Of a stretch of DNA of 64,000 nt, positions 1 through 64,000 are shown one piece after another. A program made the translations under genes and the position numbers. Every line of letters begins with the position of its first letter. Positions within the stretch are counted from its first letter, which is position 1. The notes beneath the pieces were generated by a model. That model was given only the letters and a program-made list of their open reading frames with translations, did no database searches and was not told the origin of the DNA. Source of the stretch: Histidinibacterium aquaticum (GTDB lineage Bacteria; Pseudomonadota; Alphaproteobacteria; Rhodobacterales; Rhodobacteraceae); the NCBI RefSeq assembly GCF_008710275.1, contig NZ_VYQE01000002.1, forward strand, positions 483,522 to 547,521, given 5' to 3'.

Positions 1-53
1 TTGACAGCGCCGCGCAGAGCCTCAGCTTTGCCCGGGAAAACAGGGAGTCAGTC

Positions 54-854
54 ATGCGCTTTTTCGCCCTCTGCCTGGGGCTCCTGGCCGCCCCGGCCTC
101 TGCCCACGAATACTGGATCGAACCGCTCGACTACGCGGTCGAGGCTGACGGTATGTTGCGGGGCCACCTTGTCAACGGTCAGCAGTTCGAGGGCACCCGC
201 TTCGCCTATATCCCCCAGCGTTTCGCGCGCTTCGCGGTCTTCGCCGGCGACCGGAGCGCCCCGGTCGAGGGCCGCATCGGCGACCGCCCTGCCCTCGACA
301 TCGCGCCGCTGGCGGAGGGGCTGAACGTCGTGGCCTATGTGTCGGACCTCAACGTCGTGCGCTACGACGCGGTCGAGGACTTCCTGAGCTTCGCCGAGCA
401 CAAGGACCTGGGCGAGGTCGAGGAGCGCGCCCGGGCGGAAGCCGAGCCCGACGGCGGGATCGGCGAGGCCTATACCCGCTACGCCAAGACGCTGATCGCC
501 GTGGGCGACGGAGCCGGGACCGACCGGCGCACGGGCCTCGAGACCGAGATCGTGGCGCTCGAGAATCCCTATACCGCCGAGGCGGAGGACGGACTCGACG
601 TCCAGGTCTTCTACGGCGACGCCCTGCGCGCCGACGCCCAGGTCGAGCTTTTCGAGAAGGCGGAGGACGGGACGGTCGAGGTCACGCTGCACCGCACGAA
701 TGCCGAGGGCATCGCCACCCTGCCCGTGCGACCGGGCCACAGCTACCTGGTCGACGCCGTGGTCCTGCGCCAGCCCGCGGCGGACCTCGCCGAGGGCCGC
801 AACGTGGTCTGGGAGACGCTCTGGGCCTCGCTGACCTTCGCGGTCCCGGAGTGA
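54..854 (+). CDS. DUF4198-type periplasmic protein
   Basis: The protein is 266 residues and begins with a short hydrophobic signal peptide ending in an Ala-x-Ala stretch (residues 1-17), so it is expected to be exported. Directly after the cleavage site it has the HEYWIEP start typical of DUF4198 (NikM-like or nickel/cobalt-uptake-associated) proteins, followed by a long beta-rich region and a C-terminal beta-sandwich-like part. The start was chosen because an AGGGAG ribosome site precedes it and it begins the signal peptide, although the frame is open to the window edge. No metal-transporter gene is visible beside it, so a role in metal uptake is only family-based inference. Confidence 0.65.
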   Translation: MRFFALCLGLLAAPASAHEYWIEPLDYAVEADGMLRGHLVNGQQFEGTRFAYIPQRFARFAVFAGDRSAPVEGRIGDRPALDIAPLAEGLNVVAYVSDLNVVRYDAVEDFLSFAEHKDLGEVEERARAEAEPDGGIGEAYTRYAKTLIAVGDGAGTDRRTGLETEIVALENPYTAEAEDGLDVQVFYGDALRADAQVELFEKAEDGTVEVTLHRTNAEGIATLPVRPGHSYLVDAVVLRQPAADLAEGRNVVWETLWASLTFAVPE

Positions 855-934
855 TTTCGCCGCGCTTGCGCGCGTCGATCCGCGCGCGCTTCGCGCGCGG
901 GTTGCCCCGATCCCACCGTTCCGAGCAACGCGTC

Positions 935-1010
935 GGACCCTGAGGGGGCGCTGCCCCCGCCGCCCGTGCCGGGCGGCCCCCCGGGATATTTTCGCCCAGA
1001 AGAGGGAGGG
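935..1010 (+). repeat. Palindromic intergenic element, copy A
   Basis: GC-rich imperfect palindrome (GGGGGCGCTGCCCCC, then a second inverted repeat) followed by CCGGGATATTTT and CCCAGAAGAGGG. It matches copies near 55.3 kb and 59.0 kb and fills most of the gap before the downstream kinase gene. Confidence 0.6.
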
Positions 1011-1054
1011 GATTGCGCGTTGACGGCGCTTCATCGCCGGGCCATGACCGGGCG

Positions 1055-1945
1055 ATGGAGCGCAGACCCGACATTCTCTGCATCGGCAGCGTCCTCTGGG
1101 ACACCATCGGCCGATCACAGGCGTCCATGCGCCTCGGCTCGGACGTGCCGGGCCGGATCACCCGCCTGCCCGGCGGCGTGGCGATGAACATCGCCCAGAC
1201 CCTGGTGCGGCTCGGGCTGAGACCGGCGCTTCTCACCGTCGTCGGCAGCGATCCGGAGGGCGAGGTGCTGCTGGCCGAGGCGGAGGCCATGGGCATGGAG
1301 ACTTCCACCGCCTATCGCTCAGAGGACCTGCCGACGGATTCCTACCTGGCGGTCGAGGGGGCCAACGGTCTGATCGCCGCCATCGCCGACGCCCATTCGC
1401 TCGAACGGGCGGGCGCCAAGATCCTCACGCCCCTCAGAGACGGCCGTCTCGGCACGGAAGAGACCCCCTGGAGCGGGGCGGTCGCCCTCGACGGCAATCT
1501 CACCGAGGACCTCCTGCGCGAGATCGCGCATTCGCCGCTCTTCGCGCGGGCCGATATCCGCGTGGCCCCCGCCTCGCCCGGCAAGGCGCTGCGGCTGCAG
1601 GCGCTCATGGGCCATCCCTCCGCGGTCTTCTACGTGAACCTCGAGGAGGCGGGCCTGCTCTGCCAGACCGAGTTCACCTCCAGCGAGGCCGCGGCGGAGG
1701 CGATGCGGGCAAGGGGCGCGGCGAGGGTACTCGTCACCGACGGCGGACGGGCCGCGACGGAGGCCGCCGAGGGGCGGCTTCTCACCCGCGTGCCGCCGGC
1801 GGTCATGGTGGCGCGGGTCACCGGCGCGGGCGACACGTTCATGGCGGCGCATCTCGCCGCAGACCTCGAAGGCGCCACGCCGGAGGCGGCGCTCGACCGG
1901 GCGCTCGCCGCGGCGGCGGCCTATGTCTCGGGCGACCGGGACTGA
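1055..1945 (+). CDS. psuK: PfkB-family carbohydrate kinase, probable pseudouridine kinase
   Basis: This 296-residue protein starts with the PfkB N-terminal signature (DILCIGSVLWDTIG) and a glycine-rich segment around residues 35-45 (PGGVAMN), and ends with the catalytic anion-hole motif GAGDTF near residue 255. PfkB kinases transfer phosphate from ATP to sugars or nucleosides. The next gene, 16 bases downstream, encodes pseudouridine-5'-phosphate glycosidase, so pseudouridine is the likely substrate: this enzyme would phosphorylate it and PsuG would cleave the product to uracil and ribose-5-phosphate. The ATG at 1055 is preferred over an upstream TTG at 1013 because the family fold begins immediately after it. 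Confidence 0.8.
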   Translation: MERRPDILCIGSVLWDTIGRSQASMRLGSDVPGRITRLPGGVAMNIAQTLVRLGLRPALLTVVGSDPEGEVLLAEAEAMGMETSTAYRSEDLPTDSYLAVEGANGLIAAIADAHSLERAGAKILTPLRDGRLGTEETPWSGAVALDGNLTEDLLREIAHSPLFARADIRVAPASPGKALRLQALMGHPSAVFYVNLEEAGLLCQTEFTSSEAAAEAMRARGAARVLVTDGGRAATEAAEGRLLTRVPPAVMVARVTGAGDTFMAAHLAADLEGATPEAALDRALAAAAAYVSGDRD

Positions 1946-1961
1946 CTTGAAGGATCCCCAG

Positions 1962-2906
1962 ATGATCGAGATTTCCGAGAGCCCCGAGGTGACGGAGGCG
2001 CGGGCCGAGGGCCGCCCGCTGGTCGCGCTGGAAAGCACGATCATCACCCACGGCATGCCCTACCCGCAGAACATCGAGACCGCGCGGGCGGTGGAGGACG
2101 CGGTCCGGGAGACGGGCGCGGTTCCGGCCACCATGGCGGTGATCGACGGACGGCTGCGCGTGGGCCTGGACGGGCCGACCCTCGAGAGCTTCGCGCAGGC
2201 CGAGGGGGTGGCCAAGCTCTCCCGCGCCGATATCGCGGCGTGCATCGCCACCGGCGGCAGCGGCGCCACCACGGTGGCGGCCACCATGATCGCCGCGCGG
2301 CTCGCCGGGATCGGGGTCTTCGCGACCGGCGGCATCGGCGGCGTGCACCGGGGGGCCGAGACCAGCTTCGACATTTCCGCCGACCTGCAGGAGCTGGCGC
2401 AGACCCCGGTCACCGTGGTGGCGGCCGGCGCCAAGGCGCTGCTCGACCTGCCCAAGACCTACGAGGTGCTGGAGACCCTGGGCGTGCCGGTGATCGCCTA
2501 CCGCTCGGACACCATGCCGGCTTTCTGGTCCGCGGGGTCCGACATCCCCGCACCGCTGCGGATGGAAACCCCGGTCGAGATCGCCCGCGCCCATGCCGTC
2601 CGCCGGGCGATGGGGCTGCCCGGAGGACAGCTGGTGGCCAACCCGATCCCTGCCGAAGACCAGATCCCGGCGGAGGAACTCGCGCCGCTGATCGACCGCG
2701 CGCTGCAGGAGGCCGAGGACCAAGGCATTGCCGCCAAGGCCGTCACGCCCTTCCTGCTCGACCGGATCTATCACCTGACCGAGGGCCGCTCGCTGACCGC
2801 CAACATCGCGCTGGTGCTGAACAATGCGCGGCTCGCCGGGGCGATTGCCCGGGAATTGGGCGCGCTGCCCGTCGGCGCGGCAGCCTCCGGGGATGAGTCG
2901 TTGTGA
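1962..2906 (+). CDS. psuG: Pseudouridine-5'-phosphate glycosidase
   Basis: The 314-residue product has the characteristic PsuG sequence: VALESTIITHGMPYPQN near residue 30, a glycine-rich ATGGSGATTVAAT segment, FATGGIGGVHRG around residue 120, and the C-terminal LTEGRSLTANIAL block. The enzyme reversibly splits the C-C glycosidic bond of pseudouridine-5'-phosphate to uracil and ribose-5-phosphate in the cytoplasm. An AAGGA ribosome site stands before the ATG at 1962; an alternative in-frame ATG at 1923 lies inside the kinase gene and lacks one. It forms a two-gene catabolic unit with the preceding kinase. Confidence 0.93.
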   Translation: MIEISESPEVTEARAEGRPLVALESTIITHGMPYPQNIETARAVEDAVRETGAVPATMAVIDGRLRVGLDGPTLESFAQAEGVAKLSRADIAACIATGGSGATTVAATMIAARLAGIGVFATGGIGGVHRGAETSFDISADLQELAQTPVTVVAAGAKALLDLPKTYEVLETLGVPVIAYRSDTMPAFWSAGSDIPAPLRMETPVEIARAHAVRRAMGLPGGQLVANPIPAEDQIPAEELAPLIDRALQEAEDQGIAAKAVTPFLLDRIYHLTEGRSLTANIALVLNNARLAGAIARELGALPVGAAASGDESL

Positions 2907-2965
2907 ATGACCCGCGCCGCGCCTAGATACGGGAGTGGACCTCAGCACGATTGGCGCCGACGCAC

Positions 2966-3766
2966 GTGACGACACCTCAGCAGCCCGATCTGCCGCCCAA
3001 GGGGCGGTTGAGGTTCTTCGGCCGGCTCCTAGCCGGGCTCAGGAACTCCTTCCTGACGGGCATCGTGGTGATCGCCCCGGTGGGCCTCACCGTCTGGCTG
3101 ATCTGGACCGTGGTCGGCTGGGTCGACGGCTTCGTCTGGCCCTTCGTGCCGGAGCCCTTCCTGCCGAACCAGCTCATCAACCGCTGGCTGGGGCTCGAGG
3201 GCGAGGAGCGCATCTACATCAACGTGCGCGGCCTCGGCGTGATCGTCTTCCTGATGTTCACGGTGATCGTGGGCTGGATCGCCAAGGGGATCATCGGCCG
3301 CAGCTTCATCAACTTCGGCGAGAGCATGGTGGCCCGCCTGCCGGTGGTCCGGACCATCTACAACGGCGTGAAGCAGATCGCCGAGACGGTCTTCGCCCAG
3401 AGCGAGACGAGCTTCGAGAAGGCCTGCCTGATCGAGTACCCGCGCAAGGGGATGTGGGCGATCGGCTTCATCTCGACGCGCACAAAGGGCGAGGTCCGCG
3501 AGCGGACTGCCAGTGGCGAGATGCTTTCGGTCTTCCTGCCGACGACGCCAAACCCGACATCGGGCTTCCTGCTCTTCGTACCCGAGACCGACGTGATCGA
3601 GCTCGACATGACCATCGAGGACGCCGCCAAGCTCGTGATCTCCGCCGGGCTCGTTTACCCGGGCGAGAAGGAACGGCCGCAGATGGCGGAGGTCCTCGAG
3701 CACGAGGCCGAGCGGCTGGCCCACAAGGCCCGCGACCCCGACCGGCGCGAGAGCGAAGACGCCTGA
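2966..3766 (+). CDS. DUF502 family inner-membrane protein
   Basis: A 266-residue membrane protein with two clear transmembrane segments, about residues 31-55 (IVVIAPVGLTVWLIW) and 90-110 (VIVFLMFTVIVGWIA). The conserved block FINFGESMVARLPVVRTIYN and the following VKQIAETVF identify the DUF502 family, whose biochemical function is unknown. The C-terminal half is soluble and ends in a charged helix. The GTG at 2966 was chosen because the protein then begins like its relatives (MTTPQQP); a TTG 15 bases upstream would add five residues. No operon partner of known function helps to define the role. Confidence 0.82.
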   Translation: MTTPQQPDLPPKGRLRFFGRLLAGLRNSFLTGIVVIAPVGLTVWLIWTVVGWVDGFVWPFVPEPFLPNQLINRWLGLEGEERIYINVRGLGVIVFLMFTVIVGWIAKGIIGRSFINFGESMVARLPVVRTIYNGVKQIAETVFAQSETSFEKACLIEYPRKGMWAIGFISTRTKGEVRERTASGEMLSVFLPTTPNPTSGFLLFVPETDVIELDMTIEDAAKLVISAGLVYPGEKERPQMAEVLEHEAERLAHKARDPDRRESEDA

Positions 3767-3773
3767 CCGGAAA

Positions 3774-4379
3774 ATGCTCGCGCCCGCCGTGACCGGTTTC
3801 GCCACCGGCTTCTCCCTCATCCTCGCAATCGGCGCGCAGAATGCCTTCGTCCTCCGGCAGGGGTTGCTCGGGGCACATGTGCTGCCGCTCTGCCTGTTCT
3901 GTGCCCTGTCCGACGCGGTGCTGATCGCGGCGGGTGTCGCGGGGTTCGCCGCGGTGGTGGAGGCTCTGCCCGCCCTGCCCCGCCTGATGGCGCTGGGCGG
4001 TGCGGCGTTCCTTCTGGTCTACGGAGCGCTCCGCCTGCGGGCCGCCTGGGTCGGCGATTACCGCATGGTCTTGAGCGGCCGCTCCGGCTCGCTGGCGGCG
4101 ACGCTCGCGGCGGCCGCGGCCTTCACATGGGCCAACCCGCATGTCTATCTGGACACGCTCGGCCTAGTCGGCGCCGTCTCGACGCAGTTCGAGGCCGGCG
4201 CGGAAAAGTGGGCCTTCGGCAGTGGCGCCGTGCTGGCCTCCTTCACCTTCTTCTTCGGCCTGGGCTACGGCGCGCGGCTGTTGGCGCCGGTGATGACGTC
4301 GGCCCGGGCCTGGCAGTGGCTCGATCTCGGGGTCGGGCTGGTGATGTGGGGACTGGCCGCGGGACTGCTCCTGGGCTGA
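3774..4379 (+). CDS. LysE/ArgO family amino-acid exporter
   Basis: A 201-residue integral membrane protein with about six hydrophobic segments. The N-terminal GFSLILAIGAQNAFVLRQGL is the classic LysE/ArgO signature, and the TWANPHVYLDTL motif in the middle is also typical. Members export basic amino acids, mainly arginine and lysine, across the inner membrane. It follows the DUF502 gene by only 7 bases and could be co-transcribed. No LysR-type ArgP-like regulator is adjacent, so substrate and control are inferred only from the family. Confidence 0.88.
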   Translation: MLAPAVTGFATGFSLILAIGAQNAFVLRQGLLGAHVLPLCLFCALSDAVLIAAGVAGFAAVVEALPALPRLMALGGAAFLLVYGALRLRAAWVGDYRMVLSGRSGSLAATLAAAAAFTWANPHVYLDTLGLVGAVSTQFEAGAEKWAFGSGAVLASFTFFFGLGYGARLLAPVMTSARAWQWLDLGVGLVMWGLAAGLLLG

Positions 4380-4446
4380 CACAGGGGAACCGGCGCCCCG
4401 GAACGGCGTTCGCAGAGGCCCCGTTGGAGGGGTGAGGAGAGCCAGG

Positions 4447-5412
4447 ATGCAAGTCTTTCGGTGCCCGGCCTGTTCGGCCCCGCTCTATTTCCACAACACC
4501 ACCTGTGACTGCGGCCAGGCCGTCGTCTTCGACCCGGTCGCGCAGGCGATGCAGCCGTTTCGCGATCCCTGCGCGAACCGGGATGAGATCGGCTGCAACT
4601 GGGTCGCGGAGAGTGACGGCCTGTGCCGGTCCTGCGGGATGACCGAGACGGTCCCGGACCTTCGGGCGCCGGATAACCTTCCGCTCTGGGCGCGGACCGA
4701 GGCGGCGAAGCGCTGGATGCTCGCGAGCCTGGCGCGCTGGGGTTGGTTCACTCCGACCGATAGGGGCCCCCGCCCCGTCTTCCGGCTGCTGTCCGAGGAG
4801 ACGGCGACCGGCGAGGCGGACGTGGTCATGGGCCATGCCGACGGCGTCATCACGATCAACGTCTCGGAGGCGAGCGAGGCCGTCCTCGCGGAGCGGCAGG
4901 AGAACCTCGGCGAGCTCTACCGGACGATGATCGGCCACATGCGCCACGAGATGGCCCATTTCCTGCAACTCAGGCTGGTGGAGGATGCGGGCTTCGCCGA
5001 AGCCTTCCGCGCGCTCTTCGGCGACGAACGCGCCGATTACGGGGCGGCGCTCGAGGCGCACTACGCCGAACCGAGCCCGGCGGGCGAGCACCACGTCACC
5101 AGCTACGCCACTTCGCACCCGCACGAGGACTGGGCCGAGACCATCGCCCACCTGCTGCACTTGACGGACCTGCTGGACAGCACTGCCTCCGCGGGCCTGA
5201 CGCTGCCAGAGGGGCCGCCCGCAGGCTACGATGCCTACCTGGAGAGCGATACCGAGCGGCTGGTGACCCTTGCCGTCGCCGTGTCGATCGCGGTGAACCA
5301 CGTCAACCGGGCGCTGGACCTGCCGGATCTCTACCCCTTCGTGCTGACCGCCGGGGTGCGGGAGAAGCTCGCCTTCGCCCATGGCCACCTGCGGATCGGC
5401 GGTCCGGCCTGA
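4447..5412 (+). CDS. Putative zinc-binding metallopeptidase (Peptidase_Mx type)
   Basis: The 321-residue protein begins with a zinc-ribbon-like region (CPAC at residues 7-10, then CDCG, and later CRSCG around residue 65). In the centre is an HExxH zinc-protease motif (RHEMAHF, near residue 165), followed downstream by a DWAETIAHLLH segment that may supply the third ligand. This arrangement matches the uncharacterised Peptidase_Mx family of cytoplasmic metallopeptidases. There is no signal peptide. A GAGGAGAG ribosome site fixes the ATG at 4447; an upstream in-frame start at 4432 would overlap that site. It ends 3 bases from the convergent patatin gene. Confidence 0.8.
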   Translation: MQVFRCPACSAPLYFHNTTCDCGQAVVFDPVAQAMQPFRDPCANRDEIGCNWVAESDGLCRSCGMTETVPDLRAPDNLPLWARTEAAKRWMLASLARWGWFTPTDRGPRPVFRLLSEETATGEADVVMGHADGVITINVSEASEAVLAERQENLGELYRTMIGHMRHEMAHFLQLRLVEDAGFAEAFRALFGDERADYGAALEAHYAEPSPAGEHHVTSYATSHPHEDWAETIAHLLHLTDLLDSTASAGLTLPEGPPAGYDAYLESDTERLVTLAVAVSIAVNHVNRALDLPDLYPFVLTAGVREKLAFAHGHLRIGGPA

Positions 5413-5415
5413 GGC

Positions 5416-6438
5416 TCAGGAAAACATCTCTTCGAGGTCCACGGTCGCGCGTTCGCCGATGTCGTCCCAGTGGGCCTCGAGGAAGGCGTCCGCCGCGGCC
5501 CGCCCCGCCGCCTTGAGCCGCGCCATGACGACGGCGTTTGGCACCATCTTCGTCGCCACGCTGAGCTCGTTCATCAGCCCGTCGTCGGCGATCATGTGAA
5601 CGAGGACGTCCTTCATGGTGCCCTTCGGCACGTTGCCCTGCCGCAGCAGGCGCTTGACGAAGTTGATGGCCCGCATCTCCCGCAGCAGCGACGAGTTGAA
5701 GCTGATCTCGTTGATCCGGTTCTGGATCGCCTGCGGATCGCGCGGGACGGCTTCCCGGCGGATCGGGTTGATGTTCACCACCACGAGGTCGTCCGGGAGG
5801 TGCGGCGCATAAAGCGGATAGAGTGCCGGGTTCCCGGTATAGCCGCCGTCCCAGTAGGCCTCGCCGTCGATCTCCACGGCCTGGAACAGCGTCGGCAGGC
5901 AGGCCGAGGCGAGGATCGCCTCAGTGGAGATCGCCTCGCCCGCGAAGACCCGGATCTTGCCGCTGCGCACGTTCGTCGCGCAGATGTGGATCTCGGGCCC
6001 GCCCGCGCCGCAGACCGCGCCGAAGTCGAACCCCTCGACGATCCGCTGCAGCGGATTCCGCACCATCGGGCCGTAGAGGTAGGGCGTCGTCAGCCGCACC
6101 GAGGCATCGAAGGCCGCGAAGGCGGGCGAGTATTCCAGCGCCTTGGCGAGAAAGGGAGCGGACGGCGCCAGCGCCGAGAGCCAGTCGGTCATCCGGTCGT
6201 CGGTGATCGCGCCCACCTGGGACCAGAGCCGGTCGAGCTGCGTCTTGGCCCCATCCCTGCCCCGGTGCACCATCCCGGCCTTCACCGCGGCGGCATTGAG
6301 CGCGCCCGCCGAGGTGCCGGAGATCGCGGCGATCTCCAGCCGCTCCTCTTCCAGCAGCCTGTCGAGCACGCCCCAGGTGAAGGCGCCATGCGCGCCCCCG
6401 CCCTGCAGCGCGAGGTTGATGCGCTTGCTGCCGCTCAC
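5416..6438 (-). CDS. Patatin-like phospholipase
   Basis: A 340-residue patatin-domain hydrolase. The oxyanion glycine loop LQGGGAHGAF is at residues 11-20, the nucleophile elbow GTSAG at 41-45 (Ser43), and the catalytic Asp lies in the later WDGGYTGNP motif, giving the Ser-Asp dyad of patatins. Members deacylate lipids or other acyl esters. The GTG start overlaps the stop codon of the upstream 3-hydroxybutyrate dehydrogenase gene by 4 bases, so the two are translationally coupled. That link suggests a role in acyl or polyhydroxybutyrate turnover, but this is inference; phospholipase activity is equally possible. No signal peptide is seen. Confidence 0.87.
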   Translation of the reverse strand: MSGSKRINLALQGGGAHGAFTWGVLDRLLEEERLEIAAISGTSAGALNAAAVKAGMVHRGRDGAKTQLDRLWSQVGAITDDRMTDWLSALAPSAPFLAKALEYSPAFAAFDASVRLTTPYLYGPMVRNPLQRIVEGFDFGAVCGAGGPEIHICATNVRSGKIRVFAGEAISTEAILASACLPTLFQAVEIDGEAYWDGGYTGNPALYPLYAPHLPDDLVVVNINPIRREAVPRDPQAIQNRINEISFNSSLLREMRAINFVKRLLRQGNVPKGTMKDVLVHMIADDGLMNELSVATKMVPNAVVMARLKAAGRAAADAFLEAHWDDIGERATVDLEEMFS

Positions 6439-7208
6439 CGCGCCGTCCAGCCGCCGTCCATGCTGAGCGTCGTGCCGGTGATCTGGGCGGCGTGGTCGGA
6501 GCAGAGAAAGACCGCCGACCCGCCGAGCTGCTCCAGCGTCGCGAACTCCTTGGAGGGCTGCCGCTCGAGGATCACCTCCTTGATCGCGGTCTCCCGATCC
6601 ATGCCGTACTGCTTCATCGTGTCGGGGATCTGGGCCTCGACCAGCGGCGTCAGGACGTAGCCCGGACAGATCGCGTTCGCCGTGATCGGCTCCTCCGCCG
6701 TCTCCAGCGCCGTCACCTTGGTGAAGCCCACCACGCCATGCTTTGCCGCCACGTAGGCGCCCTTGTAGGGCGAGGCGCGCAGTCCGTGCGCTGAGGAGAT
6801 GTTGATCACCCGGCCCCAGCCCGCCTTCCGCATCATCGGCAGCGCGACCGCGGTCGTGTGGAAGACCGAGGAGAGCATGATCGCGATGATCGCGTCCCAT
6901 TTCTCGACCGGGAACTCCTCGATCGGCGAGACCTGCTGAATGCCGGCGTTGTTCACCAGGATGTCGCAGGCCCCCGCCTGCTCGATCAGGCCGCGCGCCT
7001 CCTCGCCCTTAGACAGGTCGGCCTTGATGTAGCGCGCCGTGACGCCGAATTCCTCGCCGAGCTCCTTGGCCAGCTGATGGTCTTCCTCGCTGTCGGTGTA
7101 GGAGTTGAGGACCACGTCCGCCCCCGCGCCGGCCATCGCCCGGGCGATGCCCAGCCCGATCCCGGAGTTGGAGCCTGTCACGACGGCGGTCTTGCCGGAT
7201 AGTTGCAT
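6435..7208 (-). CDS. bdhA: 3-hydroxybutyrate dehydrogenase
   Basis: A 257-residue short-chain dehydrogenase with the NAD-binding TGSNSGIG motif at residues 11-18, NNAG around 88-91, catalytic Ser in NISSAHG and the YxxxK motif (YVAAK) after it. The QVSPIEEFP and YVLTPLVEAQIP segments are typical of BdhA, which interconverts (R)-3-hydroxybutyrate and acetoacetate during polyhydroxybutyrate breakdown. An AAGGAG site precedes the ATG. A promoter candidate lies about 30 bases upstream, and the downstream patatin gene overlaps by 4 bases. Confidence 0.93.
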   Translation of the reverse strand: MQLSGKTAVVTGSNSGIGLGIARAMAGAGADVVLNSYTDSEEDHQLAKELGEEFGVTARYIKADLSKGEEARGLIEQAGACDILVNNAGIQQVSPIEEFPVEKWDAIIAIMLSSVFHTTAVALPMMRKAGWGRVINISSAHGLRASPYKGAYVAAKHGVVGFTKVTALETAEEPITANAICPGYVLTPLVEAQIPDTMKQYGMDRETAIKEVILERQPSKEFATLEQLGGSAVFLCSDHAAQITGTTLSMDGGWTAR

Positions 7209-7236
7209 CGGGATCTCCTTGCTGCGTGCCGCCTGC

Positions 7237-7264
7237 ATAATGCTGCGCGTGCGAAGCAGATCAA
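7237..7264 (-). promoter_or_regulatory. Candidate promoter of bdhA
   Basis: On the minus strand TTGATC (-35) is followed after 16 bases by CATTAT (-10), placing transcription start near 7230, about 20 bases before the bdhA ATG. It lies downstream of the small-RNA terminator, so bdhA would not need read-through from that unit. Confidence 0.45.
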
Positions 7265-7396
7265 CCTCACGTCGGCGTTTCAGGATATGATCGCTCAGGA
7301 CCGCCTGTCCCCGCCGCCACCTCGGGAGCGATTCCCCGGGGAGTCCGGCTCTGGGGAACCTGTCCGATCCCGGCCCCGCACCCGCCGCATCGGCCC

Positions 7397-7425
7397 AAAA
7401 AAAACGCCCGCACAAGGCGGGCGTT
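7397..7425 (-). terminator. Rho-independent terminator of the sRNA
   Basis: Minus-strand stem AACGCCCGC / GCGGGCGTT (7417-7425 and 7403-7411) with a 5-nt loop, followed by a run of Us encoded by the A8 tract at 7397-7404. Confidence 0.85.
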
Positions 7426-7472
7426 GAGTTATTGAGGCAGGTTTCATACAGGCAAGAAACCTATCGAGCAGT
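7397..7472 (-). ncRNA. Probable small regulatory RNA, about 75 nt
   Basis: The unit has its own strong promoter just upstream, a first hairpin AGGTTTC...GAAACCT (7-bp stem, 10-nt loop, CUUGCCUGU inside) and a 3' rho-independent terminator with a perfect 9-bp stem followed by eight Us. No convincing reading frame is present. It is separated from bdhA by about 190 bases and bdhA appears to have its own promoter, which favours a stand-alone sRNA over a leader attenuator. The first loop and the following linker repeat UGCCU, which could pair with AGGCA-type targets. I do not recognise it as a named family. Confidence 0.6.
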
Positions 7473-7478
7473 GCCCCC

Positions 7479-7507
7479 CTTATAAGCAATCCGTCGCCCG
7501 CCGCCAA
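7479..7507 (-). promoter_or_regulatory. Sigma70-type promoter of the sRNA
   Basis: TTGGCG (7502-7507) and TATAAG (7479-7484) on the minus strand are separated by exactly 17 bases. An A at 7472 sits 7 bases past the -10 box and is the likely start. Confidence 0.65.
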
Positions 7508-7585
7508 CCTAAAAGTTTGATAACGCTGGCGCTCCCCTTTACCGTTTCCTCAACTGACAACGAGCAGCAGGGGATTGTCGCCGAT

Positions 7586-9403
7586 ATGGAACCTAAGTTT
7601 TTGCGCGGTCTGCGCGCGAGCCTTGGTGCGCTGGCACTCGGTCTGGCCGCCCAGGCCGTCGGCGCCGAGCCGCAGCATGGCATAGCTATGTACGGGGAGC
7701 CCGAGCTCCCACCCGATTTTGTGGCTCTCCCCTACGCGAACCCCGATGCGCCCACGGGCGGACGCATCGTCGAGGCCAATGTCGGCAGCTTCGATTCGCT
7801 CAATCCCTACATCCGCAAGGGCAATGTCCCCTGGCAGATCAGATTCCACGTCGGTGAGACATTGATGGGCCGTTCGCTCGACGAGCCCTTCACCCTCTAC
7901 GGCCTGCTGGCCGAATCCGTCGAGACCGGCCCGAATCGTGAGTGGGTGGAATTCACCCTCCGGCCCGAGGCCGAATTCTCTGACGGCTCCCCGGTGACCG
8001 TCGAGGACGTGATCTGGTCCTTCGAGACCCTCGGTTCCGAGGGTCACCCCCGCTACGCAGGGTTCTGGTCCTCCGTGGAGTCGATCGAGCAGACCGGCGA
8101 GCGCAAAGTCCGCATCACCTTCAACACCGACAACCGTGAGCTCGCGCTGCTGGCGGGCATGCGCCCGATCCTCAAGAAGGAGCAGTTCGAGGGCATCGAC
8201 TTCGCCGAGGAGGGCGACAGCATCGTCCCCATCGCCTCCTCGCCCTACGTGATCGGCGACTACGAGCTGGGCCGCTACGTCGTCCTGGAGCGCAATCCCG
8301 ACTACTGGGGATGGGACGTCGTCCCGTTCCGGAACGGCACCTACAATCTCGACGAATACCGGCTGGAGTTCTTCGGCGACGAGACCGCGGCCTTCGAGGC
8401 CTTCAAGGCGGGCATCGTCACCACCCAGCGCGAGTTCAACGCGGGCCGCTGGCAGGACCGCTACGATTTCCCCGCCATCGACGAAGGCGAGATCGTGAAG
8501 TCCGAGATCCCGCACGAGCGGCCGACGGGCATGACGGGCTTCGTCATGAACACCCGCCGCGCGCCCTTCGACGACATCCGGGTTCGCGAAGCGCTCATGC
8601 ATGCCTTCAACTTCGAGGCCATCAACGACGCGCTCTCCGGCGGAACGCAGCCGAGGATCCAGTCCTACTTCTCCAACTCGCCGCTCGGCATGGAGGTGGG
8701 CGAGCCCGCCGAGGGCCGCGTCCGCGAGATGCTGGAACAGTACGACGACCTTCCGGAAGGCGCGCTCGAGGGCTACTCGCTCCCCGAGAGCGACGGCACG
8801 CTCCGGAACCGCGGCAATATCCGCGAGGCGATGAACCTCCTGCAGGAAGCGGGCTGGACCGTTCAGGACGGCGTGCTCAAGAACGAAGAGGGCGAGCCCT
8901 TCGAGTTCGAGATCCTGCTGGAACAGGGCGTCACCGAGCAGACCCAGTTCACCGATCCCTACCTTGAAAGCCTCGAGCGGCTGGGGATTTTCCCGACCGT
9001 CTCCTCGGCCGACAGCGCCCAGTACAAGGAGCGGACGGACAACTACAATTTCGACATGACCTGGTTCCGCCGCGCTCTCTCGCTCTCGCCGGGGACCGAG
9101 CAGTACCTCTACTGGGGCTCCGAGGCGGCGGACACTGTCGGCGGCCGCAACCTCATGGGCGTGAAGTCCGAGGCAGTCGATGGCCTCATCGACACGCTGC
9201 TCACCGCCGAAGAGACCGAGGATTTCTACGCGGCCGCGAAGGCGCTCGACCGGGTGCTGACCGCCGGCCGCTACGTGATCCCGACCTACGCCTGGAACGT
9301 CAGTTGGCTCGCCCACGACGCGAACCTGCACTACCCCGAGGAGATTCCGATCTTCGGCGACTGGACGAACTGGCAGCCCGACGTCTGGTGGTACGAGGAG
9401 TGA
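7586..9403 (+). CDS. Family 5 extracellular solute-binding protein, YejA-like
   Basis: The 605-residue protein has a signal peptide (cleavage near residue 26, AVGA/E) and then the HGIAMYGEPELPPDF and FDSLNPYI segments of YejA/peptide-binding proteins, which deliver oligopeptides or microcin-C-like compounds to an ABC permease. The length fits the family. No yejB, yejE or yejF genes follow; a strong terminator comes 24 bases after the stop, so it is a monocistronic orphan here. The ATG at 7586 begins the signal peptide; an upstream in-frame start at 7517 would bury it. A weak promoter candidate (TTGATA, 17 bases, TACCGT) begins at 7517. Confidence 0.88.
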   Translation: MEPKFLRGLRASLGALALGLAAQAVGAEPQHGIAMYGEPELPPDFVALPYANPDAPTGGRIVEANVGSFDSLNPYIRKGNVPWQIRFHVGETLMGRSLDEPFTLYGLLAESVETGPNREWVEFTLRPEAEFSDGSPVTVEDVIWSFETLGSEGHPRYAGFWSSVESIEQTGERKVRITFNTDNRELALLAGMRPILKKEQFEGIDFAEEGDSIVPIASSPYVIGDYELGRYVVLERNPDYWGWDVVPFRNGTYNLDEYRLEFFGDETAAFEAFKAGIVTTQREFNAGRWQDRYDFPAIDEGEIVKSEIPHERPTGMTGFVMNTRRAPFDDIRVREALMHAFNFEAINDALSGGTQPRIQSYFSNSPLGMEVGEPAEGRVREMLEQYDDLPEGALEGYSLPESDGTLRNRGNIREAMNLLQEAGWTVQDGVLKNEEGEPFEFEILLEQGVTEQTQFTDPYLESLERLGIFPTVSSADSAQYKERTDNYNFDMTWFRRALSLSPGTEQYLYWGSEAADTVGGRNLMGVKSEAVDGLIDTLLTAEETEDFYAAAKALDRVLTAGRYVIPTYAWNVSWLAHDANLHYPEEIPIFGDWTNWQPDVWWYEE

Positions 9404-9426
9404 CCTCGCACCTCGTCGACTGAGCG

Positions 9427-9455
9427 AACGCCCGCCGAGACCCGGCGGGCGTTTT
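9427..9455 (+). terminator. Rho-independent terminator after the YejA-like gene
   Basis: Perfect 11-bp stem AACGCCCGCCG / CGGCGGGCGTT with a 5-nt loop (9438-9442), ending in TTTT. Confidence 0.85.
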
Positions 9456-9521
9456 CGCATCCGGCTTCCGCTCAGGAACCTCCGTCCCGCGCGTTTCATT
9501 GCGGGCCAACGGAGGCTGACC

Positions 9522-10706
9522 ATGAACGACTTCCACAGCCTGTCCGCCGCGGGCTTCGCCGCAACGGCTATCAGCTACGGCCCCGGCCGCATGGGCTTCG
9601 GGTTGTTCGTGCCCGAACTGCGGACCGCGTTCGACATGTCGACCTCGGCGGTCGGCTATATCTCGAGCCTCGGCTTCCTCGGCTTCTTCCTCGCCCTGCT
9701 GATCGCGCAGCCCCTGCTGACCCGGCGTGGCCCCGAGTTTCCCGTGATCTCCGGCCTCCTGTCCGCGACCGTGGGGATGGCGACCGTGGCCGCCGCGCCG
9801 AACCTGGCCGTCCTCGCCGTGGGCGTCTTCTTCACCGCGTCCAGCGCGGGCTTCGCCTGGACGCCCTTCAATGACGCCGTGCACCGCAAGATCCGGGAGG
9901 TCGACCGGCCCCTGGCGCTCTCCGAGATCAGCACCGGCACGAGCCTCGGTATCTTCGGTGCCGGTTTCGCCGCCTTGGCAATGGTTTACGCGGGCCTGTC
10001 GTGGCGGATGTGCTGGGCCTTCTTCGCGACGGCGGCAGCCCTGGCGCTCTTCGCCAACTGGTTCGCACTGCGCCATGTCGAGAAGGACGACCGCGAGATG
10101 CCCCCGGGCGCCTGGCGCGAAATGCTGCGGGTGGCGGCGCTGCCTCTCTTCGTCATCGCCTTCGTCTACGGGACGGTTTCCGCCATCTACATCTCTTTCG
10201 CCGGCGATCATTTCGTGGACTCGGGCGGTCTGCCCGGGATCCCGGTCCAGGCGACTCCTGCCGTGGTCTTCATGGTCTACGGGGCCTGCGGGCTCGCCGG
10301 CCTCCTCACGGGCCGTCTGAAGCGCGCGATCGGCCTGGCCTGGCTGCTGCGCCTGCTGATGCTGTCCGCGGCGGTTTCAGTGTCCCTCGTTGTCCTGTTT
10401 CCCGGCAGCTGGGCGGGACTGGGGGTTTCGGCGGGCCTGCAGGGCGTTCACGTCATGATGACCAGCGCGGTCCTTGCCTTCTGGTCGGAGAAGCTTTTCC
10501 CGGGCTTCCCCTCGCTCAGCTTCACCTCGGCGCTTCTGGCGACCGCGGCGGGCAGCGTTCTTGGACCGAGCCTCGCGGGCCTCGCTTCGGACGTCTTCGG
10601 CGACTGGACCATGTTCCTGGGGACCGCCGCCCTGCCCGCTCTGACCGCGCTTGCCGTCCGGAGCCGCTTCGCCGGGGAGGAGCCCGTCCGGCCCGAGGCG
10701 GCGTGA
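9522..10706 (+). CDS. MFS transporter, YbfB/YjiJ-like
   Basis: A 394-residue protein with about 12 hydrophobic segments in the major-facilitator pattern. The opening ATAISYGPGRMGFGLFVPEL and the following SAVGYISSLGFLGFF resemble the YbfB/YjiJ subfamily, whose substrates are mostly unknown. There is a conserved FNDAVHRKI loop after helix 4. It is flanked by terminator-separated genes on the same strand and probably forms its own unit. An AGGCTG sequence precedes the ATG as a weak ribosome site. Transport direction and substrate cannot be deduced. Confidence 0.8.
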   Translation: MNDFHSLSAAGFAATAISYGPGRMGFGLFVPELRTAFDMSTSAVGYISSLGFLGFFLALLIAQPLLTRRGPEFPVISGLLSATVGMATVAAAPNLAVLAVGVFFTASSAGFAWTPFNDAVHRKIREVDRPLALSEISTGTSLGIFGAGFAALAMVYAGLSWRMCWAFFATAAALALFANWFALRHVEKDDREMPPGAWREMLRVAALPLFVIAFVYGTVSAIYISFAGDHFVDSGGLPGIPVQATPAVVFMVYGACGLAGLLTGRLKRAIGLAWLLRLLMLSAAVSVSLVVLFPGSWAGLGVSAGLQGVHVMMTSAVLAFWSEKLFPGFPSLSFTSALLATAAGSVLGPSLAGLASDVFGDWTMFLGTAALPALTALAVRSRFAGEEPVRPEAA

Positions 10707-10773
10707 GCCATTAATCCTCCCTCAATGACTTCGTGCTCCCATCGGTCGCAGGCGAAGGCAAAGGAGAGACCGC

Positions 10774-11004
10774 ATGATCCGGACCGACCCCGCCACGTTC
10801 TGGCCCGCCCTTCTCGACCGTCTGGCGACCGAATTCCGGCAGCTGGACCGCACCGCCCTCGCGCGCTGGCGGGGGGATCGCGCCCGCCTCGTCACCTATC
10901 TGGCCGAGACGCATGACCTCACGCGGACCGAAGCGGCGGAATGCCTAGACTGGTGGTGGGACCGCCAGGAGCGAGCGCTTCGCCGCGCACGGCGCGCCAT
11001 CTGA
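10774..11004 (+). CDS. Small CsbD-like protein 1 (76 aa)
   Basis: A small acidic-basic helical protein with a good AAGGAGAG ribosome site. Residues 34-62 (GDRARLV...HDLTRTEAAECLDWW) match the C-terminal module of CsbD-type stress proteins (GxRxxLhxxIxxxxGhxxxEAxxxhdxW) and align without gaps with the same residues of the two following small proteins. The N-terminal part lacks the typical MNWD start of CsbD. The C-terminus is an Arg-rich tail. The function is unknown; CsbD relatives are general-stress-induced small proteins. It is the first of three tandem genes on this strand. Confidence 0.72.
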   Translation: MIRTDPATFWPALLDRLATEFRQLDRTALARWRGDRARLVTYLAETHDLTRTEAAECLDWWWDRQERALRRARRAI

Positions 11005-11083
11005 CCGGCCCGCTGGAACCCGCGGCGAGCGCATCGGTTTCCTCCCTTCAGGATCAAGGGAAACCGACAGGAGAGAACTCGCC

Positions 11084-11431
11084 ATGAACTGGAGCGACGT
11101 CGAAACCAACTGGGAAGCGCATGTGCCCCAAATCCTCACGCGTTGGCCCGAGCTGGAAGAGGACGACGTCCTCGCGACAGAGGGCGACCGCACCGAGTTC
11201 GGCGCTCTTCTCTCCCGCCAGCTTGGCCTCAGCCCCTCCGTCGCCGACAGCGAGATCGCCGACTGGCTGATGGGGCTGGAGCCCGCAGATGCCGTCATGG
11301 ACCCCTCCCGGGACAGTGAGCGGATCAGGGACGCCGCCGCCCATATCCCGGAAGGGGAAGACGTCTATGCCGAGGATGGCGATTTCGGGGACGAAGGCGT
11401 CTCCGACCGCCCCATCGGCCGCGACACCTGA
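11084..11431 (+). CDS. Small CsbD-like protein 2 (115 aa)
   Basis: The protein begins MNWSDVETNWE, close to the CsbD start MNWDQVEGNWK, and residues 33-63 (EGDRTEFG...LGLSPSVADSEIADWL) continue the CsbD alignment. After residue 65 it carries an acidic, probably disordered extension of about 50 residues that is absent from normal CsbD proteins (60-70 residues). An AGGAGAG site precedes the ATG. It lies 79 bases after protein 1 and 22 bases before protein 3 on the same strand, suggesting a common stress-response unit. The function is unknown. Confidence 0.75.
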   Translation: MNWSDVETNWEAHVPQILTRWPELEEDDVLATEGDRTEFGALLSRQLGLSPSVADSEIADWLMGLEPADAVMDPSRDSERIRDAAAHIPEGEDVYAEDGDFGDEGVSDRPIGRDT

Positions 11432-11453
11432 GCGCCCATGTAAGGAGCACCGC

Positions 11454-11696
11454 ATGACCTGGGACCAGATCGCCCGACAGCCCGACCCCGCGCTCCCGCA
11501 GCTCCGCCGACGGTTTCCCCGGATCGACCGCGACATGATCGTCGAGGTCGGCGCAGACAAGGAGGCCGCAATCGACAAGATCGCCGAGCGTCACGACCTC
11601 ACCAAGCGCGAGGCCGATCGCGAGCTCGACGATCTGCTCTTCGCCATGCGCCTGCGCCGCGTCGCGCACGAGAGCCGCAAGGCGATGGCCGACTAG
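11454..11696 (+). CDS. Small CsbD-like protein 3 (80 aa)
   Basis: An 80-residue protein starting MTWDQIA, with residues 34-62 (ADKEAAIDKIAERHDLTKREADRELDDLL) matching the CsbD C-terminal module and the equivalent positions of the two genes before it. A TAAGGAGC ribosome site precedes the ATG, which decides the start over the longer upstream frame. The predicted structure is mostly helical and there is no signal peptide. The function is unknown, with a stress-response role inferred only from the family resemblance. It ends 12 bases from the convergent regulator gene. Confidence 0.74.
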   Translation: MTWDQIARQPDPALPQLRRRFPRIDRDMIVEVGADKEAAIDKIAERHDLTKREADRELDDLLFAMRLRRVAHESRKAMAD

Positions 11697-11708
11697 CTAT
11701 CGGGCCTT

Positions 11709-12332
11709 TCAGCTCTGCGAAGTCACCCAGAGGATCGTCGCGTCCTCTGCGCTGATCGACACGACGTTGTGGCCCATGGTGGCGTCATAATAGGCGCTGT
11801 CACCACGCTTCATGTCCACCGGCTCGTAGAATTCGGTGAACAGGCGGACCTGTCCGGTCAGGACGTAGAGAAACTCCTCGCCGTCGTGCCGCACCCAGCC
11901 GTCGAATTCCTCGAACCGGCGCGCGCGAATGCGGGCGCGGTAGGGGAGCATCTTCTTCTGCCGCAGAGTCTCCGCCAGGAGATCGTGTTCATAGGTCGTC
12001 GTCGCATGCGCCGCGGCCTCGTGCGCCCGCGTGACCGCCATCCGCCCGTTGACCCGCGTATCCGCTGGCGGAGTGAAGAGTTGGGGAATGGAGATGTCGA
12101 GCCCCGTCGCCAGCTTCTTGAGCGCGTCGTAGGTCGGCGACATCTGGCCGTTCTCGATCTTGGACAGCGTCGACCGGGCAAGCCCCGCCTGGCGCGCCGC
12201 CTGCTCCAGCGTCCAGCCGCGCTCTTTGCGCAGCTCGCGCACCCGCAGCCCGAGGTCGAGCGGCTCGGCACTCTCTTCCGTGCCCTCGGCTCGGGCGACG
12301 CGTATGGTGGATCTGGGATCGGTCTCGCTCAT
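11709..12332 (-). CDS. XRE-family regulator with C-terminal cupin domain
   Basis: The 207-residue protein has a helix-turn-helix at about residues 28-82 (LRELRKERGWTLEQ, then ARSTLSKIENGQMSPT) and a cupin beta-barrel at the C-terminus (HDGEEFLYVLTGQVRLF, MKRGDSAYYD). This HTH-cupin layout is common in small-molecule-responsive repressors, such as those controlling amino-acid or polyamine catabolism. The target is not evident; the divergent DsbA-family gene 86 bases away is the nearest candidate, and the shared intergenic space would hold any operator. Confidence 0.87.
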   Translation of the reverse strand: MSETDPRSTIRVARAEGTEESAEPLDLGLRVRELRKERGWTLEQAARQAGLARSTLSKIENGQMSPTYDALKKLATGLDISIPQLFTPPADTRVNGRMAVTRAHEAAAHATTTYEHDLLAETLRQKKMLPYRARIRARRFEEFDGWVRHDGEEFLYVLTGQVRLFTEFYEPVDMKRGDSAYYDATMGHNVVSISAEDATILWVTSQS

Positions 12333-12418
12333 GGCGCTGGCTTAGGCCTGCCGCGCGAGCCTTGCAATGGCGGCCCGCGCCGCGTAGCCCCGACCCCGGA
12401 CGAACGGAGGCCCCGCCC

Positions 12419-13084
12419 ATGGTCAAGCTCGACATCCTCTCGGACCCGATCTGCCCCTGGTGCTACATCGGCAAGACGCAGCTCGACCGGGCGCTGGAGT
12501 CGGCGGGCAACCCCTTCCAGATCGAGTGGCACCCCTTCCAGCTGAACCCGGACATGCCGCCCGAAGGGATGGAGCGCGCCGTCTACCTCGAGGCCAAGTT
12601 CGGCGACCCCACGGGCGCCCAGGCCTACGAGCAGATCGCGGAACACGCCAAGATGGCGGGGCTCGAGATCGACTTCGCCGCCCTGCCCCGCGTGCCGAAC
12701 ACGATCGACGCGCATCGCCTGATCCACTGGGCCGGCATCGAGCAGCGCCAGAGCCTCGTGGTTCAGCGGCTCTTCGAGGCCTACTTCCGCGATCACCGCG
12801 ACATCGGCGAGCATGACGTTCTCGCCGACATCGCGGACGGCGCTGAGATGGACGCGGGCGTCGTGATGCGGCTGCTCGCCTCCGACGCCGACGTCGAGGA
12901 CATCCGCAAGCGCGATGCCCATAGCCGCGAGATGGGCGTGACCGGCGTACCAACCTTCATCGTCGGCCAGCGTCACGCGGTCCCCGGCGCCCAGCCGCCG
13001 GAGCTCTGGGCCAAGGTCATCTCGGAGATCGAAGCGGGCGCGGATTTCGGCGAAGAGGACGATCCCTCCGCCACGCGGCACTAG
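12419..13084 (+). CDS. DsbA-family (FrnE-like) thiol oxidoreductase
   Basis: A 221-residue cytoplasmic thioredoxin-fold protein with a CPWC active site at residues 12-15 (DPICPWCYIGK) and a cis-proline loop GVTGVPTFIV near residue 180. The long helical insertion and the HPFQLNPDMP segment are typical of FrnE/2-hydroxychromene-isomerase-like members of the DsbA superfamily. It probably catalyses dithiol-disulfide exchange on unknown partners. No signal peptide is present. Its stop codon shares the sequence CTAG with the stop of the convergent hydrolase gene. Confidence 0.87.
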   Translation: MVKLDILSDPICPWCYIGKTQLDRALESAGNPFQIEWHPFQLNPDMPPEGMERAVYLEAKFGDPTGAQAYEQIAEHAKMAGLEIDFAALPRVPNTIDAHRLIHWAGIEQRQSLVVQRLFEAYFRDHRDIGEHDVLADIADGAEMDAGVVMRLLASDADVEDIRKRDAHSREMGVTGVPTFIVGQRHAVPGAQPPELWAKVISEIEAGADFGEEDDPSATRH

Positions 13085-13917
13085 TCCGTCAGGAACGCCC
13101 GCAGCTTCGACAGGAATATTTCCGGGCGCTCGCGCATCGGCCAGTGCCCGACGGGCATCTCGTAGAGCTCGATTTGCGGCGCGAGCCGCGCGGCCCGCCG
13201 GGCATGACGGATCGGCACGATGCGGTCGCTCGTCCCGTGGATCAGAAGCGTCGGTCGCTCCATCTGCGGCAACCTGTCGAGCATCGCGCTCCGGAAAGCC
13301 GTCGGCGCCGCTTCGGCCATCAGGAACCGCCTGAAGCTCTGCCGCCTCAGCTGCCGCCGCGCCTCCTCCCTGAGGCCAGCGAGGACCTCGGGCGTGATCT
13401 GCTTTGGATCGGCGTAGACCCAACGCAATGCCGCCCGTGCGGCCAGCTCCCACCGGGCGGCGGTGGCGGAGACGAGCCGCGAGCTGCCGAACCGCGCCAG
13501 CACCCAGAGTGCCGGCTGACCGATGTAGCGCGGCGCGAGACCGTAGGCCCCCACCGGCACCAGCCGGTCCACGCGCTCGGGATGATCGAGCCCGAGCCGC
13601 AGCGCGATGCCGCCCCCCATGGAGTTGCCGACCACATGGGCGCGGGCCACACCCAGCTCGTCCATCAGCGCGAGCGCCCAGTCGGTGAGCTGCCCCAGGT
13701 CGTGGGGTCCGGCGAAGCCGCCCGAGCTGCCGTAACCCGGCAGGTCCGGCGCATAGCAGCGAAACGTGGGCTGCAAGGCCCGCATCGTCTCGCTCCAGGC
13801 GAGCGCGGCCCGGTCCAGCCCACCGCCGTGCAGCAACAGCACCGGCGGGGCCTCCACGGGCCCCGCGATCAGGCAGTGGGTCTCGATCCCCGCGGCTGTC
13901 AGCCGCCGGGTCTGCAC
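13081..13917 (-). CDS. Alpha/beta-fold hydrolase at the end of the ntr operon
   Basis: The 278-residue protein has the hydrolase fold signatures: the oxyanion region LLLHGGG at residues 27-33, nucleophile elbow GNSMGG (Ser99), and a C-terminal PVGHWPM with the likely catalytic His. The GTG start directly abuts the ntrX stop codon with no spacer, so it is probably made by termination-reinitiation. The substrate is unknown; family members cleave esters, C-C bonds or epoxides. Its attachment to the nitrogen-regulation operon may be incidental. Confidence 0.82.
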   Translation of the reverse strand: MQTRRLTAAGIETHCLIAGPVEAPPVLLLHGGGLDRAALAWSETMRALQPTFRCYAPDLPGYGSSGGFAGPHDLGQLTDWALALMDELGVARAHVVGNSMGGGIALRLGLDHPERVDRLVPVGAYGLAPRYIGQPALWVLARFGSSRLVSATAARWELAARAALRWVYADPKQITPEVLAGLREEARRQLRRQSFRRFLMAEAAPTAFRSAMLDRLPQMERPTLLIHGTSDRIVPIRHARRAARLAPQIELYEMPVGHWPMRERPEIFLSKLRAFLTD

Positions 13918-15315
13918 CTAGCCTTCCACATGCGCGACGCGGGCGCCGGCCTTCGTGGAGGTGACGACCCCGAGGCTCTTGAGCTTGCGGTGCAGCGCCG
14001 AGCGCTCCATCCCGACAAAGGCCGCGGTCCGGGAGATGTTGCCGCCGAAGCGATTGATCTGGGTGAGCAGGTACTCCCGCTCGAAGAGCTCTCGCGCTTC
14101 GCGCAGCGGCAGCGTCGCCAGTCCGCCGGAGAGCACGACGCGGTCCTCGTCGGTCGCTGTGCGTTCGTCGGTCGAGGGCAGATCGCGGGCCGTGATCTCG
14201 CCGTTGCCTTCGCCCAGGATCAGCACCCGCTCGATCACGTTGCGCAGCTGGCGCACGTTGCCGGGCCAGGTCATCGTCTGCAGTAGCGCCCGCGCGTCCT
14301 CGGCGAGCGGACGCAGGGGGAGACCCTGGGTGCGGTTGAACATCTCGATGAAGTGCTCCGCGAGCAGCGGAATGTCCTCGCGCCGGTCCTCCAACGAGGG
14401 CACCGAGATCGGCACCACGTTCAGCCGGTGGAAGAGCTCCTGCCGGAAGCGACCCTCCTGAATTTCGCGCTGCAAGTCCTTGTTGGTGCTGGAAATCACG
14501 CGGATATCGACCTCGACCTTCTCGTGGCCGTTGACCCGCTGGAAGCGCTGTTCGACCAGCACCCGCAGGATCTTGGACTGGGTGCCGAGGGGCATATCCG
14601 CCACCTCGTCGAAGTAGATCACCCCGCCGTTCGCCTCTTCCAGCAGGCCGCGCTCGACACCCCGCTCGGGGCTTTCGCGGCCGAAGAGGACCTCCTCCAT
14701 CCGCTCCGGCTCGACCGAGGCGGAGTTCACGCAGACGAAGGGCGCCTGCCCGCGGCTGGACTTGGCGTGGATGTAGCGGGCAGCGACCTCCTTGCCGGCG
14801 CCCGCCGGCCCGGTGAGCATGACACGGCCGTTGGACCGGGTGACCTTGTCGAGCTGCGACTTGAGCGAGCGGAACGAACCGCTCTCGCCCAGCAACTCGG
14901 TCGCGCCCTGTTCGCCTCGCTTCAGCTCGAAGTTCTCGCGGCGCAGGCGGGAGGTCTCCATCGCGCGTCGAATGACGACCAGCAACTGGTCGATATTGAA
15001 GGGCTTTTCGATGAAGTCGTAGGCCCCGAGCTTGATCGCTGCGACGGCCGTCTCGATGTTGCCGTGCCCCGAGATGATGACCACGGGGATGTCGGGATGC
15101 TCGCGCTTGACGCTCTTTAGGATCTCGATCCCGTCCATCCCGCTGTCCTTCAGCCAGATGTCCAGGATCATCAGCGCTGGCGGCGCCTTTCCGAGCTCGG
15201 CCATGCACTGCTCGGACGTCCCCGCGAGCCGCGTCGTGTAGCCCTCGTCGTGCAGGATCTCCGAGATCAGTTCCCGGATGTCCCGCTCGTCGTCGGTGAT
15301 CAGAATGTCGCTCAT
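13918..15315 (-). CDS. ntrX: Nitrogen-regulation response regulator NtrX
   Basis: A 465-residue response regulator: receiver domain 1-125 with phospho-acceptor Asp52 (MILDIW), AAA+ ATPase about 150-370 with a Walker A variant GPAGAGKE and Walker B VIYFDEVAD, and a C-terminal Fis-type helix-turn-helix (NISRTAAFVGMERSALHRKL). The sigma54-contact loop GAFTGA is not present; the region reads LFGRESPERGVERG instead. NtrX pairs with sensor NtrY, encoded 8 bases upstream, in control of nitrogen and, in some alphaproteobacteria, redox and envelope genes. Confidence 0.94.
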   Translation of the reverse strand: MSDILITDDERDIRELISEILHDEGYTTRLAGTSEQCMAELGKAPPALMILDIWLKDSGMDGIEILKSVKREHPDIPVVIISGHGNIETAVAAIKLGAYDFIEKPFNIDQLLVVIRRAMETSRLRRENFELKRGEQGATELLGESGSFRSLKSQLDKVTRSNGRVMLTGPAGAGKEVAARYIHAKSSRGQAPFVCVNSASVEPERMEEVLFGRESPERGVERGLLEEANGGVIYFDEVADMPLGTQSKILRVLVEQRFQRVNGHEKVEVDIRVISSTNKDLQREIQEGRFRQELFHRLNVVPISVPSLEDRREDIPLLAEHFIEMFNRTQGLPLRPLAEDARALLQTMTWPGNVRQLRNVIERVLILGEGNGEITARDLPSTDERTATDEDRVVLSGGLATLPLREARELFEREYLLTQINRFGGNISRTAAFVGMERSALHRKLKSLGVVTSTKAGARVAHVEG

Positions 15316-15323
15316 CCTCTACC

Positions 15324-17573
15324 TCATACCGCTTCTTTTTCTGGAGTGGGGGCCGCGATCTGCGCGACCGGCAGTGTGACGATGGCCAGCGCGCCGCGGT
15401 GGCCCGTGTCGTCGAGGGGTTCGGCGTCCGAAAGCGTCAGGGTGCCGCCGTGCTCCTCGATGATCTTCTTGACGATGGGCAGGCCGAGGCCGGTACCCTT
15501 CTCGCGCGTGGTGACGTAGGGCTCGAAGAGCCGGGCCCGGTCCTCGGGCAGGCCGATGCCGTTGTCGGCGATCTCGATACGCGCCTCGTTGTCGGCCCAG
15601 GTCATCGAGACGCGGATCCGCGGCTCGACCTCGGCGCCGGTTTCTCGCCGCGTCTCAATGGCTTCGCCTGCGTTCTTGATGAGATTCGTGAGCGCCTGCG
15701 AGATCATCGTGGCGTCGAGCTGTCCGATTACCGCCTCGTCGGGCAGCTCGCTTTCGAAGCGCACCTCCGGCTGGCCCGCCTCCTGAAGCGAGATCGCGTC
15801 GCGCACGAGGCCCGTCAGGTCGTGGCGGACGCGCTCCGGTTCGGGCATCCGCGCGAACTTTGAGAACTCGTCGACGATCCGCCGCAGGTCGTTGGTCTGC
15901 CGCACGATGACCGCCGTCATGCTGTCCAGCGCCTCGGCCTCCTCCTCGGAGACCAGCTTGCCGAACTTGCGCTTGATGCGTTCGGCCGAGAGCTGGATCG
16001 GCGTAAGCGGATTCTTGATCTCGTGCGCGATCCGCCGCGCCACGTCGCCCCAGGCCGCCATCCGCTGCGCGCTCACGAGGTCGGTCACGTCGTCGAAGGC
16101 CACGACGTAGCCCTCGATTTTTCCAGTCTCGCCGCGCCTGGGCGACATGCGCACCAGCAGGCTCTCCTGCTTGCCGGTCCGCACGAGGTTCACCTGGTCC
16201 TGGACCACGCTGCGCTTCTCGCGCTTGAGCCGCCGGAAGAGCTCGCCGAACTCCGGCACGGCGACCGCGAGATCGGTGTCCTCCGTCGTCTCGTCCACGT
16301 CGAGCAGCCGTTTGGCGGAGCGGTTCACGAAGCTCACCTGCCCCCGCGCGTTCAGGCCGACGACACCGGACGTGATCGAGGTGAGCACGGAGTCGAAGAG
16401 CCTCCGCCGCCGCTCGACCTGGCGGGTCCGCTCCAGCAGCTCTTCACGCTGCGCCTTAAGTTCGGCGGTCATCCTGTTGAAATGGCGGCCCAAGAGGGCA
16501 ATCTCGTCGTCGCCCTCCTCTTCGCGCACCCGCACGTCGAGGTCGCCGGTCCCGACCCGTTGCGACGCGGTCACGAGCCGCCCCACGGGCCGCGCCAGCC
16601 GCTCGGCGAACCAGAGCCCCAGCCAGATGGCGGCGAGGATCAGGATGACGGCGAAGCCCAGGTAGATCAGGCCGAACTCGAAGAGCACCCTGCCCCGGTC
16701 CCGCTCCAGCTGCTCGTAGAGCGCCACCGTCTCCTGCGTCTCGTCCAGCAGGGACAGGATCGAGCCGTCGACCTCGCGGCTGACATAGAGGAAATGATCG
16801 ACGAAGGCGTCGAGCGGGATCAGCGCGCGGAACTCGTTGCTGTCCCAGTCCTCGATGATCGCGATGCCTTCGCTGAGCGCCTCCTCGATCACCGCCGGAT
16901 CGGGCTGCTCATAGTCGAAGAGATAGGACCGCGCGCCCCGCGCCACGATCTCGGCCTCGCTGTCGATGACGAAGGCCTCGGACAACCCGCGCTCGATCTG
17001 GGCCTGGACGCGGCCCAAGGCCTGCCGGATCTCGCCGGGAGACATGAAGAAGGTCTGCTCGCGCTCCTGGTTGAGGTACTGCGCCAGCGCCTGCCCGTCG
17101 CGCGCCAGCTCCTGCCGGTGCTCTTCCTCGTAGGCCTGCGCGGCAGAGAGCGAGGAGCCCACCACGTTGCGCACCCGGTCAGAGAACCAGCCCTCGAGGC
17201 CGATGTTGAGTGTCACCACCGCGAAGACGGCGACGAGCACGGTCGGGATCAGCGCCAGCAGCGCGAAGACGCCCGTCAGGCGCAGGTGGAGCCGTGAGCC
17301 GGCGGACTTCGCCCGCCGCGCCGCGACCATGGCAAAGACCCGCTGCGCGACCAGCGCCGCGACGACCAGAACGTAGACGAGGTCCGCCGTCAGGACGAGC
17401 CGCAGGGCCAGGGAGTTCGCCCCCTGCTCCAAGGGACCGAAGGCGGAGAGGGTCAGACCTGCGAGGACGGGGCCCAGGATCACGAGGCCCAGCGTGGAAG
17501 CAGTGCGCACCTGCGCCCTGCGCCGCCACCGGCTCAGCCGGCCCAGCTTCAGATCCAGAGGGGACCGCCGCAC
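15324..17573 (-). CDS. ntrY: Nitrogen-regulation sensor histidine kinase NtrY
   Basis: About 749 residues with N-terminal transmembrane helices, a large extracytoplasmic sensor region, a further membrane helix and HAMP (AERLARPVGRLVTASQRVGTGDLDV), a PAS domain, then the HisKA phospho-site ([13 protein letters not shown]) and HATPase (IADNGIGLPED, KGTGLGLPIVKKI). It senses a so far unclear signal and phosphorylates NtrX. The GTG at 17573 is my best start, since the protein then begins just ahead of its first helix; a frame extends to 17654. It sits between ntrC and ntrX. Confidence 0.92.
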   Translation of the reverse strand: MRRSPLDLKLGRLSRWRRRAQVRTASTLGLVILGPVLAGLTLSAFGPLEQGANSLALRLVLTADLVYVLVVAALVAQRVFAMVAARRAKSAGSRLHLRLTGVFALLALIPTVLVAVFAVVTLNIGLEGWFSDRVRNVVGSSLSAAQAYEEEHRQELARDGQALAQYLNQEREQTFFMSPGEIRQALGRVQAQIERGLSEAFVIDSEAEIVARGARSYLFDYEQPDPAVIEEALSEGIAIIEDWDSNEFRALIPLDAFVDHFLYVSREVDGSILSLLDETQETVALYEQLERDRGRVLFEFGLIYLGFAVILILAAIWLGLWFAERLARPVGRLVTASQRVGTGDLDVRVREEEGDDEIALLGRHFNRMTAELKAQREELLERTRQVERRRRLFDSVLTSITSGVVGLNARGQVSFVNRSAKRLLDVDETTEDTDLAVAVPEFGELFRRLKREKRSVVQDQVNLVRTGKQESLLVRMSPRRGETGKIEGYVVAFDDVTDLVSAQRMAAWGDVARRIAHEIKNPLTPIQLSAERIKRKFGKLVSEEEAEALDSMTAVIVRQTNDLRRIVDEFSKFARMPEPERVRHDLTGLVRDAISLQEAGQPEVRFESELPDEAVIGQLDATMISQALTNLIKNAGEAIETRRETGAEVEPRIRVSMTWADNEARIEIADNGIGLPEDRARLFEPYVTTREKGTGLGLPIVKKIIEEHGGTLTLSDAEPLDDTGHRGALAIVTLPVAQIAAPTPEKEAV

Positions 17574-17669
17574 GTGCTCGCCCTGTCCTATGGCCACGAC
17601 TGTGACCCATCCGCCATTTCCCGTGATCTTGTCGCGACATGTCGCGATCGCCACGGTTCTGTGGCGGTT

Positions 17670-19037
17670 TTACATCAACTTACGGCGCCGTGTCACGCGG
17701 ATATCGAGGTCGGTGATCTTTTTCCTCAAGGTATTGCGGTTGATGCCCAGGAGATCGGCACATTTGGCCTGATTACCCCCCGTCGCATCGAGCGCGATCT
17801 CGATCAGGGGCAGCTCCACCTCCTTGAGAATGCGCTGGTAAAGCCCGGGCGGCGGCAGCACGCCGCCATGCAGGTCGAAATAGCGCCGGAGGTGCTTCGC
17901 GACCGAGGCCGAGAGCTTTTCTCCCTCGCCGCCACCCCTCAGAGGCTCCATGGCGGGCTGGTTGCCCAGGACATGCTCGACCTCGCTGCGGGTGATCTCG
18001 TCTTCCGTCGCGGTGAAGACCAGCCGCCGGATGGCGTTCTCCAGCTGCCGCACGTTGCCCGGCCAGGAGTAGGCGCGCACCAGCTCCAGCGCCTGCGCGT
18101 TCAACCGCTTGAGCGAGGCGCCGTCGCGTTCCGCCCGCAGGAGGAAGTGTTCGGCCAGAAGCGGGATGTCGTCGACCCGCTCCCGCAGGGAGGGCACGGT
18201 CAGCGTCACGCCGCCGAGGCGGTAGTAGAGATCCTCGCGGAATTCGCCGGCCTCCATGCGGCTCATCAGGTCGACCTGGCTTGTCGACATGATGCGCGGC
18301 CCGCTGTCGCCCAGCGTGTCCAGCATGCGGACGATCCGGGCCTGCGCCTCGTCGGGGAAATCTCCAACCTCGTCAAAGACAAGCGAGCCGCCCTTCGCGC
18401 GGGAGACGAGCGCCGAGGGCCCGTCGGCCCCTTCCAGGTCGGCCGCGTTCGCCACCACGAAGGGCAGTGTCCGCCGGTCGGAGAAGTCGTGGATCGCGCG
18501 GGCGATGAGCGATTTGCCCGTCCCGCTCTCGCCGGTGATGAGAACCGGCAGCTGGGTGTTCATCACCCGAGCCACCAGCCGGTAGAGCGCCTGCATCGCG
18601 GGCGTCCGGCCGACCAGCGGCAGTTCGCCGTCCTGCTCCGCGACGCCCTCTGGGCGCGGCGGCGGCGCGCGACGCTTGACCTCCAGCGCCCGGCCCGCGC
18701 GTTTCATCAGGTCCGGCAGGTCGAAGGGCTTGGGCAGGTAGTCGTAGGCCTCTGCCTCCGCCGCCTGGATCGCCGTCATGATGGTGTTCTGCGCCGAGAT
18801 CACGATGACCGGCAGCCCGGGCCGCTTCTCCGAGATCATCGGCAGCTGCTCCAGCCCGTTCCCGTCCGGCATGATGACGTCCGAGATCACCAGGTCGCCC
18901 TTGCCCTCGTCGACCCAGCGCATGAGCGTCACGAGCGACGAGGTCGCGTGCACCTTGCAGCCCGCCCGGGTGAGCGCCTGGGTCAGAACGGTGCGGATGG
19001 TGCGGTCGTCGTCTGCGACGAGAACTGTGCCGTCCAT
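17670..19037 (-). CDS. ntrC: Nitrogen-regulation response regulator NtrC lacking the GAFTGA loop
   Basis: A 455-residue regulator with receiver Asp53 ([11 protein letters not shown]), an AAA+ domain with Walker A GESGTGKS and Walker [10 protein letters not shown], and a Fis-type DNA-binding helix pair ([19 protein letters not shown]). The segment between them reads [16 protein letters not shown], so the sigma54-contacting GAFTGA loop is deleted. The Rhodobacter capsulatus NtrC is known to lack it and to activate sigma70 RNA polymerase. This protein should therefore activate nitrogen genes without RpoN. Its ATG lies one base after the stop of ntrB. Confidence 0.95.
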
Positions 19038-19038
19038 A

Positions 19039-20121
19039 TCAATCCTCTTCGGTCACGGGGGCGTCCTTGGGAACGCGCGGAAGGCTCAGCCGGAAGACGG
19101 TCCGGCCGGGCACCGAGTCGACGGAAATCCAGCCGCCGTTGTCGGCGATGATCTTGGAGACGAGCGCGAGGCCGAGCCCGGTCCCGTTCTCCCGGCCGGA
19201 GACGAAGGGCTCGAAGATCTCTCCCGCGATCTCGGGCGGCAGGCCCGGCCCGTCGTCGATGATCTCGACCTGCAATGGCAACCGCACCGGGAAGCCGTCC
19301 TTGCTCTTCACCCGAAGGGAGGGCTCGTAGAAGGTCCGCAGCTTTATCGTGCCGCCCTCCTGCCCCGCCTCGCTCGCGTTCTTCAGCAGGTTGAGGAAGA
19401 CCTGCAGGAGCTGGTCGGCATCCGCCCAGGTCTGTGGCAGCGAGGGATCGTAGTCGTCCACGAAGGTCATGTGCGCGCCGAAGCCCACCGAGGCCGACTG
19501 CCGCGCGCGATCCAGCAGGTCGTGGATATTGACCGCCCGCGTCTCCGGCGGCCGCAGGTTGCCGAACTGCTCGACCTGCTCCAGCAGCTGGACGATCCTC
19601 CGGCTCTCCTCGACGATGAGGTCGGTAAGCTCGAGGTCCCCGCTCTCGAGGTTCATCGACAGCAGCTGCGCCGCCCCGGTGATCCCCGCCAGCGGGTTCT
19701 TGATCTCGTGCGCCAGCATCTCCGCCATGCCGATGGCCGAGCGGGCGGCCTTTCCGGAGGCCGCGTTGAGCGTGACCCGGCTCGCCAGCTCGCGCGGCGA
19801 GATCATCATCAGCGTGTAGCCCGCGGCCCCCTCCAGCGGCGCGAACTGGATGTTGCATTGCACCGGAGGCCGCTCGCCCGATCCCACGTCCACGTCGTTG
19901 ACGAAGAGCGAGGTCCGGTTGTGGCGCGCGCGGGTGAAGGGATCCTCGATCGCGGCGTCGATCATCACCTTGTCCCAGACGGGCGCGCCCTTCAGCGCCC
20001 GCTCCGAGAGGTTCAGAAAGCTCTCCGCCGCCGGGTTGCTGTCGGCGATGGTGTCGTCGTCGGCCAGCAGCAGCGCCGGAACGGGCAGCGAATTCCAGAG
20101 GGCGGGATCGACGATGCTCAT
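19039..20121 (-). CDS. ntrB: Nitrogen-regulation sensor kinase NtrB
   Basis: The 360-residue soluble kinase has an N-terminal PAS domain ([20 protein letters not shown]), the phospho-His box [19 protein letters not shown] around residue 140, and a HATPase domain with N box [10 protein letters not shown]1 DDGPGLPPE and G2 GTGLGLALV. It phosphorylates or dephosphorylates NtrC depending on PII signalling proteins. The start overlaps the dusB stop by 4 bases. There are no transmembrane helices, as expected for NtrB. Confidence 0.96.
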
Positions 20122-21122
20122 GCCGCCTCCCTCGCGCGGCCGAGTGCATCGGGCAGGCGCCGCAGCACCTCGGCGGGATCGCCCGCCGTCAGGACGGCCT
20201 TGCGCAGAGCCCCCGGCGTGTCCGCCTCGTCCATGTACCAGCCGAGGTGCTTGCGCGCGACGCGGCCACCCAACTCCTTGCTGTAGAACGCGAGCATCGC
20301 CTCGTAATGCCCTGAAACCATGTCGAGAAAGGCATCCCCCTCGGGCACCCGCGGCGCCGGTGCGCCATAGAGGGCATGCGCCACCTCGGCCACGATCCAG
20401 GGCCGCCCCTGCGCCCCGCGCCCGATCATCACGCCCTCCGCGCCCGAGAGCTCCAGCGCCCGCCGGGCCTCGGCCGGGCCGGTGATGTCGCCGTTCGCCA
20501 CCAGCGGGATCGAGATCGCCTCGCGCACCCGCCAGATCGCCGCCCAGTCGGCGCGGCCCTTGTAGAACTGGCAGCGCGTCCGTCCGTGGATTGTCACCAT
20601 CCGCACGCCCGCCGCCTCGGCCCGTGCCGCGACATCGGGGGCATTCAGCAGGTCGTCGTCCCAGCCGAGCCGCGTCTTCAGCGTCACCGGGACCGAGACC
20701 GCGCCCACCACCGCCTCTATCAGCCGCAGCGCGTGGTCCGGCTCGCGGAGCAGCGCAGAGCCGGAGGCGCCGTTCGTCACCTTCTTCGCCGGGCAGCCCA
20801 TGTTGATGTCGATGATCGCGGCGCCCTGCGCCTCGGCCAGCCGCGCGGCCTCGGCCATCCAGTAGGCCTCGCGCCCGGCGAGTTGCACCGCCGTCCGCGC
20901 GTCGCCGAAGCCGAGCTCGGCCTTCGCGCGGATTCCCATGTGCCCCTGCACCATCTCCTGGCTCGCCACCATCTCGGAGACGACCCAGCCCGCGCCGAAG
21001 CCGGCGACCAGCCGGCGGAACGGCAAATCGGTAATCCCCGCGAGCGGCGCGAGGGCCACCGGCGGCGTCAGGCTCAGATTTCCGAGGTCGATCCCGGCAG
21101 TATTTGCGGCTTTCGTGCTCAT
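20118..21122 (-). CDS. dusB: tRNA-dihydrouridine synthase DusB (NifR3)
   Basis: A 334-residue flavoprotein with the Dus landmarks: LAPLAGITDLPFRRL near the start, DINMGCPAKKVTNG around residue 100 with the catalytic Cys, the HGRTRCQFYKG motif, VANGDI, and GVMIGRGAQGRPW for FMN binding. It reduces uridine to dihydrouridine in tRNA D-loops. In alphaproteobacteria it is the first gene of the ntrBC operon (hence nifR3), as here, with a 4-base overlap into ntrB. It is divergent from ispDF across a 170-base gap. Confidence 0.96.
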   Translation of the reverse strand: MSTKAANTAGIDLGNLSLTPPVALAPLAGITDLPFRRLVAGFGAGWVVSEMVASQEMVQGHMGIRAKAELGFGDARTAVQLAGREAYWMAEAARLAEAQGAAIIDINMGCPAKKVTNGASGSALLREPDHALRLIEAVVGAVSVPVTLKTRLGWDDDLLNAPDVAARAEAAGVRMVTIHGRTRCQFYKGRADWAAIWRVREAISIPLVANGDITGPAEARRALELSGAEGVMIGRGAQGRPWIVAEVAHALYGAPAPRVPEGDAFLDMVSGHYEAMLAFYSKELGGRVARKHLGWYMDEADTPGALRKAVLTAGDPAEVLRRLPDALGRAREAA

Positions 21123-21292
21123 GTGCCGTTTTCTTGTGCGTTACCCCCGGACACCTAACGGCCCCTGTGACGTTTCACAACGGCTTGCCGTCCGCACCGG
21201 GCGTCATGCCGTCTCTCGCTTAATAATTAGGCAAAATCGGCCGGAGCGGCGCGGGAATTGCCTATCCTCCGGGCCGGCCCTAAGAGGGGCCC

Positions 21293-22411
21293 ATGCGAAC
21301 TGCCGCCCTCATCGTCGCCGCCGGACGCGGCCTGCGCGCCGGAGGCGGTCTGCCCAAGCAGTGGCGTCCGCTGGGCGACCGGCGCGTCATCGACCATGCC
21401 ATCGAAGGCTTCCGCGCCTCCGGGATCGACCGGATCCTCGCCGTGGTCAGCCCCGGAGAGACCGCCGAGCTCGACATCGAGACCACCGAGGGTGGCGAGA
21501 CACGGCAGGACAGCGTCCGCAACGGGCTGGAAGCGCTGGCCCTGGATGCGCCGGACCGCGTTCTGATCCACGACGCCGCCCGCCCCTTCGTCACGCCGAA
21601 TCTCGTCGGTCGCGTTCTCGCCGCCCTGGACGACGCACCGGGCGCCGCCCCGGCCCTGCCGGTGAGCGATGCGCTCTGGATCGGCTCCGACATGCGCGTC
21701 GCGGGCACCCAGGACCGCGAGAACCTCTGGCGCGCCCAGACGCCGCAGGCCTTCCGCTTCGCCGATATCCTCGCGGCCCACCGAGCCGCGGCGCCCGGGC
21801 ACGCCGACGACGTCTCGGTCGCGCGCGGCGCGGGGCTCGAGGTGGCGATCGTCGGCGGCGATGCCGATCTCTTAAAGATCACCGCGCCCGGCGACTTCGC
21901 GCGCGCCGAGCGCCTTCTGAAAGGCCGTACCATGGATGTCCGCACCGGAACCGGCTTCGACGTGCACCGCTTCGGACCCGGAGATCACGTCGTCCTCTGC
22001 GGGGTCGCCCTGCCCCACGAGCGCGGGCTCGACGGGCACTCGGACGCCGACGTCGGAATGCACGCGCTGACGGACGCGATCTACGGTGCGCTCGCCGAGG
22101 GCGACATCGGCCGCCACTTCCCGCCGTCCGATCCCCAGTGGAAAGGCGCCGCGAGCCACATTTTTCTCGAGCACGCCTGCAACCGCGTCTCCGCCCGGGG
22201 GTTCCGGTTCGGCAACGCCGACGTGACGCTCATCTGCGAGCGCCCTAAGATCGGCCCCCACGCCGCCGGGATGATCGAGACCTTGGCAGACATCATGCAT
22301 ATCGATCCGGAGCGCGTCAGCGTGAAGGCCACCACCTCCGAGAGGCTGGGCTTCACGGGACGCGAGGAAGGCATCGCCGCCATGGCGAGCGTGACGCTGG
22401 TGAGCACATGA
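21293..22411 (+). CDS. ispDF: Bifunctional IspD/IspF enzyme
   Basis: The 372-residue fusion has an IspD domain (residues 1-210, [21 protein letters not shown] and [11 protein letters not shown]) that makes CDP-methylerythritol, and an IspF domain from about residue 214 ([35 protein letters not shown]) that forms methylerythritol cyclodiphosphate. Both catalyse steps of the non-mevalonate isoprenoid pathway; the middle step by IspE is not encoded here. Fusion is common in alphaproteobacteria. It overlaps pgpA by 4 bases. Confidence 0.97.
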
Positions 22412-22899
22412 GCCGGCTCGTCGCGACCTTCTTCTACGTGGGCCTCCTGCGTCCCGGCCCCGGCACCTGGGGATCGCTCGCCGCGCTGCCCGTCGCGCTG
22501 GTCCTGCACTGGACCGGCGGCCCGCTTCTGCTGATCGCCGCCACGGGCGCCGCCTTCGCCGCGGGCCTCTGGGCCACCCCGCGCGAGACGGCGAACGGCC
22601 CCGAAAAGGATCCCGGCCATATCGTCATCGACGAGGTGGCGGGACAGTGGGTCGCGCTTCTGCCCGTCTCCCTTGGCGCCTGGCAGGTCGGCGCGGAGGT
22701 CACGGCACTCTGGCCCGGCTGGATCGCGGCCTTCGCCCTGTTCCGCCTCTTCGACATCTGGAAGCCCGGCCCCGTCGGGCGCGCCGACGCCATGGGCGGC
22801 GCCTGGGGCGTGATGACCGACGATATCGTGGCCGGCGTCTTCGCGGCGATCGGCGTGGTGATCCTCGCCGCCCTCGCGCATCTCCCGGTGATCCTGTGA
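22408..22899 (+). CDS. pgpA: Phosphatidylglycerophosphatase A
   Basis: A 163-residue membrane protein with the PgpA motifs [13 protein letters not shown] near residue 18 and [14 protein letters not shown] around 70, then [19 protein letters not shown] and the C-terminal [11 protein letters not shown]. It removes the phosphate of phosphatidylglycerophosphate to make phosphatidylglycerol at the inner membrane. It is translationally coupled to ispDF upstream and to the CinA-like gene downstream, both by 4-base overlaps. Confidence 0.95.
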
Positions 22900-23357
22900 G
22901 CGCGCTGCTCGAACGCGCCGAGGCGGCGGGCGTGATGATCGTCACCGCCGAGAGCTGCACCGGCGGCCTGATCGCGGGCCGCATCACCGACATCGTCGGC
23001 GCTTCTGCCATATTCGACCGGGGCTTCGTCACCTATTCCAACGCGGCGAAGGTGCAGATGCTCGGCGTCCGCCCCCAGACGCTGGAGCGCTGCGGCGCGG
23101 TGTCCGAGGAGATCGCGGCGGAAATGGCCGAGGGCGCGCTGGCCCGGTCCGAGGCGCAGATCGCCGTCTCGGTCACCGGGATCGCGGGCCCCGGCGGCTC
23201 CGAGTCCAAGCCCGAGGGGCGCGTCTGCTTCGGTATCGCCCGGTCCATCGGCACCCAGACCGAGACCGTGGATTTCGGCGCGCTCGGCCGCGACCGCGTG
23301 CGGGCCGAGACGGTCGACCACGCCATCGGGCTGCTGATCGCCGCCATTCCCGCCTGA
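22896..23357 (+). CDS. pncC: CinA-family nicotinamide-nucleotide amidohydrolase
   Basis: A 153-residue stand-alone CinA C-terminal domain, with the signatures TAESCTGGLIAGRITDIVGAS near residue 20 and SVTGIAGPGGSESKPEGRVCFG near 95. It hydrolyses nicotinamide mononucleotide to nicotinate mononucleotide in pyridine-nucleotide recycling. The GTG start overlaps the pgpA stop by 4 bases, making the third member of a tightly coupled ispDF-pgpA-pncC operon. The N-terminal MoCF-like domain of full-length CinA is absent, which is normal in many bacteria. Confidence 0.92.
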   Translation: MSALLERAEAAGVMIVTAESCTGGLIAGRITDIVGASAIFDRGFVTYSNAAKVQMLGVRPQTLERCGAVSEEIAAEMAEGALARSEAQIAVSVTGIAGPGGSESKPEGRVCFGIARSIGTQTETVDFGALGRDRVRAETVDHAIGLLIAAIPA

Positions 23358-23450
23358 CCGTCGCCCGCGGGGCCCGGAAATGTCGCTCGCGGCCATTCCG
23401 CGTCGCGTGAAGGCGTCCTAGGCTCGCCCCCAACGGGACGGGAGTAGGCC

Positions 23451-25853
23451 ATGAAATCCACCACGCGGGTCGCGGTCATCGGGGGCGGCGTCGTCGGCTG
23501 CTCGGTGCTCTATCACCTGACCAAGCTCGGCTGGTCCGACGTCATGCTGCTCGAGCGGTCGGAGCTGACCTCCGGCTCCACCTGGCATGCGGCAGGCGGG
23601 TTTCACACGCTGAACGGCGACACCAACATGGCGGCGCTGCAGGGCTACACGATCCGCCTCTACCGAGAGTTGGAGGAGCTCACGGGCATGTCCTGCGGGC
23701 TGCACCACGTCGGAGGCCTGACCCTCGCCGACAACCGCGACCGGCTCGACATGCTCAAGGCCGAGCGCGCGAAGCACCGGTACATGGGACTCGAGACCGA
23801 GCTGCTGGGGCCCGAGGAGGTCCTGAAGATGGCCCCCATCGTGAACCCCGAGGGCATCCTCGGCGCTCTCTACGACCCCCTCGACGGCCACCTCGACCCC
23901 TCCGGGACGACCCATGCCTACGCCAAGGCCGCCCGCATGGGCGGAGCCGAAATTCATTTGCATACCAAGGTCTTGGGTATGCGTCCAAATTTGGACGGCT
24001 GGGAGGTGGAGACCGACAAGGGGACCATCCAGGCCGAGCACGTCGTCAACGCCGCCGGCCTCTGGGCGCGAGAGGTCGCAGCCATGGCCGGCGTCTACGC
24101 GCCGCTTCATCCGATGGAGCACCAGTACCTCGTCACCGAACCGATCCCCGAGATCTACGAGCGAGGGGAGGAACATCCCCACGTCCTCGACCCCGGCGGC
24201 GAGAGCTATCTCCGGCAAGAGGGCCGCGGCCTCTGCATCGGCTTCTACGAGCAGAAGGCCCGCCCCTGGGCCATCGACGGCACCCCCTGGGACTTCGGCC
24301 ACGAGCTGCTGCCCGACGACTACGACAAGATCGAGGACTCCATTGCCTTTGCCTACAACCGCTTCCCGGTGCTGGAGCGGGCGGGCATCAAGTCCGTGAT
24401 CCACGGCCCCTTCACCTTCGCCCCCGACGGCAACCCGCTGGTCGGCCCGGTCCCCGGCATGCCCGGTTTCTGGTCTGCCTGCGGCGTCATGGCGGGCTTT
24501 TCCCAGGGCGGCGGCGTCGGGCTGGTGCTGGCCCAGTGGATGATCGAGGGCGAGCCCGAGCGCGACGTTTCCGGCCTCGACGTCGCCCGCTTCGGCCCCT
24601 GGATCAACGCGGGCTACACGCGGCCCAAGGTGGTCGAGAACTACCAGCGCCGCTTCTCGGTCTCCTATCCCAACGAGGAACTCCCCGCCGCCCGACCCCA
24701 TCGGACGACGCCGATGTACGACATCTTCAGCGATCTCGGTGCGGTCTGGGGGCACCAGTTCGGGCTGGAAGTGCCGAACTACTTTGCCCGGGGCGACGAG
24801 CCCCGGCACGAGACCCCATCCTTCCGCCGCTCCAACGCCTGGAACGCCGTCCGCCGCGAGGTCCGCGCGGTCCGCGAAGGCGCCGGCATCAACGAAGTGC
24901 ACAACTTCGGCAAGTTCCGGGCCACGGGACCCGGCGCGAGGGCCTGGCTCGACCGGATCATGGCCGGGCGCATCCCCGGTCCGGGGCGTATCACCCTCTC
25001 GCCGATGCTCGCCCCCTCGGGGCGGCTCCTCGGTGATTTCACCATTTCCTGCCTCGACGAGGAAACCTTCCACCTGACAGCCTCTTACGGCGCGCAGACC
25101 GTGCATCAGCGCTGGTTCGAGCGCCACTCCGCGCCCGATTGCCTTGTGAATAACGTCTCCGACGCCCTCACCGGATTCCAGATCGCGGGACCAGAGGCGC
25201 GCAACATCCTGTCCCGGGCGACGCGGGAGGCCACGGATCTGCGCTTTCTCGATCTGCGTCGGATGACGCTGGGTCAGACGTCCTGCCTCGTGCAGCGGAT
25301 CAGCTACACCGGCGACCTGGGGTACGAGATCTACTGCGATCCGATGGATCAGCGCAGCCTGTGGACAACTCTGTGGGAAGCCGGACAACCGTCCGGAATG
25401 ACACCCTTCGGCATGCGCGCGATGATGTCCCTGCGGCTCGACCGGTTCTTCGGCGCCTGGCTGCGCGAGTTCCGACCGGACTACACGCCGGCCGAGACCG
25501 GCCTCGACCGCTTCATCGCATGGTCCAAGAACGTCGATTTCATCGGACGCGCCGCGGCGGAGGCCGAGCGCGCCGCTCCCCCGCCCCGCAGCCTCGCGGC
25601 CTTCCTCGTCGAGGCGGAGGATGCCGACGTGGTGGGGGACGAGCCGATCTACATCGACGGCGAAATCGCCGGTGTCTGCACCTCGGGCGGCTACTCCCAC
25701 TGGGCCGACCGCTCCGTCGCACTGGGCTTCGTGCCGCGCGAGCGGGCCTTGGCAGGGCTGGAGGTCGAGATCGAGATCCTCGGCGAGCGTCGCGGGGCCC
25801 GCCTCGTCACCGAGCCGCTCTTCGACCCCGAGGGCGACCGGCTGCGTGGGTGA
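23451..25853 (+). CDS. Dimethylglycine/sarcosine dehydrogenase-like flavoprotein (FAD + GcvT domains)
   Basis: The 800-residue protein has an N-terminal FAD domain (VAVIGGGVVGCSV, GXGXXG at residues 11-16, then TSGSTWHAAGGFHTL) and C-terminal GcvT/aminomethyltransferase domains (from about residue 430, with GDLGYEIYCDP). This is the dimethylglycine dehydrogenase layout: oxidative N-demethylation with transfer of the one-carbon unit to tetrahydrofolate. A GGGAG ribosome site lies before the ATG. It is not next to other glycine-betaine catabolism genes, so dimethylglycine, sarcosine or a related methylamine is a family-level guess. Confidence 0.85.
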   Translation: MKSTTRVAVIGGGVVGCSVLYHLTKLGWSDVMLLERSELTSGSTWHAAGGFHTLNGDTNMAALQGYTIRLYRELEELTGMSCGLHHVGGLTLADNRDRLDMLKAERAKHRYMGLETELLGPEEVLKMAPIVNPEGILGALYDPLDGHLDPSGTTHAYAKAARMGGAEIHLHTKVLGMRPNLDGWEVETDKGTIQAEHVVNAAGLWAREVAAMAGVYAPLHPMEHQYLVTEPIPEIYERGEEHPHVLDPGGESYLRQEGRGLCIGFYEQKARPWAIDGTPWDFGHELLPDDYDKIEDSIAFAYNRFPVLERAGIKSVIHGPFTFAPDGNPLVGPVPGMPGFWSACGVMAGFSQGGGVGLVLAQWMIEGEPERDVSGLDVARFGPWINAGYTRPKVVENYQRRFSVSYPNEELPAARPHRTTPMYDIFSDLGAVWGHQFGLEVPNYFARGDEPRHETPSFRRSNAWNAVRREVRAVREGAGINEVHNFGKFRATGPGARAWLDRIMAGRIPGPGRITLSPMLAPSGRLLGDFTISCLDEETFHLTASYGAQTVHQRWFERHSAPDCLVNNVSDALTGFQIAGPEARNILSRATREATDLRFLDLRRMTLGQTSCLVQRISYTGDLGYEIYCDPMDQRSLWTTLWEAGQPSGMTPFGMRAMMSLRLDRFFGAWLREFRPDYTPAETGLDRFIAWSKNVDFIGRAAAEAERAAPPPRSLAAFLVEAEDADVVGDEPIYIDGEIAGVCTSGGYSHWADRSVALGFVPRERALAGLEVEIEILGERRGARLVTEPLFDPEGDRLRG

Positions 25854-25857
25854 CCGC

Positions 25858-26454
25858 ATGGCGCTGATCCTGATCCCGGCCGCCGGAGCCTCGTCCCGCA
25901 TGCGCGGCGAGGACAAGCTCCTGCGCGAGATCGACGGCGAGCCGCTGCTGCGGCGACAGGTCCGGGCGGCACTGGCGACGGGGCACCCTGCCCTCGTCAC
26001 CCTTCCGACGGACCGCCCGGCCCGGTGCGAGGCGCTCCGCGACTGGGGGCCCGATCTATCGTCGGAGATATTGCCCGACGCGAATGACGGCCTGTCACGA
26101 TCCCTGAAGGCCGGAGCGGCGGAAGCGGGCCGCCGCGGTCTCGACCTGCTCGTGCTCCTGCCCGACATGCCAGATATCGAGACCGAAGACATCGCGACCC
26201 TGCTCGCGGCCAAGGAACCGGGCGATATCGTCTGCCGCGCGACGGCCGAGGACGGAACGCCGGGGCACCCGGTTCTCTTCGACCGGAGCCTGCTTCCGGA
26301 CTTCGCCGACCTGAGCGGCGACCGTGGCGCGGCTTCGATCCTGAAACGGCATCCGCCAAAGCTCGTACCGCTGGCGGGAAATCGCGCCTGCCGGGACCTC
26401 GACACGCCCGAAGACTGGGCCGACTACATGGGAGAGAGGGCTAGACCTCGCTGA
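25858..26454 (+). CDS. MobA-like NTP-transferase
   Basis: The 198-residue protein starts with the nucleotidyltransferase glycine-rich loop LIPAAGASSRMRGEDKLL (residues 4-21) and has LLVLLPDMPDIETED around residue 100, the metal-binding Asp motif, followed by DGTPGHPVLFDRSL. This matches the MocA/MobA group that adds a nucleotide to molybdopterin. The ATG follows the upstream stop by only 4 bases. Neither molybdoenzyme nor cofactor genes are adjacent, so the exact substrate is uncertain. The 3' end overlaps the convergent Hint gene by 14 bases. Confidence 0.8.
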   Translation: MALILIPAAGASSRMRGEDKLLREIDGEPLLRRQVRAALATGHPALVTLPTDRPARCEALRDWGPDLSSEILPDANDGLSRSLKAGAAEAGRRGLDLLVLLPDMPDIETEDIATLLAAKEPGDIVCRATAEDGTPGHPVLFDRSLLPDFADLSGDRGAASILKRHPPKLVPLAGNRACRDLDTPEDWADYMGERARPR

Positions 26455-26983
26455 CGCGCTCCGGCACCGCGCGAAGGGCCGGGAAAAGCACGAAGAGGCC
26501 ATCTTCCTCCGCTGCCGGGCGGGCGCAGGTGAGGCTTTCGCTCCACGCGCCGTTAGTCAGCAGGATCACGGGGGCCGAGAGAACGATGTCGTAGACCGCG
26601 GCGGGAGCAGCCGCCTCGACCCCCTCGATCATCGTCAGGCAGCGTGCCTCGACAAAGACCTCGTCCGCGCCGAAGAATTCCCGCGCGATCTCACCGAAGA
26701 CCAGCACGGCGTGATCCGGCGCGACCGTCAGGTCGCTTTCGGGAAGGCCCGCACCGAGGCATCCCGTGCGGAGCGTCACGGCGCCCTCGGTCCCGATGGC
26801 CCGCGCCACGCCGATCACCGTCTGGAGCCCGAGATCCCGGGTGAGCACCCGGGCGCCCGGTTCGAGCTCCTCGACCAGGATTTCGCCGCGAAGCGTCGCC
26901 ACGCGCGTCCCCTCGGCCAGCCGCAGCCGCCCCTCTGCCGGAGCGCCCCGGTTGGTCGAAAAATCCTTTATGATCGCGGTCAT
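26441..26983 (-). CDS. Short Hint-domain protein without the catalytic cysteine
   Basis: About 180 residues that are almost entirely one Hint (Hedgehog/intein, Hint_2) domain. It aligns with the C-terminal Hint domain of the large neighbouring protein through GTRVATLRGEILVEELEPGARVLTRD, the LTVAPDHAVLVFG motif with a conserved His, and LLTNGAWSES. The position holding the nucleophilic Cys in the neighbour (CFTPGTAIAT) reads RLAEGTRVAT here, so self-cleavage is unlikely. The ATG at 26983 follows a GAGGAC site; ATGs at 27040 and 27079 would add N-terminal residues. Confidence 0.72.
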   Translation of the reverse strand: MTAIIKDFSTNRGAPAEGRLRLAEGTRVATLRGEILVEELEPGARVLTRDLGLQTVIGVARAIGTEGAVTLRTGCLGAGLPESDLTVAPDHAVLVFGEIAREFFGADEVFVEARCLTMIEGVEAAAPAAVYDIVLSAPVILLTNGAWSESLTCARPAAEEDGLFVLFPALRAVPERVSEV

Positions 26984-27293
26984 AGCGGCGTCCTCGGTGG
27001 TCTTCACGAGGCGATGCCCCGTGCCTTGGATATGCCGCATTTCCGCCCAACTTGCCAAGCGCAGCCGCATTCCGGCCACAAAGCGGCTCCAGTGCGCGGC
27101 TTTTCCGTCGATTGTCCCGCCTCTGGCACAACTTCCCCAAGGGCAATTTTACGCTTCTGCGAGTCGATTGAGCCCGCCGGAAAACCGCGCGCTGCCAGGA
27201 GGTTAGCCGCTCCCGCAGTCCTCCCCTCCCCTCGACAGGAAAAAAGGGGCCGCAAAGCGGCCCCTGTCACTCGTCCGACGCACCGGCGCGCGG
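26984..27293. other. Gap between the two Hint genes
   Basis: About 310 bases. It holds the possible upstream starts of the short Hint gene (27040, 27079) and the terminator of the large one at 27240-27265; otherwise no gene or clear promoter is seen. Confidence 0.5.
27240..27265 (-). terminator. Rho-independent terminator of the RTX-Hint gene
   Basis: Minus-strand perfect 9-bp stem AGGGGCCGC / GCGGCCCCT with a 3-nt loop, followed by six Us; it lies 28 bases after the stop. Confidence 0.88.
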
Positions 27294-29966
27294 CTATTCG
27301 GCCAGCAGGCGCGCCTCGTGCTTCTTCAGCACCTTGCGAGCCGCGGTGTAGCCCTCGAGCCCGCGCGCCTCGCGCAGCTCGGGGAACAGCGCGAAGATTT
27401 CGGCCCGCTGGTCGGTGTCGATCCCCTTCAGGCTCCAATCGCCGGGCTGGAAGCTCTCGGTCCAGGCGCCGTTCGACAGCACCACTTCGTGCCGGTCGAA
27501 CATGAAGTGGATGTAGGTCGTCGACAGCGTGTCGAGGCGATGGATCCCCGGCTTGCCGACGAGGTGCTTGGCAGAGGCCAGGACCTCGGTCTCGTCGAAG
27601 TAGAGCTGCGTGCGGTCGCTCGCGACGAGCACCCGGTGGTTGGGGCTCACCAGCATGTCGCGCTCCGGCAGCCCATGCCCGAGCGATCCGGCGGTGATCA
27701 GCACCGGCTTGAGATGGGCGTCGCGCACGAAGTCCGTGCCGCTCATCGTCTTGTGACCGAGCCAGCGGATCTCCTGGATGCCGTTGTCGCGGGTGATGAC
27801 GCGGTCGCCGACCTTGAGGTCCTCGACCAGCACCTCGCCGCGCGGGGTGGCGATCGCGGTACCTGGCGTGAAGCAGGGGATCACCTTCTCGATCTCCTCG
27901 AAGGTCATCGTCGTGCCGTCGAGGAAGTAGACCCGGCCGCTCTCCTCGCCGCCCGACCCGATCCCGTCGGTCGCGTCGTCGCGGTCGATGTAGTCGACGC
28001 CGGATCCGGTCAGGTCGAGCACGTCCCAGTCGTCGCTCTCGCCGTCGCCGTCGAGGTCCGGATCCTCGCCGCCGACCACCTTGTCGTCGGTCTGGCCGCC
28101 CAGGAAGAGGTCATTGTCGAGTCCGCCGTAGAGCTCGTCGGCCCCGCGGCCGTTGACGAAGGTGTCCTCGCCCTTGCCGCCGTAGACGGTGTCCTCGTCG
28201 TCGCCGTCGACGAGGCGGTCGTTGCCGTCGCCACCGTACATCGTGTCGTTGCCGGTGCCGCCCTTGACCACGTCGTCGCCGTCGCCGCCGTAGACGGTGT
28301 CGTTGCCGAACTCGCCCGAGACGGTGTCGTTGCCCTCGTCGCCGTGGGCCTCGTCGTCGCCGTAGCCGGTGTAGACCTCGTCGTCTCCCGCGCCGCCGTA
28401 GTAGGTGTCGTGGTCGGCGTTGTCGCGCTGCGAGCCGCGAACGTCGTCCATCTCGTCGTTGCCGTCGCCGCCGTAGGCGATGTCGTTGCCGGCCCCGCCG
28501 ATGATCCGGTCGTCGCCCGCGCCGCCGTACATCTCGTCGTCGCCGTCACCGCCGTCGATGTAGTCGTTGCCGGCGCCGTCGTGGGCGGGCGTCTCGGTCA
28601 CCGCGTCGAAGTAGACGTCGGAGATCCAGATGCTGGAGTTGTTGTAGCCCTCGCTGTGCTCCACGACGATCTTCGAGACGGGACCCTCGATGGTGACGAG
28701 CGAGGAGAACTTCTCGGAGTCGGTGTCATCGTAGGTGCCGACCCAGCCGGTCTTGACGGTGTTGCTGCCCTCGAACTCGAGCCCTTCGCCCTTGGTCAGG
28801 GTCACGGCGACTTCGTTGTTCTGAGTGTCGTAGGCCTTGATCGTGACCTTGCCGGAGCCGTCGATGTCGTTGATCCGGAAGTCGACGTTATGGACCTCCT
28901 TGTCGAAGCCGAACTGGTACTTGGCACGGCCGTAGTCGGCGTAGCTCAGGTCGGACCGGAAGCCGCTATCCGCGTCGATCTGCTCCGAGCCGTCGTCGAT
29001 CCCCTCGACGTACTGGGTCTCGTCCGAGAACTCGTGGCTGGCGCCGTGCGACGCCCAGACCTTGTCGAAGGTGACGCAGACGCTGCCGGTGTCCTGGCTG
29101 ACGTGGGTCACACGGTCGCCGTCGTCGATGTCGCCCTTGCCGTCGCTGTCGGTCAGCTTGTCCCACTCGAAGCTTTCGCGGGTCTTCTCCGTGCCCGGCA
29201 GATCCTTGTCGCCGTAGATCACGTCGTCGCCGTCGTTGCCCTTGAGCGTGTCGTTGCCCATGCCGCCGTAGATCGTGTCGTCGGCGGCGCCGGCGATCAC
29301 CGTGTCGTCGCCCTTGCCGGCAACGACGAGGTCCGCGTCACCGCCGTTGGGCAGCGCGTCGTCGTTGTCGATGCGGTCGCACTCGGGGTCGCCGTCGTAG
29401 GCGGCGTCGATCAGGTCGTCGCCGTCGGTGCCCTCGACCGTTCCGTCATAGGTGCAATCGTCCGCCGGCTCGGGCACCGAGTAGCTGACGTTGTCGAGTG
29501 CGCCGGAGCCGTGGAACTGGACTTCCATCTTCGCCACGCCGTCGAACTCCGAGAGGTCCACGTCGCACTGGCCGTTGTTGGAGGTCTGCACCCACTTCGT
29601 GCCGATCAGGGCGTCGTCGGCGTCGTAGAGCTTGATCTTCGCGCCTTCCTCGACATCCAGCAGCGTGATCGAGGTCATGTCGACCGGCTCTTCGAAGTCG
29701 AAGCCGATGACCCCGCCGTGTGCCTCGTCGTCGGGGTCGCATTCGTCGCCGTCCTCGGAGACGATGAGCACCTTGCCGAGGTTGTCGGTCTTGAGGTCCC
29801 AGTCGCCGCCGGTGGGCCGGGCGCTGTCGAAGATCATCGCCGGGCTGTGCGCGTCGTTCTCCTTGCCGTCGACGAGGGAATAGATGCGGACGCCCTGGGC
29901 GGCGTACTGATCCTCGATCACGTCACCCCTGGAGAACTCCTCGAAAGTCAGTTTCACGTCCGTCAT
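27294..29966 (-). CDS. RTX-repeat protein with C-terminal Hint domain
   Basis: A very acidic 890-residue protein. Residues 1-175 and about 260-460 look like beta-sandwich (jelly-roll) domains; about 180-260 and 463-640 carry RTX nonapeptide repeats (GGxGxDxxY, such as GGDGDDEMYGGAGDD) that bind calcium; a Hint_2 domain begins with Cys at about residue 698 (CFTPGTAIATPRGE) and has its SPNHRVLV histidine motif. RTX proteins are normally secreted by type I systems, usually by a C-terminal signal; no T1SS genes are adjacent. The ATG at 29966 was chosen over an upstream frame. The role may be adhesive or hydrolytic. Confidence 0.85.
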   Translation of the reverse strand: MTDVKLTFEEFSRGDVIEDQYAAQGVRIYSLVDGKENDAHSPAMIFDSARPTGGDWDLKTDNLGKVLIVSEDGDECDPDDEAHGGVIGFDFEEPVDMTSITLLDVEEGAKIKLYDADDALIGTKWVQTSNNGQCDVDLSEFDGVAKMEVQFHGSGALDNVSYSVPEPADDCTYDGTVEGTDGDDLIDAAYDGDPECDRIDNDDALPNGGDADLVVAGKGDDTVIAGAADDTIYGGMGNDTLKGNDGDDVIYGDKDLPGTEKTRESFEWDKLTDSDGKGDIDDGDRVTHVSQDTGSVCVTFDKVWASHGASHEFSDETQYVEGIDDGSEQIDADSGFRSDLSYADYGRAKYQFGFDKEVHNVDFRINDIDGSGKVTIKAYDTQNNEVAVTLTKGEGLEFEGSNTVKTGWVGTYDDTDSEKFSSLVTIEGPVSKIVVEHSEGYNNSSIWISDVYFDAVTETPAHDGAGNDYIDGGDGDDEMYGGAGDDRIIGGAGNDIAYGGDGNDEMDDVRGSQRDNADHDTYYGGAGDDEVYTGYGDDEAHGDEGNDTVSGEFGNDTVYGGDGDDVVKGGTGNDTMYGGDGNDRLVDGDDEDTVYGGKGEDTFVNGRGADELYGGLDNDLFLGGQTDDKVVGGEDPDLDGDGESDDWDVLDLTGSGVDYIDRDDATDGIGSGGEESGRVYFLDGTTMTFEEIEKVIPCFTPGTAIATPRGEVLVEDLKVGDRVITRDNGIQEIRWLGHKTMSGTDFVRDAHLKPVLITAGSLGHGLPERDMLVSPNHRVLVASDRTQLYFDETEVLASAKHLVGKPGIHRLDTLSTTYIHFMFDRHEVVLSNGAWTESFQPGDWSLKGIDTDQRAEIFALFPELREARGLEGYTAARKVLKKHEARLLAE

Positions 29967-30572
29967 CTTCAACTCCGTTATCCCTTCGCGCGACCGCACC
30001 GGCCCGCTCGCCAGAAAAGGCGGCGCCCCGAAAAGGGACACCTCTCCCTGCCCCGTCCAAAGCCCATCGGACGGGATCGGCCGCTCGCACGGCGCGCCGG
30101 GTTCGAGAAACCCGCAGACATCTATGGTTCCGGCGGATCGTCGGACGACGCGCCGAGGTCACCCCCAGTGACCAAGCCCCCCAGCCGGGCAAAGACGTGA
30201 TACGGCGTTACCCGGCGCCGACAAAGAACAAAGTTGTCGGGAATGCGGCGTCCCGCGCCGCTTTCGGCCCGCCTTTCGCCCCATTTCGGCCCCCTTTCTC
30301 CCGACGGATCGTGGACAATTCTGTCGGAAGGGACGCCCTCACGGGGGTGTTATTAGCGGATAAGGATGCAATCGCGGCGATTTCGCCGGGTCTTCTTCCG
30401 TGACTGTTTCCAAATCGGGGACGCGGCAGGGTCCGCGAACATGACCTGACGGCAACTAAATCGGAGGAGCTACTCTGCCCAGGTCGTCATCGCTGGAGAA
30501 CCAATCTTGGTCACGCCGTGCGATTGACCCAATCTTGACAAATTTCCCGTCGAATCAGCCGTTCTGCCGCCC
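29967..30572. other. Long intergenic region upstream of the RTX-Hint gene
   Basis: About 600 bases with lower GC than the surroundings. It contains a 7-bp-stem hairpin at 30218-30240 (CCGACAA / TTGTCGG) and a 9-base direct repeat CCAATCTTG at 30501-30509 and 30529-30537, spaced 28 bases. No convincing gene or promoter was found; it probably carries the regulatory region of the RTX-Hint gene. Confidence 0.4.
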
Positions 30573-30974
30573 TCAGCCCAGCCGTTCGAGGTTGTCTCCG
30601 GTCAGCGAGACCCAGGCGCACCGGCGCATCGGATCGTAGACCGATACGGTAGGCTCAGGGAAATCCGGATCGGCGAAACCGCCCACAGGGACTGCGACGA
30701 AGCCCGGCGCATCGGAATTCTCGTAGTGAACGGTCGAGCCGCAGTCCGGGCAGAAGTGGAAGCGCAGCCGGCTGCCCTCGTCCCCGACCCGCTCGAAAAC
30801 CTTCGACCGGCCCTCGATACGCACCCGGCCCTCGGGATAGCGCGCGTTCCAACTGAAGGCGCTCCCGGTGCGCCGCTTGCATTCCAGGCAATGGCAGACG
30901 GAGACCCGGACCGGCTCCCCTTCGCAGAGGATCTGCAATTGCCCGCAGGAGCAACTCGCGCATCGCGTGATCAT
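30573..30974 (-). CDS. GFA-family protein
   Basis: A 133-residue protein of the GFA (glutathione-dependent formaldehyde-activating enzyme / CENP-V) family with the zinc-binding cysteines CASCSCG near residue 5, CHCLECKRRTGSAFSW at about 33, and CPDCGSTVHYEN near 80. Members bind zinc; only some condense formaldehyde with glutathione. An AGAGGAGAG ribosome site precedes the ATG, and that site begins immediately after the CCA end of the tRNA-Leu gene on the same strand, which suggests they share a transcript. Confidence 0.9.
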   Translation of the reverse strand: MITRCASCSCGQLQILCEGEPVRVSVCHCLECKRRTGSAFSWNARYPEGRVRIEGRSKVFERVGDEGSRLRFHFCPDCGSTVHYENSDAPGFVAVPVGGFADPDFPEPTVSVYDPMRRCAWVSLTGDNLERLG

Positions 30975-30989
30975 GGGCGCTCTCTCCTC

Positions 30990-31075
30990 TGGTACCGGTG
31001 GTCGGACTCGAACCGACACGATGTTGCCATCGGGGGATTTTGAATCCCCTGCGTCTACCATTCCGCCACACCGGC
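30990..31075 (-). tRNA. tRNA-Leu (CAA anticodon)
   Basis: The minus strand folds as a class II tRNA: 7-bp acceptor stem GCCGGTG / CACCGGT with a G-U first pair, anticodon stem GGGGA/TCCCC around loop TTCAAAA (CAA), a long variable arm, T-loop GGTTCGAGTCC, discriminator A and an encoded CCA. Confidence 0.96.
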
Positions 31076-31083
31076 CCACGCTC

Positions 31084-31112
31084 CGGTTACCGCCAGCCCC
31101 GCGATGCGTCAA
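31084..31112 (-). promoter_or_regulatory. Candidate promoter of tRNA-Leu
   Basis: Minus-strand TTGACG (31107-31112) lies 17 bases from a weak TAACCG -10 box. The mature tRNA begins 9 bases downstream. Confidence 0.45.
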
Positions 31113-31182
31113 CGCCGCCATTGACCCCGGCGGACGCGAGTGGCCTAAGAGGCCGCAAAGACACCGGGCAGTGCGCAGCTTC

Positions 31183-31761
31183 ATGATCCGACGCCTCTAC
31201 GACTGGACGATCGCCCTGGCCGATACGCGCCACGCGATGTGGGCCCTGGCCATCGTCGCCTTCCTGGAAAGCTCGATCTTTCCGATCCCGCCGGACGTAC
31301 TCATGATCCCGATGATCCTGGCGCGGCCCTCGCGCGCCTTCGTCATCGCCGGGCTCGCGACGGTCGCCTCGGTGACCGGGGGCCTGGCCGGATACTGGAT
31401 CGGCTTTGCGCTGGAGGATGCCGTCGCCCGGCCGATTCTCGAGTTCTACGGCAAGGGCGTGGAGTTCGACGCCTTCGGCGAGCGGTTCGCGGCCTACGGG
31501 CCCTGGGCAGTCCTCGTCGCGGGGATCACGCCCTTCCCCTTCAAGGTCATCACCATCGCCTCGGGCATCTTCGCCCTCAACATCTGGGTCTTCACGCTCT
31601 CCGCCCTGGTGGCCCGGGCCCTGCGCTTCTTCATCGTGGCGGCGCTGCTCTGGAAGTTCGGCGCCCCTGTCCGCGACTTCATCGAGCGTCGGCTCGGCCT
31701 CGTCTTCACCCTCTTCTGCATCATTCTGATAGGCGGCTTCTTCGCCGTGACATGGCTATGA
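31183..31761 (+). CDS. DedA-like (VTT domain) membrane protein
   Basis: A 192-residue membrane protein with about five hydrophobic segments. The FLESSIFPIPPDVLMIPMIL motif near residue 30, GGLAGYWIGFALEDA, and the PFPFKVITIASGIF loop are YqaA/DedA signatures. Family members are linked to undecaprenyl-phosphate and lipid translocation and proton homeostasis. The ATG is followed by the membrane-protein start, and the stop overlaps the dsbB start by 4 bases (ATGA), so the two are translationally coupled. Confidence 0.83.
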   Translation: MIRRLYDWTIALADTRHAMWALAIVAFLESSIFPIPPDVLMIPMILARPSRAFVIAGLATVASVTGGLAGYWIGFALEDAVARPILEFYGKGVEFDAFGERFAAYGPWAVLVAGITPFPFKVITIASGIFALNIWVFTLSALVARALRFFIVAALLWKFGAPVRDFIERRLGLVFTLFCIILIGGFFAVTWL

Positions 31762-32234
31762 CACGCATCCAGCTCATCCTACTCGCCGCCGGCGGCTCCC
31801 TCGCGCTCCTGGCCGGTGCCTTCCTCTTCCAGACGCTGGGCTACGCGCCCTGCAAGATGTGCCTGTGGCAGCGCTGGCCCCATGCGGTCGCGATCGCGGC
31901 GGGCGCGCTGGCGGTGGTGATCGCCCCCCGGGTCTTTGCCGTCATCGGCGGGCTGGCGGCCCTCACGACGGCCGGGATCGGCATCTACCATACCGGCGTC
32001 GAGCGCGGATGGTGGGAAGGGCCCTCGTCCTGCACCGGCGACGCGGGAGGGCTGAGCGGCATGGACAGCAGCGCCCTGCTTCCGGGCGCCGATGTCGACC
32101 CGGTGGTCCTCTGCGACGAGGTCGTGTGGGAGCTCTTCGGCCTGTCGATGGCGAGCTGGAACGCCTCGCTCTCGCTCGCCCTCGCGGTGATCTGGTTTAT
32201 CGCCGCGACGACCCGCTCTCAGCCGAGCGCGTAA
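31758..32234 (+). CDS. dsbB: Disulfide bond formation protein DsbB
   Basis: A 158-residue inner-membrane protein with about four helices. It has the quinone-reducing CxxC motif (APCKMCLWQRWPH, residues 31-35) and a second periplasmic Cys pair (SSCTGDAGG and VLCDEVVWELFGLSMASWN). It re-oxidises periplasmic DsbA with ubiquinone. An alternative ATG at 31752 would add two residues. Its last 16 bases overlap the convergent phoB gene. Confidence 0.88.
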   Translation: MTRIQLILLAAGGSLALLAGAFLFQTLGYAPCKMCLWQRWPHAVAIAAGALAVVIAPRVFAVIGGLAALTTAGIGIYHTGVERGWWEGPSSCTGDAGGLSGMDSSALLPGADVDPVVLCDEVVWELFGLSMASWNASLSLALAVIWFIAATTRSQPSA

Positions 32235-32911
32235 CCCGCGCCGCGCACCGTCCGGACGGGGTCCGTGCCGCCGTGCTGGGTCAGGACCTTGCGCAGGCGG
32301 CCGATGTGGACATCCACGGTGCGGGTGTCGACGTAGATGTCGCGGCCCCAGACCCGGTCGAGCAGCTGCTCGCGCGACCACACGCGGCCGGGCTTCTCCA
32401 TGAAGGTCGAGAGCAGCCGGAACTCGGTCGGGCCGAGCTTCAGCGGCTTGTCCGCCCGGCTGACGCGGTAAGTCTCGCTGTCGAGCCGGATGTCGTCGAA
32501 CTCGAGCACCTGCCCCACGGTCGAGGGCCGGACGCGCCGGAGCTGGGTGCGGACCCGCGCCATCAGCTCGGAGACCGAGTAGGGCTTGACCACGTAGTCG
32601 TCGGCCCCGGTTTCGAGACCCCGCACCCGGTCCACTTCCTCGGACCGGGCCGAGAGCATGATGATCGGCACGTCCCGCGTCTCGGGCCGGGTCTTGAGCT
32701 GGCGGCAGACCTCGATGCCCGAGAGCGTCGGCAGCATCCAGTCGAGCACGATCACGTCCGGCGCATCCTCGTCGACCAGGACCAGGGCCTGTTCGCCGTC
32801 CTCCGCCTGCGAGGTGCGAAAGCCCTCCGCCTCTAGGTTGTAGCCCAGGACTTCTCTCTGGGCCGGTTCGTCGTCCACGATCAGGACGTGGGGCTGGGCG
32901 GAGGGGCTCAT
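32219..32911 (-). CDS. phoB: Phosphate regulon response regulator PhoB
   Basis: The 230-residue OmpR-family regulator has receiver domain Asp57 (IVLDWMLP), switch residues (LSARSEE) and a winged-helix effector domain (LKLGPTEFRLLSTFMEKPGRVWSREQLLDRVWG, residues about 155-187, and TVDVHIGRLRKVL). When phosphorylated by PhoR it binds Pho boxes and activates phosphate-starvation genes. It is the last gene of the phoR-pstSCAB-phoU-phoB cluster, and lies 12 bases after phoU. Confidence 0.96.
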   Translation of the reverse strand: MSPSAQPHVLIVDDEPAQREVLGYNLEAEGFRTSQAEDGEQALVLVDEDAPDVIVLDWMLPTLSGIEVCRQLKTRPETRDVPIIMLSARSEEVDRVRGLETGADDYVVKPYSVSELMARVRTQLRRVRPSTVGQVLEFDDIRLDSETYRVSRADKPLKLGPTEFRLLSTFMEKPGRVWSREQLLDRVWGRDIYVDTRTVDVHIGRLRKVLTQHGGTDPVRTVRGAGYALG

Positions 32912-32923
32912 GGTCTCGGTCTC

Positions 32924-33667
32924 TTACTCGCCTTTGTCGTCGGAGGCCTCGGCCCGCATGTAGGGCGTCTCGTCGCCCTTGGGCCGGCTGTCGTCGGGCA
33001 TCTTCGCCGTGACGAGGTAGATCACCTGTTCGGCCATGTTGGTCACCAGATCGCCCATACGCTCGATGTTCTTGGCGATGAAGTGCAGGTGCATGCAGCC
33101 CGTGATGTTGCGCGGATCCTCCATCATGAAGGTGAGGAACTCGCGGAAGATGGCGTTGTACATCTGGTCGACGTCGTGGTCGCGCTGCCGCACGTCCTCG
33201 GCCAGCTCCGCGTCGCGGCGCACGTAGGCGTCGAGCGTGTCCTTCAGCATCAGCTGGACCTCGCGCGCCATCCGCCGCAGGGCGCTGTCGGCACCGGGAA
33301 GCGGGCGCATCTCGACGAGGACGGAGGTCCGCTTGGCCATGTTCTTGGCGTAGTCGCCCACCCGCTCCAGGCTGCCGGAGAGCCGGAAGACCGTCAGCAG
33401 CACGCGCAGGTCCTGGCTGACCGGCCCGCGGATCGCGATGGTGCGGGCGCATTCCTCGTTGATCTGGACCTCGAGCTCGTCGACGGTCCGGTCGCCGGCG
33501 CGGACCTTCTCGGCCAGTTCCACGTCGCGCGTCTCCAGCGCACGGGCGCTGTCGAGGATCGCGGCCTCCACGAGGCCGCCCATCCGCATCACCAGTGCCT
33601 GGATCGCTTCGAGGTCACGGTCGTAGGCGGAAACGATATGCTCTTGATCGGAATACATGGGGCTCAT
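32924..33667 (-). CDS. phoU: Phosphate transport regulator PhoU
   Basis: A 247-residue all-helical protein made of two tandem PhoU three-helix repeats. The start [22 protein letters not shown] and the [23 protein letters not shown] and [12 protein letters not shown] segments carry the metal-binding (E/D)xxxD motifs of the family. It links the Pst transporter to PhoR and dampens phosphate signalling. The ATG at 33667 overlaps the pstB stop (ATGA); a second ATG three codons on is an alternative start. Confidence 0.95.
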
Positions 33668-34461
33668 CCAATACGGCCCGAGATGTAGCTCTCTGTCCGG
33701 CTATCCTCGGGATTGGTGAAAATCTTCCCGGTCTCGTCGAATTCCACGAGGTTGCCGAGATGGAAGAAGGCGGTCTTCTGGCTGACCCGCGCGGCCTGCT
33801 GCATCGAGTGGGTCACGATCACGACCGAGTAGTTGGTCCGCAGCTCGTCGATCAGCTCTTCCACCTGGCCGGTGGCGATCGGGTCGAGCGCCGAGCAGGG
33901 TTCGTCCATCAGCAGGACCTCGGGCTCGGTCGCGACCGCCCGCGCAATGCAGAGCCGCTGCTGCTGGCCGCCCGAGAGACCGGTGCCCGGCGCCTGCAGG
34001 CGGTCCTTGGCCTCGTCCCAGAGCGCGGCGCGGCGCAGCGACTTCTCGACGATCTCGTCCAGCTCGGCGCGGTTCTTGGCCATGCCGTGGATGCGGGGAC
34101 CATAGGCCACGTTGTCGTAGATCGACTTCGGAAACGGGTTGGGCTTCTGGAAGACCATGCCGACCTTCGCGCGCAGCTGCACCGGGTCGACGCGCTTGTC
34201 GTAGATGTCCTCGCCGTCGAGCAGGATGGTCCCCTCCACCCGCGCGATGTCGATGGTGTCGTTCATGCGGTTGAGGCAGCGCAGAAAGGTCGACTTGCCG
34301 CAGCCAGAGGGTCCGATGAAGGCGGTGACCGTGTTGTCCTCGATCTCCACGTCCACGTCCTTGATGGCGTGCGTCTCGCCATAATAGACCTGCACGTTCT
34401 TCGCAGAGATCTTGATCTCTTTCTGGTCCACGCTTCTCTCCGTGAGTCTCTGGTCGTCCAT
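33664..34461 (-). CDS. pstB: Phosphate ABC transporter ATP-binding protein PstB
   Basis: The 265-residue ATPase has Walker [10 protein letters not shown], signature LSGGQQQRL, Walker [14 protein letters not shown] and the H-loop [12 protein letters not shown]. It powers high-affinity phosphate import with PstC, PstA and PstS. The C-terminal [12 protein letters not shown] is the PstB-specific end. It lies 22 bases after pstA and its stop overlaps the phoU start. Confidence 0.97.
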
Positions 34462-34483
34462 CTCGGGACCCCCTTGTCGTTTC

Positions 34484-35824
34484 TTACCAGCGACGCTCGA
34501 AGCGGCGGCGCAGGAGAATGGCGATGAGGTTCATCGTCATCAGGAATAGCAGAAGAATGATGATTCCGCCCCAGGCCCGCTCATAGAAGGCCGGGTCGGC
34601 GCGTTTCGCCCACTCGTAGATCTGGGCCGGCATCGCGGAGTTCGGATCGAGAAAGCCGGAGGCCACGCCCTCGGGATAGTTCGAGGCGATGAAGCCCACC
34701 ATGCCGATCAGTAGCAGCGGCGCCGTCTCGCCGAGCGCCTGCGCCAGGCCGATGATCGTCCCGGTCAGGATCCCCGGCAGCGCGAGAGGCAGGACGTGGT
34801 GGAAGACCGACTGCATCTTCGAGGCCCCAACCCCGAGCGCCGCGGCGCGGATCGAGGGCGGGACCGCCTTGAGCGAGGCGCGCGTCGAGATCACGATGGT
34901 CGGCAGCGTCATCAGGGTCAGCGTCAGGCCGCCCACGATGGGCGCGGACTGCGGCAGGCCCACGAGCTGGATGAAGACCGCGAGGCCCAGGATACCGAAG
35001 ACGATGGAAGGCACCGCCGCGAGGTTCGAGATGTTCACCTCGATGAAGTCGGTGAACCTGTTCTGCGGCGCGAATTCCTCCAGATAGATCGAGGCGGCCA
35101 CGCCGATCGGCAAGGCCAGGGCCAGCACTACCAGCATCATGAAGAACGAGCCGATCATCGCGACACCGATCCCCGCCTGTTCGGGCCGCGAGTCCGAGGC
35201 GTCCGCCCCGAAGACGAAGGACCAGTTGAAGGTCCGTTCGATGATCCCCGCCTCTTCCAGCTGGTCCACGAGATCGAGGTGGGCGGGCGAAAGGTTCGGA
35301 TCCCGCTCGAGGCTCTCGCGCGTCACGCGCCCCTTGGAGTAGCCGTCGACCCGAGATGAGGCGAGGAAGTTGAAGGTGACCGTCTCGCCGATGCGGTCCG
35401 GATTCTCGAGTACGAAGTCGCGCATCTGGCCGGCCTCGGAGGACGACAGGATCTGGCCCAGCGTATTCGCGTCCATGTCGGTCTCGATGCCCTCGGCGGC
35501 CATCCGGCCCATCAGCTCGGCCCGGATCATGTCGCGGTACTGCGAGGTCTTCACGACCGACGCTTCCGCCGCCTCGATCGCCTCGGCCTCCAGCTCGATG
35601 TCGAGCGTCACGAAGGTCTGGGTGAAGGCCGGGGCGCCGTTGCGCACGATGGCCACGAGAAGCGCGACGAGGAAGCAGAGCCCGATCAGGATGGCGACGA
35701 TCCCGTAGGCCTTGAACCGGGTCTCGGCCGCGTTGCGCCGCTTGGTGCGCGCGTCGAGCTCGAGAAGCGAGGATTTCTTGCCCGTGGCCGGCGCGGCCGG
35801 GCCGGGAATGCTGGCGTCCGACAT
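34484..35824 (-). CDS. pstA: Phosphate ABC transporter permease PstA
   Basis: A 446-residue permease, longer than the roughly 290-residue enterobacterial PstA. The extra N-terminus (about residues 40-220, one helix and a periplasmic part) is the DUF3333 extension typical of alphaproteobacteria. The conserved permease core has [34 protein letters not shown] shortened here to key residues EEFAP and AAVPS, and an EAA loop near the C-terminus. It forms the channel with PstC. Its ATG overlaps the pstC stop by one base. Confidence 0.93.
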
Positions 35825-37305
35825 TATTCGTACTGCTCCCTGTAGCGGCGCACGATCCAGAGCGCGAAGACGTTGAGCCCGAGTGTGAAGACGAAGAGCG
35901 TCATCCCGAGCGCGAAGGCGACCAGAGCCTCGGGCGAGGTGAAGTCCGCGTCACCGGTGAGCTGAGAGACGATCTTGGCGGTGACCGTGGTCATCGCGTC
36001 GAAGGGGTTGAGCGAGAGCCGGGCGGCGGCCCCTGCCCCCAGCACGACGATCATCGTCTCGCCGATGGCGCGAGAGGCCGCGAGCAGGATCGCGCCCACG
36101 ATCCCCGGCAGCGCGGCGGGCAGGATCACCTGGCGCACCGTCTCGGAATGGGTGGCGCCGAGGCCGAGCGAGCCGTCGCGCATGGACTGCGGCACCGAGT
36201 TGATGATGTCGTCCGACAGCGAGCTGACGAAGGGGATCAGCATGATCCCCATGACGAGGCCGGCCGTCATCACCGCGGTGCCCCCGTCCATCCAGCCCAC
36301 GCCCAGCAGACCGCCGTCTCCGAAGACGTCGACCAGCAGCGGCCCGACCGTCAGGAGCGCGAAGAGGCCGTAGACGATGGTCGGGATGCCGGCGAGCACC
36401 TCGAGCAGCGGCTTGGCGATGGAGCGCACGGTCGGGCTCGCGTATTCCGAGAGGTAGATCGCCGCGAAGAGCCCGATGGGCACCGCCACGATCAGTGCGA
36501 CGATGGAGATGTAGAGCGTGCCCCAGAGCAGCGGCAGGATGCCGAGCTCCGAGCCCCCGCCCCGCCCGGTGAAGGAGGGCGACCAGGTCGTGCCGAAGAA
36601 GAATTCCGCCGCCGGGTAGAGGCGCAGGAACTCGATGGTGTTGAAGATCAGGGACAGCACGATCCCGAGCGTCGTCAGGATCGCGATGCAGGCGGCGCCG
36701 AGCAGCAGCATCAGCACTCCCCGCTCCACCGTGTTTCGGGCCCGGAACGTCGGCGAGGTCTTCATGAAGGCGTAAGCCGTCCCCGCCAAGGCGATGCCGA
36801 GCACCAGGACCGTCATGACGGTCGTGCCGATGGCGGAGATCGAGCGGTAGCGCTGCGCTAGGCTCAGCGTCTCGGAACTGACGTTGGAGCCGAGGGCGAC
36901 GCCCACCTCGCCGAGCTGCTCGCGCACGTCGGTGGCGTCGGTGCTGAGGCTCCGGGCCTCCTCGGCGGTCATGGCCCCACGCTCGACCGCGAGGTCGAGC
37001 CCGTTGGCCAGCCGCCGGACCTCGGTCAGCGCGAGCCCCTGCGATCCCGCCGCCTCGATCGTCTCCGCCGGGATATTCGCCGCAACGCGGCTCTCGACGT
37101 AGAGCGGCTGAAGCAGCGTCCAGGCGACGAGAAGCAGCAGCGCCGGCACGGCCCCCGTCAGGGCGACATTGAAACCGTAGTAGGAGGGCAGCGAGTGCAG
37201 CTTGCGGTGGTCGCCCCCCGCCGTGGAGAGCGCCCTCTGCCGGCCGACGAAATAGCCGACGACGGCAAGGGCGAGGACGATCGAGACGATCCAGAGCAAG
37301 GACAT
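35824..37305 (-). CDS. pstC: Phosphate ABC transporter permease PstC
   Basis: A 493-residue permease, also longer than the enterobacterial type, with an N-terminal helix, a long periplasmic insertion (residues 70-160) and then the typical membrane core (AIYLSEYASPTVRS, AGIPTIVYGLFALLT, ASRAIGETMIVVLGAGAA). The extended N-terminus is usual in alphaproteobacteria. It pairs with PstA and receives phosphate from PstS. A perfect hairpin lies between it and the upstream pstS gene, which may lower its expression relative to pstS. Confidence 0.94.
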   Translation of the reverse strand: MSLLWIVSIVLALAVVGYFVGRQRALSTAGGDHRKLHSLPSYYGFNVALTGAVPALLLLVAWTLLQPLYVESRVAANIPAETIEAAGSQGLALTEVRRLANGLDLAVERGAMTAEEARSLSTDATDVREQLGEVGVALGSNVSSETLSLAQRYRSISAIGTTVMTVLVLGIALAGTAYAFMKTSPTFRARNTVERGVLMLLLGAACIAILTTLGIVLSLIFNTIEFLRLYPAAEFFFGTTWSPSFTGRGGGSELGILPLLWGTLYISIVALIVAVPIGLFAAIYLSEYASPTVRSIAKPLLEVLAGIPTIVYGLFALLTVGPLLVDVFGDGGLLGVGWMDGGTAVMTAGLVMGIMLIPFVSSLSDDIINSVPQSMRDGSLGLGATHSETVRQVILPAALPGIVGAILLAASRAIGETMIVVLGAGAAARLSLNPFDAMTTVTAKIVSQLTGDADFTSPEALVAFALGMTLFVFTLGLNVFALWIVRRYREQYE

Positions 37306-37378
37306 CGGGGCTCCTGTCGGCGTCGGTTGCGATGCTGGGAAAAGGGAAAAACGAATGGGTCGTGTCGAGACGAGGAAA

Positions 37379-37403
37379 GAGGGCGGCCGATCCGGCCGCC
37401 CTC
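37379..37403 (-). terminator. Intercistronic hairpin between pstS and pstC
   Basis: Perfect 11-bp stem GAGGGCGGCCG / CGGCCGCCCTC with a 3-nt loop, followed on the minus strand by a short U-rich CUUUCC. Such a partial terminator or mRNA-protecting hairpin would favour pstS over the permease genes. Confidence 0.7.
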
Positions 37404-37420
37404 CTCCGCGGATGAGTGAA

Positions 37421-38467
37421 TTACATCTCTTCCGACATGGTGGTTTCGTTCGCGATCTTCTCCTGGGTCGCGGCCAGTTCGGGATCGGGGACGAGGCCGT
37501 AGTTGGCCAGCGGGCCGCCCGGGCCGGCGATCTCGTCGGAGACGAAGAACTGCGCGTACTCCTTGAGGCCCGGGATCACGCCGAGGTGCGCGGCCTTGAT
37601 GTAGAAGAAGAGCGGACGCGACACCGGGTACTCGCCCGAGGCGATGGTCTCGGTGGAGGGCTCGACGCCGCCCATCGTGGCGACCTTGAGCGTGTCGGTG
37701 TTGTTCTCATAGAACGCCAGGCCGAAGACGCCGACGGCGTCGGGGTTGGCGTCGAGGCGGGCGAGCGTCTCGGTGTAGTCGCCGTCGATGTCGACCGAGG
37801 CACCGTCGGTGCGGACGCTGATGCAGGCGGCTTCGGCGTCGTCCTCGGACATCCCCATCTCGACCATCTGGTCAAACGCGCCGGACTCTTCGCAACCGAC
37901 GAGAAGGACGTTCTCCTCGAAGACCTCGCGGGTGCCGTGACGGGTGCCCGGGATGAAGGTCAGGATCTCGACCTCGGGGAGCGACTCGTCGACCTCGGCC
38001 CAGGTGGTGTTGGGGTTGGCGACCATCTCGCCGTCCATCGGGATCTCGGCGGCCAGGGCGTTGTACCACTGGGTCTGCTGGAACTCGTTGAACTCGGGAC
38101 CGTCGATCTGGCTGGCGAAGACGATGCCGTCGTAGCCGATGCGAACCTCGATGATCTCCTCCACGCCGTTCTCGGCGCAGGTCTCGATCTCGCTCTCGCG
38201 GATGGCGCGCGAGGCGTTCGCGATGTCGATGGTGTTCTCGCCGACGCCCTCGCAGAAGCGGGCAAGACCGGCGGAGGAGCCACCAGACTCGACGACCGGC
38301 GTCGGGTAGTCGGTGTTCTCGCCGAAGGCCTCGGCCACGATCGAGGCATAGGGCAGCACGGTCGACGAACCGGCGACCTGCACGTTGTCGCGGGACTGGG
38401 CCACGGCGGCGGACGCCGAGACGGCAGCGATCGCCAGGGAAGAGGCGGTCAGCTTCGCAAAGGACAT
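37421..38467 (-). CDS. pstS: Phosphate-binding protein PstS
   Basis: A 348-residue periplasmic protein with a 23-residue signal peptide (ASAAVAQ/S). The phosphate-binding elements VAGSSTVLPYASIVAEAF, SGGSSAGLARFCEGVGENTIDIANASR and GTRHGTREVFEE are those of the PstS family. Four Cys residues suggest disulfides. It is the best-expressed gene of the operon by design: a Pho box and leader precede it, and a hairpin follows it. Confidence 0.95.
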   Translation of the reverse strand: MSFAKLTASSLAIAAVSASAAVAQSRDNVQVAGSSTVLPYASIVAEAFGENTDYPTPVVESGGSSAGLARFCEGVGENTIDIANASRAIRESEIETCAENGVEEIIEVRIGYDGIVFASQIDGPEFNEFQQTQWYNALAAEIPMDGEMVANPNTTWAEVDESLPEVEILTFIPGTRHGTREVFEENVLLVGCEESGAFDQMVEMGMSEDDAEAACISVRTDGASVDIDGDYTETLARLDANPDAVGVFGLAFYENNTDTLKVATMGGVEPSTETIASGEYPVSRPLFFYIKAAHLGVIPGLKEYAQFFVSDEIAGPGGPLANYGLVPDPELAATQEKIANETTMSEEM

Positions 38468-38555
38468 AGGTAGCTCCTGTCAGTTGTTTCCGGGCTTTCG
38501 GCCCCCCCGGACCTCACCCTTGGCCGAAGCGCTATGGGTCTCCGGCTGCGCTTTT

Positions 38556-38584
38556 GTGACAGGCATGTAAAAGTATTATGACAG
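38556..38584 (-). promoter_or_regulatory. Pho box (PhoB operator) upstream of pstS
   Basis: Minus-strand CTGTCAT, CTTTTAC and CTGTCAC start exactly 11 bases apart, the helical spacing of PhoB half-sites. It lies 89 bases before the pstS ATG. Confidence 0.82.
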
Positions 38585-38651
38585 CCCCGGGCTCCCTCGC
38601 GTCAAGCCGTTGGCGAGCCTGAAAACTTCGTTCGCCGCGAGTCCCCGGAAA

Positions 38652-39692
38652 TCAGTCGGAGGGCAGAATCACCGTGAATTCGCTGCCCTTCCCGGGCGCG
38701 CTCTCCACCCTGAGTCGCCCCCTGTGGCGATTCACTATGTGCTTCACGATGGCGAGTCCGAGGCCCGTGCCCCCCACCTGACGGGAGCGGTGGGCGTCGA
38801 CGCGGTAGAACCGCTCGGTGAGTCGCGCGATGTGATGCGAGGCGATGCCCTCGCCGTGGTCGCGCACCGACAGGCGGACCCCCTGGACCCGCAGCCGGGG
38901 CTCGAAGGCGGGCTCCGTCAGCCGCAGCTCGATCCGTCCTCCGCCGCGCCCGTACTTGATGGCGTTCTCCAGCAGGTTCGAGAAGACCTGCCGCAACTGC
39001 CCTTCGTCCCCCGGCACGGTGACCCCTCGCTCTGGCAGGTGGAGCTCGATCGCGAGTTCCGCCTCGTCCGCCATAAGCCGCATGGTCTCCACAGCATCCG
39101 AGACGAGGTCGCTGAGGCGCACCGGGTCGGTCGGCCGCATCCGCTCGTTCTCCTCGACCCGGCTGAGCGACAGCAGGTCCTCCACGAGCCGCGCCATCCG
39201 GCCCGCTTCACGCTCCATGATCCCGAGGAACCGATCCCGCGCGGCGGCATCGTCGCGCGCCGGTCCGCGGAGCGTCTCGACGAAGCCCAGCAGAGCGGTG
39301 AGCGGCGTGCGCAGCTCATGGCTGACGTTGGCCACGAAATCCCGCCGGATCTGGCCCGCTTCCTCCACCGCGGTCACGTCCTCGAAGGTCAGCAGCACGC
39401 CCGTTCCGCCCGAGAGCGGCACGGGGCTCGCGGTCACCCGCCAGGTCGTATCGCGCCGCCCTTCCGTCCCGAGGTAGCGCGTCACACGCCGCTTCGCGTC
39501 GCCGAAGGTCTGCTCGACCACGTCGAGCACGTCCGGCTGGCGCAGTGCGGTGATGTAGTGTCGGCCGAGGCCCTCGTGGCCGAGCAGCGTCTCCGCCCCC
39601 TCGTTCACCGCCATGACCCGTCGATCCGACGTGATCAGCACCGCAGGACTCGGATATGCGGCGACGAGCGCGCCCACATCGGTCATCGCCAT
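38652..39692 (-). CDS. phoR: Phosphate regulon sensor kinase PhoR, soluble form
   Basis: The 346-residue kinase has a PAS domain (residues 10-110, AVLITSDRRVMAVNEGAE), the HisKA box FVANVSHELRTPLTALLGFVE around 130-148, and a HATPase domain (NLLENAIKYG, VRDHGEGIAS, VGGTGLGLAIVKHIV). The N-terminal transmembrane helices of the usual PhoR are missing; the protein starts at the PAS domain. It phosphorylates PhoB, encoded at the far end of the same cluster. Confidence 0.93.
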   Translation of the reverse strand: MAMTDVGALVAAYPSPAVLITSDRRVMAVNEGAETLLGHEGLGRHYITALRQPDVLDVVEQTFGDAKRRVTRYLGTEGRRDTTWRVTASPVPLSGGTGVLLTFEDVTAVEEAGQIRRDFVANVSHELRTPLTALLGFVETLRGPARDDAAARDRFLGIMEREAGRMARLVEDLLSLSRVEENERMRPTDPVRLSDLVSDAVETMRLMADEAELAIELHLPERGVTVPGDEGQLRQVFSNLLENAIKYGRGGGRIELRLTEPAFEPRLRVQGVRLSVRDHGEGIASHHIARLTERFYRVDAHRSRQVGGTGLGLAIVKHIVNRHRGRLRVESAPGKGSEFTVILPSD

Positions 39693-39881
39693 GGGGCCCG
39701 ACTCCTCGGCTTAATTCCGCTCAATTCATTCCGATGTGACAATGCCACGCTCTCGCCTCATTTTTCACATTTCTTGCTGCCGAGACATGTGCGAACCCTG
39801 AAATCACTGTCATAGGTTTCGCGGCAATTGTTAATCCTCGTGAATGTCCCGGGGGCGTAGATAGGTACTCATCTCTTAGCG

Positions 39882-40241
39882 ATGGAACACATCCTGCCAA
39901 AGGAGCTGGAACGCGGGCCGGTCCTTCTGGTCATCGGCCCTGCCCTGGCTGAAGGCCGGGACCCGGGCGCGCTCGACGGCTTCCATTTCTGCGATTTCAC
40001 CGACCTCGACGCCGGGGTGATCGAGGGTGCCACGCCCGAGATCGTCATTTCTCCGCTCTTCGGTCCCAACTTCGACGCGATGGAACTCGCGCGGAAACTC
40101 AATGGCCTCGGCTATTCCGGAAGTTACCGCGCCCTGTCCGAAGAGTTGCCGCGCACCGATTTGATCAAGCGGGAGGTTCGCGCCGCCGCGCCGGGGATCG
40201 ATTTCGACATTCTGCCGGTGTCCGCGCTCTTCAATCTCTGA
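39882..40241 (+). CDS. Uncharacterised 119-residue protein
   Basis: A small cytoplasmic protein with alternating hydrophobic strands and helices (GPVLLVIGPALAEG, IVISPLFGPNFDAMELARKLN, YSGSYRALSEELPR), which looks like a Rossmann or receiver-like fold without an obvious phospho-acceptor. No known family is recognised. It is divergent from phoR across 190 bases. The ATG at 39882 has no strong ribosome site. The last 11 bases overlap the convergent transsulfuration gene. Confidence 0.6.
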   Translation: MEHILPKELERGPVLLVIGPALAEGRDPGALDGFHFCDFTDLDAGVIEGATPEIVISPLFGPNFDAMELARKLNGLGYSGSYRALSEELPRTDLIKREVRAAAPGIDFDILPVSALFNL

Positions 40242-41415
40242 CCGCGCGTGCGGCGGCCACCGCCGCGCCGAATTCCTCGATCAACAGGTCGGCGGGCTCC
40301 ACACCCACCGAGACGCGGAAGAACCCCTCCGAGATCCCGACCGCCTTCCGGTCCTCTTCCGGCACCAGCCGGTGGGACGAGGAATTGGGATGGGAGAGCG
40401 TCGTGCCGACATCGCCCAGCGTCGGCGCGAAGGCGATGCCCTCCGCCGCCCGGGCCAGCGCATTGGCCGCCGCGCGCCCACCCTCGATCTCGAAGCTCAG
40501 CATGTTGCCGCCCCGACCGTTCAGCAGCGCCTGCGCCCGGTTGTGGTCCGGGTGGTCGGGCCGCCCCGGATAGAGGACGCGGCGCATGCCCTCCATCTCC
40601 GCAAGCGCGTCGCCCAGGGCGCGGGCATTCGCCTCGGCTTTGTCGAGCCGCAGGTCGAAGGACTGCATTCCGCGCTCCGCCAGCCAGCAATCGAAGGGGC
40701 TCGCCGTGAGGCCGAAAGTGACATTGGCCTCCATCATCTTCGCCGCGAGCTTGGGGTCCTTGGCCCCCACGTAGCCCAGCGTCGCGTCGGAATGCCCCGC
40801 GAGCAGCTTCGTCACCGAGTGGATGACGATATCCGCCCCCTGCGCCAACGGCTGGAAGAGCCGCGGCGTGGTGAAGGTGTTGTCGACGGCGAGCAGCACG
40901 CCCGCCTCCTTCGCGAGCGCCGCGATCCTCTCCATGTCCGCGACGCGGATCGTCGGATTCGAGACCACCTCCACGAGGATCAGCCTGGTCTCCGGCCGCA
41001 GCGCCCGGCGCACGGACTCCACGTCGGTCGCGTCGGCGAGCGTGGTCTCGATGCCCAGCCGCGGCAGGTCCTGCCGCATCATCCGGAGCGACCGCCCGTA
41101 AAGCTGGTCCGCCCCCACGACATGATCGCCCGCGGAGAGAAGCCCCAGGAACATCGCGCCCACCGCCGACATGCCGGAGCCGGTCACGAAGCCATCGCGC
41201 GCTCCCTCCAGCGCGTCGATCTTGCGCGCGAGCACCTCCGCGTTCGGGTGCCCCTCGCGCGCATAGGTGAAGGCCGAGCCCTCGGAATACTGCGCGTCCA
41301 GCTCGTCGGGATCGCGCGAGCGGTAGACGACGGAAGGCTGCAGCGGCGTGACGAGCGGGGTCGAACCGCCCTGCGGCCAGTCGGTGCGGCGGACGGTGGT
41401 GCGCGGGTCGGTCAT
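40231..41415 (-). CDS. Cys/Met-metabolism PLP-dependent transsulfuration enzyme
   Basis: A 394-residue fold-type I PLP enzyme of the cystathionine gamma-synthase/O-acylhomoserine sulfhydrylase group. It shows [23 protein letters not shown], the YGRSLRMM segment, [14 protein letters not shown], and the PLP lysine in [13 protein letters not shown]. These enzymes move sulfur between cysteine, cystathionine, homocysteine and methionine; the exact step cannot be fixed from motifs. Its start overlaps the next gene upstream by 4 bases. Confidence 0.87.
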
Positions 41416-41936
41416 TCTGTTTCCCTCAGCTCCTCGCGGAACCTCCGCGCGTTTTCCTGGTAGTGCAGCGCCGAGAGACGCAGCCCCTCGATCGCCTCGG
41501 CGTCGAGCGAGCGGACCACCTTGGCGGGCATCCCCACGACGAGCGAGCCGTCGGGGATCTCCTTGCCCTCGGTCACCAGCGCCCCGGCCCCGATCAGGCA
41601 GTTCCGGCCGATCACGGCGCCGTTCAGCACCGTCGCGCCCATGCCGATCAGGCTGTTCTCGCCGATGGTGCAGCCGTGGAGCATGGCCTTGTGCCCGATG
41701 GTGCAGCCCGCGCCGATGGTCAGCGGGTAGCCCATGTCGGTGTGCAGCACGCAGTTCTCCTGCAGGTTCGTCCCCTCGCCCACGGTGATCGGCTCGTTGT
41801 CGCCGCGGATCGTGGTGCCGAACCAGACCGAGGTTCCGGCCGAAAGGATCACCGAGCCGATGACATGGGCCCCCGGCGCGATCCAGGCGTCGGGGGCGAT
41901 CTCGGGGCGGCGGTCGCCGAGGCTATAGGCGGTCAT
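41412..41936 (-). CDS. Gamma-class carbonic-anhydrase-like hexapeptide protein
   Basis: A 174-residue left-handed beta-helix protein with repeated hexapeptide turns ([LIV]GxGxx). It carries the gamma-CA landmarks [31 protein letters not shown] and [15 protein letters not shown], whose histidines bind the metal at trimer interfaces. Family members show carbonic anhydrase activity or act as structural or ferripyochelin-binding-like proteins. It overlaps gmk upstream and the transsulfuration gene downstream by 4 bases each. Confidence 0.88.
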
Positions 41937-42571
41937 TGCGTCTCCTCGAATTCCTGCTGCAGCCGGCGGACATGGGCCAACAGATCGGGCTGCTGCGGCC
42001 GACGCAGCCGCTCGGCCGTCACCACGGTCTTCAGCTTGTCCTCGGTTTCGTCCAGGTCGTCGTTGACGAGAACGTAGTCGTAGGCATCCCAGTGGCTGAT
42101 CTCGTCCCAGCTCTTCTGCATCCGCTTCTCGATCACCTGGGGCTCGTCCTTGGCCCGCTCCACCAGCCTCCGGCGCAGCTCGGGGATCGAGGGCGGCAGC
42201 AGGAAGATCGACAGGACGTTGTCCTTGAGCGGCGAGTTGCGGATCTGCTGCGCCCCCTGCCAGTCAACGTCGAAGAGCACGTCGCAGCCCTGCCCGATGG
42301 CCTCTTCGACCGGCTTGCGCGGCGAGCCGTAGAAGTTGCCGAAGACATGGGCGTGTTCCAGCATGTCGCCCTGCGTCACCAGCTCGCGGAACTCGTGGTC
42401 CGAGATGAAGTGGTAATCCGTCCCGTCCACCTCGCCCTGCCGGGGTGGCCGTGTCGTCGCCGAGACGGAGAAGCGGATCGTCGGGTCCCAGACGCGCAAG
42501 CGCTTGGACAGCGTCGATTTCCCCGCGCCGGAGGGGGAAGACAGGATGATGAGAAGTCCGCGCCGTGCCAT
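41933..42571 (-). CDS. gmk: Guanylate kinase
   Basis: The 212-residue enzyme has the P-loop [12 protein letters not shown] (residues 10-21), the GMP-binding [20 protein letters not shown] shown by its key residues TTRPPR, GxxYGSP, and [11 protein letters not shown]. It phosphorylates GMP to GDP with ATP, supplying the GTP and (p)ppGpp pools. It lies 3 bases after yicC, as often seen in bacteria, and overlaps the next gene. Confidence 0.97.
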
Positions 42572-42574
42572 CGT

Positions 42575-43465
42575 CTATTCCACGTTCTGTATCTGCTCGC
42601 GCATCTGCTCGATGACCGCCTTGAGTTCCAGCCCAACCGCCGTCAGCGCCTTGGACTGCGACTTCGAGCAGAGCGTATTGGCCTCGCGGTTGAATTCCTG
42701 CGCGAGAAAGTCGAGCCGCCGGCCCGCGGGCTTGTCCTCCTCGAGGAGCGCGCGGGCCGCCTCGACGTGGGCGCGCAGGCGGTCGATCTCCTCGGTGACG
42801 TCCTGCTTGACGGCGATTAGGGCGAGTTCCTGCGCCACGCGGTCCTCGTCGACTTCCGCCGCCTCTTCCATCACCCGCGCGAGCGCCGCGCTCACGGCGG
42901 CGCGGGTCTCCTCGCGCCTGCCTTCGGCGGCCTCCTCGGCGCGATCGACGAGGCCTGCGATGGTCCCGAGCTGGCCCTCGATGAGCCTCGACAGGGCCCG
43001 GCCCTCGGTCTCGCGCATCGCCACGAAGTCGCCGAGCAGGGCACGGAGGTCCTCGATGAGGACGTCCTGCAGCCCTTCTTCCTCGGCCTCGTCCCCCGCG
43101 CTCGCGACGACGCCCCGCACCGCGAGCACGTCGGCCGCCGTCGCGGGAGCAAGGGAATGACCCGTCGCCGCCGCTCGGTCCTCGATCCGGGCGAGCGCGC
43201 CCAGCACGCGACCGAGATGGGCCTCGTCCAGTGCGAGATCCGAAGCGCCCTCGTCCCGCGAAAGCCGCAGCGTGAGCGTGATGGATCCGCGTGCGAGCGT
43301 CTTGGAGAGCAGCGGTCTCACCGCGGCCTCGAGCCCGGTCACGCTGTCGGGAAGTCGCAGCCGCAGGTCGAGGCTACGGGCATTCACGCCCCGCATCTCC
43401 CAGGTCCAGGCGATGGGCCCCGAGGCGCCGCGGCGGCTCGCGAAGGCGGTCATCGACATGGTCAT
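42575..43465 (-). CDS. YicC-family endoribonuclease
   Basis: A 296-residue protein with the YicC N-terminal start MSMTAFASRRG and WEMRGVNARSLDLRLRLPD, and the C-terminal block ALLEEDKPAGRRLDFLAQEFNREANTLCSKSQS given by key residues GRRLDFLAQE and NREANTL. YicC proteins are endoribonucleases acting on small RNAs and mRNAs. A GAGGAG ribosome site 6 bases before the first ATG of MTMSMTAF decides the start. It lies directly before gmk. Confidence 0.92.
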   Translation of the reverse strand: MTMSMTAFASRRGASGPIAWTWEMRGVNARSLDLRLRLPDSVTGLEAAVRPLLSKTLARGSITLTLRLSRDEGASDLALDEAHLGRVLGALARIEDRAAATGHSLAPATAADVLAVRGVVASAGDEAEEEGLQDVLIEDLRALLGDFVAMRETEGRALSRLIEGQLGTIAGLVDRAEEAAEGRREETRAAVSAALARVMEEAAEVDEDRVAQELALIAVKQDVTEEIDRLRAHVEAARALLEEDKPAGRRLDFLAQEFNREANTLCSKSQSKALTAVGLELKAVIEQMREQIQNVE

Positions 43466-43663
43466 GGGAGGCTCCTCGTCGCTGGTCCCCCGCGCCTTAC
43501 GGGCAGACCCGGCCCGAAGGCAAGCCGTTAACCTGTTAATGCATTGGGAGTCACTGTGGCAGGAAAAAGGCGCTAGATTAAGAAAGGATGAACGCCGGAG
43601 TGAGTCCGACGGACGCGCCATCGGCGACTGAGCCGGGGGGCGAGGACAGATGGAAGGGACGCT

Positions 43664-44314
43664 ATGACCGACCGACCGAGGACAGACGGCAGCGCGGCGC
43701 CCGACCCCGCGCTCCGCCAGATGGAACGCTACTGGACCCAGCTTCGCGGCGACCGGCGCCTGCCGCAGCGCCGCGACGTGGACCCCTCCAAGATCGAGGG
43801 CGCCCTGCCCTGGGCCTTCATGATGCAGCGGATCGCCCCGGGCGTGGGTCGGGTGCGCGTGGCCGGTCAGAGGCTCGAAGGGATCCTCGGGACCGATCCC
43901 CGGGGCCTGCCGCTGACGGCCTTCTTCGCGCCATCGGCACGAGAGACGGTGACCGAGCATCTCACCGCGCTCTTCGACGACCCCGCGATCGCCGAGCTTC
44001 CGGTGGTCTCCCGGCGCGGCATCGCCCGTCCGCATCTCTCGGGACGCCTGCTGCTGCTGCCGCTCATCGGCGACGACGGGCTCGTCTCGGCGAGTCTCGG
44101 AGCGCTCGTGGTGGACGGCGAGCCGGGATCAACGCCGCGCCGATTCGAGATCGGCCCCGGGACGCTGCGTTGCGAGCGGGTCCGCTCGGCCCGCTACATG
44201 GAGCACCGCGCGAGGATCGTGGACGAGCTCGACGAGGCCCGCCGTCCGGATCACCCGCCGCCGCACCATGGCGGGCGTCCCCGACTGCGGCTGGTGGTCG
44301 ACAACACCCGGTAA
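43664..44314 (+). CDS. PAS_5-type PAS domain protein
   Basis: A 216-residue protein whose residues 14-175 resemble the PAS_5 family (LRQMERYWTQLRGDRRLPQRRDVDPSKIEGALPWAF reduced to its YWTQLRGDRRLP and LPWAFMM cores), common and uncharacterised in Rhodobacterales. It lacks a kinase or DNA-binding domain, so it may sense a ligand and act on a partner. The charged, basic C-terminus looks disordered. No function can be assigned. Confidence 0.7.
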   Translation: MTDRPRTDGSAAPDPALRQMERYWTQLRGDRRLPQRRDVDPSKIEGALPWAFMMQRIAPGVGRVRVAGQRLEGILGTDPRGLPLTAFFAPSARETVTEHLTALFDDPAIAELPVVSRRGIARPHLSGRLLLLPLIGDDGLVSASLGALVVDGEPGSTPRRFEIGPGTLRCERVRSARYMEHRARIVDELDEARRPDHPPPHHGGRPRLRLVVDNTR

Positions 44315-44318
44315 AGGA

Positions 44319-44347
44319 AACGGCGCGCAGGAGGCCCGCGCGCCGTT
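44319..44347. terminator. Bidirectional hairpin between convergent genes
   Basis: Perfect 10-bp stem AACGGCGCGC / GCGCGCCGTT with a 9-nt loop between the PAS gene and DAHP synthase gene. U tracts are short on both sides. Confidence 0.55.
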
Positions 44348-44408
44348 CATATCTCGTTAATTCATTCCGGGACCCTGTTGTTTCGCGCGCGAAACACCGG
44401 CCCCTGGA

Positions 44409-45779
44409 TCAGCCGGCCTGGGCGTTGGCCATGACCGAGCGCCGCGCCTGCAGCTCCTCGGCCACGAGGAAGGCCAGCTCCAGCGACTGCGACGCGTTGA
44501 GCCGCGGATCGCAGGCGGTGTGGTAGCGGTCCGAGAGGTCCTCGTCCGTCACGGCCCGGACGCCGCCGGTGCACTCGGTCACGTCGGTGCCGGTCATCTC
44601 GAAATGCACGCCGCCGGGGATCGAGCCCTCCGCCTTGTGGACCGCGAAGAACTCCCGCACCTCGCGCAGCACGCTGTCGAAGGGCCGGGTCTTGTAGCCC
44701 GAAGACGACTTGATCGTGTTGCCGTGCATCGGATCGCAGGTCCAGACGACGTTGGCGCCCTCTTCCTCGACCGCCTTGACAAGCCGCGGCAGGTGCTCGC
44801 CCACGGAGCCCGCGCCGAAACGGGTGATGAGCGTCAGCCGGCCGGCCTCGTTCTCGGGGTTGAGCTTGGCCATCAGCGCCTTGAGGTGGCCGCTGGTCAT
44901 CGAGGGGCCGCACTTGAGACCGATGGGGTTCTGCACGCCCCGGGCGAACTCGACATGCGCGCCGTCGGGCTGGCGCGTGCGGTCGCCGATCCAGATCATG
45001 TGGCCCGAACCGGCGAGCCACTTGCCGGTCGTGGAGTCGATGCGCGTCAGCGCCTCCTCGTACTCCAGCAGCAGCGCCTCGTGGCTGGTGAAGAACTCCA
45101 CCGTCGCCAGTTCGTGGTTGGTCTCGCCGTTGAGTCCCGCCGCCGACATGAAGTCGAGCGTGTCCGAGATACGCTCGGCCATCTCGCGGTACTTCTCGCT
45201 CTCCTCGCGATCGGTGAAGCCCAGCGTCCACTGGTGCACCCGGTGCACGTCCGCGAAGCCGCCCGTCGAGAAGGCCCGAAGCAGGTTCAGCGTCGCCGCC
45301 GCCTGGGTGTAGGCCTGCAGCATCTTGTCCGGGTTCGGCGTTCGCGCGGCCTCGGTGAAGTCGAGCTCGTTGATGATGTCGCCGCGGTAGCTCGGCAGCT
45401 CCTGTCCGTCGCGCGCCTCGACCGGGGCCGAGCGCGGCTTGGCGAACTGGCCGGCCATCCGGCCCACCTTCACCACCGGAACCTTCGCGCCGTAGGTCAG
45501 GACCATCGCCATCTGAAGCATCACCTTGAAGGTGTCGCGGATCGCGTCTGCGGAGAAATCCTTGAAGCTCTCGGCGCAATCGCCGCCCTGAAGCAGAAAG
45601 GCCTCGCCGCGCGACGCCTTGGCGAGCTGCTGGCGCAAGCGCCGGGCCTCGCCCGCGAAGACGAGGGGCGGATACTTCGAGAGCTTGGACTCCACCGCCG
45701 CCAGCGCGGCCGCGTCGGTATAGTCGGGCATCTGTACCCGAGGCTTGGTTCGCCAGTCGGTTCTCTGCCACTCGCTCAT
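44409..45779 (-). CDS. aroG: Class II 3-deoxy-7-phosphoheptulonate (DAHP) synthase
   Basis: A 456-residue class II (plant/actinobacterial-type) DAHP synthase, larger than AroFGH. Landmarks are [25 protein letters not shown] near residue 60, [13 protein letters not shown] and the metal-binding TCDPMHGNT shown by [10 protein letters not shown]. It condenses phosphoenolpyruvate with erythrose-4-phosphate in the first step of the shikimate pathway. The ATG at 45779 follows a GAGGGAGAG site; the frame extends further upstream but without support. Confidence 0.95.
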
Positions 45780-46001
45780 CGGTCTCTCCCTCGCAGTCAG
45801 GCGCAGAGTGTATAGACGAGGCTTGCCCCCGCGCCAATGGCCGAAAGCCGCGGAAATATCGGGCATGGGGCGGCTCCTGCCCATTCGGGCGGCAGCGGAG
45901 AGGTCCCGGCGCCGTGATGCCGCAGCGCACCGGGCTCCCTTGCGCCGATCCGGCAAAGGTGCTGAGGTCCCCGGAACCGCGTTCCCGCATGGCTTCGCCG
46001 C

Positions 46002-47006
46002 ATGGAAATCCAACCGCAAACCGTCGATCTCGACGTCCGCCCCGCCAAGCCGCGGCGCTTTGTCTTCGTTCTGCTCGACCAGTTCACGCTGCTCTGCTTT
46101 TCCTGCGCCGTCGAGGCGCTGCGCATCGCCAACCGCATGGCGGGCCACGAACTTTATACCTGGGAGCTCGCGGGCGAAGGCGGCCAGATGGCGCGCTCCT
46201 CCGCGGGCATCGAGTTCGTCCTGACCATGGAGCTCGACGAGCTGGAGCGGGAGGACACCATCCTGCTCTGCGGCGGCATCAACGTGCAGGCGGCCACGAC
46301 CAAGCGGTTGATGAACTGGCTACGACGCGAGGCCCGCCGGGGCGCCACCGTGGGCGGGCTCTGCACGGCGGGCTACTGCCTGGCGCGTGCCGGGCTCCTC
46401 GACGGGCGCAAGGCCACGATCCACTGGGAGAATCAGGACAGTTTCGCCGAGGAATTCGACGAGGTGACGCTGACCAAGTCGGTCTTCGTGATCGACGGCG
46501 GGCGGATCACCACCGCGGGCGGCACCGCCTCCATCGACCTCATGCTCAACATCATCGCCTCCGACCACGGCGACGAGCTGGCCAGCGCGGTGGCCGACCA
46601 GCTCATCTATTCCTCCATCCGCACCGACCAGGACACCCAGCGGCTGTCGATCCCCACCCGCATCGGCGTGCGGCATCCGAAACTGAGCCAGGTCATCCAG
46701 ATGATGGAGCAGAACATCGAGGAGCCGATCAGCCCGGCCACCCTCGCCGCACGGGTCGGCATGTCGACCCGCCAGCTGGAGCGGCTCTTCCGCCGCTACC
46801 TCAACCGCTCTCCGAAGCGGTATTACATGGAGCTGCGGCTCCAGAAGGCGCGCAACCTGCTGATGCAGACCGACATGAGCGTGATCAACGTGGCACTGGC
46901 CTGCGGCTTCACCTCGCCGTCGCACTTCTCAAAGTGCTACCGGGCGCACTACGACACGACGCCCTACCGCGAGCGCGGGACCCAGGCGGCCCGGGCCCAC
47001 GCGTGA
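46002..47006 (+). CDS. GlxA-family regulator (DJ-1/PfpI + AraC domains)
   Basis: The 334-residue protein joins an amidotransferase-like DJ-1/PfpI domain (residues 15-200, with [27 protein letters not shown] given by its GLCTAGY and ATIHWE cores) to an AraC-type double helix-turn-helix at about 225-325 ([12 protein letters not shown] and [19 protein letters not shown]). GlxA-type regulators control catabolism of carnitine, betaine, choline or amino acids. It is divergent from the DAHP synthase gene over 222 bases, in which I see no feature, and lies just upstream of the liv operon. Confidence 0.87.
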
Positions 47007-47073
47007 CCGGCCAAGGGGCCGCTTTCGCAGCGGCCCGCCCGAGGCGCTTCCGGCGCAATATCCTTAGCGTCAG

Positions 47074-47099
47074 GCGGGCTCCGAGCCCGCTTTTCTTTT
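47074..47099 (+). terminator. Rho-independent terminator after the GlxA-type gene
   Basis: 7-bp stem GCGGGCT / AGCCCGC with a 3-nt loop, followed by TTTTCTTTT. Confidence 0.8.
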
Positions 47100-47155
47100 C
47101 CGGAGGACCTCACTAGGCTCCGTCGCGGGACAACCCACCAATAGGGAGTAAACGA

Positions 47156-48343
47156 ATGAAGAAGGTTCTCTTGGCCACCACCGCAGCCGTCATCGGCACC
47201 GCGGCCGCGGCTCAGGACGACAGCGTCGCCATCGGCATCGTGCTCGGCTACACCGGCCCGATCGAAAGCCTGACGCCCCACATGACCGACGCGGCCGAGC
47301 TCGCGATCTCCGAGATCAACGAAGCCGGTGGCATCCTCGGCGGAACGACGATCGAGACCGTCCAGGCCGACTCCACCTGCATCGACGGCGCCGCCGCCAC
47401 CGCCGCGGCCGAGCGTCTCGTGACCTCCGACGGCGTGGTCGCCATCATGGGCGCCGACTGTTCCGGCGTGACCGGCGCGGTTCTCGCCAACGTCGCCGTG
47501 CCGAACGGCATCCCGATGATCTCGCCCTCCGCCACCTCGCCGGGTCTCTCGACCGCCGAGGACAACGGGCTCTTCTTCCGCACCGCCCCCTCCGACGCCC
47601 GCCAGGGTGAAGTGCTCGCCGGCATCCTCGCCGACAAGGGCATCGAGGAAGTCGCGGTGACCTACACCAACAACGACTACGGCAAGGGCCTGTCCGACAG
47701 CTTCGTGCAGAACTTCGAAGCCCAGGGCGGCACCGTGACGATCAACGCGCCCCACGAGGACGGCAAGGCCGACTACTCCGCCGAGGTCGCCGCGGCCGAT
47801 GCCGCCGGTGGCGAGGCGCTCGTCGTGCTCGGCTACTCCGACGGTGGCGGCGCGGGCATGATCCGCTCCTCGCTCGACAGCGGCGCCTTCGACACCTTCG
47901 TCATGGGCGACGGCATGTACGGCGACGCGATGCTCGAGGACATGGGCTCCGAGATGGAAGGCTCCATGGGCGCCGTTCCGTGGTCCGAGGGCGAAGGCTC
48001 CGAGGCCTTCACCTCGATCACCGAGGAAGCCGGCATCAACGGCGAGAGCTCCTTCACCCGTGAGAGCTATGACGCCGCGGCGCTCCTCGCGCTTGCCATG
48101 CAGGCCGGCGGCGAGGCGACCTCCGAGGCGATCGCCGCGAACGTGATGAACGTGGCCAACGCCCCCGGCGAGGAAATCCTCCCCGGCGAGCTGGGCCGCG
48201 CGCTCGAGCTGCTCGCGAACGGCGAGGAGATCGATTACGTCGGCGCCACCAACGTCGAGCTGATCGGGCCGGGTGAGGCCGCGGGCACGTACCGCGAGTA
48301 CACCATCACCGACAGCGACTACGAAACCGTGCAGTTCCGCTAA
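47156..48343 (+). CDS. livJ: Branched-chain amino acid-type substrate-binding protein
   Basis: A 395-residue periplasmic binding protein of the HAAT family, with a signal peptide (about residues 1-19, AAAA/QDD), the opening IGIVLGYTGPIESL, GGILGGTTIETVQADSTC, and VTYTNNDYGKGLSDSF. Family members bind leucine-type or other amino acids, amides or urea, so the ligand is not fixed. An AGGGAG ribosome site precedes the ATG. It is followed by a hairpin and the LivG, LivF, LivH and LivM genes. Confidence 0.9.
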   Translation: MKKVLLATTAAVIGTAAAAQDDSVAIGIVLGYTGPIESLTPHMTDAAELAISEINEAGGILGGTTIETVQADSTCIDGAAATAAAERLVTSDGVVAIMGADCSGVTGAVLANVAVPNGIPMISPSATSPGLSTAEDNGLFFRTAPSDARQGEVLAGILADKGIEEVAVTYTNNDYGKGLSDSFVQNFEAQGGTVTINAPHEDGKADYSAEVAAADAAGGEALVVLGYSDGGGAGMIRSSLDSGAFDTFVMGDGMYGDAMLEDMGSEMEGSMGAVPWSEGEGSEAFTSITEEAGINGESSFTRESYDAAALLALAMQAGGEATSEAIAANVMNVANAPGEEILPGELGRALELLANGEEIDYVGATNVELIGPGEAAGTYREYTITDSDYETVQFR

Positions 48344-48363
48344 GACGCACTTGCACTTTCGGG

Positions 48364-48387
48364 CGGCGCGGGCCATGTCCCGCGCCG
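48364..48387 (+). terminator. Intercistronic hairpin after livJ
   Basis: 9-bp perfect stem CGGCGCGGG / CCCGCGCCG, 6-nt loop, no U tract. It probably stabilises or partly ends the livJ transcript so that binding protein is made in excess. Confidence 0.55.
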
Positions 48388-48442
48388 TTCGCACACCGGA
48401 GAGGGACACTTCGGTAACCAAGAGGCGGCAAACGCCCGGGGG

Positions 48443-49240
48443 ATGTCAGGGATGATCGAAGTCAGGGACGTGGTGAAGGCCTTTGGCGGCTTTCGGGCCG
48501 TGGACGGCGCGAGCCTTTCCGTTGCGCCGGGCTCCATCACCGGCCTCATCGGCCCGAACGGGGCCGGGAAATCGACGCTTTTCAACGTGATCGCCGGTGA
48601 ACTTCCACCGACGAGCGGCCAGGTGCTGCTCGACGGAGAGGATATCACGGGCCTTCCGCCGCACGATCTCTTCCACCGCGGGCTGCTGCGCACCTTCCAG
48701 ATCGCGCACGAGTTCTCCTCGATGACGGTGCGCGAGAACCTGATGATGGTGCCGGGCGCGCAGTCGGGCGAGACGCTCTGGAACGCCTGGTTCCGCCGCG
48801 GCGCGATCCGCGCTGAGGAGCGCGCGCTGGCCGAGCGGGCCGACGAGGTGCTGGAGTTCCTCACCATCGACCATCTCGCCGACGAGAAGGCGGGCAACCT
48901 CTCCGGCGGCCAGAAGAAGCTGCTGGAGCTCGGGCGGACCATGATGGTCGACGCCAAGATCGTCTTCCTCGACGAGGTCGGCGCGGGCGTGAACCGTACA
49001 CTGCTCAACACCATCGGCGACGCGATCCTGCGGCTCAACCGCGAGCGCGGATACACCTTCGTCGTCATCGAGCACGACATGGATTTCATCGGCCGCCTCT
49101 GCGACCCGGTCATCTGCATGGCCGAGGGCAAGGTGCTGGCCCAGGGCTCGCTCGACGAGATCAAGGCCAACGAGCAGGTCATCGAGGCCTACCTGGGCAC
49201 CGGTCTCAAGAACAAGGACAAGCTGGAGGCCGGGGCGTGA
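48443..49240 (+). CDS. livG: Branched-chain amino acid ABC transporter ATPase LivG
   Basis: The 265-residue ATPase has Walker A GPNGAGKST, the LivG signature LSGGQKKLLELGR, Walker B IVFLDEVGAGVN and the H-loop FVVIEHDMDFIG. LivG pairs with LivF to energise the LivHM permease. The usual DEP of Walker B reads DEV here. The stop overlaps the next small gene by 4 bases (GTGA). Confidence 0.94.
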   Translation: MSGMIEVRDVVKAFGGFRAVDGASLSVAPGSITGLIGPNGAGKSTLFNVIAGELPPTSGQVLLDGEDITGLPPHDLFHRGLLRTFQIAHEFSSMTVRENLMMVPGAQSGETLWNAWFRRGAIRAEERALAERADEVLEFLTIDHLADEKAGNLSGGQKKLLELGRTMMVDAKIVFLDEVGAGVNRTLLNTIGDAILRLNRERGYTFVVIEHDMDFIGRLCDPVICMAEGKVLAQGSLDEIKANEQVIEAYLGTGLKNKDKLEAGA

Positions 49241-49485
49241 GCGCACCGCTCTTCCTGGTCTGGCACGGCGCGCCCGGGGCGGAGGTCGAGGTGGCCGAGC
49301 CGAACCATCCGCTCGCGGAGGGGATGTTCCTCGTGCGCTCCGAGCGGACGCTGTCGAAGCTCTACCATGCCATCAAGCACCAGCTTCCCGAGGACACCGC
49401 GCTCTGCGTCGCGCCACTCGCCGACGCGCCGAAGTTCAAGGGTCTGGCCGAGGGCGCGCTTAAGTGGCTGAGGTCCGGGGCATGA
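49237..49485 (+). CDS. Uncharacterised 82-residue protein within the liv operon
   Basis: A small cytoplasmic protein (FLVWHGAPGAEVEVAEP near the start, TLSKLYHAIKHQLPEDTALCVAPLAD in the middle, shown by cores KLYHAIKHQLP and CVAPLAD). I recognise no family. Its start and stop overlap livG and the next gene by 4 bases each, so it is translated with the transporter. It might be a transporter-associated or regulatory factor, but nothing in the sequence shows this. Confidence 0.75.
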   Translation: MSAPLFLVWHGAPGAEVEVAEPNHPLAEGMFLVRSERTLSKLYHAIKHQLPEDTALCVAPLADAPKFKGLAEGALKWLRSGA

Positions 49486-50060
49486 AGACCCTCGGCGCGC
49501 TTCTTCTGGGCGGTCTCGGCGCCGCGAGTACCGGCTTGGCGCAGGACTGCACGCCGTTTTCCGAGGGCGTGGCCTTCTGCGCCGCCGAGGCGGGACTCTC
49601 CGGCGGCGATCTGCGCGAGAACGGCCCCACGGCCTATTACACCGAGAGCTACGGTGTCCTGGTCGAGGTCGCGCCGCTCTCGGCCACGAGCTACACCGAC
49701 CCGGCCTTCATGCGTGCGAACCTCGATGCCTATCTCGCGGAGCGCAAAGGATTTTCCGACGGCCTTCCTGCCCTCGAACGCGACCGGATCGACCTCGGCG
49801 ACCGGCCCGCCGAACAGGTGGTCTACCGCGAGGGCGAACGGGTGATCGCCGATACGCTCGCCCTCGGAGACGGCTACGGCGTCTACGTCCAGACACTGGC
49901 CGTCGCCGAGAGCTTCACCGAGGAGCACCGCCTCTTCCACGACCGGGTTCTCGCGGCCCTGCGCCTGCCCGAGCCCGCCAACCCCGACGTCTGGGGCGTG
50001 CGGGCCGACCGGCCCGAGGCCCGCCCCCTCGCCACCGCCAGCCAGGAGACCGACGAATGA
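49482..50060 (+). CDS. Secreted Cys-x9-Cys protein 1 in the liv operon
   Basis: A 192-residue protein with a signal peptide (about residues 1-20, ending GLAQ/D). The mature protein begins with a Cys-x9-Cys motif (CTPFSEGVAFC) and then beta-strand-rich sequence with YTESYGVLVEVAPL and YVQTLAVAESF. The same motif occurs in the next gene, so the two are probably paralogues stabilised by an early disulfide. The ATG at 49482 overlaps the upstream stop by 4 bases. The function is unknown. Confidence 0.8.
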   Translation: MKTLGALLLGGLGAASTGLAQDCTPFSEGVAFCAAEAGLSGGDLRENGPTAYYTESYGVLVEVAPLSATSYTDPAFMRANLDAYLAERKGFSDGLPALERDRIDLGDRPAEQVVYREGERVIADTLALGDGYGVYVQTLAVAESFTEEHRLFHDRVLAALRLPEPANPDVWGVRADRPEARPLATASQETDE

Positions 50061-50560
50061 TCCGCCGCCTCGCCTGCCTCGCCCTGATCTCAGCCACACC
50101 CGCCGCCGCCCAGGAGGGCTGCACCGCCCTCTCGGACGCTGTCTCCTTTTGCCCCGGCGCGACGCCCTGGGCCGCCTTCGAGGCGCAGGAGCGCGAGGAC
50201 GGCGGCTACGCCTGGGAGGGCGGCGAGCTCCTGCTCCAGGCCTTCCCGCTGGAGGACGGCCTCTACGAGGGGACGCAGCCGCCCGGCAGCCGCGCCCGCG
50301 ACATCATCCTGACCGACTACGCCACCCGCACCGGCGGCGTGATCCAGGGCCGCGCCGTGCCGCTCGGCGAGGACGGTCCCGCGACGACGGCGGCGATCGC
50401 CTACCCCGACGGGGACACCAGCGCCCTCGTGACGCTCTACGGGCTGGAGGGCGAGACCTGGTTCGTCGTCACCAACGAACTGGGCACCGAGGTCACCTCG
50501 GTCCACCAGCGCGGCCACATGGCGGCCCTGCAGTCGCTGACCGGGGAGGAGCCCTCGTGA
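50057..50560 (+). CDS. Secreted Cys-x9-Cys protein 2 in the liv operon
   Basis: A 167-residue exported protein with a signal peptide (about 1-18, AAAQ/E), then the Cys-x9-Cys motif CTALSDAVSFC. The remainder is beta-rich (ALVTLYGLEGETWFVVTNE). It matches the preceding gene in its start motif and general length, and overlaps it by 4 bases. It probably acts in the periplasm beside the substrate-binding protein; the role is unknown. Confidence 0.8.
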   Translation: MIRRLACLALISATPAAAQEGCTALSDAVSFCPGATPWAAFEAQEREDGGYAWEGGELLLQAFPLEDGLYEGTQPPGSRARDIILTDYATRTGGVIQGRAVPLGEDGPATTAAIAYPDGDTSALVTLYGLEGETWFVVTNELGTEVTSVHQRGHMAALQSLTGEEPS

Positions 50561-51375
50561 GCGACGCCTATTCGGACCGCGGCAACAAGGACCGCTCGAT
50601 CGCCAACCCCGACGGCCAGGGCAGCATCATTCCCGAGGGCGGCGGCACCGCCAAGCCCTCGACCGACACGGCCTTTCTCGCGGGCGTGGACATGACCGGC
50701 GGTTATGGTCGCGGCGCGGACATCCTGCACGACTGCACCGTCTCGGTGGATCCTGGCGAGATCGCCGTGATCGTGGGTCCCAACGGGGCGGGCAAGTCCA
50801 CCGCGATGAAGGCAATCTTCGGGATGCTGCACCTTCGGAAGGGCCATGTGAGCCTCGACGGGCAGGACATCACCGCGCTCTCGCCGCAGGACCGGGTGCA
50901 GGCGGGCATGGGCTTCGTGCCGCAGGTGAAGAACATCTTCACCTCGATGACGGTCGAGGAGAACCTCGAGATGGGCGCCTTCATCCGGCGCGACGACATC
51001 CGCGGCACCATGGAGCAGGTCTACGAGCTCTTCCCGATCCTCAAGGACAAGCGCCGCCAGCCTGCGGGCGAACTTTCGGGCGGGCAGCGCCAGCAGGTCG
51101 CCGTGGGCCGGGCGCTGATGACCAAGCCCAAGGTGCTGATGCTGGACGAGCCCACCGCGGGCGTGTCGCCCATCGTCATGGACGAACTCTTCGACCGGAT
51201 CATCGAGGTCTCCCGCACCGGGATCCCGATCCTCATGGTCGAGCAGAACGCCCGCCAGGCGCTCAACATCGCCGACAAGGGCTACGTTCTCGTGCAGGGC
51301 CGCAACGCCTTCACCGGCACCGGGAAAGAGCTTCTGGCCGACCCCGAGGTCCGCAAGAGCTTCCTGGGCGGCTAG
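50557..51375 (+). CDS. livF: Branched-chain amino acid ABC transporter ATPase LivF
   Basis: A 272-residue ATPase with Walker A GPNGAGKST, signature LSGGQRQQVAVGRAL and Walker B VLMLDEPTAGVSP. Residues 1-45 are an unusual polar N-terminal extension (SIANPDGQGSIIPEGGG) before the normal LivF start near DMTGGYG. The GTG at 50557 overlaps the previous stop. LivF is the second ATPase subunit of the transporter. Confidence 0.93.
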   Translation: MSDAYSDRGNKDRSIANPDGQGSIIPEGGGTAKPSTDTAFLAGVDMTGGYGRGADILHDCTVSVDPGEIAVIVGPNGAGKSTAMKAIFGMLHLRKGHVSLDGQDITALSPQDRVQAGMGFVPQVKNIFTSMTVEENLEMGAFIRRDDIRGTMEQVYELFPILKDKRRQPAGELSGGQRQQVAVGRALMTKPKVLMLDEPTAGVSPIVMDELFDRIIEVSRTGIPILMVEQNARQALNIADKGYVLVQGRNAFTGTGKELLADPEVRKSFLGG

Positions 51376-51828
51376 GTGGACGCGCGGCTCGCAGCCCTGG
51401 GCCTCGTCGCGGCCGTGGTTCTGGTCTTCGGATCGGTCGGCTGGTCGATGCTGCGCGCGCCCGAGCCGCCGCCCGCGATCCCCGAGACCTCGGCCCTCTG
51501 CCACTTCGAAACCTACTGCGAGGGGGCCGACTGCGGCGCTTCCCCGCCGCCCGACTTTCGCATCGTCCGCAACGGTCCCTACGACCGCACCTACATCGGT
51601 CCCGCCGACGGCAGCCCCGGCACCGCCAGCGTGACCCGTCTCGAGGGGGCCGAGCAGATCTCCAGCGAGATCGGCGAGGAGGAGGGCGTCGCCCTCTTCG
51701 GAACCGTGACGCTCCGCTCCGACGGCGGTTTCGACTACCGCCGCACCCGCCGCCTGATCTCGTCCGAACCGGAGGCGACGGGCAGCGGTACCTGCACGCC
51801 CTTCACCGAAACCGGACCCGACGCATGA
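51376..51828 (+). CDS. Uncharacterised Cys-rich membrane-anchored protein in the liv operon
   Basis: A 150-residue protein with an N-terminal hydrophobic segment (residues 5-25, ALGLVAAVVLVFGSVGW) and a periplasmic part with Cys at CHFETYCEGADC and a C-terminal TCTPF. The GTG start directly abuts the livF stop with no spacer. I recognise no family. It is the fourth small uncharacterised gene in this operon and, like the two exported ones, it carries paired cysteines. Confidence 0.7.
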   Translation: MDARLAALGLVAAVVLVFGSVGWSMLRAPEPPPAIPETSALCHFETYCEGADCGASPPPDFRIVRNGPYDRTYIGPADGSPGTASVTRLEGAEQISSEIGEEEGVALFGTVTLRSDGGFDYRRTRRLISSEPEATGSGTCTPFTETGPDA

Positions 51829-51850
51829 CCCCCGCCCAGAAGGACCACCC

Positions 51851-52861
51851 ATGGACCTGCTGAACGCCCTCGTGGCGCTGACCAACTTCGTCGTCATCCC
51901 CGCGGCCGCCTACGGCGCGCAACTCGCGCTCGGCGCGCTGGGGGTCACGCTGATCTACGGCATCCTGCGCTTTTCCAACTTCGCGCATGGCGACACCATG
52001 GCCTTCGGCACCATGGCGACGATCCTGACGACCTGGGGCCTGCAGGCCGCGGGCATCGGCCTGGGCCCCCTGCCCACCGCCCTGCTCGCCCTGCCCGTCG
52101 GCATCCTCGCGACCTCGGCGCTGCTCCTGGCGACCGACCGGATGGTCTACCGCTTCTACCGGGCGCAGAAGGCCGCACCGGTGATCCTGGTGATCGTCTC
52201 GATGGGTGTCATGTTCGTCTACAACGGTCTCACGCGCTTCTTCATCGGCGTGGACGACCGGACCTTCTCCGACGGTGAGCGCTTCATCGTCTCGGCGCGC
52301 GACTTCCGCGACTGGTCCGGCCTCGACGAGGCGCTGGCCATCAAGACCTCGCAGCTGATCACGCTGGTCACCGCCGTGGTCGTCGTCGCCGCGCTCTTCT
52401 GGTTCCTGAATCGCACGCGGACCGGCAAGTCCATGCGCGCCTTCTCCGACAACGAGGACCTGGCGCTGCTCTCGGGCATCAGCCCGGAGCGGGTGGTGAC
52501 GGTGACCTGGCTGCTGGTCGCGGCGCTCGCCACCGTGGCCGGCACGCTTTACGGGCTCGACAAGTCGTTCAAGCCCTTCACCTACTTTCAGCTTCTGCTG
52601 CCGATCTTCGCCGCGGCCATCGTCGGCGGCCTGGGCTCCCCCCTCGGAGCCATCGTCGGCGGTTTCATTATCGCCTTCTCCGAGGTCGCGGTGACCTACC
52701 CGCTGCGCAAGATCATCGGCTACCTCGTGCCCGAAAGCCTAGAGCCCGGCGGCCTCGTCCAGCTGCTCGCCACCGAGTACAAGTTCGCCGTCTCCTTCGT
52801 CATCCTCATCGTGGTGCTGATCTTCCGGCCCACGGGCCTCTTCAGGGGGAAGTCCGTATGA
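51851..52861 (+). CDS. livH: Branched-chain amino acid ABC transporter permease LivH
   Basis: The 336-residue permease has about eight helices and the LivH signatures GVTLIYGILRFSNFAHGD near residue 35 and LDKSFKPFTYFQLLLPIFAAAIVGGLGS given by KPFTYFQ and AIVGGLGSPLGA. With LivM it forms the membrane channel. The ATG overlaps nothing upstream (22-base gap) and its stop overlaps livM by 4 bases. Confidence 0.93.
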   Translation: MDLLNALVALTNFVVIPAAAYGAQLALGALGVTLIYGILRFSNFAHGDTMAFGTMATILTTWGLQAAGIGLGPLPTALLALPVGILATSALLLATDRMVYRFYRAQKAAPVILVIVSMGVMFVYNGLTRFFIGVDDRTFSDGERFIVSARDFRDWSGLDEALAIKTSQLITLVTAVVVVAALFWFLNRTRTGKSMRAFSDNEDLALLSGISPERVVTVTWLLVAALATVAGTLYGLDKSFKPFTYFQLLLPIFAAAIVGGLGSPLGAIVGGFIIAFSEVAVTYPLRKIIGYLVPESLEPGGLVQLLATEYKFAVSFVILIVVLIFRPTGLFRGKSV

Positions 52862-54159
52862 CCAACGCCCTCCGCCTGCCCCTCGCGACGGCGTTCCTCG
52901 TCGCGCTCTTCATCGGCACTGGCTACGTCCAGAGCTGGAACACCGCGCTGCAGCTCCTGAACATGGGGCTGGTCTCGGCGATCATGGCCCTCGGGGTGAA
53001 CCTTCAGTGGGGCTTCGCCGGTCTCTTCAACGTGGGCGTCATGGGCTTCGTGGCCCTGGGCGGGCTGGCCGCCGTGCTGGTCTCGGTCGAGCCCGTACCT
53101 GCCGCCTGGCAGGCCGGCGGGCCCCGCGCGATGATCGCCATGATCGCGGGCGCCCTGACCATCACGGGCGCCATCGTTACCTACCGCCGGAGCCCGAAGC
53201 GCTGGCGGCTCTGGGCGATGCTCGCCGTCCTGCTCGTGGGCTTCGTCCTCTACCGCTGGCTCTTCAGCCCGGCGCGCGACGCGATCGAGGCCATCGACCC
53301 CGCCTCCACCGGCTTCCTCGGCGGCCTCGGCCTGCCGATCCTCGTGGCCTGGCCCGTGGGCGGGCTGCTCGCCGCTGGCGCGGCCTGGCTGATCGGCAAG
53401 ACCGCCCTCGGCCTGCGCTCGGACTACCTCGCCATCGCCACGCTGGGCATCGCCGAGATCATCATCGCCGTGCTCAAGAACGAGGAATGGCTCTCCCGCG
53501 GGGTCAAGGACGTCTACGGCCTGCCCCGCCCGGTGCCGAACGAGATCGACCTGCAGCAGGACCCGGGCTTCGTCGCCCAGGCCGCGGAATGGGGTCTCGA
53601 CCCGGTCACCGCCTCCACGCTCTGGGTCAAGCTCGCCTATACCGGCCTCATCGCCGTCGTCCTGGTGCTGCTGCTCCTGCTGGCGCAGCTCGCGCTCAAC
53701 TCTCCCTGGGGCCGGATGATGCGCGCGATCCGCGACAACGAGACGGCGGCCGAGGCCATGGGCAAGAACGTCACCCGCCGGCACCTGCAGGTCTTCATCC
53801 TGGGCTCGGCGATCTGCGGCATCGCGGGCGCCATGATGACCACCCTGGACGGCCAGCTCACGCCGGGCACCTACCAGCCGCTGCGATACACCTTCCTCAT
53901 CTGGGTCATGGTGATCGTCGGCGGGTCGGGCAACAACTACGGAGCCGTCGTCGGCGGCGTGCTGATCTGGTGGCTCTGGATCCAGGTGGACCCGATGGGC
54001 CGCGCGCTCATGGGCTTCCTCGCCTCCGGCCTGCCCGAGGGCAGCGCCCTCGCGCTCCACGTCGAGGACGCGGCCCAGTACATGCGCCTCTTCACCATGG
54101 GGGTGATCCTGCTGGTGGTGCTCAGGTTCTCGCCACGCGGGCTGATCCCGGAACGGTGA
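52858..54159 (+). CDS. livM: Branched-chain amino acid ABC transporter permease LivM
   Basis: The 433-residue permease has about ten helices, with the LivM motifs GLVSAIMALGVNLQWGFAGLFNVGVMGF (key residues NLQWGFAGLFNVG), SDYLAIATLGIAEII and AIRDNETAAEAMGKNV. It is longer than enteric LivM owing to an insertion around residues 110-150. It completes the livJ...livM operon; translation is coupled to livH. Confidence 0.93.
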   Translation: MTNALRLPLATAFLVALFIGTGYVQSWNTALQLLNMGLVSAIMALGVNLQWGFAGLFNVGVMGFVALGGLAAVLVSVEPVPAAWQAGGPRAMIAMIAGALTITGAIVTYRRSPKRWRLWAMLAVLLVGFVLYRWLFSPARDAIEAIDPASTGFLGGLGLPILVAWPVGGLLAAGAAWLIGKTALGLRSDYLAIATLGIAEIIIAVLKNEEWLSRGVKDVYGLPRPVPNEIDLQQDPGFVAQAAEWGLDPVTASTLWVKLAYTGLIAVVLVLLLLLAQLALNSPWGRMMRAIRDNETAAEAMGKNVTRRHLQVFILGSAICGIAGAMMTTLDGQLTPGTYQPLRYTFLIWVMVIVGGSGNNYGAVVGGVLIWWLWIQVDPMGRALMGFLASGLPEGSALALHVEDAAQYMRLFTMGVILLVVLRFSPRGLIPER

Positions 54160-54193
54160 TCGTCCCCGCGTTGACACCGGGGGCCGGGACGCG

Positions 54194-54517
54194 ATGCTGC
54201 GCCCCATGACCCGCGCGCCCCTCCTGCTGACGGTGCTGGCCCTCGCGCTCGCCCTGATGACGCTCGCCCCCGGCCCCCGGGCCTGGGAGCGCGGCGGACC
54301 CGAGGTGACCGCGGTCCAGCAGGACCACCGGCCCGGCCCCGCCGAGCGCTGCCCGCGCGCCGCGCTCGCCTCGCTCTGCGGCACGGTCCTGGCCGCCGCG
54401 CCCGCCGTGGCCGTGCCCCCCAAGTTCCTCGTGCCCGCCGGTCTCTTGCCTGCGCGCCAGAAGCTGCCCTCGGGATGGCAGCCGCCCGTCCCCATCGGTC
54501 CGCCGCGCCCCGTCTGA
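54194..54517 (+). CDS. Uncharacterised small exported protein
   Basis: A 107-residue protein with an N-terminal hydrophobic signal (LLLTVLALALALMTLAP) and a proline-rich mature part containing two cysteines (ERCPRAALASLCG). No family is recognised. A second ATG four codons downstream is an alternative start. It is 34 bases after livM and may be read from the same transcript. Low-complexity composition keeps confidence modest. Confidence 0.45.
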   Translation: MLRPMTRAPLLLTVLALALALMTLAPGPRAWERGGPEVTAVQQDHRPGPAERCPRAALASLCGTVLAAAPAVAVPPKFLVPAGLLPARQKLPSGWQPPVPIGPPRPV

Positions 54518-54572
54518 TTTCCGCCGCCGCCCCCCGGGCGGCGATCGCAAGGATTTCGGACAGAGAGACCCC

Positions 54573-55277
54573 ATGACACAGACCCGACGCGGCTTTCTCG
54601 CCGCAGCCGGCGCAACGGCGCTGACCGCCTGCGCGCCCCGCCCCGATCCCGTCCAGACCCCGCCAGAACCCCCGCCCGCGCCGGCCTGGCCGCCGCTGCC
54701 GGCGCGCTACGGCGCGATCACGGACGAGCCCTACCCCGTCCCGGCGGTGCCGGAGGGCGTGGTCCCGCCCCGCCTCTGGCGGCAGGAGGTGGCCAACCCC
54801 TTCCCGGACGCCGAGCCCGGCACGCTCGTCGTCGACCCCGACGCGGGCTACCTGCACCTCGCGCTCCGGGATGGCCGCGCCCTGCGCTACGGCGCGGGCA
54901 CCGGGTCGGCCGCCCATGCCTGGCACGGAGAGGCGCGGCTGCAGTTCCGCCGGGAGTGGCCCCGCTGGAAGGCGCCCGACAGCATGGTCGCCCGCCGCCC
55001 CGAGCTTGAGCCCTACTCCGTGGCCAACGGCGGCATGGACCCCGGCCCCGGCAACCCGCTCGGCGCGCGGGCCCTCTACCTCTTCCAGAACGGGGAGGAC
55101 ACGCTCTACCGCATTCACGGCGCCTGCGAGCCCGAATACCTCGGCCGCGCTGTCTCCTCGGGCTGCATCCGCCTGCTCGACCAGGACGCGATCGACCTGC
55201 ACGACAGGGTGCTCCACGGCGCCACCGTGCGCGTGCTGAAGTCGATCCGGCCAACCGGCCTGCGAGAGGTCTTCTGA
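54573..55277 (+). CDS. L,D-transpeptidase (YkuD domain), Tat lipoprotein
   Basis: The 234-residue protein has a twin-arginine signal with a lipobox (TRRGFLAAAGATALTACA, Cys at about residue 20) so is probably a Tat-exported lipoprotein. A proline-rich linker (PEPPPAPAWPP) follows. The YkuD catalytic motif is HGACEPEYLGRAVSSGCIRL, with the active-site Cys in SSGCIRL and His upstream. Such enzymes form 3-3 cross-links in peptidoglycan or attach lipoprotein to it. Confidence 0.92.
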   Translation: MTQTRRGFLAAAGATALTACAPRPDPVQTPPEPPPAPAWPPLPARYGAITDEPYPVPAVPEGVVPPRLWRQEVANPFPDAEPGTLVVDPDAGYLHLALRDGRALRYGAGTGSAAHAWHGEARLQFRREWPRWKAPDSMVARRPELEPYSVANGGMDPGPGNPLGARALYLFQNGEDTLYRIHGACEPEYLGRAVSSGCIRLLDQDAIDLHDRVLHGATVRVLKSIRPTGLREVF

Positions 55278-55345
55278 CCCTCTTCTGGGGGGAAATATCC
55301 CGGGGAGTCCGCGGCTTCGGCGCGGACGGGGCAGAGCCCCGGAAC
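55278..55345 (-). repeat. Palindromic intergenic element, copy C
   Basis: Reverse-strand copy of the element at 935 and 58923: GGGGCTCTGCCCC, an inverted repeat with CCGCGGAC, then TCCCCGGGATATTT and CCCAGAAGAGGG. It starts right after the L,D-transpeptidase stop. Confidence 0.6.
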
Positions 55346-55410
55346 CGCCCGGTCCCGCCAGAGGCGGGGCCGGGCTCAAGGCAGAGCGGCCGCGAGGCCG
55401 CCCCGCTGGA

Positions 55411-56289
55411 TCAGGCCTCGTCGATCTTCCGCAACCGCTTGAAGAGAGACGAGGTGTCCCAGCGGCCCCCGCCCATTTTCTGGACGTCCTTGTAGAACTG
55501 GTCGACCAGCGCGGTCACCGGCAGCGAGGCGCCCACCTCGTCGGCGGCATCGAGGCAAATGCCCAGATCCTTGCGCATCCAGTTCACCGCGAAACCGTGC
55601 TCGAAGTGATCGTCGAACATGGTCTCGTGACGGTTGACCATCTGCCAGGATCCCGCGGCTCCGCCGGAGATCACCTCGACCACCGCGCGGCCGTCGAGGC
55701 CGGCCTTCTCGGCGAAGTGCAGCCCCTCGGAGAGGCCCTGGACCAGCCCCGCGATGCAGATCTGGTTGACCATCTTGCACATCTGGCCGGCGCCGCTCTC
55801 GCCGATCCTGCGGCAGGTCTTGGCGTAGGCCGCGATGAGCGGCTCGGCGCGGGCGTAGTCCTCTTCCGAGCCACCGCACATCACCACGAGCTGACCATTC
55901 TCGGCGCCTGCCTGCCCGCCGGAGACCGGCGCGTCGACGAAGCCCAGGCCCGCCGCGTCGGCCTCGGCCACCATCCGGCGCGTGATCTCGGCCGAGACGG
56001 TGGTGTGATCGACGAAGAGCGCGCCCTTTTCCATCCCGGCGAAGGCGCCGTCCTCGCCGGTGCAGACCGCGCTCAGGTCGTCGTCGTTGCCGACGCAGGC
56101 GAAGACCACCTCGGCGCCCTCCGCGGCCTCTCGCGGGGTTGCCGCCGACCGGCCGCCGTGCGCGGCGACCCAGGCCTCGGCCTTCGAGCCCGTCCGGTTG
56201 TAGACCGTCACCTCGTGTCCCGCCGCGGCGAGGTGGCCCGCCATCGGCCCGCCCATCACGCCGAGTCCCAGAAACGTGACCCTGCTCAT
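55411..56289 (-). CDS. Beta-hydroxyacid dehydrogenase (3-hydroxyisobutyrate dehydrogenase-like)
   Basis: The 292-residue enzyme has the NAD(P)-binding GLGVMGGPMAGHL motif at residues 7-19, the substrate motif FVDAPVSGGQAGAENGQL near residue 117, and the catalytic Lys region GAGQMCKMVNQICIAG. It probably oxidises a beta-hydroxy acid such as 3-hydroxyisobutyrate (valine breakdown) or tartronate semialdehyde; motifs do not decide. No valine-pathway genes are adjacent. The ATG is at 56289. Confidence 0.87.
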   Translation of the reverse strand: MSRVTFLGLGVMGGPMAGHLAAAGHEVTVYNRTGSKAEAWVAAHGGRSAATPREAAEGAEVVFACVGNDDDLSAVCTGEDGAFAGMEKGALFVDHTTVSAEITRRMVAEADAAGLGFVDAPVSGGQAGAENGQLVVMCGGSEEDYARAEPLIAAYAKTCRRIGESGAGQMCKMVNQICIAGLVQGLSEGLHFAEKAGLDGRAVVEVISGGAAGSWQMVNRHETMFDDHFEHGFAVNWMRKDLGICLDAADEVGASLPVTALVDQFYKDVQKMGGGRWDTSSLFKRLRKIDEA

Positions 56290-56384
56290 TGCCTTGTCCC
56301 CCGGTTTGTCTGTTGTAGAACGGGGAGCCTAGAGGACCGGTGCCGCCGGTCAACACGACACCCGCACCTGGACACCCGACCCGC

Positions 56385-58862
56385 ATGGCCTTCCTCTTCC
56401 GCTGGCTCCTCCGCATCGCGACCGGGCTCATCGTGCTCGGCGTCGCGGCCCTTCTGCTGGGCTACTGGTTCTTCGCCCGCTCGCTGCCGGACTACGACGC
56501 GACCACGCGCGTCGCCGGCCTCTCGGCCCCGGTGGAGATCGTCCGCGACAACGCCAACGTCCCGCATATCTTCGGCGAGACCGACGCCGACGTCTATTAT
56601 GCCCTGGGCTACGCCCATGCGCAGGACCGGATGTGGCAGATGCTCATGCTGCGTCGGACCGTGCAGGGACGGCTCTCCGAGCTCTTCGGGCGGCGGACGC
56701 TCGACACCGACACGCTGCTGCGCCGGCTCGATCTCTACGGCGCGGCGCTGCGCTCGGTCGAGGACCAGGACGCGCGCACCCGCACCGCCCTCGAGGCCTA
56801 TTCCGACGGCGTCAACGCCTGGTTCGGCGAGGTCAACGCGGGCGCGCGCGGCCGCGGCGCGCCGGAGATGTGGATCTTCAACCATGCGATCTCGCCCTGG
56901 GCGCCGGCCGACAGCATCGCCATCGTCAAGCTCATGGCGCTCCAGCTGCAGAGCCACCTGGGACAGGAGGTGTTGCGGGCCCGCGCCTCGCTGATCCTCG
57001 AGGACCGGCAGGTGCGCGACCTGATGCCCGAGGCCCCGGGCCCCGGCACCGCCGCCCTGCCCCGCTACCAAGCGCTGGTCCCCGGCGTGCCCGGATTCAT
57101 GCCCGGCACCGAGACGCGCCACGCCTTCCTCTCGCCGGTCGCGCCGCCGCCGCTCGCGGGCGCCTCGAACGCCTGGGCCGCGGGGATCTCGCGCTCGGCC
57201 ACCGGATCGACGCTGCTGGCCAACGACCCGCACCTTGGCCTCACCGCGCCCTCGATCTTCTATCTCGCGCGGCTGGAGCTCTCCTCGGGTGGCGTGATCG
57301 GGGGCACAATCCCCGGCGTGCCCGTGGTGATGACCGGCCGGTCGGCGGACATCGGCTGGGGGCTGACCACGGCCTATCTCGACGACACCGACGTCTACGT
57401 CGAGGAGGTGAACCCCGACGACGCCACCCAGTACCGCACGCCCGATGGCTGGGCGCGCTTCCGCAGCCGCGAGAGCATCGTCACCGTCGCCGGCGAGGCG
57501 GCGGTGACGCTCGACCTGCAGTGGACCGAGAACGGCCCGGTCCTGCCGCCCGACCAGTACGACCTGGGCACGATCCGGCCGGCGGGGCACGTGACCTCGG
57601 TCGCCTGGACCGCGCTCGACGAGGACGACACGACCTTGAGCGCGGCCATCGGCCTGATGCGCGCGCGGACGATCGAGGAGGCCATCGAGGCCACCGAGGG
57701 CTATAAGGCCCCGGCGCAGATGCTCACCCTCGCCGACCGCAACCGCGTTGCGCTGCGGCTGATCGGCGCGATGCCCGAGCGCGACCCCGACCACCAGAGC
57801 CGCGGCCGGATGCCGACGCTCGGCTGGCGCGAGGAAAACCGTTGGCAGGGCACCTTCCCCGCCGCGGAGAACCCGGAGTGGATCGCGCCCGAGGGCGGGA
57901 TCGTCGGGCATACCAACAACAAGATCCTCGAGGCGCCCTTCCCGCGCCATGTGTCCTACTACTGGGGCGACACCCAGCGCATCCACCGCTGGCGCCGGCT
58001 GATGCAGGCGCGCGAGGTGCATACCCGCGACAGCTTCATGGAGGCGCAGCTCGATACCGTGAGCTTCACGGCGCGCGCGCTGCTGCCGCTGATCGGCGCC
58101 GACCTCTGGTTCACCGGGGATGCCGCGCCCGAGGGCACGCCCGAGCGGCAGCGGCAGGTGGCGCTGACCCTGCTCGCCGAGTGGAACGGCGAGATGAACG
58201 AGCACCTGCCGGAGCCGCTGCTCTACGCCACCTGGATCCGGTTCCTGCAGCAGCGGCTGATCCGCGACGAGCTGGGCCCGCTCGCCGCCGAGTTCACCCA
58301 CGTCAACCCGCTTTTCATCGAGCGGGTCTACCGCGATGCGGACGGGGCGGGCCGCTGGTGCGACGTGCTCCAGTCTGCACCCGAGGAGACCTGCACCGAG
58401 ATCTCGCGGCAGGCGCTGGACGACGCGCTCGTGTGGATCGGCGAGACCTACGGCTCGGACCTGCAGACCCTGCGCTGGGGCGACGCCCACGAGGCCACCC
58501 ACGACCATCCCGTGCTGGGCGAGGTCCCGCTGCTGCGCTGGTTCGTGAACATCCGGCAGTCGACGTCCGGCGGGGACAACACGCTGATGCGCGGGCGGAC
58601 GCGCGGCACCGGGCCGCATCCGTTCCGCAACGTCCACGCCGCGGCCTACCGCGGGATCTACGACTTCGCCGACCCCGACAGCTCGGTCTTCGTGACCTCG
58701 ACCGGGCAGTCGGGCCATCCGCTCTCGTCCTATTACGACGACCTGGGCGAGCTCTGGCGGCGGGGGGAGTACATCCCGATGTCGCTCGACCCCGCCCTGG
58801 CACGGGGCGGTGCCGTGGGGATCACCGTGCTGCGGCCCGCGGAGCAGGCCGAGGCGGAGTGA
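56385..58862 (+). CDS. Penicillin-acylase-family Ntn hydrolase
   Basis: An 825-residue protein with an N-terminal membrane segment (residues 5-27, LLRIATGLIVLGVAALLLGYW) that may act as signal anchor. The Ntn-hydrolase nucleophile is Ser261 in GASNAWAA, where self-cleavage would give alpha and beta chains. SATGSTLLANDPHLGL and the following sequence are family hallmarks. Substrates include penicillins, acyl-homoserine lactones and aculeacins; specificity cannot be deduced. The ATG at 56385 starts the membrane segment, and upstream GTGs are alternatives. Confidence 0.9.
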   Translation: MAFLFRWLLRIATGLIVLGVAALLLGYWFFARSLPDYDATTRVAGLSAPVEIVRDNANVPHIFGETDADVYYALGYAHAQDRMWQMLMLRRTVQGRLSELFGRRTLDTDTLLRRLDLYGAALRSVEDQDARTRTALEAYSDGVNAWFGEVNAGARGRGAPEMWIFNHAISPWAPADSIAIVKLMALQLQSHLGQEVLRARASLILEDRQVRDLMPEAPGPGTAALPRYQALVPGVPGFMPGTETRHAFLSPVAPPPLAGASNAWAAGISRSATGSTLLANDPHLGLTAPSIFYLARLELSSGGVIGGTIPGVPVVMTGRSADIGWGLTTAYLDDTDVYVEEVNPDDATQYRTPDGWARFRSRESIVTVAGEAAVTLDLQWTENGPVLPPDQYDLGTIRPAGHVTSVAWTALDEDDTTLSAAIGLMRARTIEEAIEATEGYKAPAQMLTLADRNRVALRLIGAMPERDPDHQSRGRMPTLGWREENRWQGTFPAAENPEWIAPEGGIVGHTNNKILEAPFPRHVSYYWGDTQRIHRWRRLMQAREVHTRDSFMEAQLDTVSFTARALLPLIGADLWFTGDAAPEGTPERQRQVALTLLAEWNGEMNEHLPEPLLYATWIRFLQQRLIRDELGPLAAEFTHVNPLFIERVYRDADGAGRWCDVLQSAPEETCTEISRQALDDALVWIGETYGSDLQTLRWGDAHEATHDHPVLGEVPLLRWFVNIRQSTSGGDNTLMRGRTRGTGPHPFRNVHAAAYRGIYDFADPDSSVFVTSTGQSGHPLSSYYDDLGELWRRGEYIPMSLDPALARGGAVGITVLRPAEQAEAE

Positions 58863-58922
58863 TCCGGCGGCGCGGCCTGGCGGCCGCCCACGATCCGCCC
58901 GGACCCGCCTTTGGCGGCTCCG

Positions 58923-59002
58923 GGCCCTGCGGGGGCGCTGCCCCCGTCCGCGGCGAGGCCGCGGACTCCCCCGAGGGTATTATTGGCTAGATGAAGGAGG
59001 GG
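58923..59002 (+). repeat. Palindromic intergenic element, copy B
   Basis: GGGGGCGCTGCCCCC, an inverted repeat GTCCGCGG / CCGCGGAC, then TCCCCCGAGGGTATTATTGG and AGATGAAGGAGGG. Same architecture as copies at 935 and 55278; it lies between two convergent genes. Confidence 0.6.
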
Positions 59003-59003
59003 G

Positions 59004-59405
59004 TCAGGTCAGCAGGCGGGCGATCCAGAGGCCGCCGAGGGCGGAACCTGTGGTGAGCACGGTGCCCCAGACCCAATCCACGGCGACCATGCTGGGATGC
59101 CAGCGCGAGAGCGTGGCGTAGTTCGAGAACTCGTAGGTCCCGTAGGCCGCGGCCCCGAAGAGCGCGGCGGGCAGGATCACCGAGGCGTAGCTGCTGCCGT
59201 CGCGCAGCGCGGGCCAGCTCACGAAGTAGAGCAGGACGCCGACGTAGAAGAGGTAGAACGCGGCCGCCGGGGCCAGGCGGAACCCCTCCGTCAGCCAGTC
59301 GCCGATATGGCGCTCGAAGAGCGGGCGCATCACCGTCGAGAGCATGATCGCGTCGACGACCAGGAAGATCGCCGCGGTGGCGATGAAGAGCACGATGAGG
59401 GACAT
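59004..59405 (-). CDS. DUF2177 family membrane protein
   Basis: A 133-residue protein with four hydrophobic segments (IVLFIATAAIFLVVDAI, AAAFYLFYVGVLLYFV, AALFGAAAYGTYEFSNYATL and VDWVWGTVLTTGSALGG). The YGTYEFSNYATL and VDWVWGTVLT cores identify DUF2177, of unknown function. It follows hflX by 44 bases on the same strand and an AAGGAG-like site precedes the ATG. Confidence 0.85.
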   Translation of the reverse strand: MSLIVLFIATAAIFLVVDAIMLSTVMRPLFERHIGDWLTEGFRLAPAAAFYLFYVGVLLYFVSWPALRDGSSYASVILPAALFGAAAYGTYEFSNYATLSRWHPSMVAVDWVWGTVLTTGSALGGLWIARLLT

Positions 59406-59449
59406 GAAGGCTCCTTTCCCGGGCAATACGCACGGGAGGCGCCCGAGGT

Positions 59450-60751
59450 TCACTCCAACCTGTCGAACCGGGCCTTTTGCCGCGCGGTCCAGGAGACCCG
59501 CAGCCGCGGGCCGGACTCGGTCTCGGATTCGTCGAGGACCACGCCGCGCTCGTGGAGCCAGGCGCGCTTGCGGCCCTCGGCCCAGCCGAGATCGAGGGTG
59601 ACCTCCTCGCGCGGCTCGGTGACCGCCCCCGCCACGGCCTCCAGCAGCGCGGGCAGGCCCTCGCCGGTCAGCGCCGAGAGGGTGAAGACATCGTCGCGCC
59701 GTCCGGCGGCGAGCCGCAGGTCCGCGGCCTCTTCCGGACCCAGCAGGTCGAGCTTGTTCCAGACCTCGAAGAGCGGCGTTTCCTCGTGGATGCCTAGGCC
59801 GGCGAGGATGCCCGCCACGTCCTCGGCCTGGGCCGCGGTCTGGGGATGGCTGATGTCGCGGACGTGAAGGATCAGGTCGGCGTCCAGCACCTCTTCCAGG
59901 GTGGCGCGGAAGGCGGCGACGAGCTGTGTCGGCAGGTCGGAGATGAAGCCGACCGTGTCCGAGAGGATCACCTCCTCGCCCGAAGGCAGCGCGACCTTGC
60001 GCATGGTCGGATCGAGGGTGGCGAAGAGCATGTCCTCGGCCATGACCTCGGCCCCTGTCAGCCGGTTGAAAAGCGTGGACTTGCCCGCGTTGGTGTAGCC
60101 CACGAGGGCCACGATCGGGAACGGCACCTTGGCGCGCGAGGCGCGGTGCAGGGTGCGCGTCTTGACCACCTTGTCGAGCTGGCGCCGCAGCCGGGTGAGC
60201 TGCTCGTCGATGGCACGGCGGTCGGCCTCGATCTGGGTCTCGCCGGGGCCGCCGACGAAGCCGAGACCGCCGCGCTGGCGCTCCAGGTGGGTCCAGGCGC
60301 GCACGAGCCGGGTGCGCTGGTAGCTGAGCGCGGCCATCTCGACCTGCAGCACGCCCTCGCGGGTGGCGGCGCGGTCGGAGAAGATTTCCAGGATGAGCCC
60401 GGTGCGGTCGAGCAGCTTCACGCCCCACTGCTTCTCGAGGTTGCGCTGCTGCACGGGGCTGACGGGCCCGTCGACGAGCACCAGCTCGATTTCCTTCTCG
60501 GAGAGACGGGCCTTCAGCTCGTCGGTCTTGCCGGTGCCGAAGAGCTGGCCGGGATGGACCTTGGGCAGCGGCACGACCTCTCCGCCCACGACCTCGAGCC
60601 CCGGGAGCGCCACGGCAAGGGCCTGGGCCTCTTCCAGCGCGGGACCCGGCGGGCGGCGGTCGGGGTCGGAACGGATCTCGGGGTGGAGCACCCAGGCACG
60701 TGTCGGGCGCTCGCGCAGGTCACCGTCTTCGGGGCGGTCGACCGGGGTCAA
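59450..60751 (-). CDS. hflX: Ribosome-associated GTPase HflX
   Basis: A 433-residue GTPase with an N-terminal HflX domain (residues 30-190, [19 protein letters not shown]-type region), coiled linker, and G domain: G1 GYTNAGKST at about residue 210, G3 DTVGF, G4 NKLD. It binds 50S ribosomes and rescues or splits stalled or hibernating ribosomes under stress. Its ATG overlaps the hfq stop by 4 bases, the classical hfq-hflX pair. Confidence 0.95.
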
Positions 60752-60981
60752 TCGTCGCCGTCGTAGAGGTTCACCGGCTGCGACGGCATGATCGTGGAGA
60801 TGGCGCTCTTGTAGACCAGCTGGGACTGGCCGTCCCGGCGAAGCAGCACGCAGAAGCTGTCGAACCAGGTAATCACGCCCTGCAGCTTCACACCGTTGAT
60901 GAGGAAAATCGTCACCGGAACCTTGGTCTTGCGGACATGGTTCAGAAAGGCGTCCTGAAGGTTCTGCTTGTCAGCCGCCAT
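60748..60981 (-). CDS. hfq: RNA chaperone Hfq
   Basis: The 77-residue protein has the Sm fold signature: [25 protein letters not shown] (key residues [16 protein letters not shown]) and YKSAISTI near the C-terminus. It pairs small RNAs with mRNAs. The start ATG at 60981 sits just downstream of a weak ribosome site. It is coupled to hflX downstream and lies 123 bases after trkH; the gap shows no clear promoter. Confidence 0.97.
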
Positions 60982-61104
60982 TGGCCTAGCCCTTTGTTCT
61001 TGCGTCGTTGTTCTAGCGGCGGGCCGCACGGGCCCCCTCCCTCGCGCAGCTACTATGAAGGGCGCCACGCGGAGATTCCACCCCCGATCCGCAGATCCGG
61101 GCGT

Positions 61105-62631
61105 TTAGCCCCGCCAGAAGTCGGGGTTGAGCAGCGCGATGATCGCCAGGAGCTCTACCCGGCCCACGACCATCGCCACGCCGAGGATCGCGTGTCCCGA
61201 CTGGCCCAGTGTGGCGTAGGAGATCGGCACCTCCGCCGCCACGACGGCGAGCGGGCCGCAGTTGGCCAGCGCCGCGACCGCCAGCACCAGGGCGTCCTCG
61301 AAGGGCACGCCGACCCAGGAGAGCGCCAGCATGATCGCGGCGAGCGACATGGCGAAGAGCATGAAGAAGATCCAGGCGACGAGCGCCCCGGCCCGGCGGA
61401 TGCGGCGTGCCTCCGCGCCAGCACCGCCGACCGATGAGGGATGGATCAGCCGCTCGATCTCGCGCAGCCCGTGCTTGTAGAGCGCGTAGACCCGCAGGAG
61501 CTTCACCCCGCCGGCGGTGGTGCCGATGCCGCCGCCGAAGATGGCGAGGCCCAGCAGGACGAGGCCCGGCGTCTCCAGACCCGACCAGGCGGTCGCGCTG
61601 TCCCAGTAGCGGCTCTCGAAGCCCAGCGTCGTCAGGAAGGAGGCCACGGTGAAGAGATCGCCCCAGAGCGCCCGGATCGCGGTCAGCGCATTGGTGCCCT
61701 CGGAGCTGAAGAGCCAGTGCCGGGCGAAAAGCGCGGCGGCGCCGAGGCCGATCACGCCCAGGCCCAGCTGGAACTCCGGATCGCCCATGAGCCCCTGCCG
61801 CTCGGTCTCTCCCGGCAGCGAGCGCGCGTAGCTCCGCCGGGTGAGCGCCAGCAGCAGGAAGGCGAGGATCACCACCTCGGCCAGGATCGTGCCGCCGCCG
61901 GCCTGGGTGCCGTAGCCCGGCGTGATGCCGGAGGTCGCCATCACCGACATCGCGTGGCAGATCGCGGTGAAGGGATCGACCCTTGCGGCGATCAGCAGGA
62001 TCCAGAGCGCCAGCGTCAGTCCTACGTAGATCGGCACCAGCTGCGAGAAGTACCGGTCGAGCCGCTCGTAGGGCCCCGCGGTGCGGGTCACCTGGCTGAA
62101 GCGGGTGGAGAGATCGCCCCGCCCCAGGCTCGCCCGGACCTCGAAGCCCCCCAGGGAGAGGGGCGCCAGGATCGCCATGGCGGCGACCCAGATCAGCAGC
62201 CCGCCGAACCAGCCGACGAGCGCCCGCCAGAGGTGGAGCGAGGGCGCGAGCGTCTCCGGGCGGTCCCAGAGGGTGGCGCCCGTGGTGGTGAAGGCCGAGA
62301 CCATCTCGAACCAGGCTGCCCCGAGCCCGCCCCCGGCGGCCGACTGGAAGGGCACGGCCAGCACCAGCGGCAGGACCGTGTAGGCGGCCAGCAGGGCCGC
62401 GAGCTGGGCGAAGGCGCTCTCGTCGGGCAAACGGCCCCTCAGGGCGAGCCCCAGGATCGCGGTGCCGAGCCCGAGGACCATCGCGCCGGAGAAGAAGGCG
62501 CGCGCCGTGACCCCGTCGTCCAGCGCCGTGGCGTGGAGCGCGGGCACCAGCATCGCCCCGGCGGCCAGCGCCAGCAGCACCACGAAAAGCGGCTGGCGCG
62601 GGGTGCGGCGGTCTCTGCGGGGACCCCGCAT
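61105..62631 (-). CDS. trkH: Potassium uptake protein TrkH
   Basis: A 508-residue membrane protein with about ten helices. The TrkH/KtrB pore segments include SAFTTTGATLWDRPETL, CHAMSVMATSGITPGYG, TVASFLTTLGFESRYW and AALANCGPLAVV. It transports potassium with TrkA. Its ATG shares the last base of the trkA stop (TGATG), so translation is coupled. Confidence 0.95.
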   Translation of the reverse strand: MRGPRRDRRTPRQPLFVVLLALAAGAMLVPALHATALDDGVTARAFFSGAMVLGLGTAILGLALRGRLPDESAFAQLAALLAAYTVLPLVLAVPFQSAAGGGLGAAWFEMVSAFTTTGATLWDRPETLAPSLHLWRALVGWFGGLLIWVAAMAILAPLSLGGFEVRASLGRGDLSTRFSQVTRTAGPYERLDRYFSQLVPIYVGLTLALWILLIAARVDPFTAICHAMSVMATSGITPGYGTQAGGGTILAEVVILAFLLLALTRRSYARSLPGETERQGLMGDPEFQLGLGVIGLGAAALFARHWLFSSEGTNALTAIRALWGDLFTVASFLTTLGFESRYWDSATAWSGLETPGLVLLGLAIFGGGIGTTAGGVKLLRVYALYKHGLREIERLIHPSSVGGAGAEARRIRRAGALVAWIFFMLFAMSLAAIMLALSWVGVPFEDALVLAVAALANCGPLAVVAAEVPISYATLGQSGHAILGVAMVVGRVELLAIIALLNPDFWRG

Positions 62632-64000
62632 CAGAAGAAGTCGATGGAGACCTGCAGGAGCCGCTCCACCTCAGGCACGTCGTCGGACATGGCGAAGATG
62701 GCTACGAGATCGCCCTCCTCGACGCGGGTCTCCCCGGTGGGCTTCACGTAGCGGCCGGCCTTCAGCAGACCGCCGACCAGCACGCCTTCAGGGAACTCGA
62801 TGTCCCGGATCCGCTGGCCCGCGATGGGCGAGGTCGAGAGAACCTGCGCCTCGATCATCTCCGCCTCGGCGTCGCCGATGGAATAGACCCCGCGGACCCG
62901 GCCGTGCCGGATGTGGCGCAGGATCGAGCTCACGGTCGTGGCGCGCGGGTTGATGTAGGCGTCGATGTCGAGCGGCTCCATCAGCGGCACGAGAGAGGGA
63001 TCGTTGCTGAGACAGATCGCCATTGGGCAGCCCATGCCCTTGGCGCGGACGGCGGCGAGCAGGTTGGTCTTGTCGTCGTCGGTGACCACGAGCACGGCGT
63101 CGGCGCGAGAGATCCCGGCCTCGGTCAGCAGCGCGGCGTCGAGGCCGTCGCCGTTCAGGACGATCGTCCGGTCGAGGGCATCCGCCGCGCGCTCGGCGCT
63201 GGCCCGGTTCTTCTCGATCACCTTGACGCGCACCCGGTCCGCGCGTCCCTCCAGCGCCTTGGCGACCGCGAGCCCGACGTTGCCGCCGCCGATGACGACG
63301 ACCCGCTCCTGCTTTGACTGGGTCTTGCCGAAGATCTCCAGCGTGCGGGTCACGTCGTTCGATTCGGTGAAGAGATAGGCGCTGTCGCCGGCGAAGATCT
63401 GGTCGCCCGGATCGGGGGCGAAGAGCTGGCCGTCGCGCCGCAGGCCCACCACGATGGTCTTCAGCGTCGAGAAGAGGTCGGTGAGCTGCCGCAGCGGCGT
63501 GTTCACCACCGGGCAGTCCTCGTCGATCTTGATGCCCAGCAGCGTGCCCTGCCCGCGCAGGAACTGCTCGGTGTCGAAGGCCGCAGGCGCGGCGAGCCGG
63601 CGCAGCGCCGCTTCGGCCACCTCGCGCTCGGGGCTGATCACCACGTCGATCGGCATGTGATCGCGGCGGTAGAGATCGGAATAGATCGCGTCGAGGTAGC
63701 TCTGCCCCCGGAGCCGCGCGATCTTGCGCTGGATCGCGAAGACCGAGTGCGCGACCTGGCAGGTGACCATGTTCACCTCGTCGCTGTGCGTCGCGGCGAT
63801 GATCATGTCGGCGTCCCGCGCGCCCGCCCGGTCGAGGATGTCGGGATAGGAGGCGAAGCCCGCGATGCCCTGCACGTCGAGCGTATCCGTCGCCCGGCGC
63901 ACCAGGTCGGGATTGTTGTCGACGACGGTGACGTCGTTGCGCTCACCGGAGAGGTGCCGGGCGATCTGCCAGCCGACCTGCCCCGCGCCGCAGATGATGA
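62631..64000 (-). CDS. trkA: Potassium uptake regulator TrkA (5' end outside window)
   Basis: Partial gene, cut by the window edge only a few codons after its start. It has two tandem Rossmann NAD-binding RCK domains: first IICGAGQVGWQIARHL at the truncated N-terminus, and second VVIGGGNVGLAVAKAL near residue 235, with TrkA-C domains following each. TrkA gates TrkH in response to NAD(H) and ATP. The stop overlaps the trkH start. Confidence 0.95.
   Translation of the reverse strand, partial: IICGAGQVGWQIARHLSGERNDVTVVDNNPDLVRRATDTLDVQGIAGFASYPDILDRAGARDADMIIAATHSDEVNMVTCQVAHSVFAIQRKIARLRGQSYLDAIYSDLYRRDHMPIDVVISPEREVAEAALRRLAAPAAFDTEQFLRGQGTLLGIKIDEDCPVVNTPLRQLTDLFSTLKTIVVGLRRDGQLFAPDPGDQIFAGDSAYLFTESNDVTRTLEIFGKTQSKQERVVVIGGGNVGLAVAKALEGRADRVRVKVIEKNRASAERAADALDRTIVLNGDGLDAALLTEAGISRADAVLVVTDDDKTNLLAAVRAKGMGCPMAICLSNDPSLVPLMEPLDIDAYINPRATTVSSILRHIRHGRVRGVYSIGDAEAEMIEAQVLSTSPIAGQRIRDIEFPEGVLVGGLLKAGRYVKPTGETRVEEGDLVAIFAMSDDVPEVERLLQVSIDFF

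Follow-up and report, generated by a model that had tools for sequence, protein, structure and literature searches.

What is encoded in the short gap between a 3-hydroxybutyrate dehydrogenase gene (bdhA) and a divergent transporter gene in the window (i.e., the whole 64,000-nucleotide stretch of Histidinibacterium aquaticum DNA analyzed here): a leader that governs bdhA, or a gene in its own right? On the minus strand, this gap reads in order TTGGCG, 17 nt, TATAAG, six bases, ACTGCTCGATAGGTTTCTTGCCTGTATGAAACCTGCCTC, a short linker, a GC-rich stem of 9 bp and T8 (Table 1), and the promoter, the hairpin with its UGCCU loop and the perfect terminator described in the initial annotation are all found on that strand where it had placed them. 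Its estimate of a complete unit of about 75 nt holds as to the elements, the length from A7472 to the last T being 76 nt. Transcription probably starts at A7472, the A of ACTGCTCG, a 5′ end predicted from the promoter and from the onset of conservation, which coincides with this base among relatives.

Table 1. Features of the small RNA locus and its flanking genes (positions in the 64-kb window; RNA positions, nt, are counted from the predicted 5′ end).
Feature	Position	Strand	Remarks
bdhA, 3-hydroxybutyrate dehydrogenase	6435..7208	-	TIGR01963, 352 bits (cut-off 307); downstream of the RNA
Terminator stem-loop	7403..7425	-	9 bp, followed by T8 (7404-7397)
Putative StsR-type small RNA	7397..7472	-	76 nt with the full T run; 72 nt if the transcript ends at the fourth U
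Near-invariant 39-nt core	7434..7472	-	identical in 66/67 distinct copies
Predicted dcw-leader pairing segment	7437..7455	-	nt 18-36; complementary without mismatch over 19 nt to the mraZ leader of the same genome
Hairpin 1	7438..7463	-	nt 10-17 with nt 28-35; 10-nt loop containing UGCCU
CTGCTCG	7465..7471	-	nt 2-8; complementary to the dcw-leader heptamer CGAGCAG; may form a second contact
-10 box TATAAG	7479..7484	-	spacer of 17
-35 box TTGGCG	7502..7507	-	relatives mostly CTTGG
AAACTTTTA block	7510..7518	-	immediately 5′ of the -35 box; kept in relatives, exact in 54/67 distinct copies
ABC transporter substrate-binding protein gene	7586..9403	+	divergent; all NCBIfam names below cut-offs

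Taken by itself, the evidence from this single sequence is modest. The 79-nt stretch 7475-7397 has a fold z-score of -4.3 relative to shuffles; this fold drew variable 5′ bases into extra pairing, and folding from the conserved A gives the hairpin UAGGUUUC/GAAACCUG with its 10-nt loop. Across positions 6000-9000, a promoter scan with a threshold of 9/12 matches reported no promoter, and a terminator scan returned two overlapping sites for 1.2 expected. A search of the whole window with Rfam 15 at gathering score gave no match at the RNA gene, where no family reaches its cut-off, the sole match being a tRNA elsewhere (tRNA-Leu (caa), about 30990-31075 on the minus strand, the only tRNA in the window).

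The comparative evidence, on the other hand, goes well beyond chance. A DNA search recovered the region in all 37 same-family genomes, counting the source genome; of 24 others, one gave a match, 20 nt long. Across 30 aligned loci, the 39-nt core was identical save for one A-to-T change, while the linker and terminator varied, and the only core variant among 67 distinct copies (loci picked as good matches) was likewise A9 to T. Since the aligned loci are the best-scoring ones and the seven weakest-matching same-family genomes were left out, this invariance is somewhat overstated. Within the same selection of good matches, [CG]TTGG-N16..19-TATA precedes 65 of the 67 distinct copies, the usual form of the promoter being AAACTTTTA-GCTTGG-N17-TATAA. 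The two helices differ in what their variation can tell: the terminator stem displays changes on both sides at 4/9 pairs, a value reached by 0/500 shuffles (a control that leaves kinship in), and hairpin 1 receives no covariation support because its pairs never vary. The search for covariation among relatives suggested in the initial annotation gives a signal for the terminator and none for the hairpin.

The distribution of the RNA was next evaluated with a covariance model (R1), which scores 108.7 bits at the RNA gene, the next best match in the same genome reaching 21.5 bits. Of 394 family genomes, 384 contain a match (383 of 393 genera); among the 347 with ≥90% completeness and ≤5% contamination, the figure is 345. 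In a class-wide sample (n = 289), the only strong matches came from the four family genomes it includes, at 103.8-109.2 bits, and 16 other genomes reached E 0.01 at 24.6-31.4 bits. Scores of 100-106 bits were obtained for the copies in Cereibacter johrii, Luteovulum azotoformans and C. ovatus. Several family genomes (G378, G101, G110, G153 and others) contain two to three model matches at E 0.01, which could be paralogs or weak extra matches. Overall, these patterns correspond to a small RNA gene that looks ordinary in sequence and is very widely conserved within the family.

To search for partners of this RNA, we compared the best uninterrupted complementarity between its core and gene start regions against dinucleotide shuffles, using 90 nt per start region and ~310 nt for mraZ leaders, the mraZ leader being the 5′ untranslated region of the division and cell-wall (dcw) gene cluster, outside the window. 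The mraZ leaders stood out, with a mean z of 6.32 (n = 26) and 92% of values above 2. These 26 leaders, in which a reading frame was assigned, derive from 30 mraZ loci in 29 genomes, the excluded ones being L108 (at a contig edge), L117, L122 and L134 (a second copy in one draft genome). Starts of bdhA gave a mean z of 0.36 (n = 54) vs. 0.39 for control stretches inside bdhA (n = 52), and those of the transporter substrate-binding protein a mean z of 0.21 (n = 65), i.e., below this bdhA-internal control. Single-case pairings at bdhA (GAGGCAGG in R. sphaeroides copy L141, at the ribosome site, and TTATGCAGGCGG in the window) are not shared between genomes and were rejected.

In the source genome, the leader contains GCAGGTTTCATACAGGCAA, to which nt 18-36 of the RNA are perfectly complementary over 19 nt (duplex of -33.4 kcal/mol). 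A 22-nt version of the site was found with ≤5 mismatches in 25/30 mraZ loci, and a search of both strands of 0.99 Mb of other sequence returned three matches at 4-5 mismatches plus 72 exact copies, the latter being expected because the sRNA loci themselves lie in that 0.99 Mb. Among mraZ loci without the 22-nt site, L108, L109, L111 and L129 retain complementary runs of 13-17 nt (G-U allowed), and the mraZ leader of L121 contains no convincing site. On a larger scale, the 16-mer CAGGTTTCATACAGGC occurs with ≤1 mismatch in 388 of 394 family genomes, vs. 2 of 394 for a reversed control pattern; outside the family, 10 of 285 genomes have such a match, and none of these is exact. By hand-transcribed counts, at least two matches are present in 271 family genomes, one in 117 and none in six; the sRNA gene should itself account for one match in each genome, and that the second is the dcw leader was checked at the mraZ loci analyzed. 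Some genomes (G226, G014, G161, G069, G208 and others) hold a third or even a fourth copy of the target site with one mismatch (e.g., CAGGTTTCACACAGGC), which might be extra targets. The mraZ leader alignment (e.g., L130 and L146) also includes further conserved blocks, such as GAGCAGACATCCCCCCAGGTG, that pairing with the sRNA does not explain. No compensatory changes were observed between sRNA and leader: the leader of the R. sphaeroides group has one mismatch inside the site, and the sRNA is unchanged.

This target links the locus to StsR (formerly RSs0827), described as a 72-nt orphan sRNA of Rhodobacter sphaeroides (PMC8307010, PMC8625941) that reaches high levels in stationary phase and whose expression is induced by RpoHI/RpoHII (PMC8307010, PMC8625941, PMC11354728). 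In the published accounts available to us, binding of StsR to UpsM and to the dcw 5′ UTR brings about a structural change that leads to an RNase E cut and less dcw mRNA (PMC8307010, PMC8625941, PMC11354728), and StsR is thereby known to restrain cell division in that species. UpsM is described as a 206-nt RNA derived from the mraZ 5′ UTR, the long leader being exclusive to Rhodobacteraceae (PMC5089854), and its RNase E cut in R. sphaeroides 2.4.1 is placed at 694,720 (PMC6238624). In genome G686, the dcw site spans 694,689-694,706 and thus ends 14 nt before this cut; because the site adjoins the published 2.4.1 coordinate, G686 was taken for R. sphaeroides 2.4.1. Genome G079 of the family sample carries two 16-mer sites at the G686 coordinates. 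One RNA copy was reported in G686, at 1,443,996-1,444,071, and among 60 kb of this genome, no locus other than the one at 1,444 kb shows the promoter-terminator pattern or a complement to UpsM with <2 mismatches in 17. Both here and in the R. sphaeroides copy, the predicted length is 68 nt to the U run, which with four of the eight U equals the published 72 nt. In an accessibility-corrected scan, the best sRNA-UpsM site was again the dcw-leader site (-15.7 kcal/mol). By sequence, the gene stands alone with its own promoter and terminator, as reported for StsR, and is complementary to both UpsM and the dcw 5′ UTR; its conserved CTTGG-N17-TATAA promoter may be of either the RpoH or the sigma-70 type, the published StsR being RpoHI/RpoHII-dependent. 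Since the predicted pairing site is the described target of StsR, the RNA is most likely an StsR ortholog, and we consider it very probable that the locus encodes a free-standing, trans-acting sRNA of this kind, whose core would pair with the dcw leader and lower dcw expression and division.

Could the RNA instead be distinct from StsR while sharing the dcw leader as its target, in which case UpsM would be acted on by two sRNAs in R. sphaeroides? For four sRNAs whose coordinates are known, the RSs number follows chromosomal position almost linearly, and on this scale RSs0827 interpolates to ~853 kb, whereas the gene sits at 1,444 kb, for which a number of ~1370 would be expected. RSs1368, a number from an older sRNA list, was mentioned in none of the literature searched. 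The published StsR-rpoE seed, described as beginning 10 nt after the GTG, was not reproduced either: in our own scan (not IntaRNA) of the C. johrii rpoE, no such seed appeared at +10 and the best site, from +53 to +70, was weak (-4.1 kcal/mol), with plain duplex energies providing no discrimination for rpoE. However, neither an RNA gene of this pattern nor a UpsM complement better than 2 mismatches in 17 was found in the 835-875 kb region of G686, whereas the 1,444-kb locus fits both, so that the interpolation, rather than the identity with StsR, was judged wrong. Together with the match to the published length and the proximity of the site to the RNase E cut, this makes a gene separate from StsR improbable.

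The two remaining explanations both start from the neighborhood of bdhA. In the first, the RNA would be a bdhA leader, with an attenuator or riboswitch-like terminator controlling read-through into the gene. Indeed, 25/30 loci have bdhA downstream in the same orientation, and the Rfam Trp_leader and Leu_leader models give scores at the RNA, both below cut-off. These weak alignments rest largely on the terminator stem, however, and the distance between RNA and bdhA ranges from 27 to 1314 nt, two of these loci having gaps of 898 and 1314 nt with the core unchanged. In the other 5/30 loci, bdhA is absent from the ~1.5 kb examined downstream and the core is again unchanged, which indicates that the RNA does not depend on bdhA; a position directly upstream of this gene is thus not a constant property of the RNA, and the most constant neighbor is the divergent substrate-binding protein gene (29/30 loci). 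With its strong pairing partner elsewhere, in the dcw leader, a role as bdhA leader appears highly improbable, in line with the view of the initial annotation that this is an independent sRNA gene and not a mere leader. An attenuator with a leader peptide was likewise considered and rejected, as ATG AAA CCT GCC is present in the core but its stop and frame vary (by eye). In the second explanation, to which we give even less credence, the RNA would be a relative of alpha-r8/MmgR (RF00519), an sRNA family limiting polyhydroxybutyrate storage, and would act on bdhA or storage genes. The neighboring 3-hydroxybutyrate dehydrogenase gene would fit such a role, and RF00519 does align end to end, but at 19.8 bits for a gathering score of 41, when nine other weak matches at 17.1-24.1 bits occur elsewhere in the same genome; moreover, the model stretch UUUcCUCCCU is poorly matched, and bdhA starts carry no pairing signal. 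A search of the literature for a link between an sRNA and bdhA in Rhodobacter found none.

The region upstream of bdhA has features of its own. The separate bdhA promoter mentioned in the initial annotation would correspond to a weak TTGATC-16-CATTAT (7264-7237, minus strand), read by eye only. In 37 of 54 relatives, the 100 nt preceding bdhA contain GCAGCA/TGCTGC motifs, vs. a mean of 6 in shuffles, and in the window these motifs overlap this by-eye promoter (7237-7264, minus strand). We take these motifs to resemble a PhaR-type operator.

Returning to the StsR ortholog, its activity in this organism can be outlined by analogy with the R. sphaeroides work. The RNA would be expressed under RpoH control and accumulate in stress or stationary phase, where nt 18-36 (the loop and 3′ arm of hairpin 1) would pair in the cell with the conserved 16-19 nt site in the dcw leader and in its terminated form. 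This pairing may remodel the leader such that RNase E cuts just downstream; dcw mRNA would then fall, with lower expression of division and cell-wall genes and slower division as the expected outcome. In a folding model, the paired probability of the RNase E site went from 0.38 to 0.44 with site A kept unpaired, i.e., without a rise in openness.

A second contact might be added to this scheme. In 25/26 leaders, the heptamer CGAGCAG follows the first site at a distance of 33-41 nt, inside a conserved block, and is complementary to CUGCUCG (nt 2-8) of the RNA. One may thus speculate, although we think it rather unlikely, that nt 2-8 and nt 18-36 bind CGAGCAG and CAGGUUUCAUACAGGC at once, forming a two-point clamp that would act family-wide as a near-universal division switch. 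The order of the sites would let one sRNA hold both and loop out the segment containing the RNase E cut, and in R. sphaeroides the cut at 694,720 does fall in the segment between both sites (between 694,706 and 694,742). If true, such a clamp would explain the near-unchanging core, yet a 7-nt match within a conserved block could also arise by chance, at roughly the per-cent level by our own estimate.

What appears new here is the family-wide spread of both the gene and its target site. StsR is described from one species in the literature searched, where a wider distribution is nowhere reported, within a scope that stopped short of most subscription papers, the original StsR paper included; if the RNA is indeed its ortholog, this would be a trait of nearly the whole family. 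Searching the literature by the letters of the core retrieved, among the papers listed, only ones unrelated by title. As no Rfam 15 family covers the RNA, it will be overlooked when genomes are annotated from Rfam. From the alignments, the precise positions for mutagenesis can be read off for any family member amenable to genetics.

Other small RNAs of these bacteria offer partial parallels. The accessible text of sRNA papers on R. pomeroyi and P. denitrificans (PMC4809877, PMC5107571) contains no identifiable match to the RNA. Two putative sRNAs of Paracoccus denitrificans, Intergenic 60 and Intergenic 134, are reported as 80-84 nt long, expressed and conserved across Rhodobacteraceae (PMC5107571), but compared by description, their reported matches in Sphingomonadales and Actinobacteria are unlike the distribution of the RNA in our class-wide sample. 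In Caulobacter crescentus, CrfA and SisA-D (alpha-r8 family) are described as a case in which one regulatory RNA pairs with another (PMC12559287); this resembles the present system as alphaproteobacterial RNA-RNA pairing, whereas the RNAs and targets differ and RF00519 stays below its gathering score here. UpsM is itself distinct from the RNA, being a separate 206-nt product of the mraZ 5′ UTR encoded outside the window, and is its predicted partner, with the long leader described as exclusive to the family and the RNA apparently likewise. The closest likeness is to StsR, judged from its published description: the interpolated position of RSs0827 disagrees and the rpoE seed was not reproduced, but both are free-standing short RNAs complementary to the UpsM/dcw leader beside the RNase E cut.
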